The notes under the pieces are model-generated. The model was given only the letters and a program-made list of their open reading frames with translations. It was not told where the DNA came from and searched no databases. Below, in pieces: positions 1 to 64,000 of a stretch of 64,000 bases of DNA (position 1 is its first letter; every line of letters begins with the position of its first letter). The position numbers were made by a program, and so were the translations under genes. The stretch comes from Cryobacterium sp. CG_9.6 (GTDB lineage: Bacteria > Actinomycetota > Actinomycetes > Actinomycetales > Microbacteriaceae): positions 1,550,001-1,614,000 of the forward strand of contig NZ_JARXUZ010000001.1 in the NCBI RefSeq assembly GCF_029893365.1, read 5' to 3'.

Positions 1-1
1 G

Positions 2-136
2 ATTGACGAACAACCCCTCGAGGCGCGCGCAGCCTCCTTCGTGCAGCTGCACGAGGAGCTGCTGGCTCGCCTCGAGGGTGCAGACGCGCCTGCAGGCGCC
101 GACGCGATTGCCACAACGAAGGACTTTCACGAATGA
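2..136 (+). CDS. 3' end of an unidentified gene (partial)
   Basis: An open frame runs from the window edge to TGA at 134-136 and encodes the last 44 residues of a protein beginning beyond the window. The visible part is acidic and looks helical (EARAASFVQLHEELLARLEG). Its stop overlaps the ATG of tlyA (ATGA), so the two are probably translationally coupled. Short helical proteins of unknown function are common just upstream of actinobacterial tlyA, but I cannot name the family from this tail. Confidence 0.6.
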   Translation: MDEQPLEARAASFVQLHEELLARLEGADAPAGADAIATTKDFHE

Positions 137-1083
137 GCAACACCGACACGAGCGGTTACCGATCGAACGAAGAACGTGAGGCCGCTAACAGCGAACCCGT
201 GTTGCCCGATCGGGCCGGGTTCGAGGAGCCCGACCTCACCGAGGAGGAGCTCGCCGAAGTCGCCCTGCATGCCCTGGAGCCACCGGTCATGCTGCGCCTC
301 GATGCGGCACTCACCGAGCGTGGTCTGGTGCGCTCGCGCACGGTAGCGGCCAAGCTCATCACCGGTGGCCTCGTGACCGTTGATGGCGTGCCGGTGGTCA
401 AATCCTCACACCGCGTCAGCGACGAGTCCGTCCTGGAAGTTGCGGCGACGGATCACTACGTGAGCAGAGGCGCCCACAAACTCATCGCCGCCCTGGACGC
501 GTTCGAGATTCCCGTGACGGGACGCACGGTACTGGATGCCGGCGCCTCCACCGGAGGATTCAGCCAGGTGGTGCTGGAACGCGGTGCCGCACAGGTTATT
601 GCGGTTGACGTGGGTCACGGCCAGCTGGCACCGCAGCTCAAGACTGAACCCAAGCTCACCCTCGTGGAGGGGTTCAACCTTCGCTACGCCACGCCGGACA
701 AGCTCGCCGGGGCATCTGGAATTACCACTCGCCCGGATCTCGTCGTTGCCGATCTCTCGTTCATTTCGCTCACGACCGTGCTGCCGGCCCTGTTGGCGAC
801 GGCAGCGGATGGCGCGGATTTCGTTCTGCTCATCAAGCCGCAGTTCGAAGTGGGACGCGGCGGCATTCGCGAAGGTGTGGTGCACGACGCGGGCCTGCGC
901 TCGGACGCGGTGGCGGGTGTGTTGTGGGCCGGCTGGGACCTCGGTCTGCGCACCAACGGACTCATTGCCTCGCCCATTGCCGGTGGTGCCGGCAACCGGG
1001 AGTACCTGTGCTGGATGAGTGTGAACGTGGGCAGCAGTCCGACCGAATGGATCGAGCGGATCGAAGCGCTGGTCGGTGCGTGA
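133..1083 (+). CDS. tlyA: TlyA-family rRNA 2'-O-methyltransferase
   Basis: This is a 316-aa S4 plus FtsJ-like protein. TlyA enzymes 2'-O-methylate cytidines in 16S and 23S rRNA, which in mycobacteria affects capreomycin sensitivity. An S4 RNA-binding domain spans about 52-110. The SAM-binding loop VLDAGASTGGF is at 133-143, and catalytic-type residues are seen in SRGAHK (near 116), VVADLSF (D207) and LLIKPQFE (K235). The first ~50 residues are an acidic extension absent from typical ~270-aa TlyA. An internal ATG at 289, preceded by GGAG, would give the usual length, so the true start is unsure. It begins the co-directional tlyA-nadK-recN group. Confidence 0.93.
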   Translation: MSNTDTSGYRSNEEREAANSEPVLPDRAGFEEPDLTEEELAEVALHALEPPVMLRLDAALTERGLVRSRTVAAKLITGGLVTVDGVPVVKSSHRVSDESVLEVAATDHYVSRGAHKLIAALDAFEIPVTGRTVLDAGASTGGFSQVVLERGAAQVIAVDVGHGQLAPQLKTEPKLTLVEGFNLRYATPDKLAGASGITTRPDLVVADLSFISLTTVLPALLATAADGADFVLLIKPQFEVGRGGIREGVVHDAGLRSDAVAGVLWAGWDLGLRTNGLIASPIAGGAGNREYLCWMSVNVGSSPTEWIERIEALVGA

Positions 1084-1087
1084 CACC

Positions 1088-2008
1088 ATGACGAAAGCCC
1101 TGCGCCACATTCTTGTGGTCGCCCACACCGGTCGCGCCGACTCTCTCACGGCCGCGGTCACCGTAGCCGGACAGCTCATCAATGATGGCGCCATCCCCGT
1201 GCTCGCCGCCAATGAGCGCCTGGATGTGCTGGCAGCCTGCCCCGACCTCGAGGGGTATCTCGAAATCCTCGGCGACACCGTGCACCCGAGTGACATGGAA
1301 CTCGCCATCGTGCTCGGCGGTGACGGAACGATTCTGCGCGCCGCAGAACTCGTGCGCGGATGCTCGGTTCCGCTGCTCGGGATCAACCTCGGGCACGTGG
1401 GATTCCTCGCCGAAAGCGAGCGCGACGACCTCGGTTCCGCGGTGCGCCGCGCCCTGAGTCGCGACTACGCCGTGGAAGAGCGCATGACGCTGAACGTGCG
1501 CGTCAAGGTGCTGGACGAGGTGGTGTACGAAACCTGGGCGCTCAACGAAGCCACGGTCGAGAAGGCCAGCCGGGAGCGGATGATCGAGGTCGTCATCGAG
1601 GTCGATGGCCGGCCGCTCTCCTCGTTTGGCTGTGACGGTGTGGTGATGTCAACACCCACCGGTTCTACGGCGTACTCCTTCTCGGCGGGCGGTCCCGTCG
1701 TGTGGCCCACGCTCGACGCCCTCCTGCTGGTGCCGCTGAGCGCACACGCACTCTTCGCCCGGCCTCTTGTTGTCGCCCCCGATTCGTCGCTGGCCGTCGA
1801 GGTACTGGCTCGCACGGGAGTATCGGCGGTACTCTGTGCCGATGGCCGACGTACGTTTGATCTCCCGCCGGGAGCGCGCGTTATTGTGCGCCGTTCCCCG
1901 GTGCCGGTGCGCTTGGCGCGCCTGCACAGCGGAGTGTTCACCGACCGTCTGGTCAATAAGTTCAACCTGCCCGTGACGGGCTGGCGAGGCCCTGTCGGGC
2001 GTGAGTGA
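1088..2008 (+). CDS. nadK: NAD kinase
   Basis: A cytosolic enzyme of about 306 aa that phosphorylates NAD+ to NADP+ with ATP or polyphosphate. The diagnostic GGDGT loop is at about residues 77-81 and the NE-A-T-V-E motif near 153, followed by the glycine-rich TPTGSTAYSFSAGGP substrate segment. The ATG at 1088 lies just after the tlyA stop. A GTG at 1076 overlaps tlyA and would add four residues; neither has a strong ribosome site. It lies between tlyA and recN, the usual actinobacterial order. Confidence 0.95.
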   Translation: MTKALRHILVVAHTGRADSLTAAVTVAGQLINDGAIPVLAANERLDVLAACPDLEGYLEILGDTVHPSDMELAIVLGGDGTILRAAELVRGCSVPLLGINLGHVGFLAESERDDLGSAVRRALSRDYAVEERMTLNVRVKVLDEVVYETWALNEATVEKASRERMIEVVIEVDGRPLSSFGCDGVVMSTPTGSTAYSFSAGGPVVWPTLDALLLVPLSAHALFARPLVVAPDSSLAVEVLARTGVSAVLCADGRRTFDLPPGARVIVRRSPVPVRLARLHSGVFTDRLVNKFNLPVTGWRGPVGRE

Positions 2009-2017
2009 GGCACCCGC

Positions 2018-3721
2018 ATGATCGAGGAACTAGTCATTCGCGACCTGGGCGTAATCGCCGAGGCGACACTGCCCCTGGGACCGGGTTTCACCGCTGTCAC
2101 GGGTGAGACTGGAGCGGGTAAAACCATGGTGGTCACCGCCCTGGGCCTCCTCCTCGGTGATCGAGCGGATGCCGGAACCGTGCGTCAGGGTCAGCCGCAG
2201 AGTTCCGTCGAAGGACGGTGGGTGATTGACCCCGCGGGTGCCGTGGCCGAGCGCGTGCGTGAAGCCGGGGGAGACCTCGATGGTCCCGAGCTCATTCTGG
2301 GCCGCACGGTGTCCGCCGAGGGCCGCAGCCGGGCCGTTGTGGGCGGCCGGGGTGCACCGGCCGGGGTTCTGAGCGACCTGCGCAGCGCCCTTGTGGTGGT
2401 GCACGGTCAGTCCGACCAGGTGCGCCTGCGTTCCGCCGTGGCCCAGAGGGACGCCCTCGACCGTTTTGCCGGACCCGCCTTGGCCGAGGCTCTCGGCCTC
2501 TACCAGCACGCCTTTCACCGCTGGCAGGCCAACCAGGTTGAACTGGATCGACTCACTGCCGAGCACGACCTGCGGGAACGCGAAGCCGAAGACCTGCGCG
2601 TGGCCCTCGCGCTCATTGAGACCGTGGCGCCGCAGCCCGGCGAGGACGTGGAACTCACCGAACGTGCCGAACGACTCGGCAATCTTGAAGAACTCCGACT
2701 TGCCGCCGCCCAGGCCCGCGAGCTGCTGTCGTCCGAAGAGAATCCCGACGACGCCCCGGATGTTGTGGGTCTCCTCGAGGGCGCACGCCGCGCCCTCGAC
2801 CGGGTTGCGACGCACGACGCCGCCCTGCCGCCGCTGGTGGCGGCCCTCGCCAATGCCGGCTTTGTGATGGCGGACATCGCTGCGGAACTCTCCACCTACC
2901 TCGCGGGCGTGGACGTGGACGGCGCACGGGAACTCGAGATCGTGCAGGAGCGCCGGGCAGAACTCGGCGCTTTGGCCCGCAAGTACGCGGGTGGGCTCGA
3001 GGAGGCGATCGAGTTTTTGGGGAGTGGAAGCATCCGCTTGTTGGAGCTTGATGGCGACTCCGAACGGATCGAACAACTCGGTGCCGACGCTGAGGCAGAC
3101 CTCGAACTCGTGACGACCCTGGCCGCCACGGTGACGTCTCTGCGTGAGGCTGCCGGAGTGTCGCTCGGCACCCTCGTGACCGCGGAGCTCGCCGCGCTGG
3201 CGATGCCCGATGCCCGCCTGCTGGTGCAGATTGAAGCGCGCGACGAATTCAGCACGAGCGGTCATGACCTGGTGAAGATCCTGCTGCAGCCGCATGCCGG
3301 CGCCGAACCCCGTGCACTCGGCCGAGGCGCGTCGGGGGGTGAACTGTCGCGGGTCATGCTCGCGATCGAGGTGGTCATCAACGCGACCGACCCCGTTCCC
3401 ACCTTCGTGTTCGATGAGGTGGACGCTGGAGTGGGCGGCGCCGCAGCGATTGAGATCGGTCGACGTCTCGCCCGCCTGGCCGAAACCGCCCAGGTGATTG
3501 TGGTGACACACCTGGCGCAGGTGGCCGCGTTTGCCGGCAACCATTTGAGCGTAGTGAAAGACAGCGACGGGTCGGTGACGGCGAGCAGCGTGCGCCAGCT
3601 GCGCGGTGACGCCCGCGCCGCCGAGATGGCGAGGCTGCTGTCGGGCCTCCCCGACTCGCAGAGTGGTCTCGAGCACGCCCGGGAACTCATGGCGCTCGCA
3701 CAGGGTGCGCCGATCTCCTGA
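2018..3721 (+). CDS. recN: DNA repair protein RecN
   Basis: A 567-aa SMC-like ATPase acting in double-strand-break repair. Walker A GETGAGKT is at residues 29-36. A long charged helical, coiled-coil-type middle (about 150-380) follows. The ABC-type signature [11 protein letters not shown] and Walker [13 protein letters not shown] lie near the C terminus, followed by a [10 protein letters not shown] switch. Length is normal for RecN. The start ATG lies 9 bp after nadK, with GAG-rich sequence upstream. No distinct SOS box is visible, and the gene is probably read from the tlyA promoter. Confidence 0.96.
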
Positions 3722-3741
3722 TAGCATTGAAGCCCGTGGTG

Positions 3742-3747
3742 GATAAT
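3742..3747 (+). promoter_or_regulatory. Possible -10 element for pyrG
   Basis: GATAAT in an A/T-rich patch (ATAATATAAA) sits 12 bp before the pyrG ATG at 3760, in otherwise GC-rich DNA. No Shine-Dalgarno precedes that ATG, so transcription from here would give a nearly leaderless mRNA. No good -35 is visible. Confidence 0.35.
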
Positions 3748-3759
3748 ATAAACGCGGAC

Positions 3760-5440
<1,681 letters not shown>

Positions 5441-5448
<8 letters not shown>

Positions 5449-5635
5449 CCTCTCGGGTAGCCTGCTGGGCATGTCACCCTTTGACGGACCGGCACCCTGG
5501 ACGTCTCCTCTCGAGCGCGCCACGTGGCTTGATGCTGCCGCGGCGCGTGCTGGGGCCACGCGATCGACCGCAGACGCAGACGCAGACGCAGCGGATGTCG
5601 CGACGCCCGCTGCAACGGCACGGAACCACTCATGA
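5441..5635 (+). CDS. Small hypothetical protein between pyrG and the NUDIX gene
   Basis: A 64-aa frame whose ATG overlaps the end of pyrG by 8 bp and whose TGA overlaps the ATG of the next gene (ATGA). Such tight overlap at both ends suggests a translated linker cistron. The product is Ala/Asp rich with a short ADADADAAD stretch and no recognised motif. If it is not a gene, the 180-bp gap would simply be a leader for the NUDIX gene. Confidence 0.4.
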
Positions 5636-6291
5636 CCGACGCTCCGGTGCCGGTTTCTGGGACGCTGCTGCAGGACGACACCGCGCAGTTTACGGTGACC
5701 GCATCGGAGCAGGTGTTCGACGGCAAGGTGTGGAGCATTCGCCGGGACTCGTTTGAGTACAACGGCGGTACCATTGTGCGCGAACTGGTGGATCACACCG
5801 GTGCCGTCGTGGTGCTGGCGCTTGATGAGCACGACCGCGTTCTGCTGATCAAGCAGTACCGGCACCCGGTGCGCATGCGGGAGTGGGAGCTCCCCGCCGG
5901 GCTGCTGGACATTGCCGGTGAGGACCCGCTCGTGGGTGCTCACCGTGAACTGGCCGAGGAAGCCGATGTTGTGGCCAACGAATGGAACGTGCTCAGCGAC
6001 TTCTACACGTCGCCGGGCGGCAGCAGCGAAGCCATCCGCATCTACCTCGCCCGCGGTATCTCGGCTAGCGCCGAAGTCTTTGCCCGCACCGAAGAAGAGG
6101 CCGACATTGAGCTGCGCTGGGTTCCGCTCGATGAGTGCGTCGATGCCGTTCTCGCGCGCCGCGTGCAGAATCCGTCGCTCGTGATCGGCGTGCTGGCGGC
6201 TCAGGTGTCCCGGTCGCGCGGGTGGAGTTCGCTGGCGGCCGGCGATGCGGCGTGGCCGGGACATCCGCTCAATTGGCAGCACTCGGAGTGA
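5632..6291 (+). CDS. NUDIX hydrolase, ADP-ribose pyrophosphatase type
   Basis: 219 aa. The NUDIX box is visible as GLLDIAGEDPLVGAHRELAEEADV (GX5EX7REUXEEXGU pattern, with A replacing the last G), preceded by the substrate segment LLIKQYRHPVRMREWELPAG typical of ADP-ribose pyrophosphatases. These enzymes cut ADP-ribose to AMP and ribose-5-phosphate. It lies between pyrG and xerD, a conserved actinobacterial order, and its TGA is shared with the first possible xerD start. Substrate is inferred from family resemblance. Confidence 0.9.
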   Translation: MTDAPVPVSGTLLQDDTAQFTVTASEQVFDGKVWSIRRDSFEYNGGTIVRELVDHTGAVVVLALDEHDRVLLIKQYRHPVRMREWELPAGLLDIAGEDPLVGAHRELAEEADVVANEWNVLSDFYTSPGGSSEAIRIYLARGISASAEVFARTEEEADIELRWVPLDECVDAVLARRVQNPSLVIGVLAAQVSRSRGWSSLAAGDAAWPGHPLNWQHSE

Positions 6292-6296
6292 GTGGC

Positions 6297-7211
6297 GTGA
6301 TCGAGTCGGCTGTGGATGCGTACCTGCGGCACGTCTCGATTGAGCGCGGCCTGGCGGCCAACACCGTTTCCGCGTATCGGCGTGACCTCACGCTCTACGT
6401 TGCGTGGCTCGAGCAGCTGCCGGTTGTGGCGTTGTCCGAGATCACCTCGGCACACGTTTCTGCCTTTGTGCGGTATCTGGGCACGCGGGAGGAATCACCG
6501 CTGACCTCGGCGTCCATTGCCCGGGTGCTCTCCACCGTGCGCGGCTGGCACCGGTTTCTGCTCGATGAGGCGCTGGTCGACGTGGATGTGGCCCACGAAA
6601 CCAAGCCGCCCAAGCTGGCCATGCGGTTACCCAAGGCGATTTCGGTTGAGCAGGTAACAGCGTTGCTTGCGGCAACGGATGGCGACGACGTGCTGCAGCT
6701 GCGCGACAAGGCGCTTCTCGAGCTGCTCTACGCCACGGGCGCGCGCGTGAGCGAGGTTGTGGGTCTCAACGTGGATGACGTGCTCGCGGAGGTGCTCGAT
6801 GAGGAGGTGGTGCGTCTCACCGGCAAGGGCGATAAACAGCGCATTGTGCCCGTGGGAAGCTTCGCCCGTGCCGCGATTTCCGCCTACCTGGTGCGCGCTC
6901 GACCCCTGCTGTCAGGGCGGGGCACGGCGACACCGGCACTGTTTCTGGGGGTGCGCGGACAGCGCGTGAGTCGTCAGAACGCCTGGTTGATCATTCGCGC
7001 GGCCGCCGAGCGGGCGGGCCTCACCGCCTCGGTGTCCCCGCACACGCTGCGGCACTCGTTTGCCACGCATCTGCTTGCCGGAGGCGCCGACGTGCGCGTG
7101 GTGCAGGAGCTGCTGGGCCACTCATCCGTGGCGACGACGCAGATCTACACCCTCATCACCATCGATACGCTGCGCGACATGTACACGACCGCCCACCCAC
7201 GCGCGCGCTGA
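6297..7211 (+). CDS. xerD: Site-specific tyrosine recombinase XerD
   Basis: 304 aa from GTG 6297, which has GGAG 8 bp upstream; GTG 6288 overlapping the NUDIX stop is an alternative. XerC/XerD act at dif to resolve chromosome dimers. An N-terminal SAM-like domain (1-90) precedes the catalytic domain. The catalytic residues are all present: R in YATGARVSEV, K in TGKGDKQR, HxxR in SPHTLRHSF, H in LLGHSSVATTQ and the nucleophile Y in TTQIYT. It is followed by parA-scpAB, so chromosome-maintenance genes cluster here. Confidence 0.95.
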   Translation: MIESAVDAYLRHVSIERGLAANTVSAYRRDLTLYVAWLEQLPVVALSEITSAHVSAFVRYLGTREESPLTSASIARVLSTVRGWHRFLLDEALVDVDVAHETKPPKLAMRLPKAISVEQVTALLAATDGDDVLQLRDKALLELLYATGARVSEVVGLNVDDVLAEVLDEEVVRLTGKGDKQRIVPVGSFARAAISAYLVRARPLLSGRGTATPALFLGVRGQRVSRQNAWLIIRAAAERAGLTASVSPHTLRHSFATHLLAGGADVRVVQELLGHSSVATTQIYTLITIDTLRDMYTTAHPRAR

Positions 7212-7311
7212 CACGGGGAGTCTGCTCGTCCTCGCCAGCATCATCGTCACCGGGCCTGTCAGTTTGCACCACGGGTGCAGAGTTGCGACACCGACCGGAT
7301 ACCGTAGAAGC

Positions 7312-7518
7312 ATGGCTCCCGAGAAACCGACCCGTAACCGCCACAAGACATTCGCTTTGATGTGGATGGTGGGCGCGTTGGCTCTGGCGCTCGCGAGTGT
7401 GGTGCTGTTCCTGGGTGCTTTCGACGTGTACACGGTCGTAACGGCCAGCGTGGCTGCCTTCGCCGCCGTGGTGTGCCTGTCACGATCACTCTCGAACCTG
7501 CGTCAACCGCAGGAATAA
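7312..7518 (+). CDS. Small two-helix membrane protein
   Basis: 68 aa. A basic N terminus (KPTRNRHK) is followed by two hydrophobic helices (about 14-37 and 40-56) and a short polar tail. The ATG at 7312 is preceded by TAGAAG. It lies between xerD and parA with about 75-100 bp on each side. No recognised family. Composition and hydropathy support a real inner-membrane protein. Confidence 0.6.
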   Translation: MAPEKPTRNRHKTFALMWMVGALALALASVVLFLGAFDVYTVVTASVAAFAAVVCLSRSLSNLRQPQE

Positions 7519-7582
7519 CGCCCGCCGAACCCGAGAAACGCTGCTTTCGGCACGGCGGCCCACGCATCGGCCCTGCAATCTG

Positions 7583-7588
7583 TAGAAT
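7583..7588 (+). promoter_or_regulatory. -10 element giving a leaderless parA mRNA
   Basis: TAGAAT ends 6 bp before the GTG start of the ParA gene at 7595. Transcription would begin at or within a base of the GTG, so the message would be leaderless, which is common in actinobacteria. The -35 region is weak. Confidence 0.5.
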
Positions 7589-7594
7589 CGACAG

Positions 7595-8509
7595 GTGGCA
7601 AATGACGGATCGAGGATATCAGTGGCGCGTAGACCGAGTGACCGCGTATCGCTACCCGGATTCGACGAGACCCCTGTGGGCCCTACCGGCCGCGAAAAGC
7701 ACGAATTTGACATCCCCGACGAGCTGAAAAGCCACGGCCCGGCGCGCATTATCGCGCTCTGCAACCAGAAGGGCGGCGTGGGCAAGACCACGACCACCAT
7801 CAACCTGGGTGCCGCCCTGGCCAGTTACGGCCGCCGCGTTCTGGCCATCGACTTCGACCCGCAAGGCGCCCTGTCGGCGGGACTCGGCGTTCCGACGCAC
7901 GACGTCACCACCATCTACGACCTGCTCCTCAGCAGCAAGGTGGACCCGAAAGACGCGATCCAGCCCACATCCGTTGAGGGCCTCGACGTCATTCCGGCCA
8001 ACATCGACCTCTCGGCCGCGGAGGTGCACCTCGTGAACGAGGTGGCCCGCGAGCAGATTCTGGCGCGCGTGCTGCGCAAGGTGACGCCCGACTACGACGT
8101 GATCCTCATCGATTGCCAGCCTTCCCTCGGGATCCTCACCGTGAACGCGCTCACCGCGGCGCACGGTGTTCTGATTCCGCTCGAGTGCGAGTTCTTCGCC
8201 CTCCGCGGCGTCGCCCTGCTGATTGAAACCATCGACAAGGTGCGTGATCGCCTCAACCCTGCCATCGAGCTCGACGGCATCCTGGCCACCATGTTCGATT
8301 CCCGAACCCTGCACTCGCGTGAGGTGCTCGAGCGTGTCGTGGATGCGTTCGGCGATCGTGTCCTGGAAACCGTCGTGGGCCGTACCGTGAAATTCCCCGA
8401 CGCCAGCGTTGCCGGAATACCCATCACCGAATTCGCCCCGGAACATCCGGCCGCCAAGGCGTACCTGTCGGTGGCACGCGAACTGATTCAGCGTGGCGCA
8501 GTCGCCTAG
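7595..8509 (+). CDS. ParA/Soj-like ATPase upstream of scpAB
   Basis: 304 aa. The deviant Walker A NQKGGVGKTTTTIN (about 58-70), DFDPQGALSAGLG (A' motif) and IDCQPSLGILTVNAL (Walker B) identify a ParA-type P-loop ATPase. The ~50-residue N-terminal extension is polar. No ParB partner is encoded nearby; this orphan ParA next to scpA-scpB is common in actinobacteria and probably acts with condensin in nucleoid organisation. GTG 7595 is chosen because of the -10 element at 7583-7588. Its 3' end overlaps scpA by 17 bp. Confidence 0.9.
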   Translation: MANDGSRISVARRPSDRVSLPGFDETPVGPTGREKHEFDIPDELKSHGPARIIALCNQKGGVGKTTTTINLGAALASYGRRVLAIDFDPQGALSAGLGVPTHDVTTIYDLLLSSKVDPKDAIQPTSVEGLDVIPANIDLSAAEVHLVNEVAREQILARVLRKVTPDYDVILIDCQPSLGILTVNALTAAHGVLIPLECEFFALRGVALLIETIDKVRDRLNPAIELDGILATMFDSRTLHSREVLERVVDAFGDRVLETVVGRTVKFPDASVAGIPITEFAPEHPAAKAYLSVARELIQRGAVA

Positions 8510-9302
8510 CGCGGCCGAGAAGCCCGCGTTTTCGGTCGCCCTCGGCAACTTCGAGGGCCCATTCGATCTGCTCCTCAACCTGATCTCGCGCCACGAACTC
8601 GACATCACGGAGATCTCCCTGAGTCAGGTCACCGATGAGTTCATTGGCTACCTGCGCGGGCTCACGGGCCCGGAGGAGCTCGATCAGGCTACGGAGTTTC
8701 TGGTTGTGGCAGCCACCCTGCTCGACCTCAAGGTGGCCGGCCTGCTGCCGCAGGGAGAACTGGTCGATGCCGAGGACGTGGCACTGCTCGAAGCGCGCGA
8801 CCTGCTCTTCGCTCGACTGTTGCAGTACCGGGCGTTCAAGCAGGCGTCGACCTGGTTTGGCGAACACCTCGACACCGAGTCGGCCCGGCACGTGCGGTCG
8901 GTGCGGCTCGAGGAGAAGTATCGTCAGCAGACTCCGGAACTTTTGTGGACCCTCTCGCTTCAGGATTTCGGTGCTCTCGCAGCCCTCGCCCTGACACCAC
9001 GCGAGCTACCCAGCGTGGGTGTGGACCACCTGCACGCGCCACTGGTGAGCATCCGCGAGCAGGCGGCGTACGTTGTGGCCATGCTCCGACCGGGGGACCC
9101 GCTCTCCTTTCGCCAGCTCATTGTGGGTTCCACCGAGAAGGGCGTCGTTATCGCGCGCTTTCTCGCGGTGCTCGAGCTGTACCGCCACGGGGCGCTGTCC
9201 TTCGACCAGATCGAACCGCTCGGGGAACTCACCCTGCGCTGGAACGACGACAACTGGTCCGACGAGAACCTGCTGACTCTGGGAGCCGACTATGACACCT
9301 GA
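8493..9302 (+). CDS. scpA: Segregation and condensation protein A
   Basis: 269-aa kleisin of the SMC-ScpAB condensin. The N terminus has the ScpA signature FSVALGNFEGPFDLLLNLI followed by ELDITEISLSQVTDEF. The C-terminal winged-helix segment lies near 200-260. It starts at GTG 8493 inside parA, and its end overlaps scpB by 11 bp, so the three genes are coupled. ScpA bridges SMC heads with ScpB. Confidence 0.95.
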   Translation: MAQSPSAAEKPAFSVALGNFEGPFDLLLNLISRHELDITEISLSQVTDEFIGYLRGLTGPEELDQATEFLVVAATLLDLKVAGLLPQGELVDAEDVALLEARDLLFARLLQYRAFKQASTWFGEHLDTESARHVRSVRLEEKYRQQTPELLWTLSLQDFGALAALALTPRELPSVGVDHLHAPLVSIREQAAYVVAMLRPGDPLSFRQLIVGSTEKGVVIARFLAVLELYRHGALSFDQIEPLGELTLRWNDDNWSDENLLTLGADYDT

Positions 9303-9924
9303 CACGCAGTCGCTGACCGAGAGCACGGCGCGACCCACCGACACTGCGGCTGCTGCAACTCCCGACGCGGACGGGTTCGCGCTCGACCGTGACCTGGAAG
9401 CCATCCTCATGGTGGCTGATGAACCGCAGAGCCTCGTGCACCTCGCCACCGCGGTGAGTCGACCCTTAGCGGATGTCGCGGCATCCGTTTCGCGACTTGT
9501 GGACGATTTCGATGGAAAATTTGACACCGTGCGGCGCGGTTTTGAGCTTCGTGAGGTGGCCGGCGGGTGGCGCATCTACGTGCGTGCCGTGCACGACCCA
9601 CTCGTGGCCGACTTTGTGCTCACCCAGAATCCGAGTCGCCTCTCGCAAGCGGCGCTCGAGACCCTCGCGGTGATTGCCTACAAGCAGCCCATCGGGCGCG
9701 GTGCGGTGGCGTCGATTCGCGCGGTGAACGTTGACTCCGTCGTGCGCACCCTGCTCGGCCGCGGACTCATCACCGAAGCGTTCACCGACGCGGAAACCGG
9801 CGCGATCAACTACGCCACCACAGACTTGCTGCTGACCCAGCTCGGAATCAACTCGCTCGACGAGTTGCCACACATATCGCCGTTGCTCGACGACGGCTCC
9901 GACGGATTCGAGGATCTGCGATGA
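9292..9924 (+). CDS. scpB: Segregation and condensation protein B
   Basis: 210-aa ScpB made of two winged-helix domains, the second containing SRLSQAALETLAVIAYKQPI, the family hallmark. It partners ScpA in condensin. A polar N-terminal tail of about 25 residues (Thr/Ala rich) is unremarkable. The ATG overlaps scpA, and the last 4 bp overlap the next gene. Confidence 0.95.
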   Translation: MTPDTQSLTESTARPTDTAAAATPDADGFALDRDLEAILMVADEPQSLVHLATAVSRPLADVAASVSRLVDDFDGKFDTVRRGFELREVAGGWRIYVRAVHDPLVADFVLTQNPSRLSQAALETLAVIAYKQPIGRGAVASIRAVNVDSVVRTLLGRGLITEAFTDAETGAINYATTDLLLTQLGINSLDELPHISPLLDDGSDGFEDLR

Positions 9925-10853
9925 CGAATGACCACTTTGAATTCACGAACAATCCCGACGCGGGCACGAACCCCGAGGCGGCGGCCGACGGCATCCGCTT
10001 GCAGAAGGTGCTTGCTGCGGCGGGCGTTGCGTCGCGCCGCGTGTCGGAAGACCTGATCACGTCGGGCCGCGTGCGCGTGAACGGCAAGGTTGTCACCGAG
10101 CTCGGACGCCGGGTGCACCCGGACACCGACCAGGTGGCTGTGGACAACGTGGCCGTGCAGCTGGACACGACCCGTCGCTACATCATGCTGAACAAGCCCG
10201 TGGGTGTGGTGTCGTCCATGATGGACGAAAACGGCCGCCCCGACCTGCGCGAATTCACCGACCAGTTTGACGAGCGCCTGTTCAATGTTGGCCGGCTGGA
10301 CGCCCAGACCAGTGGTCTGCTCATTCTCACCAACGACGGCGACATGGCACACGTGCTCGCGCACCCGTCCTTTGGCGTGATGAAGACCTACATTGCCAAG
10401 GTTGAGGGCCGGGTGTCGGCGCAGACGATCGGCATGCTGCAGACCGGTATCGAGCTGGAAGACGGCCCCATCAAGGCCGACAAGGCACGTATCCTCACGA
10501 GCCCTCCCGGTGAGGGCGTGAGTCTCGTTGAGGTCAGGTTGCACTCGGGGCGTAACCGCATTGTGCGACGGATGCTGGAGGCCGTGGGTCATCCCGTCAT
10601 CGACTTGGTGCGTCGCCAGTTTGGCCCCCTGCACCTCGGCACGCTGCGCCAGGGTGCGCTGCGCGAACTCACCCGGGAAGAGCTCGGACTGCTGCTCACC
10701 GTGTCGCGTCAGGCGCCGAGCAAGCGCCCCTCGGTTGACGAGCCCGCCGCCGAGCAGCGCGATGACCGTGATGACCGTGATGACCGCCGTGATTCGCGCG
10801 ATGACCGTGACGAGCGCCGGGATTCGCGTGATGACCGTCGTGATGCTCGCTAA
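9921..10853 (+). CDS. RluB/RsuA-family pseudouridine synthase with RDD-repeat tail
   Basis: 310 aa. An S4 domain (about 26-85) is followed by the RsuA/RluB catalytic core, with NVGRLDAQTSGLL carrying the catalytic Asp at about 127. The enzyme isomerises uridine in rRNA, most likely 23S as in RluB. After about residue 270 comes a low-complexity tail of Asp/Arg repeats (DDRDDR, RRDSRDDRD) to the stop. The tail would be highly charged and disordered and could bind RNA; it is encoded by GATGACCG/GATTCGCG repeats. ATGA overlap with scpB, TAATG overlap with tyrA. Confidence 0.93.
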   Translation: MTNDHFEFTNNPDAGTNPEAAADGIRLQKVLAAAGVASRRVSEDLITSGRVRVNGKVVTELGRRVHPDTDQVAVDNVAVQLDTTRRYIMLNKPVGVVSSMMDENGRPDLREFTDQFDERLFNVGRLDAQTSGLLILTNDGDMAHVLAHPSFGVMKTYIAKVEGRVSAQTIGMLQTGIELEDGPIKADKARILTSPPGEGVSLVEVRLHSGRNRIVRRMLEAVGHPVIDLVRRQFGPLHLGTLRQGALRELTREELGLLLTVSRQAPSKRPSVDEPAAEQRDDRDDRDDRRDSRDDRDERRDSRDDRRDAR

Positions 10854-12040
10854 TGCCCACTCCCGCCGAGCTTGCTGACACCGAGCTCACTGACACCGAG
10901 CTCACTGACGCACGCGCTTTGTCGCCCGAGCGCGACGCGCGGCCCGGCGTGAGCGCGCCCAGTGAGAGCCGACTCGTCGGCCCGGTGCGCATCGTGGGCG
11001 TTGGCCTGCTCGGCACCAGCGTGGGTCTTGGCCTGCGCAATCGCGGCATCGAGGTGATTCTGGCCGACGCATCGCCCACGCACCTCAGCATTGCGATCGA
11101 CTACGGCGCCGGTCGCGCCGCCGCCGCCGATGATGCCCCGCAGCTCATCGTCGTGTGCGTTCCGCCCGACGTGACCGCCGAGGTTGTCGCCCGCGAACTC
11201 GCGAACTTTCCGGGCGCCATCGTCACGGATGTGGCGAGCGTGAAGCTCGCGCCGCTGGCCGAGTTGCGCGCTCGGGGAGCCGACGTCAGCCGCTACATCG
11301 GCTCGCATCCGCTTGCTGGTCGGGAAAAGGGTGGGCCGCTGTCGGGCCGTGCCGACCTGTTCATTGGGCGTCCCTGGGTGGTGGCTGCCCACGACGACAT
11401 CAGCTATCAGCAGGCCGGCGCCATCGACGACCTCATTCTCGACCTCGGCGCCGTGCTGGTGGAGATGACCCCCGAGGAGCACGACCGCGGGGTGGCTCTC
11501 GTCTCCCACGTACCGCAGGTGATCGCCACTCTCATGGCCAGGCGACTGACGGATGCCGCCAACTCGTCCCTGAATCTCGCCGGCCAGGGTCTGCGCGACG
11601 TGACGCGCGTGGCCGCGAGCGACCCGGACCTCTGGGTGCAGATTCTGGGCGCCAACGCGGCGCCGGTTCGCGAGATCCTCGTGGCGTACCGGGAAGACCT
11701 GGACCGGTTCATCGGAGCCCTCACCGACCCGGCAGCCCCCGGCGCAAAGCGTCGCATCGCCGAGGAACTTGCCGGTGGTAACGCCGGAGTCGCGCGCCTG
11801 CCCGGCAAGCACGGGCAGGATCGCCGTTTCGTGTCGATGACCGTGATGGTGGACGACCGCCCCGGACAGATCGCGGCTCTGCTCAACGACATCGGTGACC
11901 TCGACGTGAACGTCGAAGACCTGAGGCTCGAGCACTCACCGGGTGCTCAACTAGGACTTGCTGAAATATCCGTTCTTCCCGAGGCCGTTTCTCGCCTCAC
12001 CACTGAGCTGGCCGCCCGCGGCTGGCGGATTGCTGGTTAA
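10853..12040 (+). CDS. tyrA: Prephenate dehydrogenase
   Basis: 395 aa. Oxidatively decarboxylates prephenate in tyrosine synthesis. The NAD-binding loop VGVGLLGTSVGLGL lies at about 48-61, followed by the SHPLAGREKGGP and EHDRGVALVSHVPQ substrate motifs. An ACT-like regulatory domain with MVDDRPGQIAALLNDIGDL occupies about 325-395. The first ~40 residues are variable and contain a short duplication (ELTDTELTD), so the real start could be further in. It begins at the rluB stop (TAATG). Confidence 0.93.
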   Translation: MPTPAELADTELTDTELTDARALSPERDARPGVSAPSESRLVGPVRIVGVGLLGTSVGLGLRNRGIEVILADASPTHLSIAIDYGAGRAAAADDAPQLIVVCVPPDVTAEVVARELANFPGAIVTDVASVKLAPLAELRARGADVSRYIGSHPLAGREKGGPLSGRADLFIGRPWVVAAHDDISYQQAGAIDDLILDLGAVLVEMTPEEHDRGVALVSHVPQVIATLMARRLTDAANSSLNLAGQGLRDVTRVAASDPDLWVQILGANAAPVREILVAYREDLDRFIGALTDPAAPGAKRRIAEELAGGNAGVARLPGKHGQDRRFVSMTVMVDDRPGQIAALLNDIGDLDVNVEDLRLEHSPGAQLGLAEISVLPEAVSRLTTELAARGWRIAG

Positions 12041-12043
12041 AAC

Positions 12044-12736
12044 ATGGCACGTCACTCTCTTCCCACCGTCGTGGCCATCGACGGACCCGCCGGCAGCGGA
12101 AAGTCGAGCGTTAGTCGCGCTGCCGCCCGCCGCCTCGGCTTCGCCTACCTCGACACCGGTGCCGCATACCGCGCACTCGCGTGGCTGGTGCTCGACCGCA
12201 AGGTCGATACCGAGAACGCGGCCGCCGTGACAGCGGCCCTGGCCGACTTTGACTACTCCATCGGCACCGATCCCGACGAATACTTCGTTCTCGTGGGGGA
12301 GACCGACGTGACCGACGCCATCCGCTCGCCCGAAGTATCGGCGGCTGTCAGCGCCGTGGCCCGGGTTCCCGAAGTGCGTGCGCACCTGACCGAGCTCTTT
12401 CAGAGCCTGGCCAGCAACGTGGATCGGCCCGGTGTTGTGGTGGAGGGACGCGACATCACCACCGTCGTGGCACCCGATGCCGAGGTGCGCATTCTACTCA
12501 CGGCATCGGAAGAGGCTAGAATGGTTAGGCGCTCTGCGGAAATAACCACCCAGTCGGCCGAAACCGTGGCAGATCAGTTGCGATCGAGAGATCGTGCTGA
12601 CTCACAGGTCGTCGATTTTATGAGCGCCGCAGACGGTGTCACCACCGTTGACTCCACCCACCTTGACTTAGAACAGACCATTATTGCGGTCATCGACGTC
12701 ATCCACACACGCACGGCTAGGGCATCGCATGACTGA
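12044..12736 (+). CDS. cmk: Cytidylate kinase
   Basis: 230 aa. Phosphorylates CMP and dCMP. P-loop [17 protein letters not shown] lies at 9-25, then the CMP-binding [13 protein letters not shown] and the [18 protein letters not shown] motif characteristic of Cmk. It lies 3 bp after tyrA, and its end overlaps der, the classic cmk-der pairing. Its pathway neighbour pyrG (CTP synthase) lies upstream in the same block. Confidence 0.95.
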
Positions 12737-14240
12737 GGAATACGACGACACGGGCTCCGCGCTCGATAATGAGTTGGCGGAAAGGCTGGCGAACCTCGAC
12801 GAGGAGCTGGCCGCCAAACGAGCCGAAGCGCTGCGCACCGGCCTCAACGAATACGATCTGGACGACGAGGACTTCGACGTACTGTCGACGATCACCGACG
12901 ACCCGAGCGCCATTCAGTACCTGCCGGCTCTGCCGGTCATCGCGATTGTCGGCCGCCCCAACGTGGGCAAGTCGGCCCTCGTCAACCGTATTCTCGGCCG
13001 CCGCGAGGCCGTCGTTGAAGACACCCCCGGTGTGACGCGTGACCGCGTCACCTACAAGGGTGAGTGGCACGAACGCTACTTCAGCCTCGTCGACACCGGC
13101 GGGTGGGAGCCCGACGCCAAGGGCATCGACGCGTCCGTTGCCGCCCAGGCCGAGATCGCCATCGACCTGTCCGACCTCGTGATGTTCGTCGTGGACTCGA
13201 ACGTGGGGCCCACATCCACTGACGAAGCCGTTGTGCGCATGCTGCGTAAGAGCGGCAAGCCGGTCTTCCTCATCGCCAACAAGGTGGACGACGTTCGCCA
13301 GGAGCCCGAATCGGCCAGCCTGTGGTCCCTCGGACTCGGCCAGCCGTGGCCGGTGTCCGCGCTGCACGGTCGCGGTGTGGCCGACCTGCTCGACGAGATC
13401 CTCACGGTTCTCCCCGAGGTCTCCGCTGTCGCCAAGCAGGAAGTCGGTGGCCCCCGCCGCGTAGCTATCCTCGGCCGCCCGAACGTGGGCAAGTCCAGCC
13501 TCCTCAACAAGGTTGTCGGTGAAGAGCGCGTGGTCGTCAACGACCTCGCCGGCACCACTCGCGACCCGGTTGACGAGCAGGTTGAGCTCGGCGGCAAGGT
13601 GTGGCGTTTCGTGGACACCGCCGGTATTCGCCGTCGCGTGCACCTCGCCCAGGGCGCCGACTTCTACGCCTCGCTGCGCACCAGTGCTGCCCTCGAAAAG
13701 GCCGAGGTCGCCGTGGTTCTCCTCGACGTGACCGAGGTCATCAGCGAGCAGGACATTCGCGTGATCGACCTCGTGATCGAGTCGGGCCGCGCCCTGGTTC
13801 TCGCCTTCAACAAGTGGGACCAGATCGACGACGACCGTCGCCGTTACCTGGAGCGTGAGATCGAGCAGGACCTGGCCCACGTGTCCTGGGCTCCGCGCGT
13901 GAACATCTCCGCCCTCACCGGTCGCCACATGGAAAAGCTGGTTCCGGCCCTCGAGCTCGCGCTCGAGTCGTGGGACACCCGCATCGCCACCGGCAAGTTC
14001 AACGCCTTCCTCGCCGAGCTGGCTGCAGCCCACCCGCACCCTGTGCGCAGTGGTAAGCAGCCTCGCATCCTCTTTGGAACGCAGGCCTCGAGCCGTCCGC
14101 CCACGTTCGTGGTGTTCACCACGGGCTTCCTGGACCCGGGTTACCGTCGTTACATTCAGCGTCGTCTGCGCGAGATCTACGGCTTCGAAGGAAGCCCGAT
14201 CAACCTCAGCATGCGCGTGCGCGAGAAGCGCAAGCGCTAG
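12729..14240 (+). CDS. der: Ribosome-assembly GTPase Der (EngA)
   Basis: 503 aa with two tandem GTPase domains: first G1 [15 protein letters not shown] (about 75-89), second [15 protein letters not shown] (about 251-265), with DTGGW and DTAGIR G3 motifs, NKVDD and NKWDQ G4 motifs and a C-terminal KH-like domain. Der acts in 50S assembly. ATG 12729 overlaps cmk by 8 bp; an upstream in-frame ATG at 12684 lies inside cmk and is unlikely. The ~70-residue acidic N-terminal extension is typical of actinobacterial Der. Confidence 0.96.
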
Positions 14241-14248
14241 TCGCCTGC

Positions 14249-14299
14249 ACCACCTTCGGTGGTCGAGACCCTCACACACTTCGGTGCGTGGGGGGTCTC
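14249..14299 (+). terminator. Hairpins after der
   Basis: Two stem-loops with TTCG-type loops follow der: ACCACC-TTC-GGTGGT at 14249-14263, then GAGACCC (14265-14271) pairing with GGGTCTC (14293-14299) around an inner CAC/GTG stem. No T-run follows, so termination may be weak or factor-dependent. Confidence 0.45.
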
Positions 14300-14310
14300 T
14301 CCCGTTAACC

Positions 14311-14562
14311 GGTGCCATTAGCGCCTTCCCGGGGCACGGGAGGGTGCGTTTGGCGCGAGTCGGCCTGCGGGGGCTCGGCCGGCGGCGTCCCGTGGTGCCG
14401 TTTACACGTTCCCGAGACCCGGGAGGGTGCGTTTGACGCGAGTCAGGGTCGGTGCGTGCGGTTGGCGGCATCGTCCGGTGTCGTTTACACGTTCCCGGGG
14501 CGGGGGAGGGTGCGATTGGCGCGAGTCAGGGTGGATGCGCTCGGCCGGCGGTGTTCCGTGGT
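14311..14562 (+). repeat. 83-bp tandem repeat array, left part (3 units)
   Basis: Units begin with GGTGYC at 14311, 14394 and 14477, exactly 83 bp apart; the next unit begins at 14560 and is cut by the IS21-like element after 3 bp. Each unit has a near-palindrome (ACACGTTCCC ... GGGAGGGTGCG, allowing G-T pairs), then TTTGGCGCGAGTC and a GGC-rich spacer. 83 is not a multiple of three and no frame runs through, so it is non-coding. The array continues at 18913. Confidence 0.85.
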
Positions 14563-14591
14563 TGGCGAGTAGCGCTTTATGGTAGCGCCAG

Positions 14592-14606
14592 TCCAGGTAG
14601 TTGGTA
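14592..14606 (+). repeat. Target duplication of the IS481-like element, left copy
   Basis: TCCAGGTAGTTGGTA, identical to 16340-16354 on the far side of the element. At 15 bp it falls within the range known for IS481-family elements. Confidence 0.9.
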
Positions 14607-16339
14607 TGTGTTGTCTCAGCACAGTGTTTACAGCCTGTCTCACCACCTTGTTGACACTATGTCTCAGGACGTTGTTTACAGGATGTCTCACGACTTTGCA
14701 TACACGTTGAGCGGTGGACGGGATCCTCACGTGGCCTCGGTTTTGATGGAGAGTGCCCAAATCTCTTCCACCTTCCGTCCGCCGCCAGATCATCGAATTT
14801 GATCCTCTTGCCGCCGATGGCCCCAGTATCTCCGAACTCTGCCAACGCCTGAATATCAGCCGGCCGTCGTTTTATAACATCCGGCGACGCTTCCTCCAGG
14901 AGGGAAATAAGGCGCTGAATCCGCACTCGTCGGCCCCGAAGAATCCCGTGCGGACGTTCGACAAGAAGACGACGGAAATTGTCCTGCGCATCCGTGCTCG
15001 GCTGAAAAAGGAGGGCTGGGATAACGGTCCCAAATCGATCTGGTTCACCGGTGTGGACACGAATGAATTCAGTCAACCGGTTCCGTCGGTGGCGACCATC
15101 GCCCGGATCCTGTCATCATCCGGCGTGACGAACTCCAACCCGCGTAAACGGCCACGGACGGCTTGGCTGCGCTTCGCGCGCTCGCCGGCGATGGAGATGT
15201 GGCAGCTGGATGCATTCGAGTATCGCCTGGCGACCAAGCTGGCCCCGAAAGTGACGGTCTACCAGCTGCTGGATGATTCCACCCGTTTCGACGTGGGCAG
15301 TATGTGCTTCGCCGAGCCCGAGAACGGCACCGACGCCATCATCACCCTGAGCGCCGCGATCGACGATCACGGCGTGCCCAAAGAGTTACTCAGCGACAAC
15401 GGGACCGCTTTCAACCAGAGCCGGCGCGGCAACATCTCGGCGACGGAACGCTTCCTGGCCGACCGTGGGTGCTTGGGGATCAGCGGCCGGGGCGGCCACC
15501 CGCAGACGCAAGGGAAAAACGAACGCAGCCACCAAACGCTGCTGCGGTTCCTCGATGCCCGCGCCCCGGAGAGCCTCGAACAGCTCGCCACCCTCATCGT
15601 GGATTACCGCAACTATTACAACTACCGTCGCCGGCACCAAGCGTTGCCCGGCTCTATGACACCGGGCCAGGCCTGGGACGCGGCCGAACACCAGCCCTCG
15701 GACGGAACACCGATCAGTCATAAGGAACTTCAAGCGCGTGCCGACGCCTACCGGGACAAATCACTGGCCAAGCAGGCAGCTGAACCCGACAGTAACAGTG
15801 CCGAGGCTCTGCCCGCGGCCACACTCGCGCAGAGTGAACAGCTGGCGCCGCGCGGCGGCAGACTGCGTGACGGCTCCGACGAGGTCGTCATCACCCGCAC
15901 CAACCCGCAGATCTACTTCCGGGGCCTGAGAATCAAGGTCCCGACCCATCTGGTGGGCAGCTACGAGGTTGTCAGCTCCGAGACTGAATACGCGATGTTC
16001 GACAGGAGCAGCGGCGACGAGAGCATCTATTTCCCGTTGCCGTTGCAGACCGCGTCCACGCGGGACCAGGTCGCGCTTTGGCAGGTGAGAGGAGCCAAAA
16101 TACGTGACCCCAAACCAGCATGGCTGAGCAAGCATTTGTCGTATGAACTCGAGCACTTCCCCGAGGAATAGCCGCACCGCCCGGTCGCACCCGGCGGCTG
16201 CGCGGCCCGCCACCGGGTGTCATCAACGTCATGAGATCGGATGTAAACAACGTCGCGAGCACGAGTGTAAACAACGTCGTAAGACACGTTGTAAACAACC
16301 TCATGAGAGCATGAGTAAACAACCTGATGCGTGAACACA
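14607..16339 (+). mobile_element. IS481-like element (1733 bp)
   Basis: Bounded by TGTGTT ... AACACA ends and 15-bp direct duplications. It has a single transposase gene. Both ends carry arrays of a ~24-bp subterminal motif (TGTCTCA ... TTGTTTACA): four copies on the left (about 14612-14705) and five inverted copies on the right (about 16212-16330). It sits inside the left end of the IS21-like element, between its terminal repeat and istB, so it is the younger insertion. Confidence 0.88.
14753..16171 (+). CDS. IS481-like DDE transposase
   Basis: 472 aa from GTG 14753. An N-terminal helix-turn-helix (ISELCQRLNISRPSFYNIRRRF, about 24-45) precedes an rve/DDE integrase core: D in MWQLDAFEY, D in ELLSDNGTAFN and E in GKNERSHQTLLRFLD, with the NYRRRHQAL segment after it. 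A ~170-residue C-terminal region ends YELEHFPEE. It catalyses cut-and-paste or copy-out transposition of its element. The frame is intact, so the element may be active. Confidence 0.9.
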   Translation: MPKSLPPSVRRQIIEFDPLAADGPSISELCQRLNISRPSFYNIRRRFLQEGNKALNPHSSAPKNPVRTFDKKTTEIVLRIRARLKKEGWDNGPKSIWFTGVDTNEFSQPVPSVATIARILSSSGVTNSNPRKRPRTAWLRFARSPAMEMWQLDAFEYRLATKLAPKVTVYQLLDDSTRFDVGSMCFAEPENGTDAIITLSAAIDDHGVPKELLSDNGTAFNQSRRGNISATERFLADRGCLGISGRGGHPQTQGKNERSHQTLLRFLDARAPESLEQLATLIVDYRNYYNYRRRHQALPGSMTPGQAWDAAEHQPSDGTPISHKELQARADAYRDKSLAKQAAEPDSNSAEALPAATLAQSEQLAPRGGRLRDGSDEVVITRTNPQIYFRGLRIKVPTHLVGSYEVVSSETEYAMFDRSSGDESIYFPLPLQTASTRDQVALWQVRGAKIRDPKPAWLSKHLSYELEHFPEE

Positions 16340-16354
16340 TCCAGGTAGTTGGTA
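16340..16354 (+). repeat. Target duplication of the IS481-like element, right copy
   Basis: TCCAGGTAGTTGGTA, identical to 14592-14606. Removing the element and one copy restores the continuous left end of the IS21-like element. Confidence 0.9.
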
Positions 16355-16376
16355 ACAAATTTCTGACGAGGTGGTA

Positions 16377-16403
16377 GCGGCCCGGGAGTGGTGCCCGGGC
16401 CGC
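16377..16403 (-). terminator. Strong hairpin downstream of istB
   Basis: GCGGCCCGGG (16377-16386) pairs perfectly with CCCGGGCCGC (16394-16403) over a 7-nt loop. It sits just past the istB stop inside the IS21 left end. On the plus strand it is followed by TTT; it could stop istAB transcripts or block read-in from outside. Confidence 0.6.
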
Positions 16404-16410
16404 TTTGGTG

Positions 16411-17178
16411 TTATTCCCAGTAGCTCTCGTGGGCGCGGGCTTGGTCGTTGCGCTGCTGGCGCATGTCGATCTGGCCGAGCTTAATGATGCGGGCGTTGTT
16501 GGCGAGGCGGTTCACGATCGAGTCCGCTGCGACGCGGTCGGGCAGCTCGACGACCCAGTGCGCGGGTCCGGTCTGCGAGGCAATCATCGTCGGGAGGCGG
16601 TGTTCCCGGTTGGCGAGTATCGCGAATAGGTCGTTGCCAGCGTCGCTGTCGATGCCGACGGTGAGGAAGTCATCGATGATGAGCAGGTCGACGTTCGACA
16701 GCTCGTTCAACAGCTTCTGGTGAGCGATGGCATCACCGCGAGCGATGACGAGCTTTCGGGCGAGGTCGTCCATCCGGTAGTAGAGCACCGAATGCTCGCT
16801 CTCGCAGGCGCCGATGGCCAACGCGCAGGCGAGATAGGTTTTCCCGCCTCCGGTGGGTGAAATGATCAGCAGATTCGTCGCATCGGAGCGCCAGTCATGA
16901 GCGGCATAGCGTCGCATCCTGACCTGGGTGATGCCGCGTCCCTCGCGATAGTCGACCTCGGCGATGGTGGCGCCCGGGATCGGGAACGCAGCCTGGCGGA
17001 TGAGCTTGTCGACCTTATTGATCCGGCGAGACTCCAACGCGTCGTCGACCGCGGTGAGGAACAGCTGCTCGGGGGTGAGGATGTCGTTGGCTTCGTCCTG
17101 AATGAGTTCCTCCAGCCGAGTCGCAACATGGGTCACCCGCAGGGCCCGGAACTTGTCGTAATCAACGCTGGTGAACAT
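16411..17178 (-). CDS. istB: IstB, IS21-family helper ATPase
   Basis: 255 aa from ATG 17178 (GTG 17181 would add one residue). Walker A SPTGGGKTYLA lies near residue 109 and Walker B VDLLIIDDF near 166, then sensor-type REHRLPTMIASQ. IstB is the AAA+ regulator that loads and stimulates the IstA transposase. The start shares a base with the istA stop (TGATG), the normal istA-istB coupling. Both genes are intact. Confidence 0.93.
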   Translation of the reverse strand: MFTSVDYDKFRALRVTHVATRLEELIQDEANDILTPEQLFLTAVDDALESRRINKVDKLIRQAAFPIPGATIAEVDYREGRGITQVRMRRYAAHDWRSDATNLLIISPTGGGKTYLACALAIGACESEHSVLYYRMDDLARKLVIARGDAIAHQKLLNELSNVDLLIIDDFLTVGIDSDAGNDLFAILANREHRLPTMIASQTGPAHWVVELPDRVAADSIVNRLANNARIIKLGQIDMRQQRNDQARAHESYWE

Positions 17179-18767
17179 CACTTGACCTCCTCGTCGCGGG
17201 CATAGTGCGAGGCGTCACGCACATAAACATCCGGCATGGTGTCGCGGAACACGACCGTACTGACGTGTTTGCGCGTGGAGGCGGCCGGGACCTTCGCCCG
17301 CGGCTTTTTCGTGTCGCTGTCGATGGCCGCCATCAACCGTTTCAGCGTCGAATAGGTCGGATGCGCGCTGCGGTTCACGAGCTCCTGGCAGGCCGCCTCC
17401 AGCCGTTCCCGGTTGTTCTTGCCAAGCCCGTCGAGGATGTTCTGGCAGGACAGGTAGCCCTGCGCTTCGATCGCCTGGCTGTCCAGGATCTGCTCGATCA
17501 CGGTGACGGTGGCCGGCCCGACGCTGCGCGCCCGGTCGGTGAACCAGCGCCTCGACCACAGCCCGTCGATATCGCGGTGCTGCGGCGGGACATGGTCCGG
17601 CAGGGTCGAGTATTGGCCTTTGCGGCCCGTCAGCCGCGGGTGTTCGCAGATGCTCTCGTGCCCGTCGAAGACCGTCACCCGTGACGACGTCAGCCGAACC
17701 CGCAGCAGCTTGCCCGCCAGAGCGAACGGCACCGAATACCGTTGCGTGTCCGCGGTGACATGGTAATTTCGGGCCGCCTTCAGCTCCTTCCACTCGACAT
17801 CCTCGAACCCCGCATCTGGAAGAGGGCCCAGCAGCTCCCGCTCCTCGCTGTCGAAGCGTTCCCACCGGGTGGTGTCGTCAGCGCGGCGGATGTCATGGTT
17901 GATCTCCCGCACCCGTTCCTCAATCGCCGCGTTCAACTCGCCCAGCGTCGTGAAGACGTCGTCCTCGAGGTAGCCGATGACGCGTTTGTTGACCACGTTC
18001 ACCGCATTCTCGGCAGCCGCTTTATCGCGGGGCTTTTTCACTCTGGCCGGAACAATTGCTGTCTGGTAGTGATCAGCGAGCTGCTGATACCTGGCGTTAA
18101 CGATCCGCTCCGCATCACCCTTATGAGTCTGGTGGGTGGACGTTGTTGGGTTATCCGGCACGACGATCTGCGTCACACCGCCGAAGAACGCGAACGCTTG
18201 AACGTGCGCGTCGAGCCACGCCGGAGACTTCATATCCGCGTAGGCGCGGCAGAACATCAGTCCCGAATACGGCAGCACCGCGACGAACAGAATTGCTCTG
18301 ACGACCTCGCCGGTGATGGTGTCGACGACGTCCATCGTGTCGCCGGCCCAGTCCACCAGCATCGCCCGACCAGGCTCATGGCGCAGCACCGCGACCAGGT
18401 CATGGGTGCGGAGGTAGTCGGTGAACAGGGCGCAGAACTGCGAATACCCATACTTCTTCCCCGCGTCCTTGGTGTCGACGTAACGACGCCACGCCAACAG
18501 CAACGTGAAGTGCCGGTTCGATTTCATCGACGCAAGCACACGCGATAAGTCGGGCTGGTCATACTCCTCCGACACGTTCCGGCGACCGTCGGGGAACCAC
18601 TCGGCCAGCTCGGCGTCGCTAACCGCGACCGTCGAGATCAAACCGCGTCGCTGGACCTCTTGCCGGACCCGGGCCACGTCGCGGTGGGAGCACCCCGCAA
18701 TCTCCACGACCTCGCGGTAACTCCGCCCCTCCAGCAACAACCCCAAGATTCTTCGATAGTCCGCCAT
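17178..18767 (-). CDS. istA: IstA, IS21-family transposase
   Basis: 529 aa from ATG 18767, which has GGGGCGGG just upstream; an in-frame ATG at 18794 would add 9 residues. An N-terminal HTH (SYREVVEIAGCSHRDVARVRQ) is followed by the DDE core: D in MLVDWAGD, D in IVVPDNPTT and E in DKAAAENAVNVV. A C-terminal Mu-type beta segment and a tail reading TKKPRAKVPA follow. It acts with IstB to insert the element with short target duplications, here 6 bp. Confidence 0.93.
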   Translation of the reverse strand: MADYRRILGLLLEGRSYREVVEIAGCSHRDVARVRQEVQRRGLISTVAVSDAELAEWFPDGRRNVSEEYDQPDLSRVLASMKSNRHFTLLLAWRRYVDTKDAGKKYGYSQFCALFTDYLRTHDLVAVLRHEPGRAMLVDWAGDTMDVVDTITGEVVRAILFVAVLPYSGLMFCRAYADMKSPAWLDAHVQAFAFFGGVTQIVVPDNPTTSTHQTHKGDAERIVNARYQQLADHYQTAIVPARVKKPRDKAAAENAVNVVNKRVIGYLEDDVFTTLGELNAAIEERVREINHDIRRADDTTRWERFDSEERELLGPLPDAGFEDVEWKELKAARNYHVTADTQRYSVPFALAGKLLRVRLTSSRVTVFDGHESICEHPRLTGRKGQYSTLPDHVPPQHRDIDGLWSRRWFTDRARSVGPATVTVIEQILDSQAIEAQGYLSCQNILDGLGKNNRERLEAACQELVNRSAHPTYSTLKRLMAAIDSDTKKPRAKVPAASTRKHVSTVVFRDTMPDVYVRDASHYARDEEVK

Positions 18768-18912
18768 AACCCGCCCCTTACTGAAAAGGACCACGCCTGA
18801 TGCGTGGCCCTCTCACAGCAGAGCAGATCACCCCGGCCCGCGCTACCGTGTAACCGGAATCGCGCTACCAGGTCGCCGGACTGGCGCTACCCACAAGCCC
18901 TACTCGCCACGT

Positions 18913-19306
18913 GGTGCCCTCTACACGTTCCCGGGGCTCCGGAGGGTGTAATTGGCGCAAGTCAGGGTCGGTGCGTGCGGTCGGCGGCATCCTCTGGTGT
19001 CGTTTACAGGTTCCCGATACCCGGGAGGGTGTGTTTGGCGCGAGCCTGCCGGGGGCTCGGTTGGCGGGATCCCCAGGTGGTATCGCGGAGGGCGTGTTCT
19101 GCGCGAGTCGGGTTAGGTGAGCCTGGCCGCGAGCATCCGTGGTGGCGTTTGAACCTTCCCGAGGCTGGGGAGGGTGTGTTTGGCGCGAGTCAGAACGTGA
19201 GTGGCTGGCCGGCGGCATTGCCTGGTGTCGTTTACACCTTCCCGGGGTAGGGGAGGGTGTAATTGCCGCGAGCCTGGGCGAGCCAGCGGCAGGTTCCCCA
19301 ACACGA
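18913..19306 (+). repeat. 83-bp tandem repeat array, right part (5 units)
   Basis: Units begin at 18913, 18996, 19079, 19141 and 19224. Spacing is 83 bp except for the unit at 19079, which is 62 bp long because 21 bp including the left hairpin arm are missing. The first unit is the rest of the one cut at 14562. All units point the same way. The best hairpin is ACACCTTCCC pairing with GGGAGGGTGT at about 19234-19260. Confidence 0.85.
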
Positions 19307-19377
19307 TGCCCAACACGATGACCAGCGGATGCCGCGGGCGGGGCGGGGCGGCAGCATCCGTCTCGGAGTGCGAGCCG

Positions 19378-20226
19378 CTACCTGGCCTCCAACGCCACCG
19401 GGCGTGCGGGCAGAATCTCGGCGGTGATCAGCGCACGGTCGTAGGCTACGCGCGCATCATTTTCGCCGAGGAGCGTGCGCTCCACCTCGAGCCCCGTGGC
19501 CTTTGAGCGGATGCTCCGATAGATGCGATTGTGTCGATACACGTCGCCGTCGCGCTCGTAAAAATACGCATCAGCTTCCTGAATGTGAAATTTCACGTCA
19601 AGCGCGCGCGTGGTGCGCAGCTCACCCACGAGATACTCGGCGGTGGTGGTGACCGAAAACTGAAAGTCCTGTTCGGTGTCGTTGCGCACGCGGTAGTCGA
19701 GATAGTTGTACATCACCGAGGTTCCGGTCCCGAACGGAATCTGTCGGTTGAAATCCGGGAACAGGTCGATGTTGTCGTGGTGATGGTGTTCCACGATGGT
19801 GAGTGGACTGTGCAGCACCATCCAGTGGAGCAGATTCGTGAACTGGCAGATTCCGCCACCCATGCCGGACGTTGCCCGGCCGGAGCTGATCGTGAGCCCG
19901 TCTCGATACCCCCGCGCCGCGGTGGTGGACCCCACCAGCTTCCAGAACGAGAATGTTTCTCCCGGCCGAATCACGATTCCGCACACCAGGGGAGCCGCAA
20001 TGCTCAGGTTCACGGCCTTGTTTTCCTGGAGCTGGCCGTCGACGTTGCCGAGTTTTCGCCGAATCAAGGAATTGTGTCGGTACAAAATGACCGGCAGGAG
20101 ATCTGCGCGGCTCGTGGCAAATCGCACCGGGTGCATCAGATTGCGAAGCTGTCGTAGGGCGATCATCTTGCGCACCGAGAGGCGATAGGTGAATGGGGAG
20201 ATGTTGCTAAACAGCCGTCGTGACAT
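19378..20226 (-). CDS. VanW-family protein
   Basis: 282 aa from ATG 20226, which has a strong GGGGGA ribosome site (an upstream start at 20334 lacks one). The VanW core is clear: NLSIAAPLVCGIVIRPGETFSFWKLVG, then GGGICQFTNLLHW and HHHHDNIDLFPDFNRQIPFGTGTSVMYNY. VanW proteins occur in some vancomycin-resistance clusters and widely in Gram-positives, but their biochemical role is unknown. No van genes are nearby. It has no signal peptide and is divergent from the next gene. Confidence 0.85.
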   Translation of the reverse strand: MSRRLFSNISPFTYRLSVRKMIALRQLRNLMHPVRFATSRADLLPVILYRHNSLIRRKLGNVDGQLQENKAVNLSIAAPLVCGIVIRPGETFSFWKLVGSTTAARGYRDGLTISSGRATSGMGGGICQFTNLLHWMVLHSPLTIVEHHHHDNIDLFPDFNRQIPFGTGTSVMYNYLDYRVRNDTEQDFQFSVTTTAEYLVGELRTTRALDVKFHIQEADAYFYERDGDVYRHNRIYRSIRSKATGLEVERTLLGENDARVAYDRALITAEILPARPVALEAR

Positions 20227-20434
20227 CTGCGTCCCCCAAGCGACTCGTTGCCCAGAGCATACGCCGCGCGGAGCGATCGCGAGGGGGCGCGTTCGGGGGT
20301 GTTGCGCGTGGGTGAGTGGGGACATCCGCTTCACAGTGAGTCAGTGACCCGCGGCAACACTCGGCACAGAAATAGTCCAAGAAGATCGGCCAGACTGTTG
20401 GGAGAACCTAAACACGCTCTCTGAAGAGGTAGTC

Positions 20435-21553
20435 ATGCCTGTTGCACGCACCCAATCCACACCGGCTCGCATCCGTTTGGCCAACACCCCGGCGGATTAC
20501 ACCCGCCTCGGTCTTGACTCCACGGCGATCGCGCCGTTTGAAGATGGACTGCGGAGTGATCCGGCGCGGGCCGGGTCGTACGAGTGGTGGTATTTCGACG
20601 CCACCCTCGACAACGGTGCCAAGCTTGTGGTCGGTTTTTACACCAAGAATCCGGCCGCACCCAAAGCGGGCCTGGCCCCGTTCGTGACCATCAACCTGGA
20701 TCTTCCCGACGGGCGTTCGCTCGACAAGACCTTTGCGACCACGCCGGCGCTGTTCTCGGCGGCGTCGGAGCGGTGCGACGTGACGATTGGCAAGAACACC
20801 TTCGCAGGTGACCTGCATACCTATCGCATTCAGGCCACGATCGACAACGTCAGCGTGGACGTGACCCTCACCGGCACAGTGCCGGCCTGGCGACCCGAAA
20901 CCGGGCATGAAATGTTTGAGAAAGCGGGGGAGGAGAAGACGTTCGCGTGGTTCGTGGCGGTGCCGGTGGGGCACGCAGAGGTGGAGTACACCGTGGACGG
21001 TGAGCTCACGACCGCGTCCGGCATCGGCTATCACGATCACAACTGGGGCGATGCGCCCATGATGAAGCTCATGCATGACTGGTACTGGGGTCGAGCGCAG
21101 GTTGGGCCGTACAGCCTCATTGCCGCGCACATTACGGGCGAGAAATCCTATGACTACCAGTCGTTCACCACGCTGCTGTTGGCGCGTGACGGGGTGGTGG
21201 TCGCCGAGGACGGCACCAAAGTGACGGTGCGCACCGCGCGTGTGGTCACCGACACCATCACCGGTAAGCCGGTAGCGGATGTGCTCAGTTACGACTACCG
21301 GAACGGGAGCGAGCATTTCGAGATCTCCTTTGAGCGTGCCGAGACGATCCTTCGAACCAAGTTCATCAATGTTGTGCCGCGGTTCACGCGGATTCTGGCC
21401 CGGTTGGCCCGATTCGATGCGGCCTATCTACGTTTTGCAGGAACCATCGTGCTGCGCCACTACGTTGATGGAGTGTTGGTGGAGGAATACACGCAATCCA
21501 CCGGTCTGTGGGAGCTCATGTACCTCGGCAAAACGAGGCCACCGGCCGTGTGA
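20435..21553 (+). CDS. CrtC/AttH-type lipocalin-fold protein
   Basis: 372 aa. The SYEWWYFDATLDNG motif (about 48-61) and IGYHDHNWGDAPM (about 197-209), plus a long beta-rich layout, match the carotenoid 1,2-hydratase (CrtC)/AttH superfamily, which folds as two lipocalin-like barrels and includes hydratases and pericyclase-like enzymes. No carotenoid genes are near, so the substrate is unknown. The ATG is preceded by GAGG. It is divergent from the VanW gene; the ~208-bp gap must hold both promoters. Confidence 0.75.
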   Translation: MPVARTQSTPARIRLANTPADYTRLGLDSTAIAPFEDGLRSDPARAGSYEWWYFDATLDNGAKLVVGFYTKNPAAPKAGLAPFVTINLDLPDGRSLDKTFATTPALFSAASERCDVTIGKNTFAGDLHTYRIQATIDNVSVDVTLTGTVPAWRPETGHEMFEKAGEEKTFAWFVAVPVGHAEVEYTVDGELTTASGIGYHDHNWGDAPMMKLMHDWYWGRAQVGPYSLIAAHITGEKSYDYQSFTTLLLARDGVVVAEDGTKVTVRTARVVTDTITGKPVADVLSYDYRNGSEHFEISFERAETILRTKFINVVPRFTRILARLARFDAAYLRFAGTIVLRHYVDGVLVEEYTQSTGLWELMYLGKTRPPAV

Positions 21554-21795
21554 CCTGCGGTGGGCGATGCTGTTCGGCCTCGCCCACAGCGGATGCCGGC
21601 GTGCGGCCCCCAAGCGCCGAATAACCTGCTGGCATGCTGCTCGGTCAGGCATTTCTCGCCGCTCCGAGCTCCACGGAATCTGAACGGATGTGTGCGCGAA
21701 GGGGGCGTTGTGTCAGTGACGGCTCACAGAAGGCGGTAAGCTATTAAAGTTGTCTTCCGCAGGTTTTGAAGGTTGAAATCGTATTGTGGAAGCGG

Positions 21796-21870
<75 letters not shown>

Positions 21871-21876
21871 AAATTA

Positions 21877-21922
21877 CCCCGGAATCACGCGGAACTCGCG
21901 TGGTCCGGGGTTTTGTTTTTTT
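21877..21922 (+). terminator. Rho-independent terminator after tRNA-Pro
   Basis: CCCCGGA (21877-21883) pairs with TCCGGGG (21904-21910) with an inner CACGCG/CGCGTG stem, followed by TTTTGTTTTTTT. It lies just inside the island, so the element seems to have brought its own terminator for the rebuilt tRNA gene. Confidence 0.9.
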
Positions 21923-22452
21923 CGATGGAGTCATGATTGAGTCATGATGTCAATGGGAACTACGTACTCAATGTAATGTTCCGGGCCCGTTCTACGGCGT
22001 CGGAAATGCCATCCAGTCGATCCGGCCAGAGTTGCGCTTAGACGTCAAGCGTCTCGGATGCGCGACCGTGGCTCAATTGGAGTTGGACCACTTTCGAATT
22101 AATCGTGCCATCGCATATCCTTCACGGAACCCTCGACATATCATCGCCTTTCCTACTGTCGACACGTTTGGGGGCGCTGCACCCCGGCATGCTCTGTCTC
22201 GAGGGGGTCGAGGCAGACCGCACGATGAGCTGCAATTCGAGTCCTGAGCACTGTCGATCAGTCCTCTCTTTGTGGCTCACGTCGCTCGCAGTCGTGTGAT
22301 CGTGCACGCCGAAATGGTAGCCGCGCTCGGGCAGCTGCACCGCGTTTAGTGAGGGAACCTCCAGACTCTCGGACGGAATCCGTCGTTAGCCAGCCATTCT
22401 GCTACGTTAGATATCAAAAGGCTATGTATTGCTACGAAACTAGGGGGAGTTC
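21923..22452. other. Gene-poor stretch in the island
   Basis: 530 bp of mixed composition between the tRNA terminator and the secreted protein gene. Short open frames (for example 22032-22247) show no homology signal or ribosome site. The last 60 bp are A/T-rich (GATATCAAAAGG, CTATGTATTG) and probably contain the promoter of the next gene. Confidence 0.5.
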
Positions 22453-24849
22453 TTGCATTACCAACGAATAGGACGCTTGAGAAATCTGCTGGTCGGGATG
22501 GTGGGGGTCGGTGTTCTCTTGGCATCCGGCATCACTTCCGTAATTGAGGCTGAGGGTGCCGACGCCTTAGTGACACAGAAACTTGTTACAGAGGAATCTC
22601 TGCCAGACCTTTCTGCCTCCTTGGCAAATGAAGGTCATCCTTCGGGAAGCGAGAAAGTGGTTCTTGTTCCGGATGGTGACGACCAACTTATAGCCCAAGC
22701 CTCTGTCCTTGCTGCGACCATGGATGCCGCCGTGCTGGTGTCGCCTTCAGGATCAGATCCTGGAATGATTAACACATGGCTAGGCTCGCTCGGCGCGACC
22801 AGTGTCTATCTGTTTGGCGCAGAGGGATCGTTCACTTCCGAGTTTCGCTCCAACCTCACGTCAACGGTCGTTGTTTCACAGGAAATCGCAAGTTCAAGTC
22901 CATTCGAGCGATCGGTCGCTGCCGCCAATCTCATCGAACAGCGACCCAGCGTGGTATCCGGGGTAGGGACCCTCGCTGACGCTACGGCCTTCGCCATTGC
23001 TGCGCGAACTCCTCTTATCCTTACGAACGGTACGGAAACCGACGCGTCCATATCAAGCTTCTTCGAAAGTCGAAGCGAACAAATGGTCACCGTGGCGGGT
23101 GGATTGGAATCTTTCGATGTATCTCTGCTGCCGACCCAACTGGCAGAAAGTATTGGGTACTTACGCACGGACTCACTCAAGGAATCCTTCTGGAAAGCGG
23201 CAGTACAGGCTGTGGCAGGAGGCGCTGACGGAACTGAAACTATCGTGGCCGTCGGCGACTCCATTTCGAACATTTCGGTTTCCGCACTAGCAGCCTCGAC
23301 GTCGGGTAGAACCTTCATAGCGGCTGGCACCTCAGCCTCCTTCGCCTCCGAGAGCGCTGCTCATGAGTATCTCGCCGCCTGGGGACCGGAGTTGAAATCG
23401 GTTACTCTTGCGGGAGTTCAGGTGACCGGCACGATGCTTGAGTCTCTCGCCAGCGCTGCGCGAGTCACCCGTGCTACCGCAACTGGCTGGCACGTGAAAG
23501 ATCTACAAGTTGTTGGCACAGATTCCCTTTACAGACTAGTGAGCGTTGCAGGAGCCGCGACTTACGAAGCATGGAACACTGATTTGCTCGGCTCTTCTAC
23601 ATCCGCAGACATATCTATCCCCAGCAGTGCAGGGGTTCCAACATATTTCATTGCCAAAGACAGTGCCGGTACAGAACTCGACACTCTCGTCTTTCGTCAG
23701 AACGAGTTTGGCGACGCCAATTCAGGAGCCACGGCGCTCTCTGGTTCAGTTCGTGCCGGATACCACCACTTAAAATGGCAGAGTACAGAGTCAGTCCCCA
23801 GGCTTGTCTCTCGGATTATGGTGGATCCATTCGCCGACGATCCGTTCAATCCCCCTGGGGACCCCGAAAGGCGAGAGGTTGTAGCGATCACATGTGGGAC
23901 GGAGTACTTTGACGGGCCGGCAGACAAGACGAAACAATGGATCTACCAAGTTGACGTGATGAGCTCGTCCGGGCGAAGCTGTGATCAGGTTGATTCTGGT
24001 TTGGTGGACTTGCCGAGGTCCGTTGTCACTCTCCCGGCTACAGAACTTCCGGATTGGTCTCAATACTCAAGATCGTCCAGTCCTGACAGCCTTGCGGCCC
24101 GCCCGGGTTACACCGTCGCTGACACGATTATTGCTCGTTCTATGTCAACATCTGAATCATCAGCGGGAGCTCTTTCGCGATCGTCAGAGGACCCCCAAGT
24201 TGTGCGAGGAAGCGCAACGACTGACTCAACGGCTCGGAACTCCGCTGAGTCAGGGTCTGCGCTGGTCTTGATCTATGAAACGTACATTCCAGAGCCCATG
24301 ATCGCCGTTCCGGGATTCACCGGTGACTGGGCCAAACCGATTATTGCCTTTCACGGTGATGGCAGGGCATGGTATTCACTTGACGGGGGCATGGAAAATA
24401 ATAAGGCTCGGACTCTCCTGAATCAATTCTTTACGTTCGGCTCTACGCACACGGGGAGCCTCTACAAGAAGATTGGGGAGACTCTGAAATACAAGTGCGC
24501 GGATATGGCACTCCAAAATTGCACCCAAACCGACAGTGCGAGTGCACCACTTGACTCCATCTCTGGCACATTCGCATCGTATCCAAATAGTGCCACGGCA
24601 ACCATGGTTGTGGACTCGACGATCCCACTCTTCCCGGCTCCAGCCATCAACGGAACGATGGAGTGGAATATTCGACAGGGTGGTTCCAGCGTGGTTGGAA
24701 CGCACGACAGGATGCCTGTTCATCAGCTTTGGTATGGTGCCTATGCGTCCCAGGCCTACCTGATTTACAGGAACGATTTCTATAACCCAGTGTGTTTGAG
24801 TGGCTTCCCTCGATTCATCTGCAAAGCTGTGGTTAACGCGCAATTCTGA
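22453..24849 (+). CDS. Large secreted protein with CWB2-like N-terminal repeats
   Basis: 798 aa from TTG 22453, with GGGGGAG directly upstream. A signal peptide is visible (RLRNLLVGMVGVGVLLASG). Residues about 40-320 contain three alpha/beta repeats resembling cell-wall-binding repeat 2 (for example AAVLVSPSGSDPGMINTWL then ATSVYLFGAEGS). The middle is Ser/Thr rich. The C-terminal ~200 residues (IIAFHGDGRAWYSLDGG, NKARTLLNQFF) form a separate domain with several cysteines that I do not recognise. Probably an exported wall-associated protein; the C-terminal domain could be an effector. Codon use is less GC-biased than in the core genes, consistent with transfer. Confidence 0.7.
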   Translation: MHYQRIGRLRNLLVGMVGVGVLLASGITSVIEAEGADALVTQKLVTEESLPDLSASLANEGHPSGSEKVVLVPDGDDQLIAQASVLAATMDAAVLVSPSGSDPGMINTWLGSLGATSVYLFGAEGSFTSEFRSNLTSTVVVSQEIASSSPFERSVAAANLIEQRPSVVSGVGTLADATAFAIAARTPLILTNGTETDASISSFFESRSEQMVTVAGGLESFDVSLLPTQLAESIGYLRTDSLKESFWKAAVQAVAGGADGTETIVAVGDSISNISVSALAASTSGRTFIAAGTSASFASESAAHEYLAAWGPELKSVTLAGVQVTGTMLESLASAARVTRATATGWHVKDLQVVGTDSLYRLVSVAGAATYEAWNTDLLGSSTSADISIPSSAGVPTYFIAKDSAGTELDTLVFRQNEFGDANSGATALSGSVRAGYHHLKWQSTESVPRLVSRIMVDPFADDPFNPPGDPERREVVAITCGTEYFDGPADKTKQWIYQVDVMSSSGRSCDQVDSGLVDLPRSVVTLPATELPDWSQYSRSSSPDSLAARPGYTVADTIIARSMSTSESSAGALSRSSEDPQVVRGSATTDSTARNSAESGSALVLIYETYIPEPMIAVPGFTGDWAKPIIAFHGDGRAWYSLDGGMENNKARTLLNQFFTFGSTHTGSLYKKIGETLKYKCADMALQNCTQTDSASAPLDSISGTFASYPNSATATMVVDSTIPLFPAPAINGTMEWNIRQGGSSVVGTHDRMPVHQLWYGAYASQAYLIYRNDFYNPVCLSGFPRFICKAVVNAQF

Positions 24850-24962
24850 ACACCTTGTCGTTCGAAATTGGGTTGAACGTGTAGGTGAGCAATCGCGGCA
24901 CACGCGGATGCTGGATTCATTGAAATTGTGGGGTGTGTGTCTTTCACCATCAGCGCTCCCAT

Positions 24963-25012
24963 GACGGCCAAGTCCTTGCCCAGAGAGTCATACGAGCAAG
25001 GACTTGGCCGTC
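24963..25012. repeat. Perfect 17-bp inverted repeat
   Basis: GACGGCCAAGTCCTTGC (24963-24979) and its exact complement (24996-25012) enclose a 16-nt loop. It is 114 bp after the secreted protein gene. There is no T-run, so it is either a factor-dependent terminator, an RNA-stabilising hairpin or a trace of a small mobile element. Confidence 0.8.
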
Positions 25013-25135
25013 AAGGAATTCAGCTGGACTTGACGCCGTCGAGAACATCCCGCGGGACACGCTAAGGCACCATACACGGACCACCACGGGTAGTTTCCCA
25101 GTTGGAGTTGAATTTATGGACATCGCTGTGAGCAT

Positions 25136-25654
25136 ATGAGAGCGGCCGAATTTATTAAGCCTTCCGGGTGGCGCTACCGCGTACTCGGCCCGTGTGTTGG
25201 CGTGTTCCTCATGGTTGTCCTATCCGGTTTCTACGGAATCGGATTCGTGATGGTTCTTTTCGATGACAACGGATCACCAAAGCCCGTGGATATCTTGAAT
25301 GCGTCACTCTGGGGTGCCGGGTACGGAGTGTTTCTTGTGCCCTTCGGGCTGGTGGCTGGAGCGCTCAGCGCTGAAGCTGCTTTTGGTCTCGCCAAGCTGG
25401 TCGTTGCACGTTCATTTCGTCGGCGCGGTCAGGTCAGAGTGATCATTGCCGGTTCATCCAGCTTGACAAGTCTGCTCGTCAGCCTGCTCATTTCCTGTGC
25501 ATTCGGTTTCCAAATTCCAGTCTTCTATGTATTCCTCTTCATCGTCGTCCTGGCCGTGACACACTTGCTCGATCCTTGGCTCAACAAGAAAACCCAGGAA
25601 GCAGAAATTATCAAGGTGCATGATCCCAACGAGATGCGACGCGGCTCGGTCTAG
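25136..25654 (+). CDS. Hypothetical four-helix membrane protein
   Basis: 172 aa with about four hydrophobic helices (near 18-42, 55-82, 103-122 and 125-145) and a polar, charged tail (KKTQEAEIIKVHDPNEM). ATG 25136 has no good ribosome site, so the start is uncertain. It lies in the tRNA-Pro island, between the secreted protein and the RHS fragment. Small multi-pass proteins beside RHS or wall-associated toxins often serve as immunity proteins; that is inference from context only. Confidence 0.6.
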   Translation: MRAAEFIKPSGWRYRVLGPCVGVFLMVVLSGFYGIGFVMVLFDDNGSPKPVDILNASLWGAGYGVFLVPFGLVAGALSAEAAFGLAKLVVARSFRRRGQVRVIIAGSSSLTSLLVSLLISCAFGFQIPVFYVFLFIVVLAVTHLLDPWLNKKTQEAEIIKVHDPNEMRRGSV

Positions 25655-25950
25655 CGATTCGCTCTTGACCGCCCCGCGGTGACCTCCATGACGACCTGCG
25701 TGTTCGTGACCATGGAGATCGCATCAGGTTCGATCGCAACGAAAACACGCGGAGGAGAGAATGAGGTGGGATCTGAAACGATTTGTTTTCCATGGAACAT
25801 GGTGTGAAATCCTGCACCCCTTGTGACTCGCGGACCGTTTCTGGGTCGCCGAGTATTTGAATATTGGCTCTTGTGGACGCCACCTCTCATGCCCATCAAA
25901 GTCAGTATTCAGGTGCACCTTGGTCACGTTATACCGGTCACGTCCCGCGG

Positions 25951-26121
25951 GGCGGTGTGAGCGGTGCCAGCAAACTCACCGAACACACGGGGAACATCGC
26001 CACCATCGAAATGGGGGCAAGGCAGTACGTTCCTGCGCTCGGACGGTTCCTCTCCGTTGACCCGGTTGAAGGAGGCGTCAGCAACGCCGGCCAGTACACC
26101 TACGTTAAGACTGGCAAATGA
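25951..26121 (+). pseudogene. Fragment of an RHS-repeat protein core
   Basis: The frame reads [20 protein letters not shown] then [14 protein letters not shown], the end of the RHS-associated core domain found just before the variable toxin tip. Upstream sequence does not continue as YD repeats, and the frame ends about 20 residues after the core ([12 protein letters not shown]). So the delivery body and most of any toxin tip are gone. The next gene starts inside its stop (ATGA), as immunity genes often do. Confidence 0.75.
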
Positions 26122-26729
26122 GAGGCCTAAATTGGCGGGCCGTGACCCCGATGCTGCTACTTGGTGCGTTTCTAGTTTGGCTCGGCGCTGTCATGCTTCC
26201 TCGAGCATCGAGCGCAGTCCGGTCGTTCTTTTTCCGGGTGTTGGCGGGACTGGTTGTGCTGCTGAGTCTCATGGCGCTTGCAGCGTGGCTACGCCGTCGG
26301 AAGTCGCGCCGCACGTGGTGCCTGATGGCGCAGACTGATCCGGATTCAACCCTTTTCATTACTTTTGTGTATCCAACAGTCAAGGATCAACTCGTTAGGT
26401 TTGGTTGGCGTCTTCACGGGCCGGCATATCTTTCTGTACCTGCGATTGGAGTCGGTATTGGCGATACCGGCGTGACTTTTTGGGAGGCGGGTGTGGAAGG
26501 CCCGACGCTCACTTTGACTGCGTCTAACTTCACAGCGGCGACTGTCGCTACCGTCAGCGACGGCTACAGGAGTCATCCCGCGATCGAGCTCACGCTCCGT
26601 ACGGCGAATCGGAGTAACCGACTCCAACTCAATCTCCGAGACTTCCACCACCACAACCTGTCCGCAGCCGACCTACAGGAAGCCGGCAAAAGAATTCGGG
26701 TGCAGAATCGGCCAGGTGAACCTAGTTGA
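26118..26729 (+). CDS. Two-helix membrane protein, possible orphan immunity protein
   Basis: 203 aa. Two N-terminal helices (about 10-29 and 38-58) are followed by a basic stop-transfer (RRRKSRR) and a ~140-residue cytosolic domain, beta-rich and PH-like in pattern. It contains [13 protein letters not shown] at about 117-129, also found in modified form in the 27394-28050 gene, so the two are probable paralogues. It overlaps the RHS fragment by 4 bp. An immunity role is inferred from position and architecture; no direct evidence. Confidence 0.6.
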
Positions 26730-26986
26730 ACAGAAAATTCCTCCATGCCTGCTCCCTCATAAAGTTGCGCCTCGTTCTTGAGGACGGTTGCGAGGAGTTC
26801 CCAAATATTGCGGGACTTGGCCAATTCGGTGCCGCTGGAAAGATAGTTGGTAAGGCCGCCCGGGAGGTAGTAGGAACTCGCTCGGCCGGTCGAGCGGCAG
26901 TCCGGGGGACTCGGCGTCGGGCAGACGATGGGTGGTACCTTAGGCTCGGTCGACTCGGCCGGCGGGGCATACAGCGGGTGGTCACA

Positions 26987-27397
26987 GTGAGTGAATCCGA
27001 CGAGTTTCGTGTTCGCGCGAGGGTTGCAGGGATCTCCATGTGGCACTTGGCCCTCAGCGCACTATTTTTCGCTGCTGTAACGGTTGTGGGAGGTATTTCG
27101 GGTTCAGTGATGATCCTGGTCTCGGGTGTGCTTTTTGAGAACCCTTGGTTGGTGGCGTTCTGGGGCGCTGCATCAGCAAGCCTTATTTGGTCTTTCCTGA
27201 CGGTATTTCTTTTGGGTAAGCAGATGAAGCGGGAATTTGCGGCGGGGTACACGACCAGTCGGTTGGGGTATCCGAATTTGGAGCAGGTGGATGAGTCGAC
27301 CGGTCTCATAGTGCGTGCCGCCGGGGAACCCTTGATATCGCGGCAGGAGCACCGCACTCGAGTTCAGGCATACAAGGCAAGCCTCGTGGACTCGTGA
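26987..27397 (+). CDS. Hypothetical two-helix membrane protein
   Basis: 136 aa if it begins at GTG 26987 (MSESDEFRVRARVAG). Two helices (about 19-43 and 46-72) are followed by a ~65-residue polar domain. The same frame is open back to TTG 26726, but that part is Arg-rich and low in membrane character, so it may be a remnant or simply open by chance. Its stop overlaps the next start (GTGA). It belongs to the island's run of small membrane proteins. Confidence 0.5.
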   Translation: MSESDEFRVRARVAGISMWHLALSALFFAAVTVVGGISGSVMILVSGVLFENPWLVAFWGAASASLIWSFLTVFLLGKQMKREFAAGYTTSRLGYPNLEQVDESTGLIVRAAGEPLISRQEHRTRVQAYKASLVDS

Positions 27398-28050
27398 AGG
27401 CGTGTTCGCCGCGCTGGGCGGTGATCGCACCGGGGGCTGTGTTCGGCGCGGCCATGATGGGCCTCAGCATCCATCGGATCCTGCGGGCCTCGGGCGACGA
27501 TCCTCTGAAGGCATTGGTGTTCTTTGGCAGTCTGATTATTGCCTTGTGCGTGGTGGCTGCCATCGTGGTGCTGACGTATCGTGCCGCGTCGACATCCACC
27601 CAGCGCCTGCTGACGGTGCTGGAAGAGGAACACCAGGGCCAGGCGTTCGCCATCTTGAAAACCGAGGGTTTGCAAGCAGACGTAGCAACCCTGACTCCCG
27701 AGCTGCGGGGCGCACCGTGGAGCAAACGCACGGTCTACGCCGTGGTCATGATCGACGCCGATGCGATCACATTCTGGGACGGCCCCGTGAAAGCACCGTT
27801 CGTGGCCGCTCGGTTGGCCAGGCGCGAGGTGGCAGGCGTCGGGGTCTCCCGCGGCCTGACGAGATGCTTCACAGTTCGCGCATATGAGGTTGCTCTCCTG
27901 CATGCCGGGACGATTCTGAGGGTGACGTTCGCGCCCGCCCTTGTCGGAAGCCTGATCGTGCGGCCTGTCGATGACGACACTGTCGTTGACCTTCAGTCTC
28001 TTCTTGCCGACACCATCGTCGCACCCGTGCGAAGTCCTGATTCGTACTGA
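27394..28050 (+). CDS. Two-helix membrane protein, paralogue of the 26118 gene
   Basis: 218 aa from GTG 27394, overlapping the previous stop. Helices lie at about 8-30 and 38-60, then a soluble domain of ~150 residues. The segment DAITFWDGPVKAP (about 122-134) aligns with [13 protein letters not shown] in the 26118 gene, at the same distance from the helices. The shared layout suggests a duplicated family, perhaps immunity proteins or membrane stress sensors. Function unknown. Confidence 0.6.
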   Translation: MKACSPRWAVIAPGAVFGAAMMGLSIHRILRASGDDPLKALVFFGSLIIALCVVAAIVVLTYRAASTSTQRLLTVLEEEHQGQAFAILKTEGLQADVATLTPELRGAPWSKRTVYAVVMIDADAITFWDGPVKAPFVAARLARREVAGVGVSRGLTRCFTVRAYEVALLHAGTILRVTFAPALVGSLIVRPVDDDTVVDLQSLLADTIVAPVRSPDSY

Positions 28051-28170
28051 GACCGGAGACGCATTCCGAGGTGGCTGCACCCGCACCAGTATGGAGGAGA
28101 TCCACAGCCGAGGCTCAGCCGGCATCCGCTTCGACGGCAAACGCGCAGAAATAGCCGCGAATGACGGAGA

Positions 28171-28200
28171 GGCCGCCATCCACGTGAAGTGATGGCGGCC
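28171..28200 (+). terminator. Perfect 10-bp hairpin
   Basis: GGCCGCCATC (28171-28180) pairs fully with GATGGCGGCC (28191-28200) over a 10-nt loop, 120 bp after the last island gene. No T-run follows; a factor-dependent terminator is possible. Confidence 0.5.
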
Positions 28201-28531
28201 GGTGAATACGATGGGCGGATTGATGTCCGCGTTCATCTAGCCGACGAAACGAGCAGAGCGCACAGAATTTTGTCACGGAGCCTGCGTCCGTCACGTCATT
28301 CGTCCTCGGGAACATTCGTTAAGCAGCAGTCGATTCGTCCCTGGGTGAGGCAACGCGGTCAGACCAGTTCGTGATTGGGGTGCCCACCATTTACCTACCT
28401 AAATCGGTCGGGATAGACCAAGATAATCCGGTTATGATCAAATTGTGTGGACCGGTCGGTTCTCTTCCAAGACGGGGGAATCCGCGAGATTCCGCGATTT
28501 TCGACATGGACCCTTATAGGGGTCGGCCCAG
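28201..28531. other. Non-coding right edge of the island
   Basis: No convincing gene. It holds A/T-rich patches (GATAATCCGGTTATGAT near 28424-28440) and a short repeat (ATTCCGCGA-type) just before the att repeat. An integrase would often lie beside an att site, but none is encoded here. Confidence 0.5.
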
Positions 28532-28566
28532 CAAGGGGTCGCAGGTTCAAATCCTGTCAGCCCGAC
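28532..28566 (+). repeat. attR-like copy of the tRNA-Pro 3' end
   Basis: 35 bp identical to 21836-21870. The acceptor 5' strand, D arm and anticodon loop are missing, so this is not a functional tRNA gene. It is followed at 28618 by a terminator, probably the original one of the tRNA gene. Confidence 0.85.
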
Positions 28567-28617
28567 CGAAAGGCCGTTCGCGAAACTGTTCACGAAACGG
28601 TCCGGTTGGAACAAGAA

Positions 28618-28656
28618 GAAATCGCTCTTGTGGATTCTCAGGAGCGATTTCTGTTT
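28618..28656 (+). terminator. Hairpin with T-rich tail after the tRNA fragment
   Basis: GAAATCGCTC (28618-28627) pairs with GAGCGATTTC (28642-28651), followed by TGTTTTC. Position suggests the ancestral terminator of tRNA-Pro, displaced 6.7 kb by the island. Confidence 0.75.
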
Positions 28657-28944
28657 TCTGCGGCTTCCGCACCCGGTCGTGACCGTGAATCGCCGGGACA
28701 CGAGTGCCTCTGGTGGGTGTCGGTTGTGAACGAATCACACACTCGACCGTGGCCGCCTCACGTCAAGAACGAAAACGCCACGGACGTCCTGGCCGGGTAC
28801 AGTTAGCCGCGCTTCTTCGGCTTGAATAACCCCCGCGAAACTCTCGCCCACCGTGCCCGCCGCACTGGTAAGCGTGCCGCCGACGCCGCTTGAATGCGGT
28901 CAAGGCCATACGATTGTGGAGAGCACAGTGATTGAGAGAGCGTG

Positions 28945-29508
28945 ATGACGTACAGCGTAATTCGAGTTCGCGCGACGCCTAGTGCCTCGCGCTCCGGGCA
29001 CAGAGGCGTGGTGGTGGTGGCTGCTGGTATCGCGGTGGCCGCGTGGATCTCTTTCGGCCGCTACCTCTTCGGGATCGGTGGCGACCTCACCATCATCTAC
29101 GCGACAACGCTGGGCGTGATTTTTGCCACCCTGCTGTCGCTCACAGGGCTCGCGGTACGACGCACGGCACGTCGAGGGTTTGAAAATCGCGGGGTCACAC
29201 ACGCATTTCTCATTGCATCAGGCGTTATCGGACTCTTGTTGGGACTCACGCTTCCAGATTCAACACCTCGCGGTTTGCAGACAATCATCACCGGCCCCAC
29301 ACAGCCTGCGTTGGATATCGCTATCGGTATCGCGAACCCCCTGGGCGTTATCGGCATCGCGACAGCGATCATTGCTCTCGTGCTTTCGATTCGCGATTCG
29401 CGCGGGCGAATCACGCTTGTTGAGTCCTGGGGCGACGAGGCTGACGTCGTTGCGACGCCACTCCCGCCAGACCCTCGTCCAGCGCGTCAGTCCGGAAACA
29501 CCTTTTAG
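28945..29508 (+). CDS. Hypothetical four-helix membrane protein
   Basis: 187 aa from ATG 28945, with GAGAG upstream (GTG 28942 is one codon earlier). About four hydrophobic helices lie near 21-40, 48-70, 86-104 and 125-147, with an Arg/Gly loop and a Pro-rich polar tail. No known motif. It stands alone just outside the island. Between 28660 and 28944 I see no other gene. Confidence 0.6.
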   Translation: MTYSVIRVRATPSASRSGHRGVVVVAAGIAVAAWISFGRYLFGIGGDLTIIYATTLGVIFATLLSLTGLAVRRTARRGFENRGVTHAFLIASGVIGLLLGLTLPDSTPRGLQTIITGPTQPALDIAIGIANPLGVIGIATAIIALVLSIRDSRGRITLVESWGDEADVVATPLPPDPRPARQSGNTF

Positions 29509-29625
29509 AAGACAGTCCGAAACGCCTACCTGAACGGTATAGGGGATAGGACCACTGATCGGGACATGACCTTCAGCCACTCGTTGGGAGTGGTGGCAGT
29601 CGGGCTTGCGTTGGGGGCCGTCACC

Positions 29626-29631
29626 TAAGAT
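29626..29631 (+). promoter_or_regulatory. -10 element before the HNH gene
   Basis: TAAGAT ends 8 bp before ATG 29639, and no ribosome site precedes that ATG. A leaderless transcript is likely. TTGCGT at 29606 could serve as a poorly spaced -35. Confidence 0.4.
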
Positions 29632-29638
29632 CAACCTT

Positions 29639-30241
29639 ATGAACCACCTTGCTGTGTTTCGATTCGCTATGCCCAAGCCGGTGCGCATTTCTGGTCGTTC
29701 TTCGAGCATCACAAATTCTTTCGTGAATGGCATCATTCCGGTCGTGCCGCCGACTCTTGAGCAGATTGATGAAGCTCTGCGAATCCTTGGCATGGAGGAC
29801 ACGGTGGTTTGCGCGTACTGTGGCGATCCCGCATCAGAATGGGACCATCTGCGTCCCCTCGTCATAGGCAAGCAACCAACGGGTTACATCTCGGAGATTC
29901 ATAATCTTGTGCCAGCCTGCGGCAAATGCAATCAGAGCAAGGGCAATAAGCCATGGCGAACATGGATGTTCAGCTCGGCACGACTTTCACCTGAGTCCCG
30001 TGGTGTCGCCGGGCTAGAGCAGAGGGCGAACCGCCTCGCAGACTACGAAGATTGGGAGACACCTACCCTTATCGACTTTGCGTCTGTTGTCGGTGAGCGA
30101 CTGTGGGACGAACATTGGCGCAACCATGCGGCCATTCTTCAAGCTATGAGGGACGCCGAGACCACAGTCGAGTTGATTCGATTACGAGTCGCTGCGTCAC
30201 GTGCGGGTGAGCGAGCTCCCACGCTGTTTCCGGAGACGTGA
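29639..30241 (+). CDS. HNH endonuclease-like protein
   Basis: 200 aa. A compact zinc-finger HNH module is present at about 58-105: CAYCGDPASEWDHLRPLV, then EIHNLVPACGKCNQSKGNKPW, with two CxxC pairs and the DH...N...K residues of the beta-beta-alpha metal site. The ~95-residue C-terminal helical region is unassigned. Proteins of this layout are mostly uncharacterised and occur in phage and defence regions; target unknown. It is a single gene. Confidence 0.75.
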   Translation: MNHLAVFRFAMPKPVRISGRSSSITNSFVNGIIPVVPPTLEQIDEALRILGMEDTVVCAYCGDPASEWDHLRPLVIGKQPTGYISEIHNLVPACGKCNQSKGNKPWRTWMFSSARLSPESRGVAGLEQRANRLADYEDWETPTLIDFASVVGERLWDEHWRNHAAILQAMRDAETTVELIRLRVAASRAGERAPTLFPET

Positions 30242-30436
30242 TCCTTCGGAAGGGCCCCACAGCGGCCGATGATGCGCGTGGACGTCGAGTGTTTCAGATG
30301 CCCGCGCGCGGCCCAATTGGGCGTCGGACGTCTCTATTTTGTTCCGCTTCGAAGAACCCCATATATAGAGGTGAGACACGAAACGTGATGAAACGTCTTT
30401 CCGAGACGCTCGGGGCGGAGGCACCGAGCTCAGTGA

Positions 30437-32338
30437 CTAGACCCCGCTCAGCGCTTCCTCATCCGCCACAGCATTCTTCTGCACGGCGAACTGGGTGCGG
30501 TGCAATTCCTCGTACCGGCCACCCATAGCCAGCAGTTCTTCGTGCGTACCACGCTCCACGATCGAGCCATCCTCAACCACAAGGATTAGGTCCGCGCTGC
30601 GGATGGTGGAGAGGCGGTGTGCGATCACCATCGCCGTCCGTCCCTCGAGGGCCTCGCTGAGCGCCGCCTGCACGGCGGCCTCAGACGTCGAGTCCAGCGC
30701 CGCCGTCGCCTCGTCGAGGATGACGACACGCGGCTGGGCGAGCAGGAGCCTCGCGATGGTCATCCGCTGGCGCTCACCTCCGGACAGCCGGTAGCCACGC
30801 TCTCCTACCATGGTGTCCAGCTGGTCCGGCAGAGACCGGATGAGCGGCTCGAGCCGCGCACGGCGGACGGCGTCCCACACCTCATCGTCGGACGCCTCCG
30901 GCCTCGCGAGGCGCAGATTGGAGAGGATGGTCTCGTGGAACAGGTGGCCGTCCTGCGTCACCATGCCCAGGGAGTACCGCATGGAGGCAAAGGTGACGTC
31001 GCGAACATCCGTCCCGGCGAGGCGCACGGCACCGCTGTCGACGTCATACAGGCGCGAGAGGAGCTGCGCGATCGTGGACTTGCCGGCACCGGACGAACCA
31101 ACGAGGGCCACGGTCTGCCCCGGCTCGATCCTGAAGGACACGCCGTGCAGCACTTCCTCGCCGCCACGGGTATCGAGGGTGGCAACCTCCTCGAGAGAGG
31201 CGAGAGAGACCTTGTCTGCGGACGGGTAGGCGAAGCGGACGTTGTCGAACTCGACGGCCACGGGGCCCTCGGGGACGGCGATGGCGTCGGGCTTCTCCTT
31301 GATGAGCGGGTCGAGGTCCAGCACCTCGAAGACGCGCTCGAAGCTGACCACCGCGCTCATGATCTCCACCCGTGCGTTGGCGAGGCTGGTGAGCGGCGCG
31401 TAGAGGCGGGTGAGGAGGAGCGCCAGGGTGACCACGTCACCGGTGTTCAGTTGGCCGGCGAGTGCGAGGAAGCCGCCGAGGCCGTACACGAGCGCGAGGG
31501 CGAGAGCGGAGACGAGCATCAGGGCGGTGAAGAAGACGAACTGCAGCATCGCGGTTCGGACCCCGATGTCGCGGACACGGGCGGCGCGGACGCGGAACTC
31601 CTCGGCCTCCTCGTCGGGCCGGCCGAACAGCTTCACCAGGGTGGCGCCGGGCGCCGAGAAGCGCTCGGTCATCTGCGTGCTCATGGCGGAGTTGTGATCG
31701 GCGGCCTCGCGGCGCAGCGCGGCGAGGCGGCTGCCCATGCGGCGGGCGGGTACCAGGAAGATGGGGAGCATGATCACGGCGAGAACCGTCACGATCCAGG
31801 ACGTGCTGAGCATGACGATCAGGGTGAGGATCAGCGCCACGAGGTTCGTGACCACGCCGGACAGCGTGCCGCTGAAGGCCTGCTGAGCGCCGATCACATC
31901 GTTGTTGAGGCGGCTCACGAGGGCGCCCGTCCGTGTGCGGGTGAAGAAGGCGATCGGCATCTTCTGCACGTGGTTGAAGACGGCGGTGCGGAGGTCCAGG
32001 ATCACGCCTTCGCCGATCCGCGCCGAGTACCAGCGCGTCACGAGTGAGACGGCGGCATCGGCCACAGCCACGAGGGCGATGACGACGGCGATCCACACGA
32101 TTGTCGTGACCTCGCCCTGGGCAACGATAACGTCGACCACCTGGCCGGCGAGTACCGGTGTCGCGACCGCGAGGAAGGCTCCCACGATGGAGAGGGTGAT
32201 GAAGATCAGCAGTTTGGACCGGTAGGGGACCGCGAACGTCATGATTCGTCGAACGGATTCACCGGAGATGCCGTGCTTGCCGTCCCTGACGGTCGAGATT
32301 TTGTAGAGCGAGCTCCAGGCCGCGCCTTCCATGCTCAT
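30437..32338 (-). CDS. ABC transporter, fused permease and ATPase
   Basis: 633 aa from ATG 32338, preceded by AAAGGAA. Six transmembrane helices (about 30-310) are followed by a nucleotide-binding domain with Walker A VGSSGAGKSTIAQ, signature LSGGERQRMTIAR, Walker B VVILDEATAALDS and the H-loop IAHRLSTIRSADL. This is the exporter type that works as a homodimer or heterodimer (MsbA/LmrA-like). Substrate unknown. An in-frame extension to 32530 has no support. Convergent with the HNH gene. Confidence 0.93.
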   Translation of the reverse strand: MSMEGAAWSSLYKISTVRDGKHGISGESVRRIMTFAVPYRSKLLIFITLSIVGAFLAVATPVLAGQVVDVIVAQGEVTTIVWIAVVIALVAVADAAVSLVTRWYSARIGEGVILDLRTAVFNHVQKMPIAFFTRTRTGALVSRLNNDVIGAQQAFSGTLSGVVTNLVALILTLIVMLSTSWIVTVLAVIMLPIFLVPARRMGSRLAALRREAADHNSAMSTQMTERFSAPGATLVKLFGRPDEEAEEFRVRAARVRDIGVRTAMLQFVFFTALMLVSALALALVYGLGGFLALAGQLNTGDVVTLALLLTRLYAPLTSLANARVEIMSAVVSFERVFEVLDLDPLIKEKPDAIAVPEGPVAVEFDNVRFAYPSADKVSLASLEEVATLDTRGGEEVLHGVSFRIEPGQTVALVGSSGAGKSTIAQLLSRLYDVDSGAVRLAGTDVRDVTFASMRYSLGMVTQDGHLFHETILSNLRLARPEASDDEVWDAVRRARLEPLIRSLPDQLDTMVGERGYRLSGGERQRMTIARLLLAQPRVVILDEATAALDSTSEAAVQAALSEALEGRTAMVIAHRLSTIRSADLILVVEDGSIVERGTHEELLAMGGRYEELHRTQFAVQKNAVADEEALSGV

Positions 32339-32508
32339 GGTGGTTCCTTTCGTGGGTACCAGACCAAGTTTAGACGGCGCATTGCCCGAGCTCGGAGTCC
32401 TCCCCAGCGGCGGCGAGCCCGGTCTGGACGCGACCGGAACGTGCTCGACGCCAGCGTGCGCTCGGTAGTGTGAGCGGCCTGCTGCAGCTGGCTCTGCCAG
32501 ACCTGGCT

Positions 32509-33993
32509 CTATTGTTGTGACGTGTGCCATGGTGGGTCGGTGCTGGGGGTGTTGGCTCGGTGGCTTCTGGCGGGTCGCCAGGTTCGGGTGGGGTCAAAGA
32601 GCACGGGGCCTCGAACGTGGGGCCGGCCCTGCACCATTGTGATTTCCCAGCCGGCCGTGTCGATGGTGGCGTGGTGGAACCAGCAGAGCAGAACACCGTT
32701 CTCAATATTGGTGGGGCCGTCGAGTTTCCAGGGGATGACGTGGTGCACTTCGCACCAGGCTGGGGGGATTTGGCATCCGGGGATGACGCATCCGCCATCA
32801 CGGGAGGCGATGGAGCGTCGTTGTGCGGGGCTGAAGAAGCGTTCTTTTCCGCCGAGGTGGAGGATGTGCCCGTTGTCGCCGATGATGACCTGCTGGTAGC
32901 CGCCCGCGCAGAGCTTGTGTTGAACGGCGCGGAGGCTGATGGGGGCTTCGACGCCGTCGATCCAGCCGACGCCGCGACCGTTCTTCAGATCGCGGGCGTT
33001 CACGTGCACCATGACGGTGGGGGCTGCGCCGCCCATGCTCGGGGTCTGCGGGTCACGGGCGGTCTTGTCGAAGATTGCGCGGAGGATGTCGGCCCATTTC
33101 TCGCCGCCGGTGCGGTCATCGACGGCCTCCTCAGCGCCGGGGATGAGTTCCCCGGCGTCCATGCGGGCTTGATCGTTTGCAGAGGGAAAGGCGGGCGTGG
33201 CATGAGCGGACGTATAGGTGTTGAAGATGCCGGTCATCACGCCGAGCAGGTCGGGGGTGACACCACCCCGTAACGGGTGGAGTCCGTTGCGTAAGCGCCC
33301 GAACGTGAGGGTGCTTCTCGAGGACGTCGCCTCATCACCCGGTGCGGCGCCGTCGGGGTCTAGGACTGCTTCCCACTGGTGAGCCTGCTCCCGAATCAGA
33401 TCGGCGGGGAACGGGATGCCTGCTCCGGGCAGTCCGTCGGTTTCGGGCGTGATCGCCCCGGTGGCCGATGCCACGAGGGCGCGTTCGGCCCGGTCCACGT
33501 CATCGGGGGAGACACGGGAGCTCATCTGCTCCAGCACGTTCACGATGATTTCAGCCGCATCCACACCGAGGAGCCCGGACGACAGACCGTCGGCGACGGC
33601 CGGGTGACGCACGGGAACCTGCAGCCCCACCAACCCGCTCGTAGCAGCTGAGACCCCGGTAATGAGGCCGCCAAGGCGCATCCGCCGCTTCGCCTCATAG
33701 TGGGAGATGCGGGTGACGGCGGTGATGAGGTCGAATGCGCCGCGGCATCCGTTCTTCCACGCGAGGGATTCATGCCCCAAGCCTCGATCTGCCCTCACCC
33801 CCACATCAGTCGCCGAACCCACTCGGGCCCCATCAATCTGACGACCCAACGTCTCAATGGCGTCCATCACGCTCAGCGCGTCGGCGTCATCCAAGAGCCC
33901 GAACTGCATACCCGCGACAGCATCCGCCACGAGGCTTCGGGCCTGCCCCAACAGGGCGACCACCCCGGATCCGGACTTCATCGTCGTATACAT
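32509..33993 (-). CDS. DUF222/13E12-repeat HNH endonuclease-domain protein
   Basis: 494 aa. A long helical N-terminal DUF222 region (about 15-330) precedes an HNH domain at about 385-445: RDGGCVIPGCQIPPAWCEVH, then HVIPWKLDGPTNIENGVLLC and FHH. This multicopy actinobacterial family (the mycobacterial 13E12 repeats) is thought to be mobile or selfish, but its activity is not established. Start ATG 33993. The C terminus is Pro/Thr rich and ends 170 bp before the ABC gene start. Confidence 0.88.
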   Translation of the reverse strand: MYTTMKSGSGVVALLGQARSLVADAVAGMQFGLLDDADALSVMDAIETLGRQIDGARVGSATDVGVRADRGLGHESLAWKNGCRGAFDLITAVTRISHYEAKRRMRLGGLITGVSAATSGLVGLQVPVRHPAVADGLSSGLLGVDAAEIIVNVLEQMSSRVSPDDVDRAERALVASATGAITPETDGLPGAGIPFPADLIREQAHQWEAVLDPDGAAPGDEATSSRSTLTFGRLRNGLHPLRGGVTPDLLGVMTGIFNTYTSAHATPAFPSANDQARMDAGELIPGAEEAVDDRTGGEKWADILRAIFDKTARDPQTPSMGGAAPTVMVHVNARDLKNGRGVGWIDGVEAPISLRAVQHKLCAGGYQQVIIGDNGHILHLGGKERFFSPAQRRSIASRDGGCVIPGCQIPPAWCEVHHVIPWKLDGPTNIENGVLLCWFHHATIDTAGWEITMVQGRPHVRGPVLFDPTRTWRPARSHRANTPSTDPPWHTSQQ

Positions 33994-34201
33994 GACACCA
34001 TTTTACCCTGAATGGCACATAAAGACGAGGGTTGCTCACTTTAAAGTTAGTTACTTTGGTAGATGATTTTGCCCCCGCGCAAGCCGGCGACCAGCCCGCC
34101 CTCGCGCTCTGATCTTGCATTCAGTCTATTTCCGACCACTGACACGCCTCGCGGGGGTTCTATCGGCCGACACGTATGTCGGTCAGGGTATGTTGAGAAA
34201 C

Positions 34202-34420
34202 ATGATGAGTCGTATTGGACGCAGCACCCTGATCACCGTCGGCGTGATTGCACTCATTCTTGGTGGAACCTGGGTCGGGCAGGGTCTGAATCTGATCCCG
34301 GGAAGCTTCATGACGGGTAGCCAGATGTGGTTCTCCATCGGACTCATTGTCGTCATCATTGGCGTCATCCTGATTGTGGTCGGTCTGCGACGACCAGGGG
34401 AAAGCAGCACGAGCAAGTGA
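34202..34420 (+). CDS. Small two-helix membrane protein
   Basis: 72 aa (MMSRIGRSTLITVG...). Two hydrophobic helices (about 9-24 and 43-61) enclose a Gly/Asn loop (GQGLNLIPGSFMTGS). TATGTT at 34189-34194 could be a -10 giving a leaderless start at 34202; ATG 34190 is an alternative. The layout matches small DUF6458-like membrane proteins of Microbacteriaceae, though I cannot confirm this. Confidence 0.6.
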   Translation: MMSRIGRSTLITVGVIALILGGTWVGQGLNLIPGSFMTGSQMWFSIGLIVVIIGVILIVVGLRRPGESSTSK

Positions 34421-34472
34421 GACTTGCCTGAGGCCATAGCGTCTCAACGGTGGCGCGGTTACGACGTGATGT

Positions 34473-35075
34473 TTAGAGCTTTTCAAACGGATGGCTCGCC
34501 AGTTTGGCGGCAAGGCCTCCCGCTATGAGACGAGCCGCTGCGGTATCCGGCTTGCGGAGTGCCTGGTCGTGGACGCAGGTGCCAAAGTCGCGTGCGAGGT
34601 CGAGTCGGGGGTGCTTTGCGAGAACGTCGCGCAGGAATGGCTCGGGCAGGGCATCGGGACGAGCGCCCGAAATGTCGAGGCTGGTCGCGATCTCGAGCAG
34701 ATACGCCTCCAGATCTTGCACGGGGTCGACCGAGGGCCAGTTGTGGCGAACGATCACGTCGAGAGCCCGCGTCCGTCGGTGTCTATCCCAGCCTGCACCA
34801 GCGGTCACTGCCCAGGCAACGTGCCCACCAGAGTGCTCGTAGGAAAGACGGTCGTTATCGAACTCCTCGGAGAGACCCACATCGTGAAGAAGCGCGGACA
34901 CGCACAGCAGCTCCGCGTCGAACTGATCGCGGTTCTCCACGACTCCGAAAGCACAGGCCCACAGCCAGGAGCGGATGCTGTGATTCACGATGGCGCTCGT
35001 GCCATAGTTCGTGACGACCTCGAGTGCCCCGCGTACGGCAGGGGTGTCGGGAAAGGGGAAGTCCGAAATGCGCAT
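34473..35075 (-). CDS. HD-domain protein, cyanamide hydratase-like
   Basis: 200 aa from ATG 35075 (MRISDFPFPDTPA). It has the HD-domain metal residues in NHSIRSWLWA (about 31-40), SALLHDVGLSEEFD (HD at about 62-63) and YEHSGGHVAW. Proteins with this spacing are annotated as cyanamide hydratase-like phosphohydrolases; natural substrate unknown. It is divergent from the arsenic genes. Confidence 0.75.
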   Translation of the reverse strand: MRISDFPFPDTPAVRGALEVVTNYGTSAIVNHSIRSWLWACAFGVVENRDQFDAELLCVSALLHDVGLSEEFDNDRLSYEHSGGHVAWAVTAGAGWDRHRRTRALDVIVRHNWPSVDPVQDLEAYLLEIATSLDISGARPDALPEPFLRDVLAKHPRLDLARDFGTCVHDQALRKPDTAAARLIAGGLAAKLASHPFEKL

Positions 35076-35217
35076 ACGCGCATTATTCTCTGGGCACGTA
35101 CCTGTCACCAAATCACCGCTTCCGCGAGCATGGTCGAGGTCTTGGCCACGGACATCCGCTCTCCGAATTTCGACCTGCAGACAGTGCGTGTGCGCAGAGT
35201 TGTCGCCTGCTCTTGTA

Positions 35218-35247
35218 TTGACTTCCATCGATGCAGAGCACCATACT
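35218..35247 (+). promoter_or_regulatory. Promoter of the ars operon
   Basis: TTGACT (35218-35223) and CATACT (35242-35247) are 18 bp apart, 40-70 bp before arsD. The operator-like repeat at 35252-35269 overlaps the expected transcription start. Confidence 0.55.
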
Positions 35248-35251
35248 TAAA

Positions 35252-35269
35252 TATCGATAGAAATCAATA
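35252..35269 (+). promoter_or_regulatory. ArsR-type operator candidate
   Basis: TATCGAT-AGAA-ATCAATA, two 7-bp arms matching at six positions, directly downstream of the -10. Size and A/T content fit ArsR/SmtB-family sites. No arsR is encoded in the neighbourhood, so the regulator would have to act in trans. Confidence 0.45.
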
Positions 35270-35289
35270 CAGTGAGATGAGGAAACGAA

Positions 35290-35706
35290 ATGACGTCCAT
35301 TCGGATCTACGAACCGGCCCTGTGCTGCGAATCCGGGGTGTGTGGCCCCGACTCTGACGCGTCGCTCGTGACCGTCACTGCCGACGTGCGACGTCTGAAA
35401 GACCTTGGTGCCGACATCGAACGCCACAATCTGGCCACCGACCCGACGGCATTCACGGATGACGTGGGGGTGCGTGCCTTTATGCACACGGTCGGTTCCA
35501 AGGGCCTTCCTCTAACCGTGGTCGATGGCGTTACCGTCGCCACTGGCCGCTACCTGGACCGGGAGCAGCTGCTTGATTTTGCGGGTCTTGCAGCCAGTCT
35601 GCAGCCAGAATCAGGCCGAGTCGATCTGGGTCTGACCAGTGCAACGGCTGCGCCGGCTTCCGCGGACGCCAGCGGATGCTGTGGCGGCCCGGCAGGCTGC
35701 TGCTAA
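35290..35706 (+). CDS. arsD: Arsenite metallochaperone/repressor ArsD
   Basis: 138 aa, thioredoxin-like. ArsD hands As(III) to ArsA and weakly represses the operon. The vicinal pair at Cys12-Cys13 and Cys18 (ALCCESGVCG) are present, as is a second Cys cluster at the C terminus (GCCGGPAGCC). GAGGAAACGA precedes the ATG. It is followed 5 bp later by arsA, its known partner. Confidence 0.95.
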   Translation: MTSIRIYEPALCCESGVCGPDSDASLVTVTADVRRLKDLGADIERHNLATDPTAFTDDVGVRAFMHTVGSKGLPLTVVDGVTVATGRYLDREQLLDFAGLAASLQPESGRVDLGLTSATAAPASADASGCCGGPAGCC

Positions 35707-35711
35707 CGGTC

Positions 35712-37481
35712 ATGAAGTTTCTCGAGAACCCACCCCGCTTTCTGTTCTTCACGGGCAAAGGCGGGGTCGGCAAGACTTCCGTCGCGTGCGCCACCGCCCT
35801 CACGCTTGCCCAGGAGGGCAAGCGCGTCCTGTTGGTGAGTACCGACCCCGCGTCCAATGTGGGGCAGGTCTTCGGTGTCACGATTGGCAACACCGTAACG
35901 CCTATTCCCCTCGCTCCCGGCTTGTCTGCCCTCGAAATCGACCCCGAGCAGGCGGCCGCGGCTTACCGGGAGCGCATCATCGCACCGGTGCGTGACCTGC
36001 TGCCCGCTGAGGAGATTGCGGGCATTGTCGAGAGTCTTTCCGGCTCCTGCACGACGGAGATCGCGTCGTTCGACGAGTTCACGAGCCTGCTCGCCGATGA
36101 GACCGTTTTCGGTGCGTATGACCACATCGTCTTCGATACGGCCCCGACCGGGCACACTATTCGTCTGCTCCAGCTGCCCGGCTCATGGACGAGTTTTCTG
36201 GAGGCCGGCAAGGGGGACCCGTCCTGCCTCGGCCCGCTGTCTGGACTCGACAAGCACCGTTCGATGTACGCTGCCGCAGTGGATGCCCTGACCGACCAGA
36301 CTCGTACTCGACTGGTTCTCGTTGCCCGCGCTCAGGCATCCGCTCTTGCCGAGCTGGAACGTACGTATGGTGAGTTGAACCAGATCGGGATCACCAGTGG
36401 TTCCCTCGTGGTGAACGGGGTGCTGCCCGACATGGTCGGGGACGATGAGCTCACGATGGCCGTTCGCGCCCGTGAACGTGCTGTCCTCGACGCTCTGCCG
36501 GAGACGTTGTCGGTTTTGCCGCTCGATGAGCTGGAACTGAAGGCCTTCAACATGGTGGGTATCGGTGCCCTCGAATCGCTCTTCACCAGGAGTGTGAGTG
36601 CGCCGGATACGGGCCTCCCGGATGTGTCTGGCGATGATGACCTGGTTGATGCTCCACTGGCGGCGCTCGTGGACGAGCTCGAACTGGACGGTCACGGACT
36701 TGTGCTGTGCATGGGGAAGGGCGGTGTGGGAAAGACGACCGTCGCTGCTGCGATCGCCGTGGCGCTGGCCCGTCGCGGGCACGCCGTGCACTTGACCACG
36801 ACGGATCCCGCCGCGCATCTCACCGAGACTCTCCACGGCAGCGTTCCCGGTCTCGCGGTCTCGCGGATCGACCCGCTCGAAGCAGTTCAGGCGTACCGCG
36901 AACACGTCATGTCAACCAAGGGCAAGGCACTCGATGCGGATGGTAGGGCTGCCCTGGCCGAAGACCTGCTGTCGCCGTGCACGGAAGAAGTGGCGGTGTT
37001 TCAGCAGTTCTCCCGGATCGTGCACGAATCCCGCCGCACATTCGTCGTGGTCGACACGGCCCCGACCGGGCACACTCTGCTTCTTCTCGACGCGACCGGG
37101 TCGTATCACCGCGAGATGGCTCGGCAGATTGGCGATTCGCTGAACTTCACGACGCCACTGATGCGTCTGCAAGACCCGGCTCTCACCAAGGTCGTTCTGG
37201 TCACTCTCGCCGAGACGACACCGGTTCTTGAGGCCGAGGGCTTAGCGGATGACCTCAAGCGTGCGGGCATCTACCCGTGGGGCTGGGTCGTGAACGGATC
37301 TGTGGCCGCGGCTCGTCCAGAGTCTCCATTTCTGAAACAGCGCGCCGCGAGTGAGAGAGAACTCATTGATCGGGTTCGGTCGCGGTCCGGGCGGGTGGCG
37401 GTCGTGCCGTTATTTGCCCAGGAACCGATTGGAGTGGACCGGCTCGCGGGCCTGACGGCAGACACGCACCAATCCGCCTGA
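35712..37481 (+). CDS. arsA: Arsenical pump-driving ATPase ArsA
   Basis: 589 aa with two homologous halves, each with a P-loop (FTGKGGVGKTSVACA near 15; CMGKGGVGKTTVAAA near 330) and the DTAPTGHT signal-transduction motif (DTAPTGHTIRLLQLP and DTAPTGHTLLLLDAT). ArsA powers the ArsB efflux channel, but no arsB or acr3 lies in this operon, so the pump partner is missing or elsewhere. ATG 35712 fits family N termini (FLENPPRFLFFTGKGG); the open frame begins a little earlier. Confidence 0.95.
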   Translation: MKFLENPPRFLFFTGKGGVGKTSVACATALTLAQEGKRVLLVSTDPASNVGQVFGVTIGNTVTPIPLAPGLSALEIDPEQAAAAYRERIIAPVRDLLPAEEIAGIVESLSGSCTTEIASFDEFTSLLADETVFGAYDHIVFDTAPTGHTIRLLQLPGSWTSFLEAGKGDPSCLGPLSGLDKHRSMYAAAVDALTDQTRTRLVLVARAQASALAELERTYGELNQIGITSGSLVVNGVLPDMVGDDELTMAVRARERAVLDALPETLSVLPLDELELKAFNMVGIGALESLFTRSVSAPDTGLPDVSGDDDLVDAPLAALVDELELDGHGLVLCMGKGGVGKTTVAAAIAVALARRGHAVHLTTTDPAAHLTETLHGSVPGLAVSRIDPLEAVQAYREHVMSTKGKALDADGRAALAEDLLSPCTEEVAVFQQFSRIVHESRRTFVVVDTAPTGHTLLLLDATGSYHREMARQIGDSLNFTTPLMRLQDPALTKVVLVTLAETTPVLEAEGLADDLKRAGIYPWGWVVNGSVAAARPESPFLKQRAASERELIDRVRSRSGRVAVVPLFAQEPIGVDRLAGLTADTHQSA

Positions 37482-37491
37482 GGTATCCGTG

Positions 37492-37527
37492 GTCGATGAG
37501 CCTAGAGTCGCGTCTCCGCTCATCGAC
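37492..37527 (+). terminator. Hairpin after arsA
   Basis: GTCGATGAGC (37492-37501) pairs perfectly with GCTCATCGAC (37518-37527) over 16 nt. No T-run. It may attenuate read-through into the arsC genes. Confidence 0.5.
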
Positions 37528-37635
37528 ACGGCGAACAGATCGACGTGCTTGTGCAGGCGCTGTGAGCCGAATTCGACCGGGGTGTTGGCGCCTCTACATG
37601 AACGGGGTGTGAATTCCGGGTCCGATTGCCCGTCG

Positions 37636-37659
37636 AAGCATAGACGCTCACCTATGCTT
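37636..37659 (+). promoter_or_regulatory. Inverted repeat upstream of the deleted arsC
   Basis: AAGCATAG-N8-CTATGCTT, perfect 8-bp arms, ending 28 bp before the ATG at 37688. It could be a second ArsR-type operator or a hairpin. Sequence differs from the 35252 site. Confidence 0.45.
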
Positions 37660-37687
37660 TGAGGACGTCGAGATTAAGGAATTCGTC

Positions 37688-37834
37688 ATGTCCCTCAAGT
37701 CCACCGTCCTGTTCGTCTGCATTCACAACGCCGGCCGGGGGATCGATGACGTGCGTCCGATTCGCGACAATATCGAGGCTCGTGTTGAGGCGCTCCTCGC
37801 GGAGATCCTCCCCGCCGCCGTCGAAACGGTTTAG
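37688..37834 (+). pseudogene. arsC with an internal in-frame deletion
   Basis: A 48-codon frame begins like an arsenate reductase (STVLFVCIHNAGR, catalytic Cys included) and ends like one (GIDDVRPIRDNIEARVEALL), but the ~75 residues between are missing. The junction follows Arg17, at about 37738. The reading frame is kept and a ribosome site (AAGGA) precedes it, so a mini-protein may be made, but it cannot fold as ArsC. A complete arsC follows 4 bp later. Confidence 0.8.
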
Positions 37835-37837
37835 GTC

Positions 37838-38509
37838 ATGACAGATCTGAGTGCTCGTCGCAGCCTGTCCGGACTGGCCTATCCAGAGGAGTATCTCAAG
37901 CGTCTCGCCGAGGATCTGGCCCGCAAGTTCGCGGGAGTCTTCGGCAGCGAGACAGTCGAGCGCTACGTGCTCGAGTCCTACACCGCACTCCTCCGCACGG
38001 CGACGGTTAAGGCGCATCTGGCGACAAACACCATCCGCTTTGCTACAGACCGTCTGACGGCCCTGGCGCAGGCGAAAGGCGCGGTCGCTCGTCCCGTTCC
38101 GGAGGTGCTCTTTGTATGCGTCGAGAATGCGGGTCGCTCGCAGATGGCGGCCGTGCTGACCAGCGCGCTCTCGAATGGTGCCGTGCACGTGCGCTCGGCC
38201 GGCTCGTCGCCAGCGCATGAGTTGAATCCGGCTGCCGTGCACGTGATGACGGAACTTGGGCTCGACCTCAGCGAGGCCTTCCCGAAGCCACTCACCGATG
38301 ACGTGGTGCAAGCAGCAGATGTCGTCGTCACGATGGGCTGCGGGGACGCCTGCCCGATCTACCCGGGCAAGCGGTATCAGGACTGGAATCTCGCGGATCC
38401 CGCAGACCTGTCCCTCGACGACGTTCGCGCGGTCCGAGACCAGATCACGGCGCACGTGATCGAGATGCTGACCCTCCTCGGAGTCGAACCGACGGGCCTC
38501 AACGTCTGA
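37838..38509 (+). CDS. arsC: Arsenate reductase with N-terminal helical domain
   Basis: 223 aa. The N-terminal ~85 residues form a helical bundle (LAEDLARKFAGVFGSETVER) as in actinobacterial arsenate-mycothiol transferase-type proteins. The C-terminal part is a low-molecular-weight phosphatase fold with the P-loop VCVENAGRSQMAA (Cys near 93), and VVTMGCGDACPIYPGKRYQDWNL carrying further cysteines. It reduces arsenate to arsenite with mycothiol or thioredoxin. HN is changed to EN in the P-loop, which is tolerated in this group. It lies in the ars operon. Confidence 0.92.
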   Translation: MTDLSARRSLSGLAYPEEYLKRLAEDLARKFAGVFGSETVERYVLESYTALLRTATVKAHLATNTIRFATDRLTALAQAKGAVARPVPEVLFVCVENAGRSQMAAVLTSALSNGAVHVRSAGSSPAHELNPAAVHVMTELGLDLSEAFPKPLTDDVVQAADVVVTMGCGDACPIYPGKRYQDWNLADPADLSLDDVRAVRDQITAHVIEMLTLLGVEPTGLNV

Positions 38510-38655
38510 GCACCATCGAGAACGTCGTTGTCGTGGGTTCCGGTCCGGCCGGGATTACCGCGGCCATCGAGCTCGCCCGGGCGGGACTCGCGGCGCTCGT
38601 CCTCACGCGACCCGGCGCTGCTGACGTACCTCACCGCGGCATCCGCTTACGCTGA
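38506..38655 (+). pseudogene. Stub of a thioredoxin reductase (trxB-like)
   Basis: The frame after arsC reads ENVVVVGSGPAGITAAIELA then RAGLAALVLTRPG, the FAD-binding N terminus of thioredoxin reductase, then runs into unrelated sequence and stops at 38653. It begins CTGAGC overlapping the arsC stop, without a normal start codon. Thioredoxin reductases often end actinobacterial ars operons, so this is the remaining ~33 codons of such a gene. Confidence 0.75.
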
Positions 38656-38823
38656 CGGTATGGCCATACGACGGGCGGTTCTCGGTGATCAACACGTGGA
38701 TGCTGCGACCGCCGCACCCGCAGCTGCCTCACCATCGCTGCCCTGACCAACGGACTCACCCGCGCCGAAAGCAGCGAAGCGAAGCAGTACCCCACCGCCG
38801 ACACTGCCATTCGTCCCAGCTAA
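38654..38823 (+). pseudogene. Scrap of a 4-carboxymuconolactone decarboxylase-like gene
   Basis: DGMAIRRAVLGDQHVDAATA (38654-38713) matches the N terminus of PcaC-type decarboxylases. A following stretch in another frame (RSCLTIAALT, then ADTAIRPS near 38800-38820) resembles their core and C terminus. Most of the gene is missing. It lies directly before the CoA-transferase genes, which in the beta-ketoadipate pathway act after PcaC. Identification rests on short matches. Confidence 0.45.
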
Positions 38824-38835
38824 AGGATTTGCACC

Positions 38836-39641
38836 ATGGATAAGACCTACCCCTCTGCAGCGGCCGCTGTGGCCGATATTCCTGACGGTGCCTCGCTCGC
38901 GGTAGGTGGTTTCGGCCTGGTGGGTGTTCCCATTGTGCTCATTCGCGCACTGCTCGCCCTCGGCAGTACCAACCTGCACGTCGCGTCAAACAATTGCGGC
39001 GTTGACGGGTGGGGCCTCGGTGAGCTGTTGCAGGAGGGGCGCATCAGCCGGGTTATTGCCTCCTACATCGGTGAGAACAAGGACTTCGCCCGGCGGGCCT
39101 CGGCGGGGAACTCGAAGTCGAACTGACCCCGCAGGGAACTTTGGCCGAACGGCTTCGTGCAGGCGGAACCGGTATCCCCGCCTTCTATACCGCCAGTGGC
39201 GTGGGCACCATGGTTGCCGAGGGCGGCCTGCCGTGGCGTTACGGACCCGACGGTGAGGTGACCGTGTCATCGCCGCCGAAGGAGACCCGGCTGTTCTCAT
39301 CGCTCGGCGGCGGGAAGACGGAGTACGTGCTTGAAGAGGCCATCGTCACCGATTACGCCCTCGTGCGCGCTGCGAAGGGGGATCGTCACGGCAACCTCGT
39401 GTTCGAGAAATCGGCCCGCAACTTCAACCCGGTCGCGGCCATGGCCGGTCGCATCACCATTGCCGAGGTCGGTGAGCTCGTCGAACCGGGTGAAATCGAC
39501 CCCGACGAGGTGCACCTCGCCGGCATTTATGTGAATCGCATCGTGCAGCTCGGGGCAGCGGATGCCGCCGACCTGCCGATCGAGAAGACCACGACTCGGC
39601 CGCGACCAGCGGCATCCGCCAGCGAAACTGGAGCACACTAA
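38836..39641 (+). pseudogene. CoA-transferase subunit A, frameshifted
   Basis: The first frame (38836-39126) encodes the N terminus (VADIPDGASLAVGGFGLVGV, SNNCGVDGWGLG, ENKDFARR) then stops. The rest of the family sequence ([57 protein letters not shown]) continues in another frame to 39641. One base appears lost near 39097, in CGGCGGGCCTCGG. The protein is the A subunit of a 3-oxoacid or 3-oxoadipate CoA-transferase. AAAGGA precedes the ATG. Either a real mutation or a sequencing error in a G/C run. Confidence 0.85.
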
Positions 39642-40321
39642 TGGCCCTGACCCGCAACGAAATGGCTGCGCGCGCCGCGCAGGAACTTGCACCGGATTCA
39701 TATGTCACTTTGGGCATAGGTTTGCCGACGCTCATTCCCAACTTTTTACCCGACGGGGTTCATGTGGTGCTGCACTCCGAAAATGGTGTGCTCGGCGTTG
39801 GGCCCTACCCCGGGGAGGGTGAGGAGGACCCCAAGCTGATCAATGCCGGTAAGGAGACCGTCACCGTGAATGCGGGGGCGGCCTATTTCGACTCGGCGCA
39901 GAGTTTTGGCATGATTCGGGGTGGCCTCATCGATGTAGCTGTGCTCGGTGCGATGCAGGTGTCGATGGCCGGTGACATTGCCAATTGGGCGGTGCCCGGC
40001 AAGATGATCAAGGGCATGGGCGGAGCGATGGACCTCGTGCACGGTGCTGACACCGTGATCGTGGTGATGGAGCACGTGACCAAAACCGGTGACCTCAAGA
40101 TCAAGACAGTCTGTGACCTGCCACTCACGGGCAAGGCGGTTGTCACCCGCATCATCACCGACCTGGCCGTGATCGACGTGACGCCCGAAGGTCTGGTGCT
40201 GCGTGAGGTTGCGCCTGGGGTGACCGTGGACGAGGTGCAGGCCGCGACCGAAGCAGTTCTCCTGGTCCCGGAACCCCCGACAACGATTCACACCCTGATC
40301 CGTGACGGAGCTGCTGCGTGA
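39641..40321 (+). CDS. CoA-transferase subunit B (3-oxoacid/3-oxoadipate type)
   Basis: 226 aa, intact. The family motif [12 protein letters not shown] carries the catalytic Glu (near 47), with [15 protein letters not shown] before it and [23 protein letters not shown] after. The A and B subunits together move CoA from succinyl-CoA to a 3-oxoacid. The start overlaps the A-subunit stop (TAATG). With subunit A frameshifted the enzyme is probably inactive. A nearby pcaC scrap hints at 3-oxoadipate, but acetoacetate is equally possible. Confidence 0.9.
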
Positions 40322-40484
40322 CCGTGCTGCTCTTATGGATGAAGCTAGGTGTGGCTTTAGTGGCGTCGCCACCAACGGCAGACTCGAGAGCTTCTTCGTC
40401 GGATACTCACGGCCCGACGCAATCGAGTGGAGTGTCGTGTTGTTCAACATGCGGTCTGCCCCAGTTCAGGGTTACGGACTCGTC

Positions 40485-42428
40485 TTACGGCAGGATGGCG
40501 CTGTTCACGGAGTTCTCCCCGCCCAGCACGATGATGCGGGTGGGGCGCAGCCGGTTCAGCTCGGCCTGAATGACGGCGGGGATGTCGCCAGCCTGAACCA
40601 GCAGCACAGGGGCGCCGTTCCTGGCCGCGACGGGGGCGCCGGAGAGGGCGTCGGGAAAGTTGTGGCCGTTGGCCAGGTAGGCCACCGGGATGCCGGGGGC
40701 GAATGTTGCGGCGGAGATCGCGGCGGAGGTGGCGAACCGGTCGGGCCCGTGCAGGCGGGTGACCCCCTGAGGGGCCAGAGTCGCCAGCTGCGCCTCGACC
40801 AGTTGGTTCACGGAGTTCACTCCGCCGAGCACCACGATGCGCGTCGGGCTCAGGCGCTCGAGTTCGGTCAGGATCTCGGTCGGGATGGCGTCGGGCTGCA
40901 CGAGCAGCACCGGGGCGCCGTTCGTGGCCGCGACGGGGGCGCCGGAGAGGGCGTCGGGGAAGCTGAGTCCGCTCGCCACGTAGACCACTGGCGCGCCCGG
41001 GGCGAAGCTGGCGGACGAGATGGCAGCTGAGGAGGCGAAGCGGTCAGGGCCAAAGAGCCGGGTTACGTTACCCGTGGGGGAGAAGGTGGCCAGCTGCTCG
41101 GCGACCGTGACGTTCACGGAGTTCTCGCCGCCCAGCACAACGATGCGCCCGGGTTTCAGGCGGGATAGCTCGGCCTGGATGATGGAGGGGATGTTGTCGG
41201 CCTGCACGAGCAGCACGGGGGCGCTGTTCTTGGCCGCGACCGGGGCGCCCGAGAGGGCATCCGGGAAATTGGTGCTGCTGGCGACGTACGCCACAGAGAC
41301 TCCCGGGCTGAAGTTCGCGGCGGAGATGGCCGCAGACGTGGCGAAGCGGTCACTGCCCGCCAGGCGGGCCCGCAGGTGGCTCCACCGGCTGGCCGAGTCC
41401 ACCGTGCCGGCCTTCTGGATGTTGTCGTCGCCGATGATTACCGTGGTCTGAACCCCGCCAACGCTGGCCCAGTCGGTCACCGGGCTTGGTGCGCCACCAT
41501 CCACCCGGTAGACCTGACCGGCGGGCTTGGCGGTGACGAAGGTGCCGTCTGCAGGATATCGGCGCAGGTGGCTCCACCGGCCCGCGGCATCCGGTGTTCC
41601 GGCTTTGCGGATGGCGTCGTCGCCAATCGCAACGGTCGGTTGCTCGCCGCTATAGGTTGCCCAGGTTGATACGTAGATCGGGGCGCCGCCCGCGACGCGG
41701 TAAACCTCACCGCTGGGCTTGGCGGTGACGAAGGTGCCGTCGGCGGGATGCTGCGGCAGCTTGGCCCACTGGGCGTCGGAGAGGGTGATCAGCGGCTGCG
41801 GCCCGCCGAAGACCGCCCAGTCGGAGACGTAGACGGGGGCGCCGCCGACGATGCGGTAGACGTGGCCGCCGTACAGCACGAAGACGCCGGGGGAGAGCGG
41901 CGACCCGGCATCCTTGTAGTGGATGTAGCCGGTGGGGGCGGAGGCCTTGATCGTACGCCGGTGATAGGCGCCGTCGGGTACGCCGTTGATGCGCCAGTTG
42001 TACTCTTCGGTGACGATGGTGCCGTCCCTGTTCACCGCCTCCACCCAGGCCAGGTGGCCGTATTCCCACCAGGCAACGGCGCCCACCGCTGGAGTGGTGT
42101 CGACGGTGTAGCCGCGAGCGCGGGCATCCGCGCCCCACCTGCTGGCATCGTTGTAGAACGGCATCTCGAAGCCGTTGCGGGAACTCAGCCGGAAGGCCAC
42201 GAAGGAGGTGCACTCGCGGTTGTACATGCGCCAGGTGTCGAACACGGAGTCGATAGGGATATCGCGCCATTTGGCCGGGTAGTCGTCGGTGCCAGCGTAG
42301 GCGGCGGGGGCTGCTACGAGTACTGAAGCGACGAGAACGAGGGCTGTCAGTAGGGCGGTCAGTGCTCTGCGCAGGCCATGGGGGCTGCGGGGGCGCGGCG
42401 GAGTCTGAGGGCCTGCGTGGATATCCAT
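40485..42428 (-). CDS. Secreted CHAP-domain protein with three CWB2 repeats
   Basis: 647 aa. A signal peptide (LTALLTALVLVASVLVAAPAAYA, about 23-45) precedes a CHAP-type amidase/peptidase domain: Cys in NRECTSFVAFRLSSRNG (near 73) and His in YGHLAWVEAV. Then come three or so ~50-residue repeats with YRVAGGAPIYVSTWA, and three CWB2 cell-wall-binding repeats (AYVASSTNFPDALSGAPVAA and variants, PxRIVVLGGxNSVN). Probably a surface murein hydrolase. It lies alone, convergent with the CoA-transferase genes. Confidence 0.9.
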   Translation of the reverse strand: MDIHAGPQTPPRPRSPHGLRRALTALLTALVLVASVLVAAPAAYAGTDDYPAKWRDIPIDSVFDTWRMYNRECTSFVAFRLSSRNGFEMPFYNDASRWGADARARGYTVDTTPAVGAVAWWEYGHLAWVEAVNRDGTIVTEEYNWRINGVPDGAYHRRTIKASAPTGYIHYKDAGSPLSPGVFVLYGGHVYRIVGGAPVYVSDWAVFGGPQPLITLSDAQWAKLPQHPADGTFVTAKPSGEVYRVAGGAPIYVSTWATYSGEQPTVAIGDDAIRKAGTPDAAGRWSHLRRYPADGTFVTAKPAGQVYRVDGGAPSPVTDWASVGGVQTTVIIGDDNIQKAGTVDSASRWSHLRARLAGSDRFATSAAISAANFSPGVSVAYVASSTNFPDALSGAPVAAKNSAPVLLVQADNIPSIIQAELSRLKPGRIVVLGGENSVNVTVAEQLATFSPTGNVTRLFGPDRFASSAAISSASFAPGAPVVYVASGLSFPDALSGAPVAATNGAPVLLVQPDAIPTEILTELERLSPTRIVVLGGVNSVNQLVEAQLATLAPQGVTRLHGPDRFATSAAISAATFAPGIPVAYLANGHNFPDALSGAPVAARNGAPVLLVQAGDIPAVIQAELNRLRPTRIIVLGGENSVNSAILP

Positions 42429-42790
42429 CTGCGTCCCTAGAAAGTTGACCAGCAGATGCTGCCCTGTCCCGGCTCTCTCATCGTAACTGTGGACGGCGTC
42501 AAATATCTAACAAATTCTCACTTCTGTCTACCCTTATTTGGGTGGCATCCGAATCGGGTCCCTTTGGGCCCGACTGATTTGTGATCTCCGTGCATGGGGC
42601 AACGCCCACGCAGTGCTGTCAATGGGGGATTTTTAGGGTGCGTTTGCGACGGGCGCGGCGGCAGACCGCAATATCAGTAAGGTTCCCTGTTCTGGGGTGT
42701 GCGCTCGGTCTTTGACCCGGCCTTGGCTCCCGTACATTTAGATCATTCTTGTATGCATTCAGGGGTGAGTGCAGTGAAATGGGGGATCAG
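42429..42790. other. Divergent intergenic region
   Basis: 362 bp between two divergent surface-protein genes. No coding signal. It is unusually A/T-rich at 42480-42535. TTGACC at 42712-42717 with TACATT at 42733-42738 (15-bp spacing) is a weak promoter candidate for the DUF1524 gene; another promoter must face left. Confidence 0.5.
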
Positions 42791-44116
42791 ATGATGAAAT
42801 TTGGCAAGAACAAGCCCGAGCCAGTGAAAGCGCCTCCCGTCCCGGCATCCAGCGCCACAACGACGTGGTCCAAGCCGACGTTTAGTATCTGGATCCTCGG
42901 CGGCACGGTGGCCTTTTTTGCTTTGATGTATGCAATCGTGGGTGGATTCCCCGCTGTTCTCGTCATTCTCGGAATGACTGCCCTAGTGACGGGCGTCTAC
43001 ACAATCTCTGGTCGCCGACCGTGGGCATCCGTTTCAGCCCGCAAGACAACGACGATTGCGCTCGCAGCCAGCCTCGTATTCTTCATCTCGGGTGGGGTCG
43101 CTTCTGCGGCACCAGATGCAGGTGAAACTGCCCTGGCTGGGCAGCCCACGGCCAGCGTGTCAGCAAGTGCCACGCCAACCCCAACCCCCACACCGACTCC
43201 AACGCCTGGTCCGGAATTCTCTGAAGAAGCACCGGTCGACCCCTCAACAGTCTCTACTCCGACTGAAGCCGCATCAGTCGTAGCTGCTGACACCAGCTCC
43301 ACCGAGACGACGGCGGTCGCGCTGCTCGCGACCATCCCCGTGAAGGGCAAGGCAGTCAAGACCGGCTACGAGCGCACCGGAATGTTCGGCTCCGCCTGGA
43401 TCGACGTCGACCGAAACGGATGCGACACCCGCAACGACATTCTCGCCCGGGATCTGAACCCCATCACGAAGTCGGGAACCTGCCGCGTGATGACCGGTTA
43501 TCTCGTCTCGCCGTACACGGCCACGTCAATCGCCTTCGTGCGTGGACAGGACACGTCAGCTCTCGTGCAGATCGACCACGTCGTGGCCCTGTCGAACGCA
43601 TGGCAGACGGGTGCCCAGCAGCTCACGCAAGCTCAGCGCGTTTCCCTGGCAAACGATCCCCTCAACCTCCTCGCCGTCGATGGTCGCTCCAACGCGCAGA
43701 AGGGCGACGGCGACACTGCAACGTGGCTGCCGTCCAATAAAGCAATCCGTTGCGGCTACGTTGCTCGTCAGATATCCGTCAAAGCAACGTATGGTCTGTG
43801 GGTCACTCAGGCCGAGCACGACGCCATGGCCCGCATCCTCGGTTCCTGTGCGGGTGAAATGGCGCTGACGTCCTCGTTCACGCCGGCACCAGCTCCAGTT
43901 GTTGTTGCCCCTCCGGCGCCAGCCCCGGTCCCTGACGTCGTGGCCCCTGAACCAGCCCCGGCACCGGCACCTGCACCGGCACCTGCACCAGCCGAGGTCT
44001 ACTACGAGAACTGCGACGCTGTGCGCGCTGCGGGAGCGGCACCGCTCTCCGCGGGATCACCGGGCTTCCAACCCAAGTTTGACCGCGACGGGGATGGTGT
44101 TGGCTGCGACGCCTGA
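42791..44116 (+). CDS. Membrane-anchored DUF1524 nuclease with excalibur domain
   Basis: 441 aa from ATG 42791, which has GGGGGA 5 bp upstream. Three N-terminal helices (about 27-60 and 85-105) precede a Pro/Thr linker (TPTPTPTP). The DUF1524 HNH-type domain contains ALVQIDHVVALSNAW and DPLNLLAVDGRSNAQKGD. A Pro/Ala linker leads to a C-terminal excalibur calcium-binding domain (YYENCDAVRAAG, then FDRDGDGVGCDA). A surface nuclease involved in DNA scavenging or competition is likely. Confidence 0.88.
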   Translation: MMKFGKNKPEPVKAPPVPASSATTTWSKPTFSIWILGGTVAFFALMYAIVGGFPAVLVILGMTALVTGVYTISGRRPWASVSARKTTTIALAASLVFFISGGVASAAPDAGETALAGQPTASVSASATPTPTPTPTPTPGPEFSEEAPVDPSTVSTPTEAASVVAADTSSTETTAVALLATIPVKGKAVKTGYERTGMFGSAWIDVDRNGCDTRNDILARDLNPITKSGTCRVMTGYLVSPYTATSIAFVRGQDTSALVQIDHVVALSNAWQTGAQQLTQAQRVSLANDPLNLLAVDGRSNAQKGDGDTATWLPSNKAIRCGYVARQISVKATYGLWVTQAEHDAMARILGSCAGEMALTSSFTPAPAPVVVAPPAPAPVPDVVAPEPAPAPAPAPAPAPAEVYYENCDAVRAAGAAPLSAGSPGFQPKFDRDGDGVGCDA

Positions 44117-44191
44117 TGATCGTCGGAGCACTGCTAAGGGCAAGCCGTGCCGTGAACGTAGGGTTCTCCTTGCAGGGAGATGCGCTGAGGG

Positions 44192-45727
44192 CTAGGGCAT
44201 GGCCGGGCGGTCTGCTTCGCGCAACCAGTCGTCGAAGAACGTGTGGAGTTGCTGGCCCGAGGTCTGTTCCATAACGTCTTCGAAGTCCGCAGTGGTTGCA
44301 TTCGAGTCGTCGTACTGAGTCAGCCACAAGCGGGCGCCGGCGAAGAAAGCGTCGTCACCGATCTTTGCGCGTAATGCGTACAGGGTCGCTGCGCCACGCA
44401 GATAGACCGGATCCGCGAAGAGATTGTCGCGACCTGGGTCTGCAATGCTGAGTGCCCAGCCGTCGTTCTCGTCGAGGTATGCCACCGTGTCGGCAAACTG
44501 ATTGGGAAGCGATGCGGTGCCCTGATGTTCCTGCCACAGCCACTCGATATAGGTGGCCCAGCCTTCGTTCAGCCAGATGTCTTTCCAGTCCGCGGGGGTC
44601 ACAGAGTTACCGAACCACTGATGCCCCAGCTCGTGCACCACGGTGCTTTCGTCCGCGACCTCGGAGTACACCGGGCGGGTCTGGGTCTCCAGGGCGTAGT
44701 CGACCGAGTCGTCGTCGACTATGGCGCCGAAAGACTCGAACGGGTAACGCCCGAATTGGGTCTCAAGAAAGGTGATCATCTCGGGCTGCAGTGCGAGTGC
44801 CGCCGTCGTCTCTGTGAGGGCCGCGCCTGTCACCGCATTGTCGATCGCATTGATGATCGGCAGACCATTCGGGCCCGCGTCGCGGGATACGGCGTAGTCG
44901 CCTACGCTTGCCGTCGACAGGTAGCTGGACATCGGGTCGGATGCCCGCCACGTCCACGTTGTCCAGCCGGCCTTCGTCGTCGGTGCCCCGACGGGCAGCC
45001 CGTTTGCCACAGCTGTCTTACCGGCCGGCACCGTGATGCGGTACGTGTAGGTGGCCTTGTCTTCCGGGTCATCGTTCACGGGATACCAGGTCGCCGCGCC
45101 ATCGGGCTCGTTGACCACCATCGCTCCATCAGCAGTGGTGACCCACCCATACAGGGCTCCGGTGGTGTCGAGTGGTTGCCCGGTTGCCCCACCGTACTCA
45201 ATCACAATGGTCGTCGTTTGTCCTGCTTTGAGTTTCGGCCGCATCCCAACGGTGAGCTCCCAGTATCGGTTTTCATCGTCCTGCTTCTGTGACCACACGG
45301 CGCTGTTCTTGCCTTGCGCATTCCCGTGTGGTGCGGCCTTGCCGTCCACGCGCACCGAGGAGACGTCGAGGCCACGCAAGTCGAAGTTCAGCGACTGCAG
45401 ATCTTGCTTCGCGCGAAGGGTGATGGTGGCGACGCCGCTGAGGCGCCCTGTCAGAACCGTGGGCTCCGTCGGCGGCAGGTAGCGCAGGGCGAGGTCGTAG
45501 TTCTGCACGTCGTACCCGCCGTTGCCGGCGTTGGGGAAATACTCGTCACCGCTTCCAGCCGCACCGGCCGTGAACCTCGCGCCCTCATTTATGAGGGAGA
45601 CCTGCGCCGTCTCACCGAACGCACCGGACGACTTGGGGATTACTGCTGTGCCGGTTCCGCAGGCGGTCAGAGCGAATAAGGATATTCCCGCCAACGCGAC
45701 GGTTGTGAGCCTTCTCAATGAATACAC
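44192..45727 (-). CDS. M1-family metallopeptidase lipoprotein
   Basis: 511 aa from GTG 45727, which has GGGGA 8 bp upstream. A lipobox (SLFALTAC, Cys near 22) marks a lipoprotein. The zinc site is HELGHQWFGN with Glu 18 residues later in WLNEGWATYIEW, diagnostic of M1 aminopeptidases; the GxMEN exopeptidase loop is replaced by a VDYALETQTRP segment. It trims peptides outside the membrane. The sequence open up to 45784 lacks a start with a ribosome site. Confidence 0.9.
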   Translation of the reverse strand: MYSLRRLTTVALAGISLFALTACGTGTAVIPKSSGAFGETAQVSLINEGARFTAGAAGSGDEYFPNAGNGGYDVQNYDLALRYLPPTEPTVLTGRLSGVATITLRAKQDLQSLNFDLRGLDVSSVRVDGKAAPHGNAQGKNSAVWSQKQDDENRYWELTVGMRPKLKAGQTTTIVIEYGGATGQPLDTTGALYGWVTTADGAMVVNEPDGAATWYPVNDDPEDKATYTYRITVPAGKTAVANGLPVGAPTTKAGWTTWTWRASDPMSSYLSTASVGDYAVSRDAGPNGLPIINAIDNAVTGAALTETTAALALQPEMITFLETQFGRYPFESFGAIVDDDSVDYALETQTRPVYSEVADESTVVHELGHQWFGNSVTPADWKDIWLNEGWATYIEWLWQEHQGTASLPNQFADTVAYLDENDGWALSIADPGRDNLFADPVYLRGAATLYALRAKIGDDAFFAGARLWLTQYDDSNATTADFEDVMEQTSGQQLHTFFDDWLREADRPAMP

Positions 45728-45983
45728 GGAGCATCCCCTTCGTTGGGAGTGAGGGTGAATACGGACCGGCTGAACTGACGACATCTGCTGAGACGAGGAT
45801 TGTGCACGGAATCGAAACCCTAGTGCCCATCCCTTGCGACATCAACCCTGCTCATAGAATTGGCGCAGCGAGCACAGTGAATCTGGCCTCATTCACAGGG
45901 GCCATCGTGGCGGCGCTGGCAGTTGCCTGACCATCTTGATGCGCACTCACGGGATGATCTCCTTGCGGCGTACCATCAGCAGG

Positions 45984-47369
45984 ATGAACCGTCCAACCGC
46001 GACAACGGTGGGTGACCTGCGAGCGTTGGGGCACATCCACAAGACCCTCCGCGCCGAGCTGCGCGATAACCTGCTCGGTGCCCTGCGCGAGCACCGTAAC
46101 CCGTGGCCGGGACTGCACGGGTTCGACACCACCGTGATCCCGCAGCTGGAGCGGGCGCTCATCGCCGGCCACGACATCGTGCTTCTCGGTGAGAGAGGCC
46201 AGGGCAAGACCCGCTTGCTGAGAACGATGGTGGGTCTGCTCGACGAGTGGTCGCCGGTGATCGCAGGATCCGAGCTCGGTGAGCATCCGTACGTTCCGAT
46301 CACCGCGGCGAGCATTCGCCGTGCTGAAGAGCTCGGCGACGACCTGCCCGTAGCCTGGCGCGGACGCGACGAGCGGTATGCCGAGAAGCTCGCGACCCCC
46401 GACACGAGCGTTGCCGATCTCATTGGCGACGTCGACCCGATGAAGGTTGCCGAGGGACGCAGCCTCGGCGATCCCGAAACGATCCACTTCGGAATGATCC
46501 CCCGCAGCCACCGCGGCATCGTGGCCATCAACGAGCTCCCCGACCTCGCCGAGCGCATCCAGGTGGCGATGCTCAATGTGATGGAGGAGCGCGATATCCA
46601 GATTCGCGGCTACGTGTTGCGCCTCCCGCTCGACGTGCTCGTCGTCGCGAGCGCGAATCCCGAGGACTACACGAACCGCGGCCGCATCATCACGCCGCTG
46701 AAAGACCGCTTCGGTGCTGAGATCCGCACCCACTATCCAATCGACCTTCTCGATGAAGTTGCGATCATCCGCCAGGAATCGGAGCTCATGGCTCAGGTAC
46801 CCGACTACCTCATCGAAATTCTCGCCCGCTTCACACGGGGACTGCGCGAGTCTTCTGCAGTCGACCAGCGAAGTGGCGTCAGCGCACGAGTCGCCATCGC
46901 GGCCGCCGAGACCATTGCGGCGTCGGCGATCCACCGGGCCACTCGTCAGGGAGAAGCGGATGCCGTTGCGCGCCCCGTCGACCTCGAAACGGCTGTCGAT
47001 GTGCTCGGCGGCAAAATCGAACTCGAGTCGGGCGAAGACGGACGGGAAGACGAGATCCTCGACCACCTGTTGCGCTCGGCCACGGTGGAGACGGTAAGGG
47101 CTCACCTGCGCGGGCTCGACTTCGATCCTCTCGTGGAGGCGATCGAGAGCGGGGTGATGGTTGTCACCGGTGAGCAGGTTACGGCCAGTGCCCTACTTGC
47201 CGGGCTGCCCGTTCTCGGCGAATCCGAACTGTACGACGAGATCTTCGCCCGCCTCGGCGCCACCAACGACGGGCAGCGGGCCGGCGCGATCGAACTTGCT
47301 CTCGAGGGGCTCTACTTGACGCGCCGCATCAGCAAGGAGACCGTCAGCGGCGAGGTTATCTATGGCTAG
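45984..47369 (+). CDS. MoxR/magnesium-chelatase-like AAA+ ATPase
   Basis: 461 aa from ATG 45984 (MNRPTATTVGDLRALG). Walker A is LLGERGQGKTRLLR (near 69), with an extended substrate segment and GIVAINELPDLAERIQVAML as Walker B, followed by EERDIQIRGYVLRLPLDVLVVASANPEDY and the sensor FGAEIRTHYP. This group works with VWA-domain proteins as chaperones that insert metals or remodel complexes. The next gene is a VWA protein overlapping by 8 bp, so the two probably form a complex. Client unknown. Confidence 0.9.
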   Translation: MNRPTATTVGDLRALGHIHKTLRAELRDNLLGALREHRNPWPGLHGFDTTVIPQLERALIAGHDIVLLGERGQGKTRLLRTMVGLLDEWSPVIAGSELGEHPYVPITAASIRRAEELGDDLPVAWRGRDERYAEKLATPDTSVADLIGDVDPMKVAEGRSLGDPETIHFGMIPRSHRGIVAINELPDLAERIQVAMLNVMEERDIQIRGYVLRLPLDVLVVASANPEDYTNRGRIITPLKDRFGAEIRTHYPIDLLDEVAIIRQESELMAQVPDYLIEILARFTRGLRESSAVDQRSGVSARVAIAAAETIAASAIHRATRQGEADAVARPVDLETAVDVLGGKIELESGEDGREDEILDHLLRSATVETVRAHLRGLDFDPLVEAIESGVMVVTGEQVTASALLAGLPVLGESELYDEIFARLGATNDGQRAGAIELALEGLYLTRRISKETVSGEVIYG

Positions 47370-49404
47370 GACGAATCGCCGACTCACCCACTCCTCTCGC
47401 TACGGGAAGTACGCGGGCGGTCCCGATCCGCTCGCCCCGCCCGTCGACATCGCCGAAGCCCTCGACGCCATCGGCGAGGATGTGATGGCCGGATATTCCC
47501 CCGAACGTGCCATGCGCGAGTTTTTGCGCCGCGGAGGCGCGGACCGCCCCGGGCTCGATGACCTCGCCCGTCGCGTCGCAGAGCGCCGCCGCGAGCTGAC
47601 GAGCAAACACAACCTCGACGGCACTCTGCAGGAAATTCGTGAACTGCTCGACAAGGCGGTGCGGGCCGAGCGTGCCCAGCTCGCCCGTGACGTCGATCTC
47701 GACGACGTCGACCGTGCGCTCGCCGAAATGCAGCTGGACAACCTCCCGGCCTCGCCCGCGGCGGCCGTGAGCGAACTCGGGAGTTACGACTGGCAGAGTG
47801 CTGAAGCCCGCGCCGACTTCGAGAAGATTAAGGATTTACTCGGTCGAGAAATGCTGGACCAGCGTTTTGCCGGCATGAAAACGGCCCTCGAGAACGCCAC
47901 CGAGGACGACCGCGCGGCCATCACCGAGATGCTCAACGACCTCAACGACCTGCTCGAGGCCCACGGGCGCGGGGAGGACACCACCGCCCAGTTTGAGCAG
48001 TTCATGGCCAAGCACGGGCAGAACTTTCCCGAGAATCCGGCCAACGTCGACGAGCTTCTCGATTCGCTCGCCCAACGGGCTGCTGCCGCCCAGCGCATGC
48101 GCAATTCGATGACCGAGGAGCAGCGCAACGAACTCGACGCTCTCTCTCAACAGGCTTTCGGCTCTCCCGAGCTGATGCAATCGCTCTCCCGACTCGACGG
48201 GGCGCTCCAGTCCCTGCGCCCGGGCGAGGACTGGGGAGGAGGAGAGCGGATGGACGGCACCGATGGCCTCGGTCTCGGAGACGGCACCGGGGTCTTCCAG
48301 GACATCGCCGACCTTGACGATCTCTCCGAGCAACTCTCTCAGTCGTATGCCGGTTCGGGCATGGAAGATCTTGACCTTGACCTCCTGGCCCGTCAGCTCG
48401 GAGACGAGGCCAGAACCGACGCCCGCGCACTCCAACAGCTCGAGAAAGCGCTGCGCGATTCGGGCACCCTGAAACGCGGAACCGACGGTTCGCTGCGGCT
48501 CACGCCGAAGGCGATGCGCCAGCTCGGCAAGGTGCTATTGAGAGACGTTGCCGAGCGGATGTCGGGTCACCAGGGTGCCAGAGACCTCCGCCGGGCGGGG
48601 AGTGCGGGAGAGCGCTCCGGTGCCACCCGAGAGTGGAACTTCGGCGACACCGAGCCGTGGGATGTGACGCGCACTATCACCAACGCGATCACGCGCATCG
48701 CCGGGCAGGGCAGCGTGACCGGATCGGGCGTCAGGATCGAGATCGGCGACGTGGAGGTGCACGAGACCGAAGCCCGCACTCAGGCCTGTGTCGCCCTGCT
48801 CGTGGATACCTCCTTCTCCATGGCCATGGATGGCAGGTGGGTGCCGATGAAGCGAACGGCACTCGCGCTGCACACCCTCATCAGCACGCGGTTCCGCGGG
48901 GATGACCTCACCCTCATCGGGTTCGGCCGTCACGCGCAGGAGCTCGATATCGAGCAGCTCACCGCTTTGGACGCCGCTTACGAGAAGGGCACCAATCTGC
49001 ACCATGCATTGATGCTCGCTAACCGTCACTTCCGCAGGAACCCGACTGCGCAGCCGGTGCTTCTCATCGTCACCGACGGTGAGCCCACCTCCCATATCGA
49101 ACCCGGCGGCGAGGTCTACTTCCGTTACCCACCCGATCCGCTCACCATCGCCCACTCGGTGCGCGAGCTCGACGGATCGATGCGGCTCGGAGCCCAGACC
49201 ACGTTCTTCCGACTCGGGGACGATGCCGGCCTCGCCAGATTCATCGACTCGATGGCCAGGCGCGTGGGCGGTACCGTCGTGGCACCGGAGCTCGACGATC
49301 TTGGCGCCGCAGTGGTCGGTTCCTACCTCAGCTCTCGACAGGGGCCGGCAAGTGCAGGTTCTGGCGAGTTCGACGGGATGTTCGGCCGCGGCTGGGGCCT
49401 GTAG
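47362..49404 (+). CDS. VWA-domain protein, partner of the MoxR-type ATPase
   Basis: 680 aa. A long acidic helical N-terminal region (1-440) precedes a von Willebrand A domain with MIDAS motif ALLVDTSFSMAM (near 478-489) and IVTDGEPTSH. The start overlaps the ATPase gene. ATPase plus VWA pairs are conserved in actinobacteria and resemble MoxR-VWA and BchI-BchD systems. No soluble client gene is adjacent, as the next genes encode an amino-acid transporter. Confidence 0.9.
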   Translation: MARTNRRLTHSSRYGKYAGGPDPLAPPVDIAEALDAIGEDVMAGYSPERAMREFLRRGGADRPGLDDLARRVAERRRELTSKHNLDGTLQEIRELLDKAVRAERAQLARDVDLDDVDRALAEMQLDNLPASPAAAVSELGSYDWQSAEARADFEKIKDLLGREMLDQRFAGMKTALENATEDDRAAITEMLNDLNDLLEAHGRGEDTTAQFEQFMAKHGQNFPENPANVDELLDSLAQRAAAAQRMRNSMTEEQRNELDALSQQAFGSPELMQSLSRLDGALQSLRPGEDWGGGERMDGTDGLGLGDGTGVFQDIADLDDLSEQLSQSYAGSGMEDLDLDLLARQLGDEARTDARALQQLEKALRDSGTLKRGTDGSLRLTPKAMRQLGKVLLRDVAERMSGHQGARDLRRAGSAGERSGATREWNFGDTEPWDVTRTITNAITRIAGQGSVTGSGVRIEIGDVEVHETEARTQACVALLVDTSFSMAMDGRWVPMKRTALALHTLISTRFRGDDLTLIGFGRHAQELDIEQLTALDAAYEKGTNLHHALMLANRHFRRNPTAQPVLLIVTDGEPTSHIEPGGEVYFRYPPDPLTIAHSVRELDGSMRLGAQTTFFRLGDDAGLARFIDSMARRVGGTVVAPELDDLGAAVVGSYLSSRQGPASAGSGEFDGMFGRGWGL

Positions 49405-49511
49405 CTCCGAGCAGGAACAGAAGCGGGGCGCCGTCACACCGAGCATGAACGGTTGCCGGGGTTGTGCCGGAACGGTAGTCTCCATCAAGAGGAAGGGATC
49501 ACCGCTTGAAC

Positions 49512-49539
49512 ACCAAGTGGCACCATCGCTCCACTTGGT
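49512..49539 (+). promoter_or_regulatory. Inverted repeat before the ABC substrate-binding gene
   Basis: ACCAAGTGG-N10-CAC-type spacer-CCACTTGGT: 9-bp perfect arms at 49512-49520 and 49531-49539. It ends 2 bp before the AGGAGG ribosome site at 49542-49547, so it could be a repressor site or a hairpin gating translation of the operon. Confidence 0.5.
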
Positions 49540-49555
49540 CCAGGAGGTCCACCTA

Positions 49556-50731
49556 ATGAGAAGAAAACTGCTCTCTGCTGCAGTCTGCGGTTCAGCACTG
49601 TTGCTGGCCATCACCGGTTGCACCGCCACCAGCTCCACGGATTCAACCACCAGCGGCGGCTTGACCGGCTCGGGATCCGGGGCGGACTGCATCATCGATT
49701 CCCCCGTTTCCATTGGCGCCGCTTTCAGCCTCACCGGAGCTGCCGCCCAGTACGGCGCCGGTCAGCAGAACGCACTCGAACTCGCTGCTGCTGACCTGAA
49801 CAAGGTCGGTGGCGTCAGCTACGAACTCACCATCGAGGATGACGCGACCGACCCCAAACAAGCCATCCAGGTATTTGACTCCTTCATCGCCTCGGATGCC
49901 AGTATTATCGTCGGCCCGACCCTCTCCAACACGGCGAAGCAGACGGACCCAATCGCGCAAGATGCTCAGGTTCCTGTGCTCGGCGTGTCGAACACGGCAG
50001 CCGGCATCACTGAAATTGGCGACTATATCTTCCGTAATTCCCTGACCGAAGACGCCGTCATTCCGCAGACCGTGAAGGCTGCTGTCGACACTCTCGGCGT
50101 GAAAAAGGTCGTTGTGATGTACAGCAACGATGACGCTTTCACGGAGTCCGGTTACCAGGCGTTCGCTGCGGCGTTGGAGGACCAGAATGTTGAGGTGGTC
50201 GACACCCTGACGTTCTCGAAGTCAGACACCGACTTCCGTGCCCTCCTGAACAAGGCCAAGCAGTCCGCTGCCGACGCCATCGTGGTTTCTGGCCTGATCG
50301 ATGCCGCCGTCCCGCTCGTCAGCCAGGCCCGTGAAATCGGCATCGACACCCCCATCATTGGTGGGAATGGCTTTAACTCACCGGCGCTGCTCGCCGGCGC
50401 CGGCGCCGCCGCCGAGGGTGTGATTGTGGGAGCCGCCTGGAACTCGGCTTCCGATAACGAGCAAAACGTGAAATTCATCGCCGATTACACGGCCGCGTAC
50501 GATACCGCCCCCGACCAGTTCGCCGCGCAGGCTTACGCCGGCATGCAGATTATCGACCACGCCGTTCGCTCGGGATGCTCGGGCGAGCGTGAAGACCTCA
50601 AGGCGAGCCTTGGCAACGTGACCGACGTTGCAACCGTTTTGGGCAACGTGAGACTGGACGAGAACCGCGACGCCGTGCACGATGCGCTTGTTCAGATTGT
50701 TCAGGATGGCAAGTTCACCATTCTGAACTAG
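49556..50731 (+). CDS. Branched-chain amino acid ABC transporter, substrate-binding lipoprotein
   Basis: 391 aa from ATG 49556, with AGGAGG 8 bp upstream. Lipobox LLLAITGCTA marks a lipoprotein. The periplasmic-binding type I fold is recognisable: IGAAFSLTGAAAQYGAGQQNALELAAADLN, IVGPTLSNTAKQTDPIAQ, and the C-terminal FAAQAYAGMQIIDHAV. It delivers Leu, Ile, Val or related amides to the LivHM permease. First gene of a four-gene operon with permease and ATPase genes following. Confidence 0.93.
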   Translation: MRRKLLSAAVCGSALLLAITGCTATSSTDSTTSGGLTGSGSGADCIIDSPVSIGAAFSLTGAAAQYGAGQQNALELAAADLNKVGGVSYELTIEDDATDPKQAIQVFDSFIASDASIIVGPTLSNTAKQTDPIAQDAQVPVLGVSNTAAGITEIGDYIFRNSLTEDAVIPQTVKAAVDTLGVKKVVVMYSNDDAFTESGYQAFAAALEDQNVEVVDTLTFSKSDTDFRALLNKAKQSAADAIVVSGLIDAAVPLVSQAREIGIDTPIIGGNGFNSPALLAGAGAAAEGVIVGAAWNSASDNEQNVKFIADYTAAYDTAPDQFAAQAYAGMQIIDHAVRSGCSGEREDLKASLGNVTDVATVLGNVRLDENRDAVHDALVQIVQDGKFTILN

Positions 50732-50808
50732 CCCGCACCGCATCACACGTAAATACTGGCCGTGTGCTGCCCGCGGGCGGCACACGGCCAATAACAGGGA
50801 CGTCACCA

Positions 50809-51684
50809 ATGCAACTCTTTCTGGACGGGATCTTTCTCGGTTCCATCTATGCGCTGTTCGCCATCGGCTTCACCCTGGTGTTCGGCATTCTCGACCGGCT
50901 CAACCTCGCCCACGCTGCGGTCTTCACGGCCGGCGCTCTGGTGGGGATCGAGATCGTGACCCGGCTGGGCGTACCGATTTGGTTGCTTATCCCCATGGTG
51001 CTCGTGTTCGGTGCGGTGCTCGGAATCCTGATCGAACGAATCGCCTTCCGCCCGCTGGCTGGGCGGCACGATGCTCACTTCGCAGGGCTGATCTCCTCGA
51101 TCGCTTTCGGGGCCATCCTTCTCTCGGTACTGCAGGCACTGTACAGTGCCGACACCAGACGTTTTCCAGCTGACGCGTTTCCGAGCACGCGCGTGGAGAT
51201 TCTCGGCGCGACGGTATCTCTTCTGCAGGTCGTTATTCTCATCATCAGCGTCTCGCTGATGATCGTGCTGACCTGGTTGGTCGCTAAATCCAAGCTCGGT
51301 CGCGGCATGCGCACCATCGCCGAAAATCCGCACGCCGCCGCAGTGCTGGGGCTCAACGTGGGTCGCATCAGCAGCACGACGTTTGCCCTGTCTTCGGCGC
51401 TGGGCGCGGTAGCCGGAGTACTGTTCACCCTGAACGTCAACGCAGCCTCGCTCGGAATTGGCCACGCCGTCGAACTCAAAGCCCTCGCCGTCATCGTGGT
51501 CGGCGGAATGGGGTCCCTGCCCGGCGCCCTGATCGGCGGTTTGATCCTTGGCGTGGCTGAGGTTCTCGCCGTGAACTACATCGGAAGTTCCTGGCGCGAC
51601 ATGGTGGCGTTTGGGCTGCTGTTTCTCATTCTGATCCTTCGACCGCAGGGCCTCTTCGGCGCCCGCAAGACGCGGGAGGTCTGA
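50809..51684 (+). CDS. livH: Branched-chain amino acid ABC transporter permease LivH
   Basis: 291 aa. Starts MQLFLDGIFLGSIYALFAIGFTLVFG, typical of LivH, and has about eight hydrophobic helices. The conserved permease loop AENPHAAAVLGLNVGRIS is present near 180. The ATG is preceded by AGGGA. It forms the channel with LivM, encoded 2 bp downstream. Confidence 0.93.
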   Translation: MQLFLDGIFLGSIYALFAIGFTLVFGILDRLNLAHAAVFTAGALVGIEIVTRLGVPIWLLIPMVLVFGAVLGILIERIAFRPLAGRHDAHFAGLISSIAFGAILLSVLQALYSADTRRFPADAFPSTRVEILGATVSLLQVVILIISVSLMIVLTWLVAKSKLGRGMRTIAENPHAAAVLGLNVGRISSTTFALSSALGAVAGVLFTLNVNAASLGIGHAVELKALAVIVVGGMGSLPGALIGGLILGVAEVLAVNYIGSSWRDMVAFGLLFLILILRPQGLFGARKTREV

Positions 51685-51686
51685 TC

Positions 51687-53519
51687 ATGCTGACCGAGTA
51701 CAGCTCCCTGATCACCCTGCTCGCATTGACGGCAATCCTCGCCTTCAGTTTCTATGCCGTTTTGATCGCCGGGCAATTGAGCCTCGCCCAGGTGGGCCTA
51801 GCCTCGCTAGCCGCCTTCACCTCCTCACTCGTCGTTCCAGCCGAACCACTGTTCGGCTTCATCCCGCCGCTCATCATCGGTATCGTCTTCGGCATGGGGG
51901 TCGGCATCATTGCGGCCTTTATCCTGGGCCTGCCGGTCATTCGTTTGCGCGGGGTGTTTCTTGCCATCGCTACCCTCGCTTTCGGTGAGATGGTGCGAAT
52001 CTTTCTGATCAACCAATCGTGGACAAACGGCGCGCAGGGAATGAGCTTTCCCAAGCTCGTGGGCATACAAATTGCCTGGATTGCCCTTGCTGTTGTGGCC
52101 TTCTGGTTCTGGCGCCTCTCCGGCTCCCGGATGGGACGCGCCTTCGCGGCGATCCGTGAAGACGAACTAGCCGCCTCCACCATGGGCATCGACGTGCCCC
52201 GCTACCGCATGGCCTCCTTCGTTATTGCGGGTGCCGTTGCCGGCCTCTACGGCGTGCTCCTGGCCTACTTCTCCCGGTTTGCCGACCCCAACGAATTCTC
52301 CTTCGTTGCCGCCGTCGACGGTCTGGTTACGGCGGTCGTGGGCGGCGTGACATTCTTCGTGGGCCCCGTTCTGGGATCGATATTTCTCTCCCTGCTGCCC
52401 GAGGTGCAGCGCGTGATTGGCATTGATGCTGGCTGGATTCGTCCCACGGTGTCGGGAGTGCTGCTGCTGGTCGTTATTCTCTTTCTGCCGGGAGGGCTGT
52501 CCGGGCTCATCCCGCGGAGGAAATCCGCCACGCGTCTCATTGTCGATGCAGCCGCACGCCCCACCTTGCCGCCGTTGCCCGAAATGGGTACCGAGCTCGT
52601 TCGCCTGCAGGGCCTCGGCAAGTCCTACGGTGGAGTGCACGCGGTGCGCTCGGTTGATCTCACCGTGGCAGCCGGTGAGGTTCTCGGGCTGATCGGTCCC
52701 AATGGCGCCGGCAAGACGACGCTCGTGAACATGGTGACCGCGTTGACACCGCCGAGTTCTGGGAGCGGCACCGTGGTGGGTATTTCCCTCACCGAGAACA
52801 CGAAGGCACACCGTCTTGCCCAGGCCGGGGTTGCGCGAACCTTTCAACAGATCAAGCTCTTCAACCGGCTCTCCGCGCTGGAGAATGTGCTGGTCGGCGG
52901 CTATCGCATCACGCAGGACACACTGCTGCGCCGCCTCATTTTTCTCCCCTCAGCGCGTCGTTTTGAGCGGGAGGCCGTGGCCATGGCATCCGCTCAGCTG
53001 ATTCGAGTGGGACTGGGAGACAAAGCGGCCAATGCCGCGGGGGACCTCTCCTATGGCGACCAGCGTCGATTGGAGATCGCTCGAGCGTTGGCCTCGCATC
53101 CGTCCCTGTTGGTGCTGGACGAGCCAGCGGCGGGCATGAACCACGTTGAGGCTGGTCGGTTGTCTGAGCTGATTCGTTCGCTCGCCGCCGATGGAATCGC
53201 TGTCCTGGTGATCGAGCACAACGTGCGCATGATGCTGGCTACCTGTGACCGAATTATGGTGCTGAATTTCGGAGAGGTGATCGCATCGGGCACGCCCGGA
53301 GATATCGCCCGCGACCCGAAGGTTCTCGAGGCCTACCTCGGTTCCAGCGGCTCCGATGCGGATGCCGATGGTGCAGCCGCGTTGGCGAGTGCGGATCTTG
53401 CCGAGGCTGTCATAGAAACTTCTCGTACCCACCAGTTGGGGCACGACGATGACACGCACGACGAGACGGTCAATCAGGCGGAGCCCACGGGAACGATTGA
53501 GCCGGAGGACAAGCGATGA
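51687..53519 (+). CDS. LivM-LivG fusion: permease plus ATP-binding domain
   Basis: 610 aa. Residues 1-280 are a LivM permease (GQLSLAQVGLASLAAF, RLRGVFLAIATLAFGEM, IREDELAASTMGIDVPRYR). From about 305 an ABC ATPase follows: Walker A IGPNGAGKTTLVN, signature LSYGDQRRLEIARAL, Walker B LLVLDEPAAGMNH, H-loop VIEHNVRM. The order and the sequence show a LivG domain joined through a short linker. The ~60-residue tail is acidic and His-rich. The ATGA overlap with livF couples the two. Confidence 0.93.
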   Translation: MLTEYSSLITLLALTAILAFSFYAVLIAGQLSLAQVGLASLAAFTSSLVVPAEPLFGFIPPLIIGIVFGMGVGIIAAFILGLPVIRLRGVFLAIATLAFGEMVRIFLINQSWTNGAQGMSFPKLVGIQIAWIALAVVAFWFWRLSGSRMGRAFAAIREDELAASTMGIDVPRYRMASFVIAGAVAGLYGVLLAYFSRFADPNEFSFVAAVDGLVTAVVGGVTFFVGPVLGSIFLSLLPEVQRVIGIDAGWIRPTVSGVLLLVVILFLPGGLSGLIPRRKSATRLIVDAAARPTLPPLPEMGTELVRLQGLGKSYGGVHAVRSVDLTVAAGEVLGLIGPNGAGKTTLVNMVTALTPPSSGSGTVVGISLTENTKAHRLAQAGVARTFQQIKLFNRLSALENVLVGGYRITQDTLLRRLIFLPSARRFEREAVAMASAQLIRVGLGDKAANAAGDLSYGDQRRLEIARALASHPSLLVLDEPAAGMNHVEAGRLSELIRSLAADGIAVLVIEHNVRMMLATCDRIMVLNFGEVIASGTPGDIARDPKVLEAYLGSSGSDADADGAAALASADLAEAVIETSRTHQLGHDDDTHDETVNQAEPTGTIEPEDKR

Positions 53520-54229
53520 GTGAAACGATCCTGAGTGTGGAAGGCCTGCAGGTGAACTACGGGCGCATTGAGGCCGTGCGCAACGTTTCTTTCGACGTGC
53601 CAACGGGCTCTCTGGTTACGCTGGTGGGGGCGAACGGCGCTGGTAAGACATCCGTTTTGAACGCTGTCTCGGGTCTGTTGCGTGCGCGTTCCGGTGTCAT
53701 TCGGTTTAAGGGCGAGGACATCACGAAGTGGCCTGCCCACCGTTTGGTTAAGGCGGGGCTGGTTCAGGTGCCGGAGGGTCGGGAGATTCTTGGCACGCTC
53801 ACGGTGGCCGAGAATTTGAGTCTTGGTGGCTGGCATCGCAGCAGCACGTTGCAAAAAAATGTGGCGAGTGTGTATGACCGGTTCCCAGTGCTGTTTGAGC
53901 GACGCAAGCTGCAGGCGGGCGCTCTCTCGGGCGGTGAGCAGCAGATGCTGTCCATCGCGCGCGCCCTCATTGCCGAACCTGAAATCCTGCTGCTCGACGA
54001 GCCCTCCATGGGGCTCGCACCGTTGATCGTCGATGAAGTGTTCGCGGTGATCGAAGAGATTCGGAGCACCGGCACGACGGTCGTGCTGGTCGAGCAGAAT
54101 GCCCGGCGTGCCCTGGCAGCAGCGGATTACGGCTACGTGCTCGAGACCGGAGAGATCACCCATTCGGGACCGGCCCACGAACTGCTTGCCGACGAGAAGG
54201 TCATCGAGGCCTACCTCGGCCTGGACTGA
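53516..54229 (+). CDS. livF: Branched-chain amino acid ABC transporter ATPase LivF
   Basis: 237 aa. Walker A GANGAGKTSVLNAVSG (near 38), signature LSGGEQQMLSIARAL, Walker B ILLLDEPSMGLAPLIVDEVF and H-loop LVEQNARRALA. The VPEGREILGTLTVAENL segment is the LivF hallmark. With the LivG domain it forms the ATPase pair. Last gene of the operon, starting inside the fusion gene's stop. Confidence 0.94.
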   Translation: MSETILSVEGLQVNYGRIEAVRNVSFDVPTGSLVTLVGANGAGKTSVLNAVSGLLRARSGVIRFKGEDITKWPAHRLVKAGLVQVPEGREILGTLTVAENLSLGGWHRSSTLQKNVASVYDRFPVLFERRKLQAGALSGGEQQMLSIARALIAEPEILLLDEPSMGLAPLIVDEVFAVIEEIRSTGTTVVLVEQNARRALAAADYGYVLETGEITHSGPAHELLADEKVIEAYLGLD

Positions 54230-54510
54230 TACCGGTTGGCCACGGTAGTGGCCGCCGGTGTCCAAGCGCACGTTCTTCGCACTCGGAAGTGAGCTCCCGC
54301 CAGCAATGTGTGGATCGACCAGGCCATAAACGTAAACAAGTCGGACGTTGATCGCTTCTTCACGGGTTAGGGCACGGATTGTGGCGTTGCTTGGCGAGGA
54401 GATCCGAAGATGAGAGGGAGCATGAAATGGGCCTAGAGCGAACCTCCGAAGAGCACGGCAACAGTAACCATTCCTCGCACGCGGTTCGTCGCGGCGGGCT
54501 GAAGCATGAC
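54230..54510. other. Intergenic, no gene recognised
   Basis: About 280 bp after livF. A 66-codon open frame at 54379-54579 has low complexity and no clear motif or ribosome site, and overlaps the hydrolase remnant on the other strand. Nothing else is recognised. Confidence 0.4.
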
Positions 54511-54735
54511 CTACCTTCCGAAGAGTCCGCCCTTGCTGTGGGCGACAACGATCGCCCAGGTCAGGTTGTTCTCTTTTAGATAGGCAGTTACGTGTTCTGC
54601 GGCCTCGCCGACCGATCGACGGTTGACGTGGAGAAGCTGAACGACGTGAATCCTCTTTGCCAGCATCAGCGCGGTAGTGACACCTCGCCGCATCCGCGAC
54701 GCGACCCCCGACACGCGGGGTAACGGTCTGCCGTT
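54511..54735 (-). pseudogene. Remnant of an alpha/beta-hydrolase
   Basis: The minus-strand frame reads HVNRRSVGEAAEHVTAYLKE, then NNLTWAIVVAHSKGGLFGR and stop. The AHSKGG nucleophile elbow and the helix before it match lipase/esterase-type alpha/beta-hydrolases. The protein is cut on both sides: no full N-terminal strand order and an early TAG right after the elbow. The start is undefined. Confidence 0.5.
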
Positions 54736-54833
54736 GTTTGAGCGATAGATATTTTCTTGACCTGCGCTCTGACGAGTGTTAAATGTCAGTGACGTGATTC
54801 ACACGTGCGTTATCAGGCCCCGGGAGGGACACA

Positions 54834-55487
54834 GTGAAACTTCTCCACATCATCGCTAGTCCACGCGGCCAGTCCAACACTCTCCGAATTTCGAGCGCAT
54901 TTCTCGAGACTCTGTCGGGTGCCGTTCCTGACCTCGCTATCCACGAAATTGATTTGTTCAACTACAACTTGCCAGCTTTGGCGGGCGATAATATTCAAGC
55001 CAAGTACACGTTGATGATGGGTCAGCCCATCGACAAAAGCCACGAGGCCTCCTGGAGGCAGATCGAGCTGCTGATCGCAGATTTCCTCTCAGCGGATGCC
55101 TATCTGGTGTCTTCGCCCATGTGGAACTTCAGTATCCCCTACGCGTTGAAGTACTACATCGACTGCATCGTGCAGCCTGGCTACTTGTTCCAGTACAACG
55201 AGCTCGGACACGTGGTGCCGCTCGTAAACGGAAAGAAAATGTTGTGCATTACCTCTCGCGGGAGTGACTATTCGGCTTTGAGTCCAATGCATGCATATGA
55301 CTTTCAAGAGCCGTACCTGCGCGCCATATTCGGCTTTGTCGGCATCACTGCACTCGACTTTGTCAACGCCGAACCGATGGACATGTCGCCCGATTGGCAC
55401 GCGAGCGCCACGACATCAGCGATTGAACTGGCGAAGAGTATTGCGGTTCGATCGGATTGGACCGCGGACGTGACATCAGCTGTGTAG
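54834..55487 (+). CDS. azoR: FMN-dependent NADH-azoreductase
   Basis: 217 aa from GTG 54834, with GGGAGG 7 bp upstream. Flavodoxin-like fold: IIASPRGQSNTLRISSAFLE binds FMN phosphate, and SSPMWNFSIPYALKYYIDCIVQPG is the family signature. These flavoenzymes reduce quinones and azo or nitro compounds with NADH. It stands alone, and no regulator is adjacent. Confidence 0.9.
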   Translation: MKLLHIIASPRGQSNTLRISSAFLETLSGAVPDLAIHEIDLFNYNLPALAGDNIQAKYTLMMGQPIDKSHEASWRQIELLIADFLSADAYLVSSPMWNFSIPYALKYYIDCIVQPGYLFQYNELGHVVPLVNGKKMLCITSRGSDYSALSPMHAYDFQEPYLRAIFGFVGITALDFVNAEPMDMSPDWHASATTSAIELAKSIAVRSDWTADVTSAV

Positions 55488-55738
55488 CTGTCACGATCGA
55501 ATTTGGGCAAATCTCCGGCGAAATTGCTTGAGCGAGTGATGGCGCCGTGTCAGCTCACTCGTGTGGCGCGCAGCCCGTACCTGGTGCGCCCGCGAGGCTT
55601 GTAGACCGACAAGAACCTCATGACAAAGAGGACAAGCGCCAGCGTCCAGCCTGGAGCGGCGGCGGTGAGCCTCGTTGATGCTCATGCCGGACCGCTCACA
55701 ATAGAGCGATTTTTGTCACCCTCGCTGGCAGCTGCTGT

Positions 55739-56560
55739 TCATGCTTTCCCGAGAACACGGGCGAGGACGGCTTGCTGTACAGGTTGAAGTGCTGCCTTGA
55801 ATCCGTAGCCGACGAAGGCGGTACTCGCGATGGCGTCGGAGGACACTTCGCGACCGCGTTGGAAGGGTGGGTACGGGGCGAACTGCACGCCGGGTGCGGC
55901 ACGTTTGAGCAATGAAGCCGTGACGATGAACGGTGCCAGTTGGTCGGCGTGCGTGCCAGGCGCATCCGTGAGGATAACGTCGGCCGAGGCAACCGCCGTG
56001 TCAAGATCATCCGTCCACAGCATGCCGGGGGTAGCCAGGGATTCGGGGCAGCACTGAACAAGATCCAAGCCGAAAGCCCGGGCGGCCTCGGACCAAGCCC
56101 TGGCGATGTTTCCATCCGCACCGACGAAAAGGAAACGAAGTTGGAGCGGATCGCGCGTGCGCGAGATCGCGTAAAGGTCGGCTAGAACCTCGCAGGGATG
56201 GTTGTCGGCAGTCATAGCATTGACGACCGGAAGGGCGTTCGATGCTGCTAACCCTTCGAGAACCTCCAGATCCGGGTGCCGCACCACGAGCACATCGACC
56301 CAAGAGGCTAGGTAGCCCGCAACATCTTCGAGAGCTTCGGGCTTGTCAAGCGTTTCTGGTGGAAACGAGATCGGCTGCAATCCCATGAGGGCGGCACCTC
56401 GTTCGAATGACACTCTGGTGCGCAAACTCGATGGAGGGAAGAACAGCGCCGCGCATCCGACGACCTGCGGGCCGTCTCCCGCACCGTAGGCATCGGCGAG
56501 GCGGAAGATGTCTTGCAGGTCCGTCTGCGTCCAGTCGTCAAGTCTCAGGAGGTGTCGCAT
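55739..56560 (-). CDS. Aspartate/ornithine carbamoyltransferase-like protein, atypical
   Basis: 273 aa, shorter than the usual 300-340. The carbamoyl-phosphate loop reads PPSSLRTRVSFERGA (near 42-56), close to the STRTR consensus, and HPCEVLADLY (121-130) replaces HPCQ/HPTQ. The second-domain amino-acid motif is altered to YPPFQRGREVSSD instead of HCLP or HPLPR. Carbamoyl phosphate binding looks possible, but the acceptor is unknown. It is not beside arginine or pyrimidine genes, so a specialised carbamoyltransferase is likely. Confidence 0.8.
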   Translation of the reverse strand: MRHLLRLDDWTQTDLQDIFRLADAYGAGDGPQVVGCAALFFPPSSLRTRVSFERGAALMGLQPISFPPETLDKPEALEDVAGYLASWVDVLVVRHPDLEVLEGLAASNALPVVNAMTADNHPCEVLADLYAISRTRDPLQLRFLFVGADGNIARAWSEAARAFGLDLVQCCPESLATPGMLWTDDLDTAVASADVILTDAPGTHADQLAPFIVTASLLKRAAPGVQFAPYPPFQRGREVSSDAIASTAFVGYGFKAALQPVQQAVLARVLGKA

Positions 56561-56649
56561 CCCTAAACGATAGGGGCATTTGCAGTACTCGCGGAGGTGA
56601 ACGTTGCGCGAGGGAGTTTCTGTCTCGGAAGGCAGTGGGTAGGTAGGCG

Positions 56650-57174
56650 CTATTCGGCGTCCGACAACACCTGGTACTTGAATCCGACGTGCGATTTGAC
56701 GAAACCAAGACGTTCGTAGAACCGATGCGCATCCGTTCTCACGGCATCAGAAGTGAGCTGCACGAGGCCCGCGTCCAAGGACGGGGCAGCGATATCTGTG
56801 ACCCAGCGCATCATGGCAGACCCGATGCCCGAGGAGCGGGTATCGCTGCGAACTCGGACGGCCTCGATGAGCAGACGTGTGCTGCCGCGCCGGGCCATTC
56901 CCGGGATCAGGGTCAATTGCATCGTTCCCAGAATGCGTCGCTCCCCGTCAAGAGCGATAAGTAGATCGTTAGAACGGTCAGCGGTAATCTGCGTGAGCGC
57001 CGATAAATACGCGGGTCGATCGGCCAGTGCGGCCGTGTCGCCCCGAGAGGCGCTCACGGGGTCATCGGACAGGAGCATCATGAGCGAATCCAGATCGCCT
57101 GGTGATGCGCGACGCAGCGTCACCGGCCCCACACGCGATTGAAGGATGACGGGGAGTGCAAGATTCCGAAGCAT
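56650..57174 (-). CDS. GNAT-family N-acetyltransferase
   Basis: 174 aa. The GNAT fold shows VRVRSDTRSSGIGSAMMRWV (motif A, acetyl-CoA pyrophosphate loop), ILGTMQLTLIPGM before it and HRFYERLGFVKSHVGF at the end. Substrate unknown. It lies 89 bp upstream of (and in the same direction as) the carbamoyltransferase-like gene, possibly co-transcribed. Confidence 0.88.
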   Translation of the reverse strand: MLRNLALPVILQSRVGPVTLRRASPGDLDSLMMLLSDDPVSASRGDTAALADRPAYLSALTQITADRSNDLLIALDGERRILGTMQLTLIPGMARRGSTRLLIEAVRVRSDTRSSGIGSAMMRWVTDIAAPSLDAGLVQLTSDAVRTDAHRFYERLGFVKSHVGFKYQVLSDAE

Positions 57175-57329
57175 GACACGAGCCTCCCATGTCCGTCACT
57201 GTCCCCGAGCCGTTTTGACGGTCACCGTCCTCTGCGGCAGGTCAAGACCGATTGCAGTGATGAACAGGGCTCGCTGCGCCGCCAACCGGGAGCGATGCAG
57301 GATCAGCTGACGTGTGGTTGCATGAGGTC

Positions 57330-58292
57330 ATGCGACGTGTGCTGATACTCGGAGGAACTGCCTGGCTCGGAAACACGATTGCACGGGAAGCGGTGAGAGC
57401 TGGTGCGGACGTGGTGTGTCTTGCGCGAGGCGTCTCTGGTACTGCGCCCGAAGGGGCGCGCTTTGTTCGGGCGGATCGAACAGTGCCGGGAGCATACGGG
57501 CAGGTGGACGGTGACTGGGATAAGGTCATTGAACTTGCATATGACCCTGACATAGTTGGATCCGCCTTGGACGCTCTGGCAGGCAGAGCGCGGCACTGGA
57601 CTCTTGTGTCGACCGTCTCCGTTTATCAGCGCAACGACGAACCTGGAGCAGACGAGAGTGCTGCGCTTGTGAAACCACAAGAGCTGACCGAGTACGCGGA
57701 TGCGAAGGTAGCGGCCGAACTCGCAAGCAGAGAGCGTCTTGGCGAACGCCTGCTTGTCATGCGACCGGGCCTGATTGTGGGTGCGGGCGATGCCAGTGAT
57801 CGATTCGGGTATTGGCTGGCTCGACTGCGGCGCGGCGGCCAGGTGCTCATGCCCAAGAGTGTGGGGCGGTTCGTGCAGGTGATTGACGTCTTGGATCTGG
57901 CGGCGTTTATCGTCAGCGCCGGCCGTGACAGGCTTTCGGGGACGGTGAACGCTGTGGGCCATGCCCATGCGTTTGAGGAGTTCTTCGCGTGGGCCGCTGA
58001 GATCACCGATTTTGAGGGTGAAGCCGTGCATGTCAGCGACGAATTGCTGCGTGAGAACGACGTTCGTTATTGGGCCGGACCACGATCCCTTCCGCTGTGG
58101 CTGCCTGCCTCCGACGCAGCGTTCAGCCTGCGAAGCAATGCCGCCTTCCTGGCCGCCGGTGGACTCATCCGTCCGCTGCGGGATTCGATGACACAGATTC
58201 TTCAGGACGAGCAGATGCGCGGGCTGGACCGCGATCGCCGATCGGGGCTGACCGTATCCGAGGAAAGGGAGATCCTTGAGCGCATCCGCTGA
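57330..58292 (+). CDS. NAD-dependent epimerase/dehydratase family protein
   Basis: 320 aa from ATG 57330 (GAGG upstream); GTG 57312 would add six residues. The Rossmann loop is RVLILGGTAWLGNTIAREAV (GGTxxLG type). STVSVYQ and RPGLIVGAGDASDRFGYWL are typical of extended SDR reductases. The Tyr-Lys catalytic pair is not clearly in place (LTEYADAKVAAE is a candidate). Role unknown. Confidence 0.85.
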   Translation: MRRVLILGGTAWLGNTIAREAVRAGADVVCLARGVSGTAPEGARFVRADRTVPGAYGQVDGDWDKVIELAYDPDIVGSALDALAGRARHWTLVSTVSVYQRNDEPGADESAALVKPQELTEYADAKVAAELASRERLGERLLVMRPGLIVGAGDASDRFGYWLARLRRGGQVLMPKSVGRFVQVIDVLDLAAFIVSAGRDRLSGTVNAVGHAHAFEEFFAWAAEITDFEGEAVHVSDELLRENDVRYWAGPRSLPLWLPASDAAFSLRSNAAFLAAGGLIRPLRDSMTQILQDEQMRGLDRDRRSGLTVSEEREILERIR

Positions 58293-58553
58293 AAAGTTCT
58301 GTGGCGGCGTCTGCCGGTAGTTCATTGTGCTCGGCTGCGCCCGCAGTACTGTCGGGGGCAGGGTGTGGGCAGGCTGCTCATGGGAGACCTAGAACAGAGG
58401 GCGCGCGGATTCGGCATCAAAACCCTACGGTTGGATACACGCTCTGATCTTTTCGAAGCGCGAGGCCTGTACGGGTCGTTGGGCTTCATCGAAGGGGCAG
58501 CACACAACGACGACCCATACGCAAACCATTGGTTCCGAAAGAAGATTTTCTAG
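58293..58553 (+). pseudogene. N-terminally truncated GNAT acetyltransferase
   Basis: In frame directly after the epimerase TGA, the sequence reads LRPQYCRGQGVGRLLMGDLE, then DTRSDLFEARGLYGSLGFIE. These are GNAT motif A and the C-terminal strand. The N-terminal half of the domain and a start codon are missing; GTG 58365 would omit part of motif A. It is most likely a truncated gene left after a deletion that joined it to the epimerase. Confidence 0.7.
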
Positions 58554-58590
58554 CGGAGTTTCTGTGTTGGAAGGCAGCTGGAGTACCGAA

Positions 58591-59643
58591 ATGACAGTCC
58601 TTACATTCGCCAGCGTTCCGAAGGCCCAGCCCGGTGATCGAGTCGCGATTTTGTCGCCCGCGTTCGCGGCACCCGCGGTGTCTGAGGGTGTTCACGAGCA
58701 GGCGATGCGACGGCTGAACGAAGTGACCGGGCTGGTACCGGTGGAGTACGAGACGACGCGGCAGCTCGGAGCCAGTGCCGAGGCGCGGGCCGCGGATGTC
58801 ACGGCGGCGTTTGCCGACCCGACTATCCGGGCTGTGCTCGCAACGATTGGTGGCGACGACCAGATCACCGTCATCCCGCACATTGACGTTGATGTTCTCG
58901 CTGCAAACCCGAAGCCGTTCCTCGGCTATAGCGACAATATGAATCTGCACAATCTCCTGTGGAGTCTCGGGGTGCCCAGCTTCTACGGCGGATCAACGCA
59001 GGTGCATCTCGGGCCTGGCCCGCACCTTGATGACGTGCACCTCGCATCACTTCGTGCCGCGCTGTTGTCGGGCGGCGTCATGACGATCACCGATCCGGGG
59101 GAGTCGGAGGACTTTGGACTGCCGTGGACCGATCCGCGTGCACTGACGGAGTTTGGAGTGCGGGAACCGACCGAACCGTGGACATGGGTCGGGCCGAACG
59201 CCGTTGTCGAAGGGCGCACCTGGGGTGGTTGTATCGAAGTCATTGATCAGATCGCTCTCGCTGGCCGAATGCCCAGCGTCGCCGATCTCGCGGGGGCTAT
59301 TCTTTTGCTCGAAACGAGTGAGGAGCTTCCCGCGGCGGACGACGTGAAACGCTGGGTGCGCGCTCTCGGAGAGCGGGGCATCCTCGCATCCGTTGCCGGC
59401 GTTCTTGTCGCCCGCCCGCCCGTGAGCGGACTGAACTCAGCCGTCCCGTCGGCGGACGAACGCGTGCGGCTTCGCGAAGTTCAGCGCGACACCATCATCG
59501 ACCAGGTCACCAGATACAACCCGGACACCGTCATCTGTGTTGGAGTGCCATTCGGACACACCCGACCGCAATGGATCGTTCCACACGGCGGCACTGTTCG
59601 CCTGGACGGCAGTACCCAAACGGTCAGCGCCGATTACAGCTGA
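58591..59643 (+). CDS. S66-family LD-carboxypeptidase/MccF-like peptidase
   Basis: 350 aa from ATG 58591, with GGAG upstream. The S66 fold has AILSPAF at the N terminus, the nucleophile elbow FLGYSDNMNLHN (Ser near 113) and Glu/His-containing C-terminal segments (LLLETSEE; VGVPFGHTRPQWIVPHGG). Family members cut LD peptide bonds in murein recycling or hydrolyse peptide-nucleotide antibiotics such as microcin C. Without a microcin cluster the assignment stays at family level. Confidence 0.9.
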   Translation: MTVLTFASVPKAQPGDRVAILSPAFAAPAVSEGVHEQAMRRLNEVTGLVPVEYETTRQLGASAEARAADVTAAFADPTIRAVLATIGGDDQITVIPHIDVDVLAANPKPFLGYSDNMNLHNLLWSLGVPSFYGGSTQVHLGPGPHLDDVHLASLRAALLSGGVMTITDPGESEDFGLPWTDPRALTEFGVREPTEPWTWVGPNAVVEGRTWGGCIEVIDQIALAGRMPSVADLAGAILLLETSEELPAADDVKRWVRALGERGILASVAGVLVARPPVSGLNSAVPSADERVRLREVQRDTIIDQVTRYNPDTVICVGVPFGHTRPQWIVPHGGTVRLDGSTQTVSADYS

Positions 59644-59790
59644 CGTAGGATTCCACTTTCTTCGGTTGCGGCGCGGATTCGTCTGAAAAATTGTCGAGGC
59701 CTTCAGCATTACGGTCATCTGCCGACTACATCGATAAGCACAACATTTGTTGCACAATAAGCATTGCGCAAGAAGTCTTGTGCATATATC

Positions 59791-60387
59791 ATGGTGTCCA
59801 TGACATCCCGCAACGATTCGCTCAATACGCTCACCTCGGCGGCCTCGATGCGCGTCCTGGCCCATCCGACTCGTCTTCGTCTTCTGGGTCTGCTGCGCGA
59901 AAGTGGACCACAGACTGCGGCGCAGCTCGGGGAAGTCATCGACGAAGCGCCCGGCACCATCAGTTACCATCTCGGCAAACTTGCATCGATCGGTTTGATC
60001 GAGCCCGCGGTCACTCGGAGTACCGACCAACGCGAACGTTGGTGGAAGGCCGCCACTTTGCTCACAAATTGGGACCCGGCCGAGCTGCTGGACGATCCCG
60101 ACAAGCTCGCAGCATCATCCACTTTGCAAAAATCGATAGCCCAGGCCTACGCTGCGCGCTTCACTGAGTATGTTGATGCGGCCCCAACCTTCCCACGCGA
60201 GTGGATCGCGGCCGGAGCGAGCGGTGACCGCAGCCTGCTTCTCACCGTCAACGAGATGACCGCCATGCGCACTGAGCTCGAGGCACTCGTTGACCGGTGG
60301 CTTGATAAGAGCGACGCGCATGACGCGGCCAGAGCAGATGGTGCCGAGCGGGTTGTTCTCGTCTATCAGGCCTATCGCCGTCCCTGA
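59791..60387 (+). CDS. ArsR-type winged-helix regulator
   Basis: 198 aa from ATG 59791 (ATG 59800 is also possible). A winged helix is at about 25-90: SMRVLAHPTRLRLLGLLRES, TAAQLGEVIDEAPGTISYHLGKLASIGLIE. The C-terminal ~100 residues are a helical sensing domain without Cys clusters, so it is probably not a metal sensor. Upstream, TTGCGCAA at about 59764 and TTGTGCA-like repeats could be its operator. It precedes an MFS pump by 27 bp and probably controls it. Confidence 0.88.
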   Translation: MVSMTSRNDSLNTLTSAASMRVLAHPTRLRLLGLLRESGPQTAAQLGEVIDEAPGTISYHLGKLASIGLIEPAVTRSTDQRERWWKAATLLTNWDPAELLDDPDKLAASSTLQKSIAQAYAARFTEYVDAAPTFPREWIAAGASGDRSLLLTVNEMTAMRTELEALVDRWLDKSDAHDAARADGAERVVLVYQAYRRP

Positions 60388-60414
60388 GCCAACACGCTAA
60401 TGGGGAAAGAAACC

Positions 60415-61650
60415 ATGGACCATGACCGGGGTCACCGCAGGGCTACCGCCTCTCTTTCCGCTCTCCTCGCCGCCCACGCGATCTCGCAAACGGGCAATGT
60501 AGTCACCGCATTTGCCGTTCCGTTCTATGTCCTCGGTCTCGGTGGCTCGGGCACTGAGGTGGGAATCGCAGCGTTTTTCGCTACGGCACCGGTGGTCATT
60601 GGTGGAGCCCTCGGTGGTGTCGTCATCGATAGAGTCGGCCATCGCAAGGCAGCAATAGTTGCAGACATTGTCAGCGGCGTAGCCGTTCTCGCCATTCCAA
60701 TTCTGGCTTTCACCGTGGGTCTCCCGTTCTGGGCGCTACTTATGCTGGTGTTCGCCGGCGGATTGCTCGACACTCCTGGCCAAACGGCACGACGCGTCAT
60801 GCTCCCCAACCTGACAGCCCGTGCGGGCATTCGACTTGAGCAGAGTGTTGGTCTCCTTGACGGTTCGGAACGCTTTGCGAAATTGATCGGCGCTTCGATT
60901 GCTGGATTGCTCGTGGCATTCGTGGGACCGATCGCGGCGCTGTTTGTTAATGCGGCCACCTTCGCTGTTTCGGCTATTTTGACCGGGGCGTTCGTGACCG
61001 CTATTCCAGCATCGGCCGACACGCAAGGAATCGAACGCAGCGTGGTGCGACCCCGCGCCTCGTACTGGTCCGACCTAGCCGAGGGCTTTCGATTCGTTAT
61101 CAGTGACCCGCTGATGAGACTGATTGTTGGGCTCGTGCTCTTCACCAACCTCCTCGATGCCGCCCGCATGTCCACGCTGATGCCGCTTTACGCCAATGAC
61201 CGGTTGGGCGGAGCGGCTGCATTGGGACTTCTTGTCGCGGTCATGGGGGGCTGTGCGCTCGTAGGTAACATCGCCTTTGGCTTCGTTGCGCACAAAGTTC
61301 CTCGACGCGTCACTCTGGCCGTGTGTTTTGCGCTAGCAGGCGGCCCCTCCTGTGCAGCCTTTGCCCTCGGGGCGCCACTGCCCATGCTCGTGGCAATGAC
61401 GGCCATTTCTGGCCTCGCAGCCGGGGCCATCAACCCCATCCTCGGTACCGTGCAGCTCGAACGCGTTCCCGCACACATGCACGGCCGAGTTTTTGGACTC
61501 ATCAATGCCGGCAGCTGGGCCGGTGTGCCGTTCGGAGCTTTGCTCGGCGGCATTGCCGCCGATACGATCGGGCTGGGACTAGCATTCGGGATCATTGCAA
61601 TCCTTTACCCTCGATCCACCGGTCGAGTTAGGGTCGTAGCGGCGCGTTAA
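60415..61650 (+). pseudogene. MFS transporter cut near its C terminus by IS1380
   Basis: From ATG 60415 (GGGGAAAG upstream), a 411-aa multi-pass protein of the major facilitator superfamily (AAHAISQTGNVVTAFAVPFY, GGVVIDRVGHRKAA, about 11 intact helices). The IS1380 element enters at 61609, inside helix 12, and the last 13 codons and stop come from the IS (STGRVRVVAAR). The original tail is at 63263-63373: joined across one TTTAC copy it stays in frame and gives a 434-aa protein. Function may be reduced or lost. Confidence 0.85.
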
Positions 61651-63257
61651 ACAGAGAATGCCACTCGGATCAGGAAAAATAGAACTTACTTAGGGTTCAT
61701 TTCAACCGATTCGAGAGGCATCTCGTAGATGCAACTTTTCCACAGTTCCAGCCGCTTGTCAGCCACCTTCGATGACACGAATCTCGTGTCGGCCGCGGGG
61801 CTTGTCCCCGCGATGGCGTTGGCGGTGAAAACCGGCCTCAGCGACCTCGCCGATGCATGGCTGACCTTGCCGGGGTACTTCGGCGCGAACTCGGGGTTGA
61901 AAGTCACCGCGTTGGTCGCGGGGATGCTCGCTGGTGCCGATTCGATCGATGACATGGCGTTGCTGCGGCACGGCGGTATGAAGAAACTCTTCGTCGGGAC
62001 GTATGCCCCGTCGACGTTGGGGTCGTTCCTGCGGTCGTTCACGTTTGGTCACGTCCGGCAGCTGGACGCCGTCGCCTGGCGGTGGCTGGTCAACGTCGCC
62101 GCACACACCCCGATCGTGGCGGGCATCGACGACTATGCCCTTGTGGACATCGACGACACGATCAAGGAAGTCCACGGATATCAGAAGCAAGGCTCCGGTT
62201 ACGGCTACTCCGGAGTGCGCGGCTTGAACGCTCTGATCGGCATCGTCTCCACACCCCAGGCGGCACCGATCATCGTCGGCTCCCGGCTGCGGAAAGGCGC
62301 GGCAGGTTCCCCGCGCGGCGCGGGAAAGTTCGTCGGGGATGTCCTCGCCACCGTGAAACGCCTCCGCAGCCAGACGGCCACCGGCCTCGTGCTGCTGCGC
62401 GCGGACAGCGCGTTCTATGGGCACGCGGTCGTCGCCGCCGCGCACCGGGCTGGCGCAAAAGTGTCCATCACGGCACGCATGGACCCGGCCGTTAAGCGCG
62501 CCATCGGCACGATCACCGATGACCAATGGACGACCATCAACTACACCGATGCGATCCGGGACGAGGCCACCGGCGCGTGGATATCGTCCGCCGAGGTCGC
62601 GGAAGTCGTGTTCACCGCGTTCAGCTCGCGCAAGAAGGCCGAACGCATCGTGGGGCGCCTGGTCGTGCGCCGGATCCCGGAACTGAATCAGAAGGCGACC
62701 GAAGGGCAGCCGACCCTGTTTGACACGCATCGGTTTCATGCGTTCTTCACCACCAGCGACCTGGACACTGTCACCGCGGACCAGACCCACCGGCAGCACG
62801 CCATCATCGAGCAGATTAACGCCGACCTTAAGGACAGCGCGCTGGCGCACCTGCCATCAGGTGTGTTCACGGCCAACGCGGCCTGGCTCGTGCTGGCCAC
62901 GATCGCCTTCAACCTTTCGCGCGCCGTTGGTTCGCTGGCCGGCAGCGATCTCGGCAAGGCACGCAGCGGCACCATTCGTCGCAAACTCATCAGCATCCCC
63001 GCCCGCATCTCCACCTCGGCACGCAGGATCACCCTGCACCTCCCCGCCAACTGGCCATGGAAACCCGGATGGACGACCGCGTTCGCGGCGGCCTGCGGCC
63101 CGCCGCAAACCGCCGCCACCTAACCACCAGCCACCCGGCGAACGAAGACTTGGAACACCACCGGCAGCAAGGTCGGCAGCCTCGCCCTGCCCGCCACCAA
63201 AAACCACGATCTGAATTCAGTGACGCCGATCAGTCAAGGCAGACCGGTGGATCGAGG
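61609..63257 (+). mobile_element. IS1380-family element (1649 bp)
   Basis: Perfect 16-bp terminal inverted repeats, CCTCGATCCACCGGTC at 61609-61624 and its complement at 63242-63257. Flanked by 5-bp duplications TTTAC (61604-61608 and 63258-63262). It carries one intact transposase gene. It is inserted in the 3' part of an MFS transporter gene. Confidence 0.93.
61729..63123 (+). CDS. IS1380-family transposase
   Basis: 464 aa, complete. DDE residues: D in YALVDIDDTIKEVHG (near 140), D in GLVLLRADSAFYGH (near 225) and E in RQHAIIEQINADLKDSALAHLPSG (near 364), the family's Y-(2)-R-(3)-E-like end region. The N terminus FDDTNLVSAAGLVPAMALA is typical. It moves the element by copying or cutting with 4-5-bp target duplications. 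Confidence 0.93.
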   Translation: MQLFHSSSRLSATFDDTNLVSAAGLVPAMALAVKTGLSDLADAWLTLPGYFGANSGLKVTALVAGMLAGADSIDDMALLRHGGMKKLFVGTYAPSTLGSFLRSFTFGHVRQLDAVAWRWLVNVAAHTPIVAGIDDYALVDIDDTIKEVHGYQKQGSGYGYSGVRGLNALIGIVSTPQAAPIIVGSRLRKGAAGSPRGAGKFVGDVLATVKRLRSQTATGLVLLRADSAFYGHAVVAAAHRAGAKVSITARMDPAVKRAIGTITDDQWTTINYTDAIRDEATGAWISSAEVAEVVFTAFSSRKKAERIVGRLVVRRIPELNQKATEGQPTLFDTHRFHAFFTTSDLDTVTADQTHRQHAIIEQINADLKDSALAHLPSGVFTANAAWLVLATIAFNLSRAVGSLAGSDLGKARSGTIRRKLISIPARISTSARRITLHLPANWPWKPGWTTAFAAACGPPQTAAT

Positions 63258-63262
63258 TTTAC

Positions 63263-63373
63263 ACTCTGGCCACTCTGGCCACTCTGACCCCTCTGACCGG
63301 CGGTGCGTGGCGACTGATGGAACGCTCTCAGGTGATTACGCTGAAATCTACGAACAGCAAGGCCGCCATGTGA
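63263..63373 (+). pseudogene. Displaced 3' end of the MFS transporter gene
   Basis: 36 codons plus TGA directly after the right TTTAC duplication. They continue the MFS frame: the last helix (TLATLATLTPLTG) then GAWRLMERSQVITLKSTN. It has no start of its own. Confidence 0.8.
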
Positions 63374-63523
63374 GCCTCAGAGACCGTCGTAGTCGACAAG
63401 CGTGAGTTGCGCTTCTCGACACCACCGACGAGTTCTCGATTGAGGACGTCCATCCGCCACGGGGACTCCCACTGAGTTGTAGGTGTACTGTGCTCTCCAG
63501 ATTCGTGGACGAGAGGTCTGGAA

Positions 63524-64000
63524 ATGACGAAAACGGACGCAAGCGAACTCAACACTAAAGTCCTCCTGATCACCGGCGCTGTGCTTACTGCTGTCCTGAT
63601 CGTCTTGACTGTTCTAGTGACGCTACTTGCTCAGCAGCCAGTGGAGTTACCAGCCGAGCTTGCGCTCACCGTGTGGATGCTCCTCGGGCTGTCGGTTCTG
63701 CTCGTTGTTCTGACGCTGGTTGCCTGGACTGCTCGCGTCATGAACGGCAAAGCCAACCGCGGCGCTCTCAGCCTGCCGGACGGCAGCATCAGCGCCGTGA
63801 TTGCGCTGTTGCTTCTTCTTCTTTTCGCTTTTTCGTCCATATTTTTATTCAGCGAAGTCAGCGCCAATGAATCAAGCGGCCTCACATCAACAGGGGTTTC
63901 GGACAGCGCCCTGGCAGGTTTCAGCCCCGAAAGAATTCTCAGTATCAACGTTGCCACCGTTGGAGCAGCTGATGGAACCGGTCGCACGTACGACGTCGTG
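63524..64000 (+). CDS. Membrane protein, 3' end beyond the window
   Basis: 159 codons open to the window edge from ATG 63524, preceded by GAGAGG. Three hydrophobic helices (about 13-36, 47-68 and 90-112) flank a loop with RGALSLPDGSISAVIALLLL, seen in several actinobacterial membrane proteins of unknown role. After helix 3 a Ser/Gly-rich segment begins. It starts 150 bp after the displaced MFS tail; that gap holds no gene. Confidence 0.6.
   Translation, partial: MTKTDASELNTKVLLITGAVLTAVLIVLTVLVTLLAQQPVELPAELALTVWMLLGLSVLLVVLTLVAWTARVMNGKANRGALSLPDGSISAVIALLLLLLFAFSSIFLFSEVSANESSGLTSTGVSDSALAGFSPERILSINVATVGAADGTGRTYDVV

Follow-up and report, generated by a model that had tools for sequence, protein, structure and literature searches.

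Mycobacterial MIRUs lie mainly between co-transcribed genes and are built from a non-palindromic unit. REPs are described as sites bound by DNA gyrase and IHF and have been connected with supercoiling between convergent genes, and they serve as targets for insertion sequences of the IS3, IS110, IS4, IS256 and IS5 families, both points coming from the accessible portion of PMC1525189. The spacers between REPs are similar in length and different in sequence according to the available part of PMC3733652, and the REPINs of Pseudomonas fluorescens SBW25 are described in the part of PMC3116915 at hand as having neighbour distances that are not random and that peak at 71, 110 and 184 bp. As far as these partial sources go, the REP spacers and the REPIN distances are the closest precedents that we found for the repeats described here. 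No publication on such repeats in Cryobacterium was found among the papers listed (most subscription journals lay outside the search), which agrees with a first-pass annotation, made from the letters of the sequence, that had thought the family possibly undescribed for this group.

The array between der and a vanW-like gene

The window analysed here is a stretch of 64,000 nucleotides of Cryobacterium sp. CG_9.6. It lies on the chromosome contig (3,352,313 bases); the other contig of the genome measures 187,343 bases. Between der (12684..14240 from the predicted start codon, + strand; EngA GTPase, with Pfam MMR_HSR1 in two stretches and a KH_dom-like match) and a vanW-like gene (19378..20334, − strand; Pfam VanW, 8.3e-38) is an array of seven intact palindromes of 46-47 bp and one shortened unit, with a period of 83 bp. 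The Pfam assignments bear out the convergent intergenic position given at first pass. Likewise, the eight units, the 83-bp period and the one shortened step, of 62-63 bp, were confirmed by Tandem Repeats Finder (period 83 at 14326-14562, score 283, and at 19087-19272, score 189), by the covariance model R1 and by reading of the sequence.

Unit 1 (14311..14357; 46-47 bp, with arms of ~21 bp and a 5-bp loop; R1 61.7 bits) is followed after 83 bp by unit 2 (14394..14440, 62.5 bits) and after a further 83 bp by unit 3 (14477..14523, 66.0 bits). Beyond an insertion lie units 4 (18913..18959, 56.4 bits), 5 (18996..19042, 56.7 bits), 7 (19141..19187, 60.6 bits) and 8 (19224..19270, 63.2 bits). Unit 6 (19058..19104, ends approximate) is degenerate, with a left arm about 21 bp shorter; it was read from the sequence and was not picked up by R1. 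All units are assigned to the + strand. The steps between intact units are all 83 bp save for the IS gap and one of 145 bp (62 + 83). The hairpins that had been proposed are real palindromes, scoring 56-66 bits for the seven intact units, which are themselves among the 28 hairpins on which R1 was trained. A conserved GGCGCGAGTC had also been attributed to each unit; it is exact in three of the eight and has one or two changed bases in the remaining five. The first 36-bp spacer (14358..14393) has the length seen in other arrays of this genome, and its interior is unrelated to the spacers of most of them and related to those of the array at 3343662.

The array is interrupted, as had been noted, but by one insertion with a second transposase gene inside it rather than by separate IS elements. 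The insertion is an IS21-type element of 4347 bp including the nested IS (14563..18909), with terminal inverted repeats starting TGGCGAGTAG. It has the IstB gene (16411-17181, − strand), the IstA-like gene (17178-18794, − strand), the inverted repeats and the target duplication of an IS21 element, together with the Pfam domains PF01695, PF00665 and PF22483. Of the 6-bp target-site duplication, CGTGGT, the left copy is at 14557..14562, and the right copy, at 18910..18915, overlaps the outer edge of unit 4. The nested IS contributes an rve-type transposase gene (14753..16171, + strand; Pfam PF13683, PF00665 (below cut-off)). With the element and one copy of the duplication subtracted to restore the empty site, units 3 and 4 are 83.0 bp apart, centre to centre.

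A separate hairpin outside the repeat family, recognized by eye, lies 3′ of der (14265..14299, + strand) and is possibly der's own terminator. By eye, it likewise lacks a T-run, and T-tailed hairpins occur 3′ of der in several relatives. Comparison of 4227 Rfam models with window positions 13500-20000 matched the palindromes to no known family; the sole match at E up to 1, to sR28, reached 16.6 bits against a gathering score of 39 and fell outside the palindromes.

A dispersed family with a preferred spacing

The first-pass annotation had envisaged a dispersed repeat family and had named a lack of other copies as the observation that would speak against it; a genome search with R1 found many more. 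The census comprises 100 R1 rows at E <= 0.1, both strands counted, and is a lower bound, since 150 of 3,761 candidates were scored; among the scored candidates none was on the second contig. Unfiltered R1 scans, run on the window and on 19 further regions, gave 76 palindrome rows, from which five below 25 bits and a partial match at 659012 were excluded for the counts of distances, folding and T-runs given below. There are thus at least 70 full-length palindromes (>=25 bits), in 25 clusters if the window array, split by the IS, is counted once, and in 26 if the partial match at 659012 is counted. We infer that oriC lies at dnaA (201298). The chromosome half centred on dnaA holds 24 of the 25 clusters (p = 8e-7), or 25 of 26 with 659012 (p = 4e-7), or 19 of 20 after merging within 15 kb (p = 2e-5). 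Rough codon-usage gene calls place the palindromes between genes, with many clusters beginning 10-40 bp from a stop codon. On the same rough calls, tallied by reading as raw counts, the neighbours of the 26 clusters are convergent in about 14 cases, same-direction in 8, divergent in 2 and unclear in 2. The orientation of the hairpins relative to same-direction neighbour genes is mixed, as judged by eye.

The 70 palindromes provide 44 neighbour distances of less than 300 bp, 25 of them exactly 83 bp and 30 in the range 81-85 bp. The exact 83s, which are non-independent because spacers are related within an array, occur at ten loci (286k, 334k, 485k, 758k, 760k, 905k, the window, 2720k, 3310k and 3343k). 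The 758k and 760k loci are only 1.2 kb apart. A preference for 83-bp centre spacing is therefore firm. A distance of 83 bp is close to eight helical turns, and a whole-turn rule for the 14 other distances (62, 72 three times, 73, 91.5, 93, 137, 145, 167, 197, 201, 213 and 243 bp) is suggestive. Eleven of these lie no more than 2 bp from 83 + k x 10.5 (5.3 expected), and ten fit at 10.3 or 10.4 bp per turn; at 10.5 the fit is poor for 201, 213 and 243 and marginal for 91.5. When periods between 6 and 20 bp are scanned freely over the 14 distances, the best is 10.65 bp (scan-corrected P 0.003, and 0.0085 on repeat); the seven distances below 110 bp are best fitted at 10.45 bp, and a single vote from each of 9 loci, with the period fixed at 10.5 bp, gives P 0.0005. 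Adding five weak or partial units yields 17 other distances, 13 of which still fall no more than 2 bp from whole turns (chance expectation about 6.5). Their best period is 10.45 bp, but the scan-corrected P rises to 0.20, so the phasing is not robust. The inverted pair 485592/485675 is also 83 bp apart, which is weak evidence because 485592 scores nearly equally with R1 on its two strands (53.1 and 50.9).

Palindromes are better conserved than spacers in all seven arrays measured for both (the window counted as two), with within-array identities of 0.76-0.94 for palindromes and 0.49-0.89 for spacers. Between arrays, palindrome identity is 0.65. For spacer interiors (positions 6-30) compared across 11 groups, the 485k locus supplying two, the mean between-group identity is 0.353, against 0.359 in column shuffles (z −0.6); no common spacer descent across arrays is visible there. 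The window and the 3343662 array are the exception, with a spacer identity of 0.65. Full-length spacers do give a between-array signal (z 9.5 and 7.4), arising partly from the bases bordering the palindrome, which prolong it, and partly from the window/3343662 pair. Spacer length is common to loci whose spacer sequence differs.

Relatives and RNA structure

At E <= 0.01, R1 matched 20 of 57 Cryobacterium genomes, this one included. A family-wide search at E <= 1e-4 matched 2 of 398 genomes, again including this one, a weak negative given that the best 15 candidates per genome were scored. A pattern scan returned 17 stretches, 14 from Cryobacterium and one each from Glaciibacter, Streptomyces and Neolewinella, the last two being probably chance matches; an earlier pattern scan of named genomes had no matches. 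Rows of the R1 palindrome were absent from the relatives sampled, and unfiltered scans found no second palindrome within 300 bp at 13 relatives' loci (R1) and 24 (R2, described below). A match to der was present in 56 of the 57 genus genomes; 30 loci were fetched, and none of the 29 from relatives, with flanks of up to 1.5 kb, matched two core patterns. In one relative whose der is 93% identical (G060), der faces a vanW-like gene across a short intergenic region, and the array is absent (L099, by eye).

At 485k, a gene of shikimate dehydrogenase type and one for a Cys/Met PLP-dependent enzyme face each other across the palindromes. Relatives G047 and G003 have no palindrome there and almost no intergenic DNA; a single palindrome is present in the near relative G016, against eight and a further weak one in this genome. 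At 2720k the gap between flanking matches is 825 bp in this genome, 122 in G016, 123 in G003, 152 in G006, 326 in G057 and 527 in G047; no clear palindrome of the R1 family was seen by eye in G016 or G003, and other palindromes are present in G006 and G047. Single, diverged palindromes at 708k and 3043k are common to G016 and this genome. A rough comparison by eye with orthologous non-coding flanks in G016 indicates several length changes per roughly 200 bp.

A second model, R2, was trained on 16 palindromes, taken from C. tagatosivorans, C. psychrotolerans and Cryobacterium sp. N22. At E <= 1e-5 it matched 43 of the 57 genus genomes, and there are three R2 rows in this genome. Several R2 palindromes share the inner core GCACCTTCCC..GGGAAGGTGC with the palindromes of this genome, and both kinds adjoin gene ends. 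R2 palindromes differ in a conserved outer GTGAG..CTCAC (at most one mismatch in 22 of 24 loci for the 62-bp palindromes), in their T-runs (four or more T in the stem in 15 of 24), in standing singly at the 24 loci scanned and in a variable inner stem that covaries. In the alignment used for covariation (A3, 21 of the 24 loci, with L137, L147 and L149 excluded for length), 17 of 28 pairs are changed on both sides, a value reached in 0 of 500 shuffles, although at least 6 of the 21 loci lie behind one orthologous gene and the 0/500 overstates their independence; 73 cells covary against 26.5 in shuffles. In their sequence the R2 palindromes resemble bidirectional terminators.

The palindromes of this genome behave differently, and the role in transcription end offered at first pass is weakened for them. 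A T-run of at least four within 12 nt, on either strand, accompanies none of the 70, and the class of rho-independent terminators, with a G+C stem followed by a T-run, was rejected for them; four or more T lie inside the 3′ arm in 3 of 70 (+) and 1 of 70 (−). Arm covariation in 28 of this genome's own hairpins is not clearly beyond shuffles, five pair measures being matched by 53 to 232 of 500, and der has its separate hairpin. The arms are 82.9% paired in the true register against 36-57% with slid partners, as for any palindrome. Folded as RNA, the 70 palindromes do better than mononucleotide shuffles (mean z −3.1), and the + form is the stabler in 62 of 70 (mean −25.2 versus −18.5 kcal/mol), a comparison that may be biased because the model set the orientation. 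Whole 83-nt units, set against shuffles, gave z of −2.5, −1.2 and −0.7 (three, + strand) and −0.06 (one, − strand), which is no consistent excess of stability. A reading in terms of RNA structure was set aside on the shuffle-level pair measures, the weak whole-unit folds and the mixed gene orientation; the + form stability and better-than-shuffle folding are compatible with some RNA role.

Explanations for the spacing and likeness to known systems

The account to which we tentatively give most weight, while holding it well short of established, is that the array belongs to a set of dispersed REP-like palindromes laid out as helically phased sites for a putative protein. This protein would bind the palindromes as double-stranded DNA and would contact the adjacent bound copies along one face of the duplex, and the spacing would be selected while spacer sequence drifts. 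The fixed spacing, the whole-turn tendency, the indifference to spacer sequence and the conservation of sequence over pairing would be most simply explained by a duplex-binding, neighbour-contacting protein, and suggest, short of proof, evenly spaced palindromes gripped from one side. We infer that a DNA-level role fits the palindromes best. BIMEs have been proposed to act in DNA topology or nucleoid organisation, and a role of that kind would suit the convergent setting and the dnaA-proximal bias. We are more doubtful of the wider proposal of an undescribed architectural system, with sites on one helix face at eight-turn or other whole-turn intervals, nearly all in the half of the chromosome around dnaA, read as duplex DNA by a putative protein assembling along them and maybe derived from terminator-type palindromes of the genus that lost their T-runs before being taken over as DNA sites.

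The main rival to phased sites is that the arrays are tandem copies of an old 83-bp unit, an ordinary VNTR of REP-like palindromes whose spacers have drifted and whose spacing has no function. We regard such duplication as a serious contender, though still as less than probable. In-place growth predicts what is seen at 485k, one palindrome in a near relative and eight here, and it suits the relatedness of spacers within arrays (0.49-0.89), the spacer sequence common to the window and 3343662 arrays, and the loss of significance of the whole-turn pattern with weak units (P 0.20). It is harder to reconcile with the retention of 83 bp at ten loci when spacer-interior homology is gone between most arrays, or with departures from 83 that tend to whole turns; moreover, the length changes in orthologous flanks relative to G016 imply that spacer lengths should have drifted.

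The palindromes might instead be bidirectional transcription terminators or mRNA-end stabilisers at convergent 3′ ends, which we consider unlikely. The convergent setting of about 14 of 26 clusters, the start of many ~10-40 bp from a stop codon and the stable + strand hairpin are what such a function would call for, and the R2 palindromes of other Cryobacterium covary and have a T-rich stem (4+ T) in 15 of 24. Yet the 70 palindromes here are without T-runs, their covariation is matched by 53 to 232 of 500 shuffles, their orientation to same-direction neighbours is mixed by eye, and termination leaves rows of eight at 83 bp unexplained. Still more improbable, in our estimation, is a mobile palindrome of MITE or REPIN type, whose insertion machinery, while bound to one copy, would place the next on the same side of the helix, so that the spacing would reflect mechanism rather than function. 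The copies are indeed lineage-specific (the 485k and 2720k sites, and the arrayless der-vanW region of G060), and distances between Pseudomonas REPINs are also strongly non-random in the accessible part of PMC3116915. Against mobility stand the absence of PF01797, the Y1 type of transposase, from all 57 Cryobacterium genomes (the same search was positive in 5 of 14 control genomes), the absence of any target-site duplication noticed by eye, and the related within-array spacers, which point to duplication.

Whether REP/BIME-type repeats act as DNA or as RNA, and what they do, is an old question. A family that keeps its spacing while losing its spacer sequence is a natural experiment pointing to function at the DNA level, and the whole-turn tendency leads to a sharp prediction, that of a difference between 5-bp and 10-bp changes in spacer length. 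Across the relatives and this genome, one locus is available without a palindrome, with a single copy and as an array.

Among known systems, mycobacterial MIRU/VNTR loci were the likeness drawn by the first-pass annotation, and intergenic tandem units of similar length are shared with them. The kinship is not supported: der and vanW converge, the units here contain a palindrome and often lie at convergent 3′ ends, and different loci have the palindrome and its centre spacing in common rather than a whole unit. The REPINs of SBW25 also form ordered tandem clusters, as here, but in the available part of PMC3116915 those clusters repeat near-identical units with their flanks, whereas most loci here have unrelated spacers; SBW25 also has RAYT transposases. 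Membership of the REPIN/RAYT group and RAYT-driven mobility were rejected on the absence of a Y1 tyrosine transposase (PF01797) from the 57 genus genomes.

REP/BIME elements are nearer. In the portions of the literature at hand, those of the GTAG and CGTC classes are 20-40 bp palindromes, single or clustered, with G-T pairs, as here; they sit mostly beside convergent or unidirectional neighbours, the same preference as here; and the CGTC class is apparently without a dedicated transposase, as is apparently so here. A short palindrome repeated between genes, with a preference for convergent or unidirectional neighbours, is thus found in both, and no GTAG or CGTC end tag was noticed by eye in the palindromes listed here. 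The placement of the Cryobacterium palindromes recalls REPs between convergent genes as described in these partial sources, and the IS21-type element that inserted at the border of unit 4, a single case, resembles the use of REPs as IS targets. The palindromes described here differ from REP/BIME elements in being longer and in favouring, from locus to locus, a single centre distance of 83 bp, other distances tending to lie whole helical turns away from it.

Palindromes of 62 bp in other Cryobacterium

Palindromes of 62 bp occur genus-wide, at 24 fetched loci of relatives (L127-L150), and are probably bidirectional terminators. The same apparent gene, which we take to encode inorganic pyrophosphatase, precedes the palindrome at seven of these loci (L129, L130, L131, L133, L138, L139 and L141). 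The outer arms, CGCCGAACyGTGAG..CTCACrGTTCGGCG, are kept between species, and the inner stem is covarying, with AAAAGC..GCTTTT common.

Arm repeats and variant palindromes

Several copies of the right arm (TTGAAACTCACGGCTCGGTGG) adjoin the 62-bp palindrome of the Cryobacterium relative G054, from L149:1562 onwards, with a step of ~21 bp; this is tandem growth of another kind, in a relative. Three palindromes of a variant type (GACTGGCGCC...GATGGGGGTG) lie at L062:1848-2311, at distances of 216 and 201 bp, which are outside the 83-bp pattern.

Other repeats and insertion sequences

The window also contains a tandem array with a period of 306 bp (40503-41352; 2.8 copies, score 887), which lies within a reading frame on the minus strand (40485-42428) and presumably encodes a repeated protein domain. 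Two sets of ~24-bp repeats in opposite orientation (window 14612-14704 and 16242-16299) are close to the ends of the nested IS and are possibly transposase binding sites. A further copy of the window's IS21-type element is likely on the same chromosome, since another DnaA/IstB-type match (G000:C1:143330-143608) has a score equal to that of the element's IstB.
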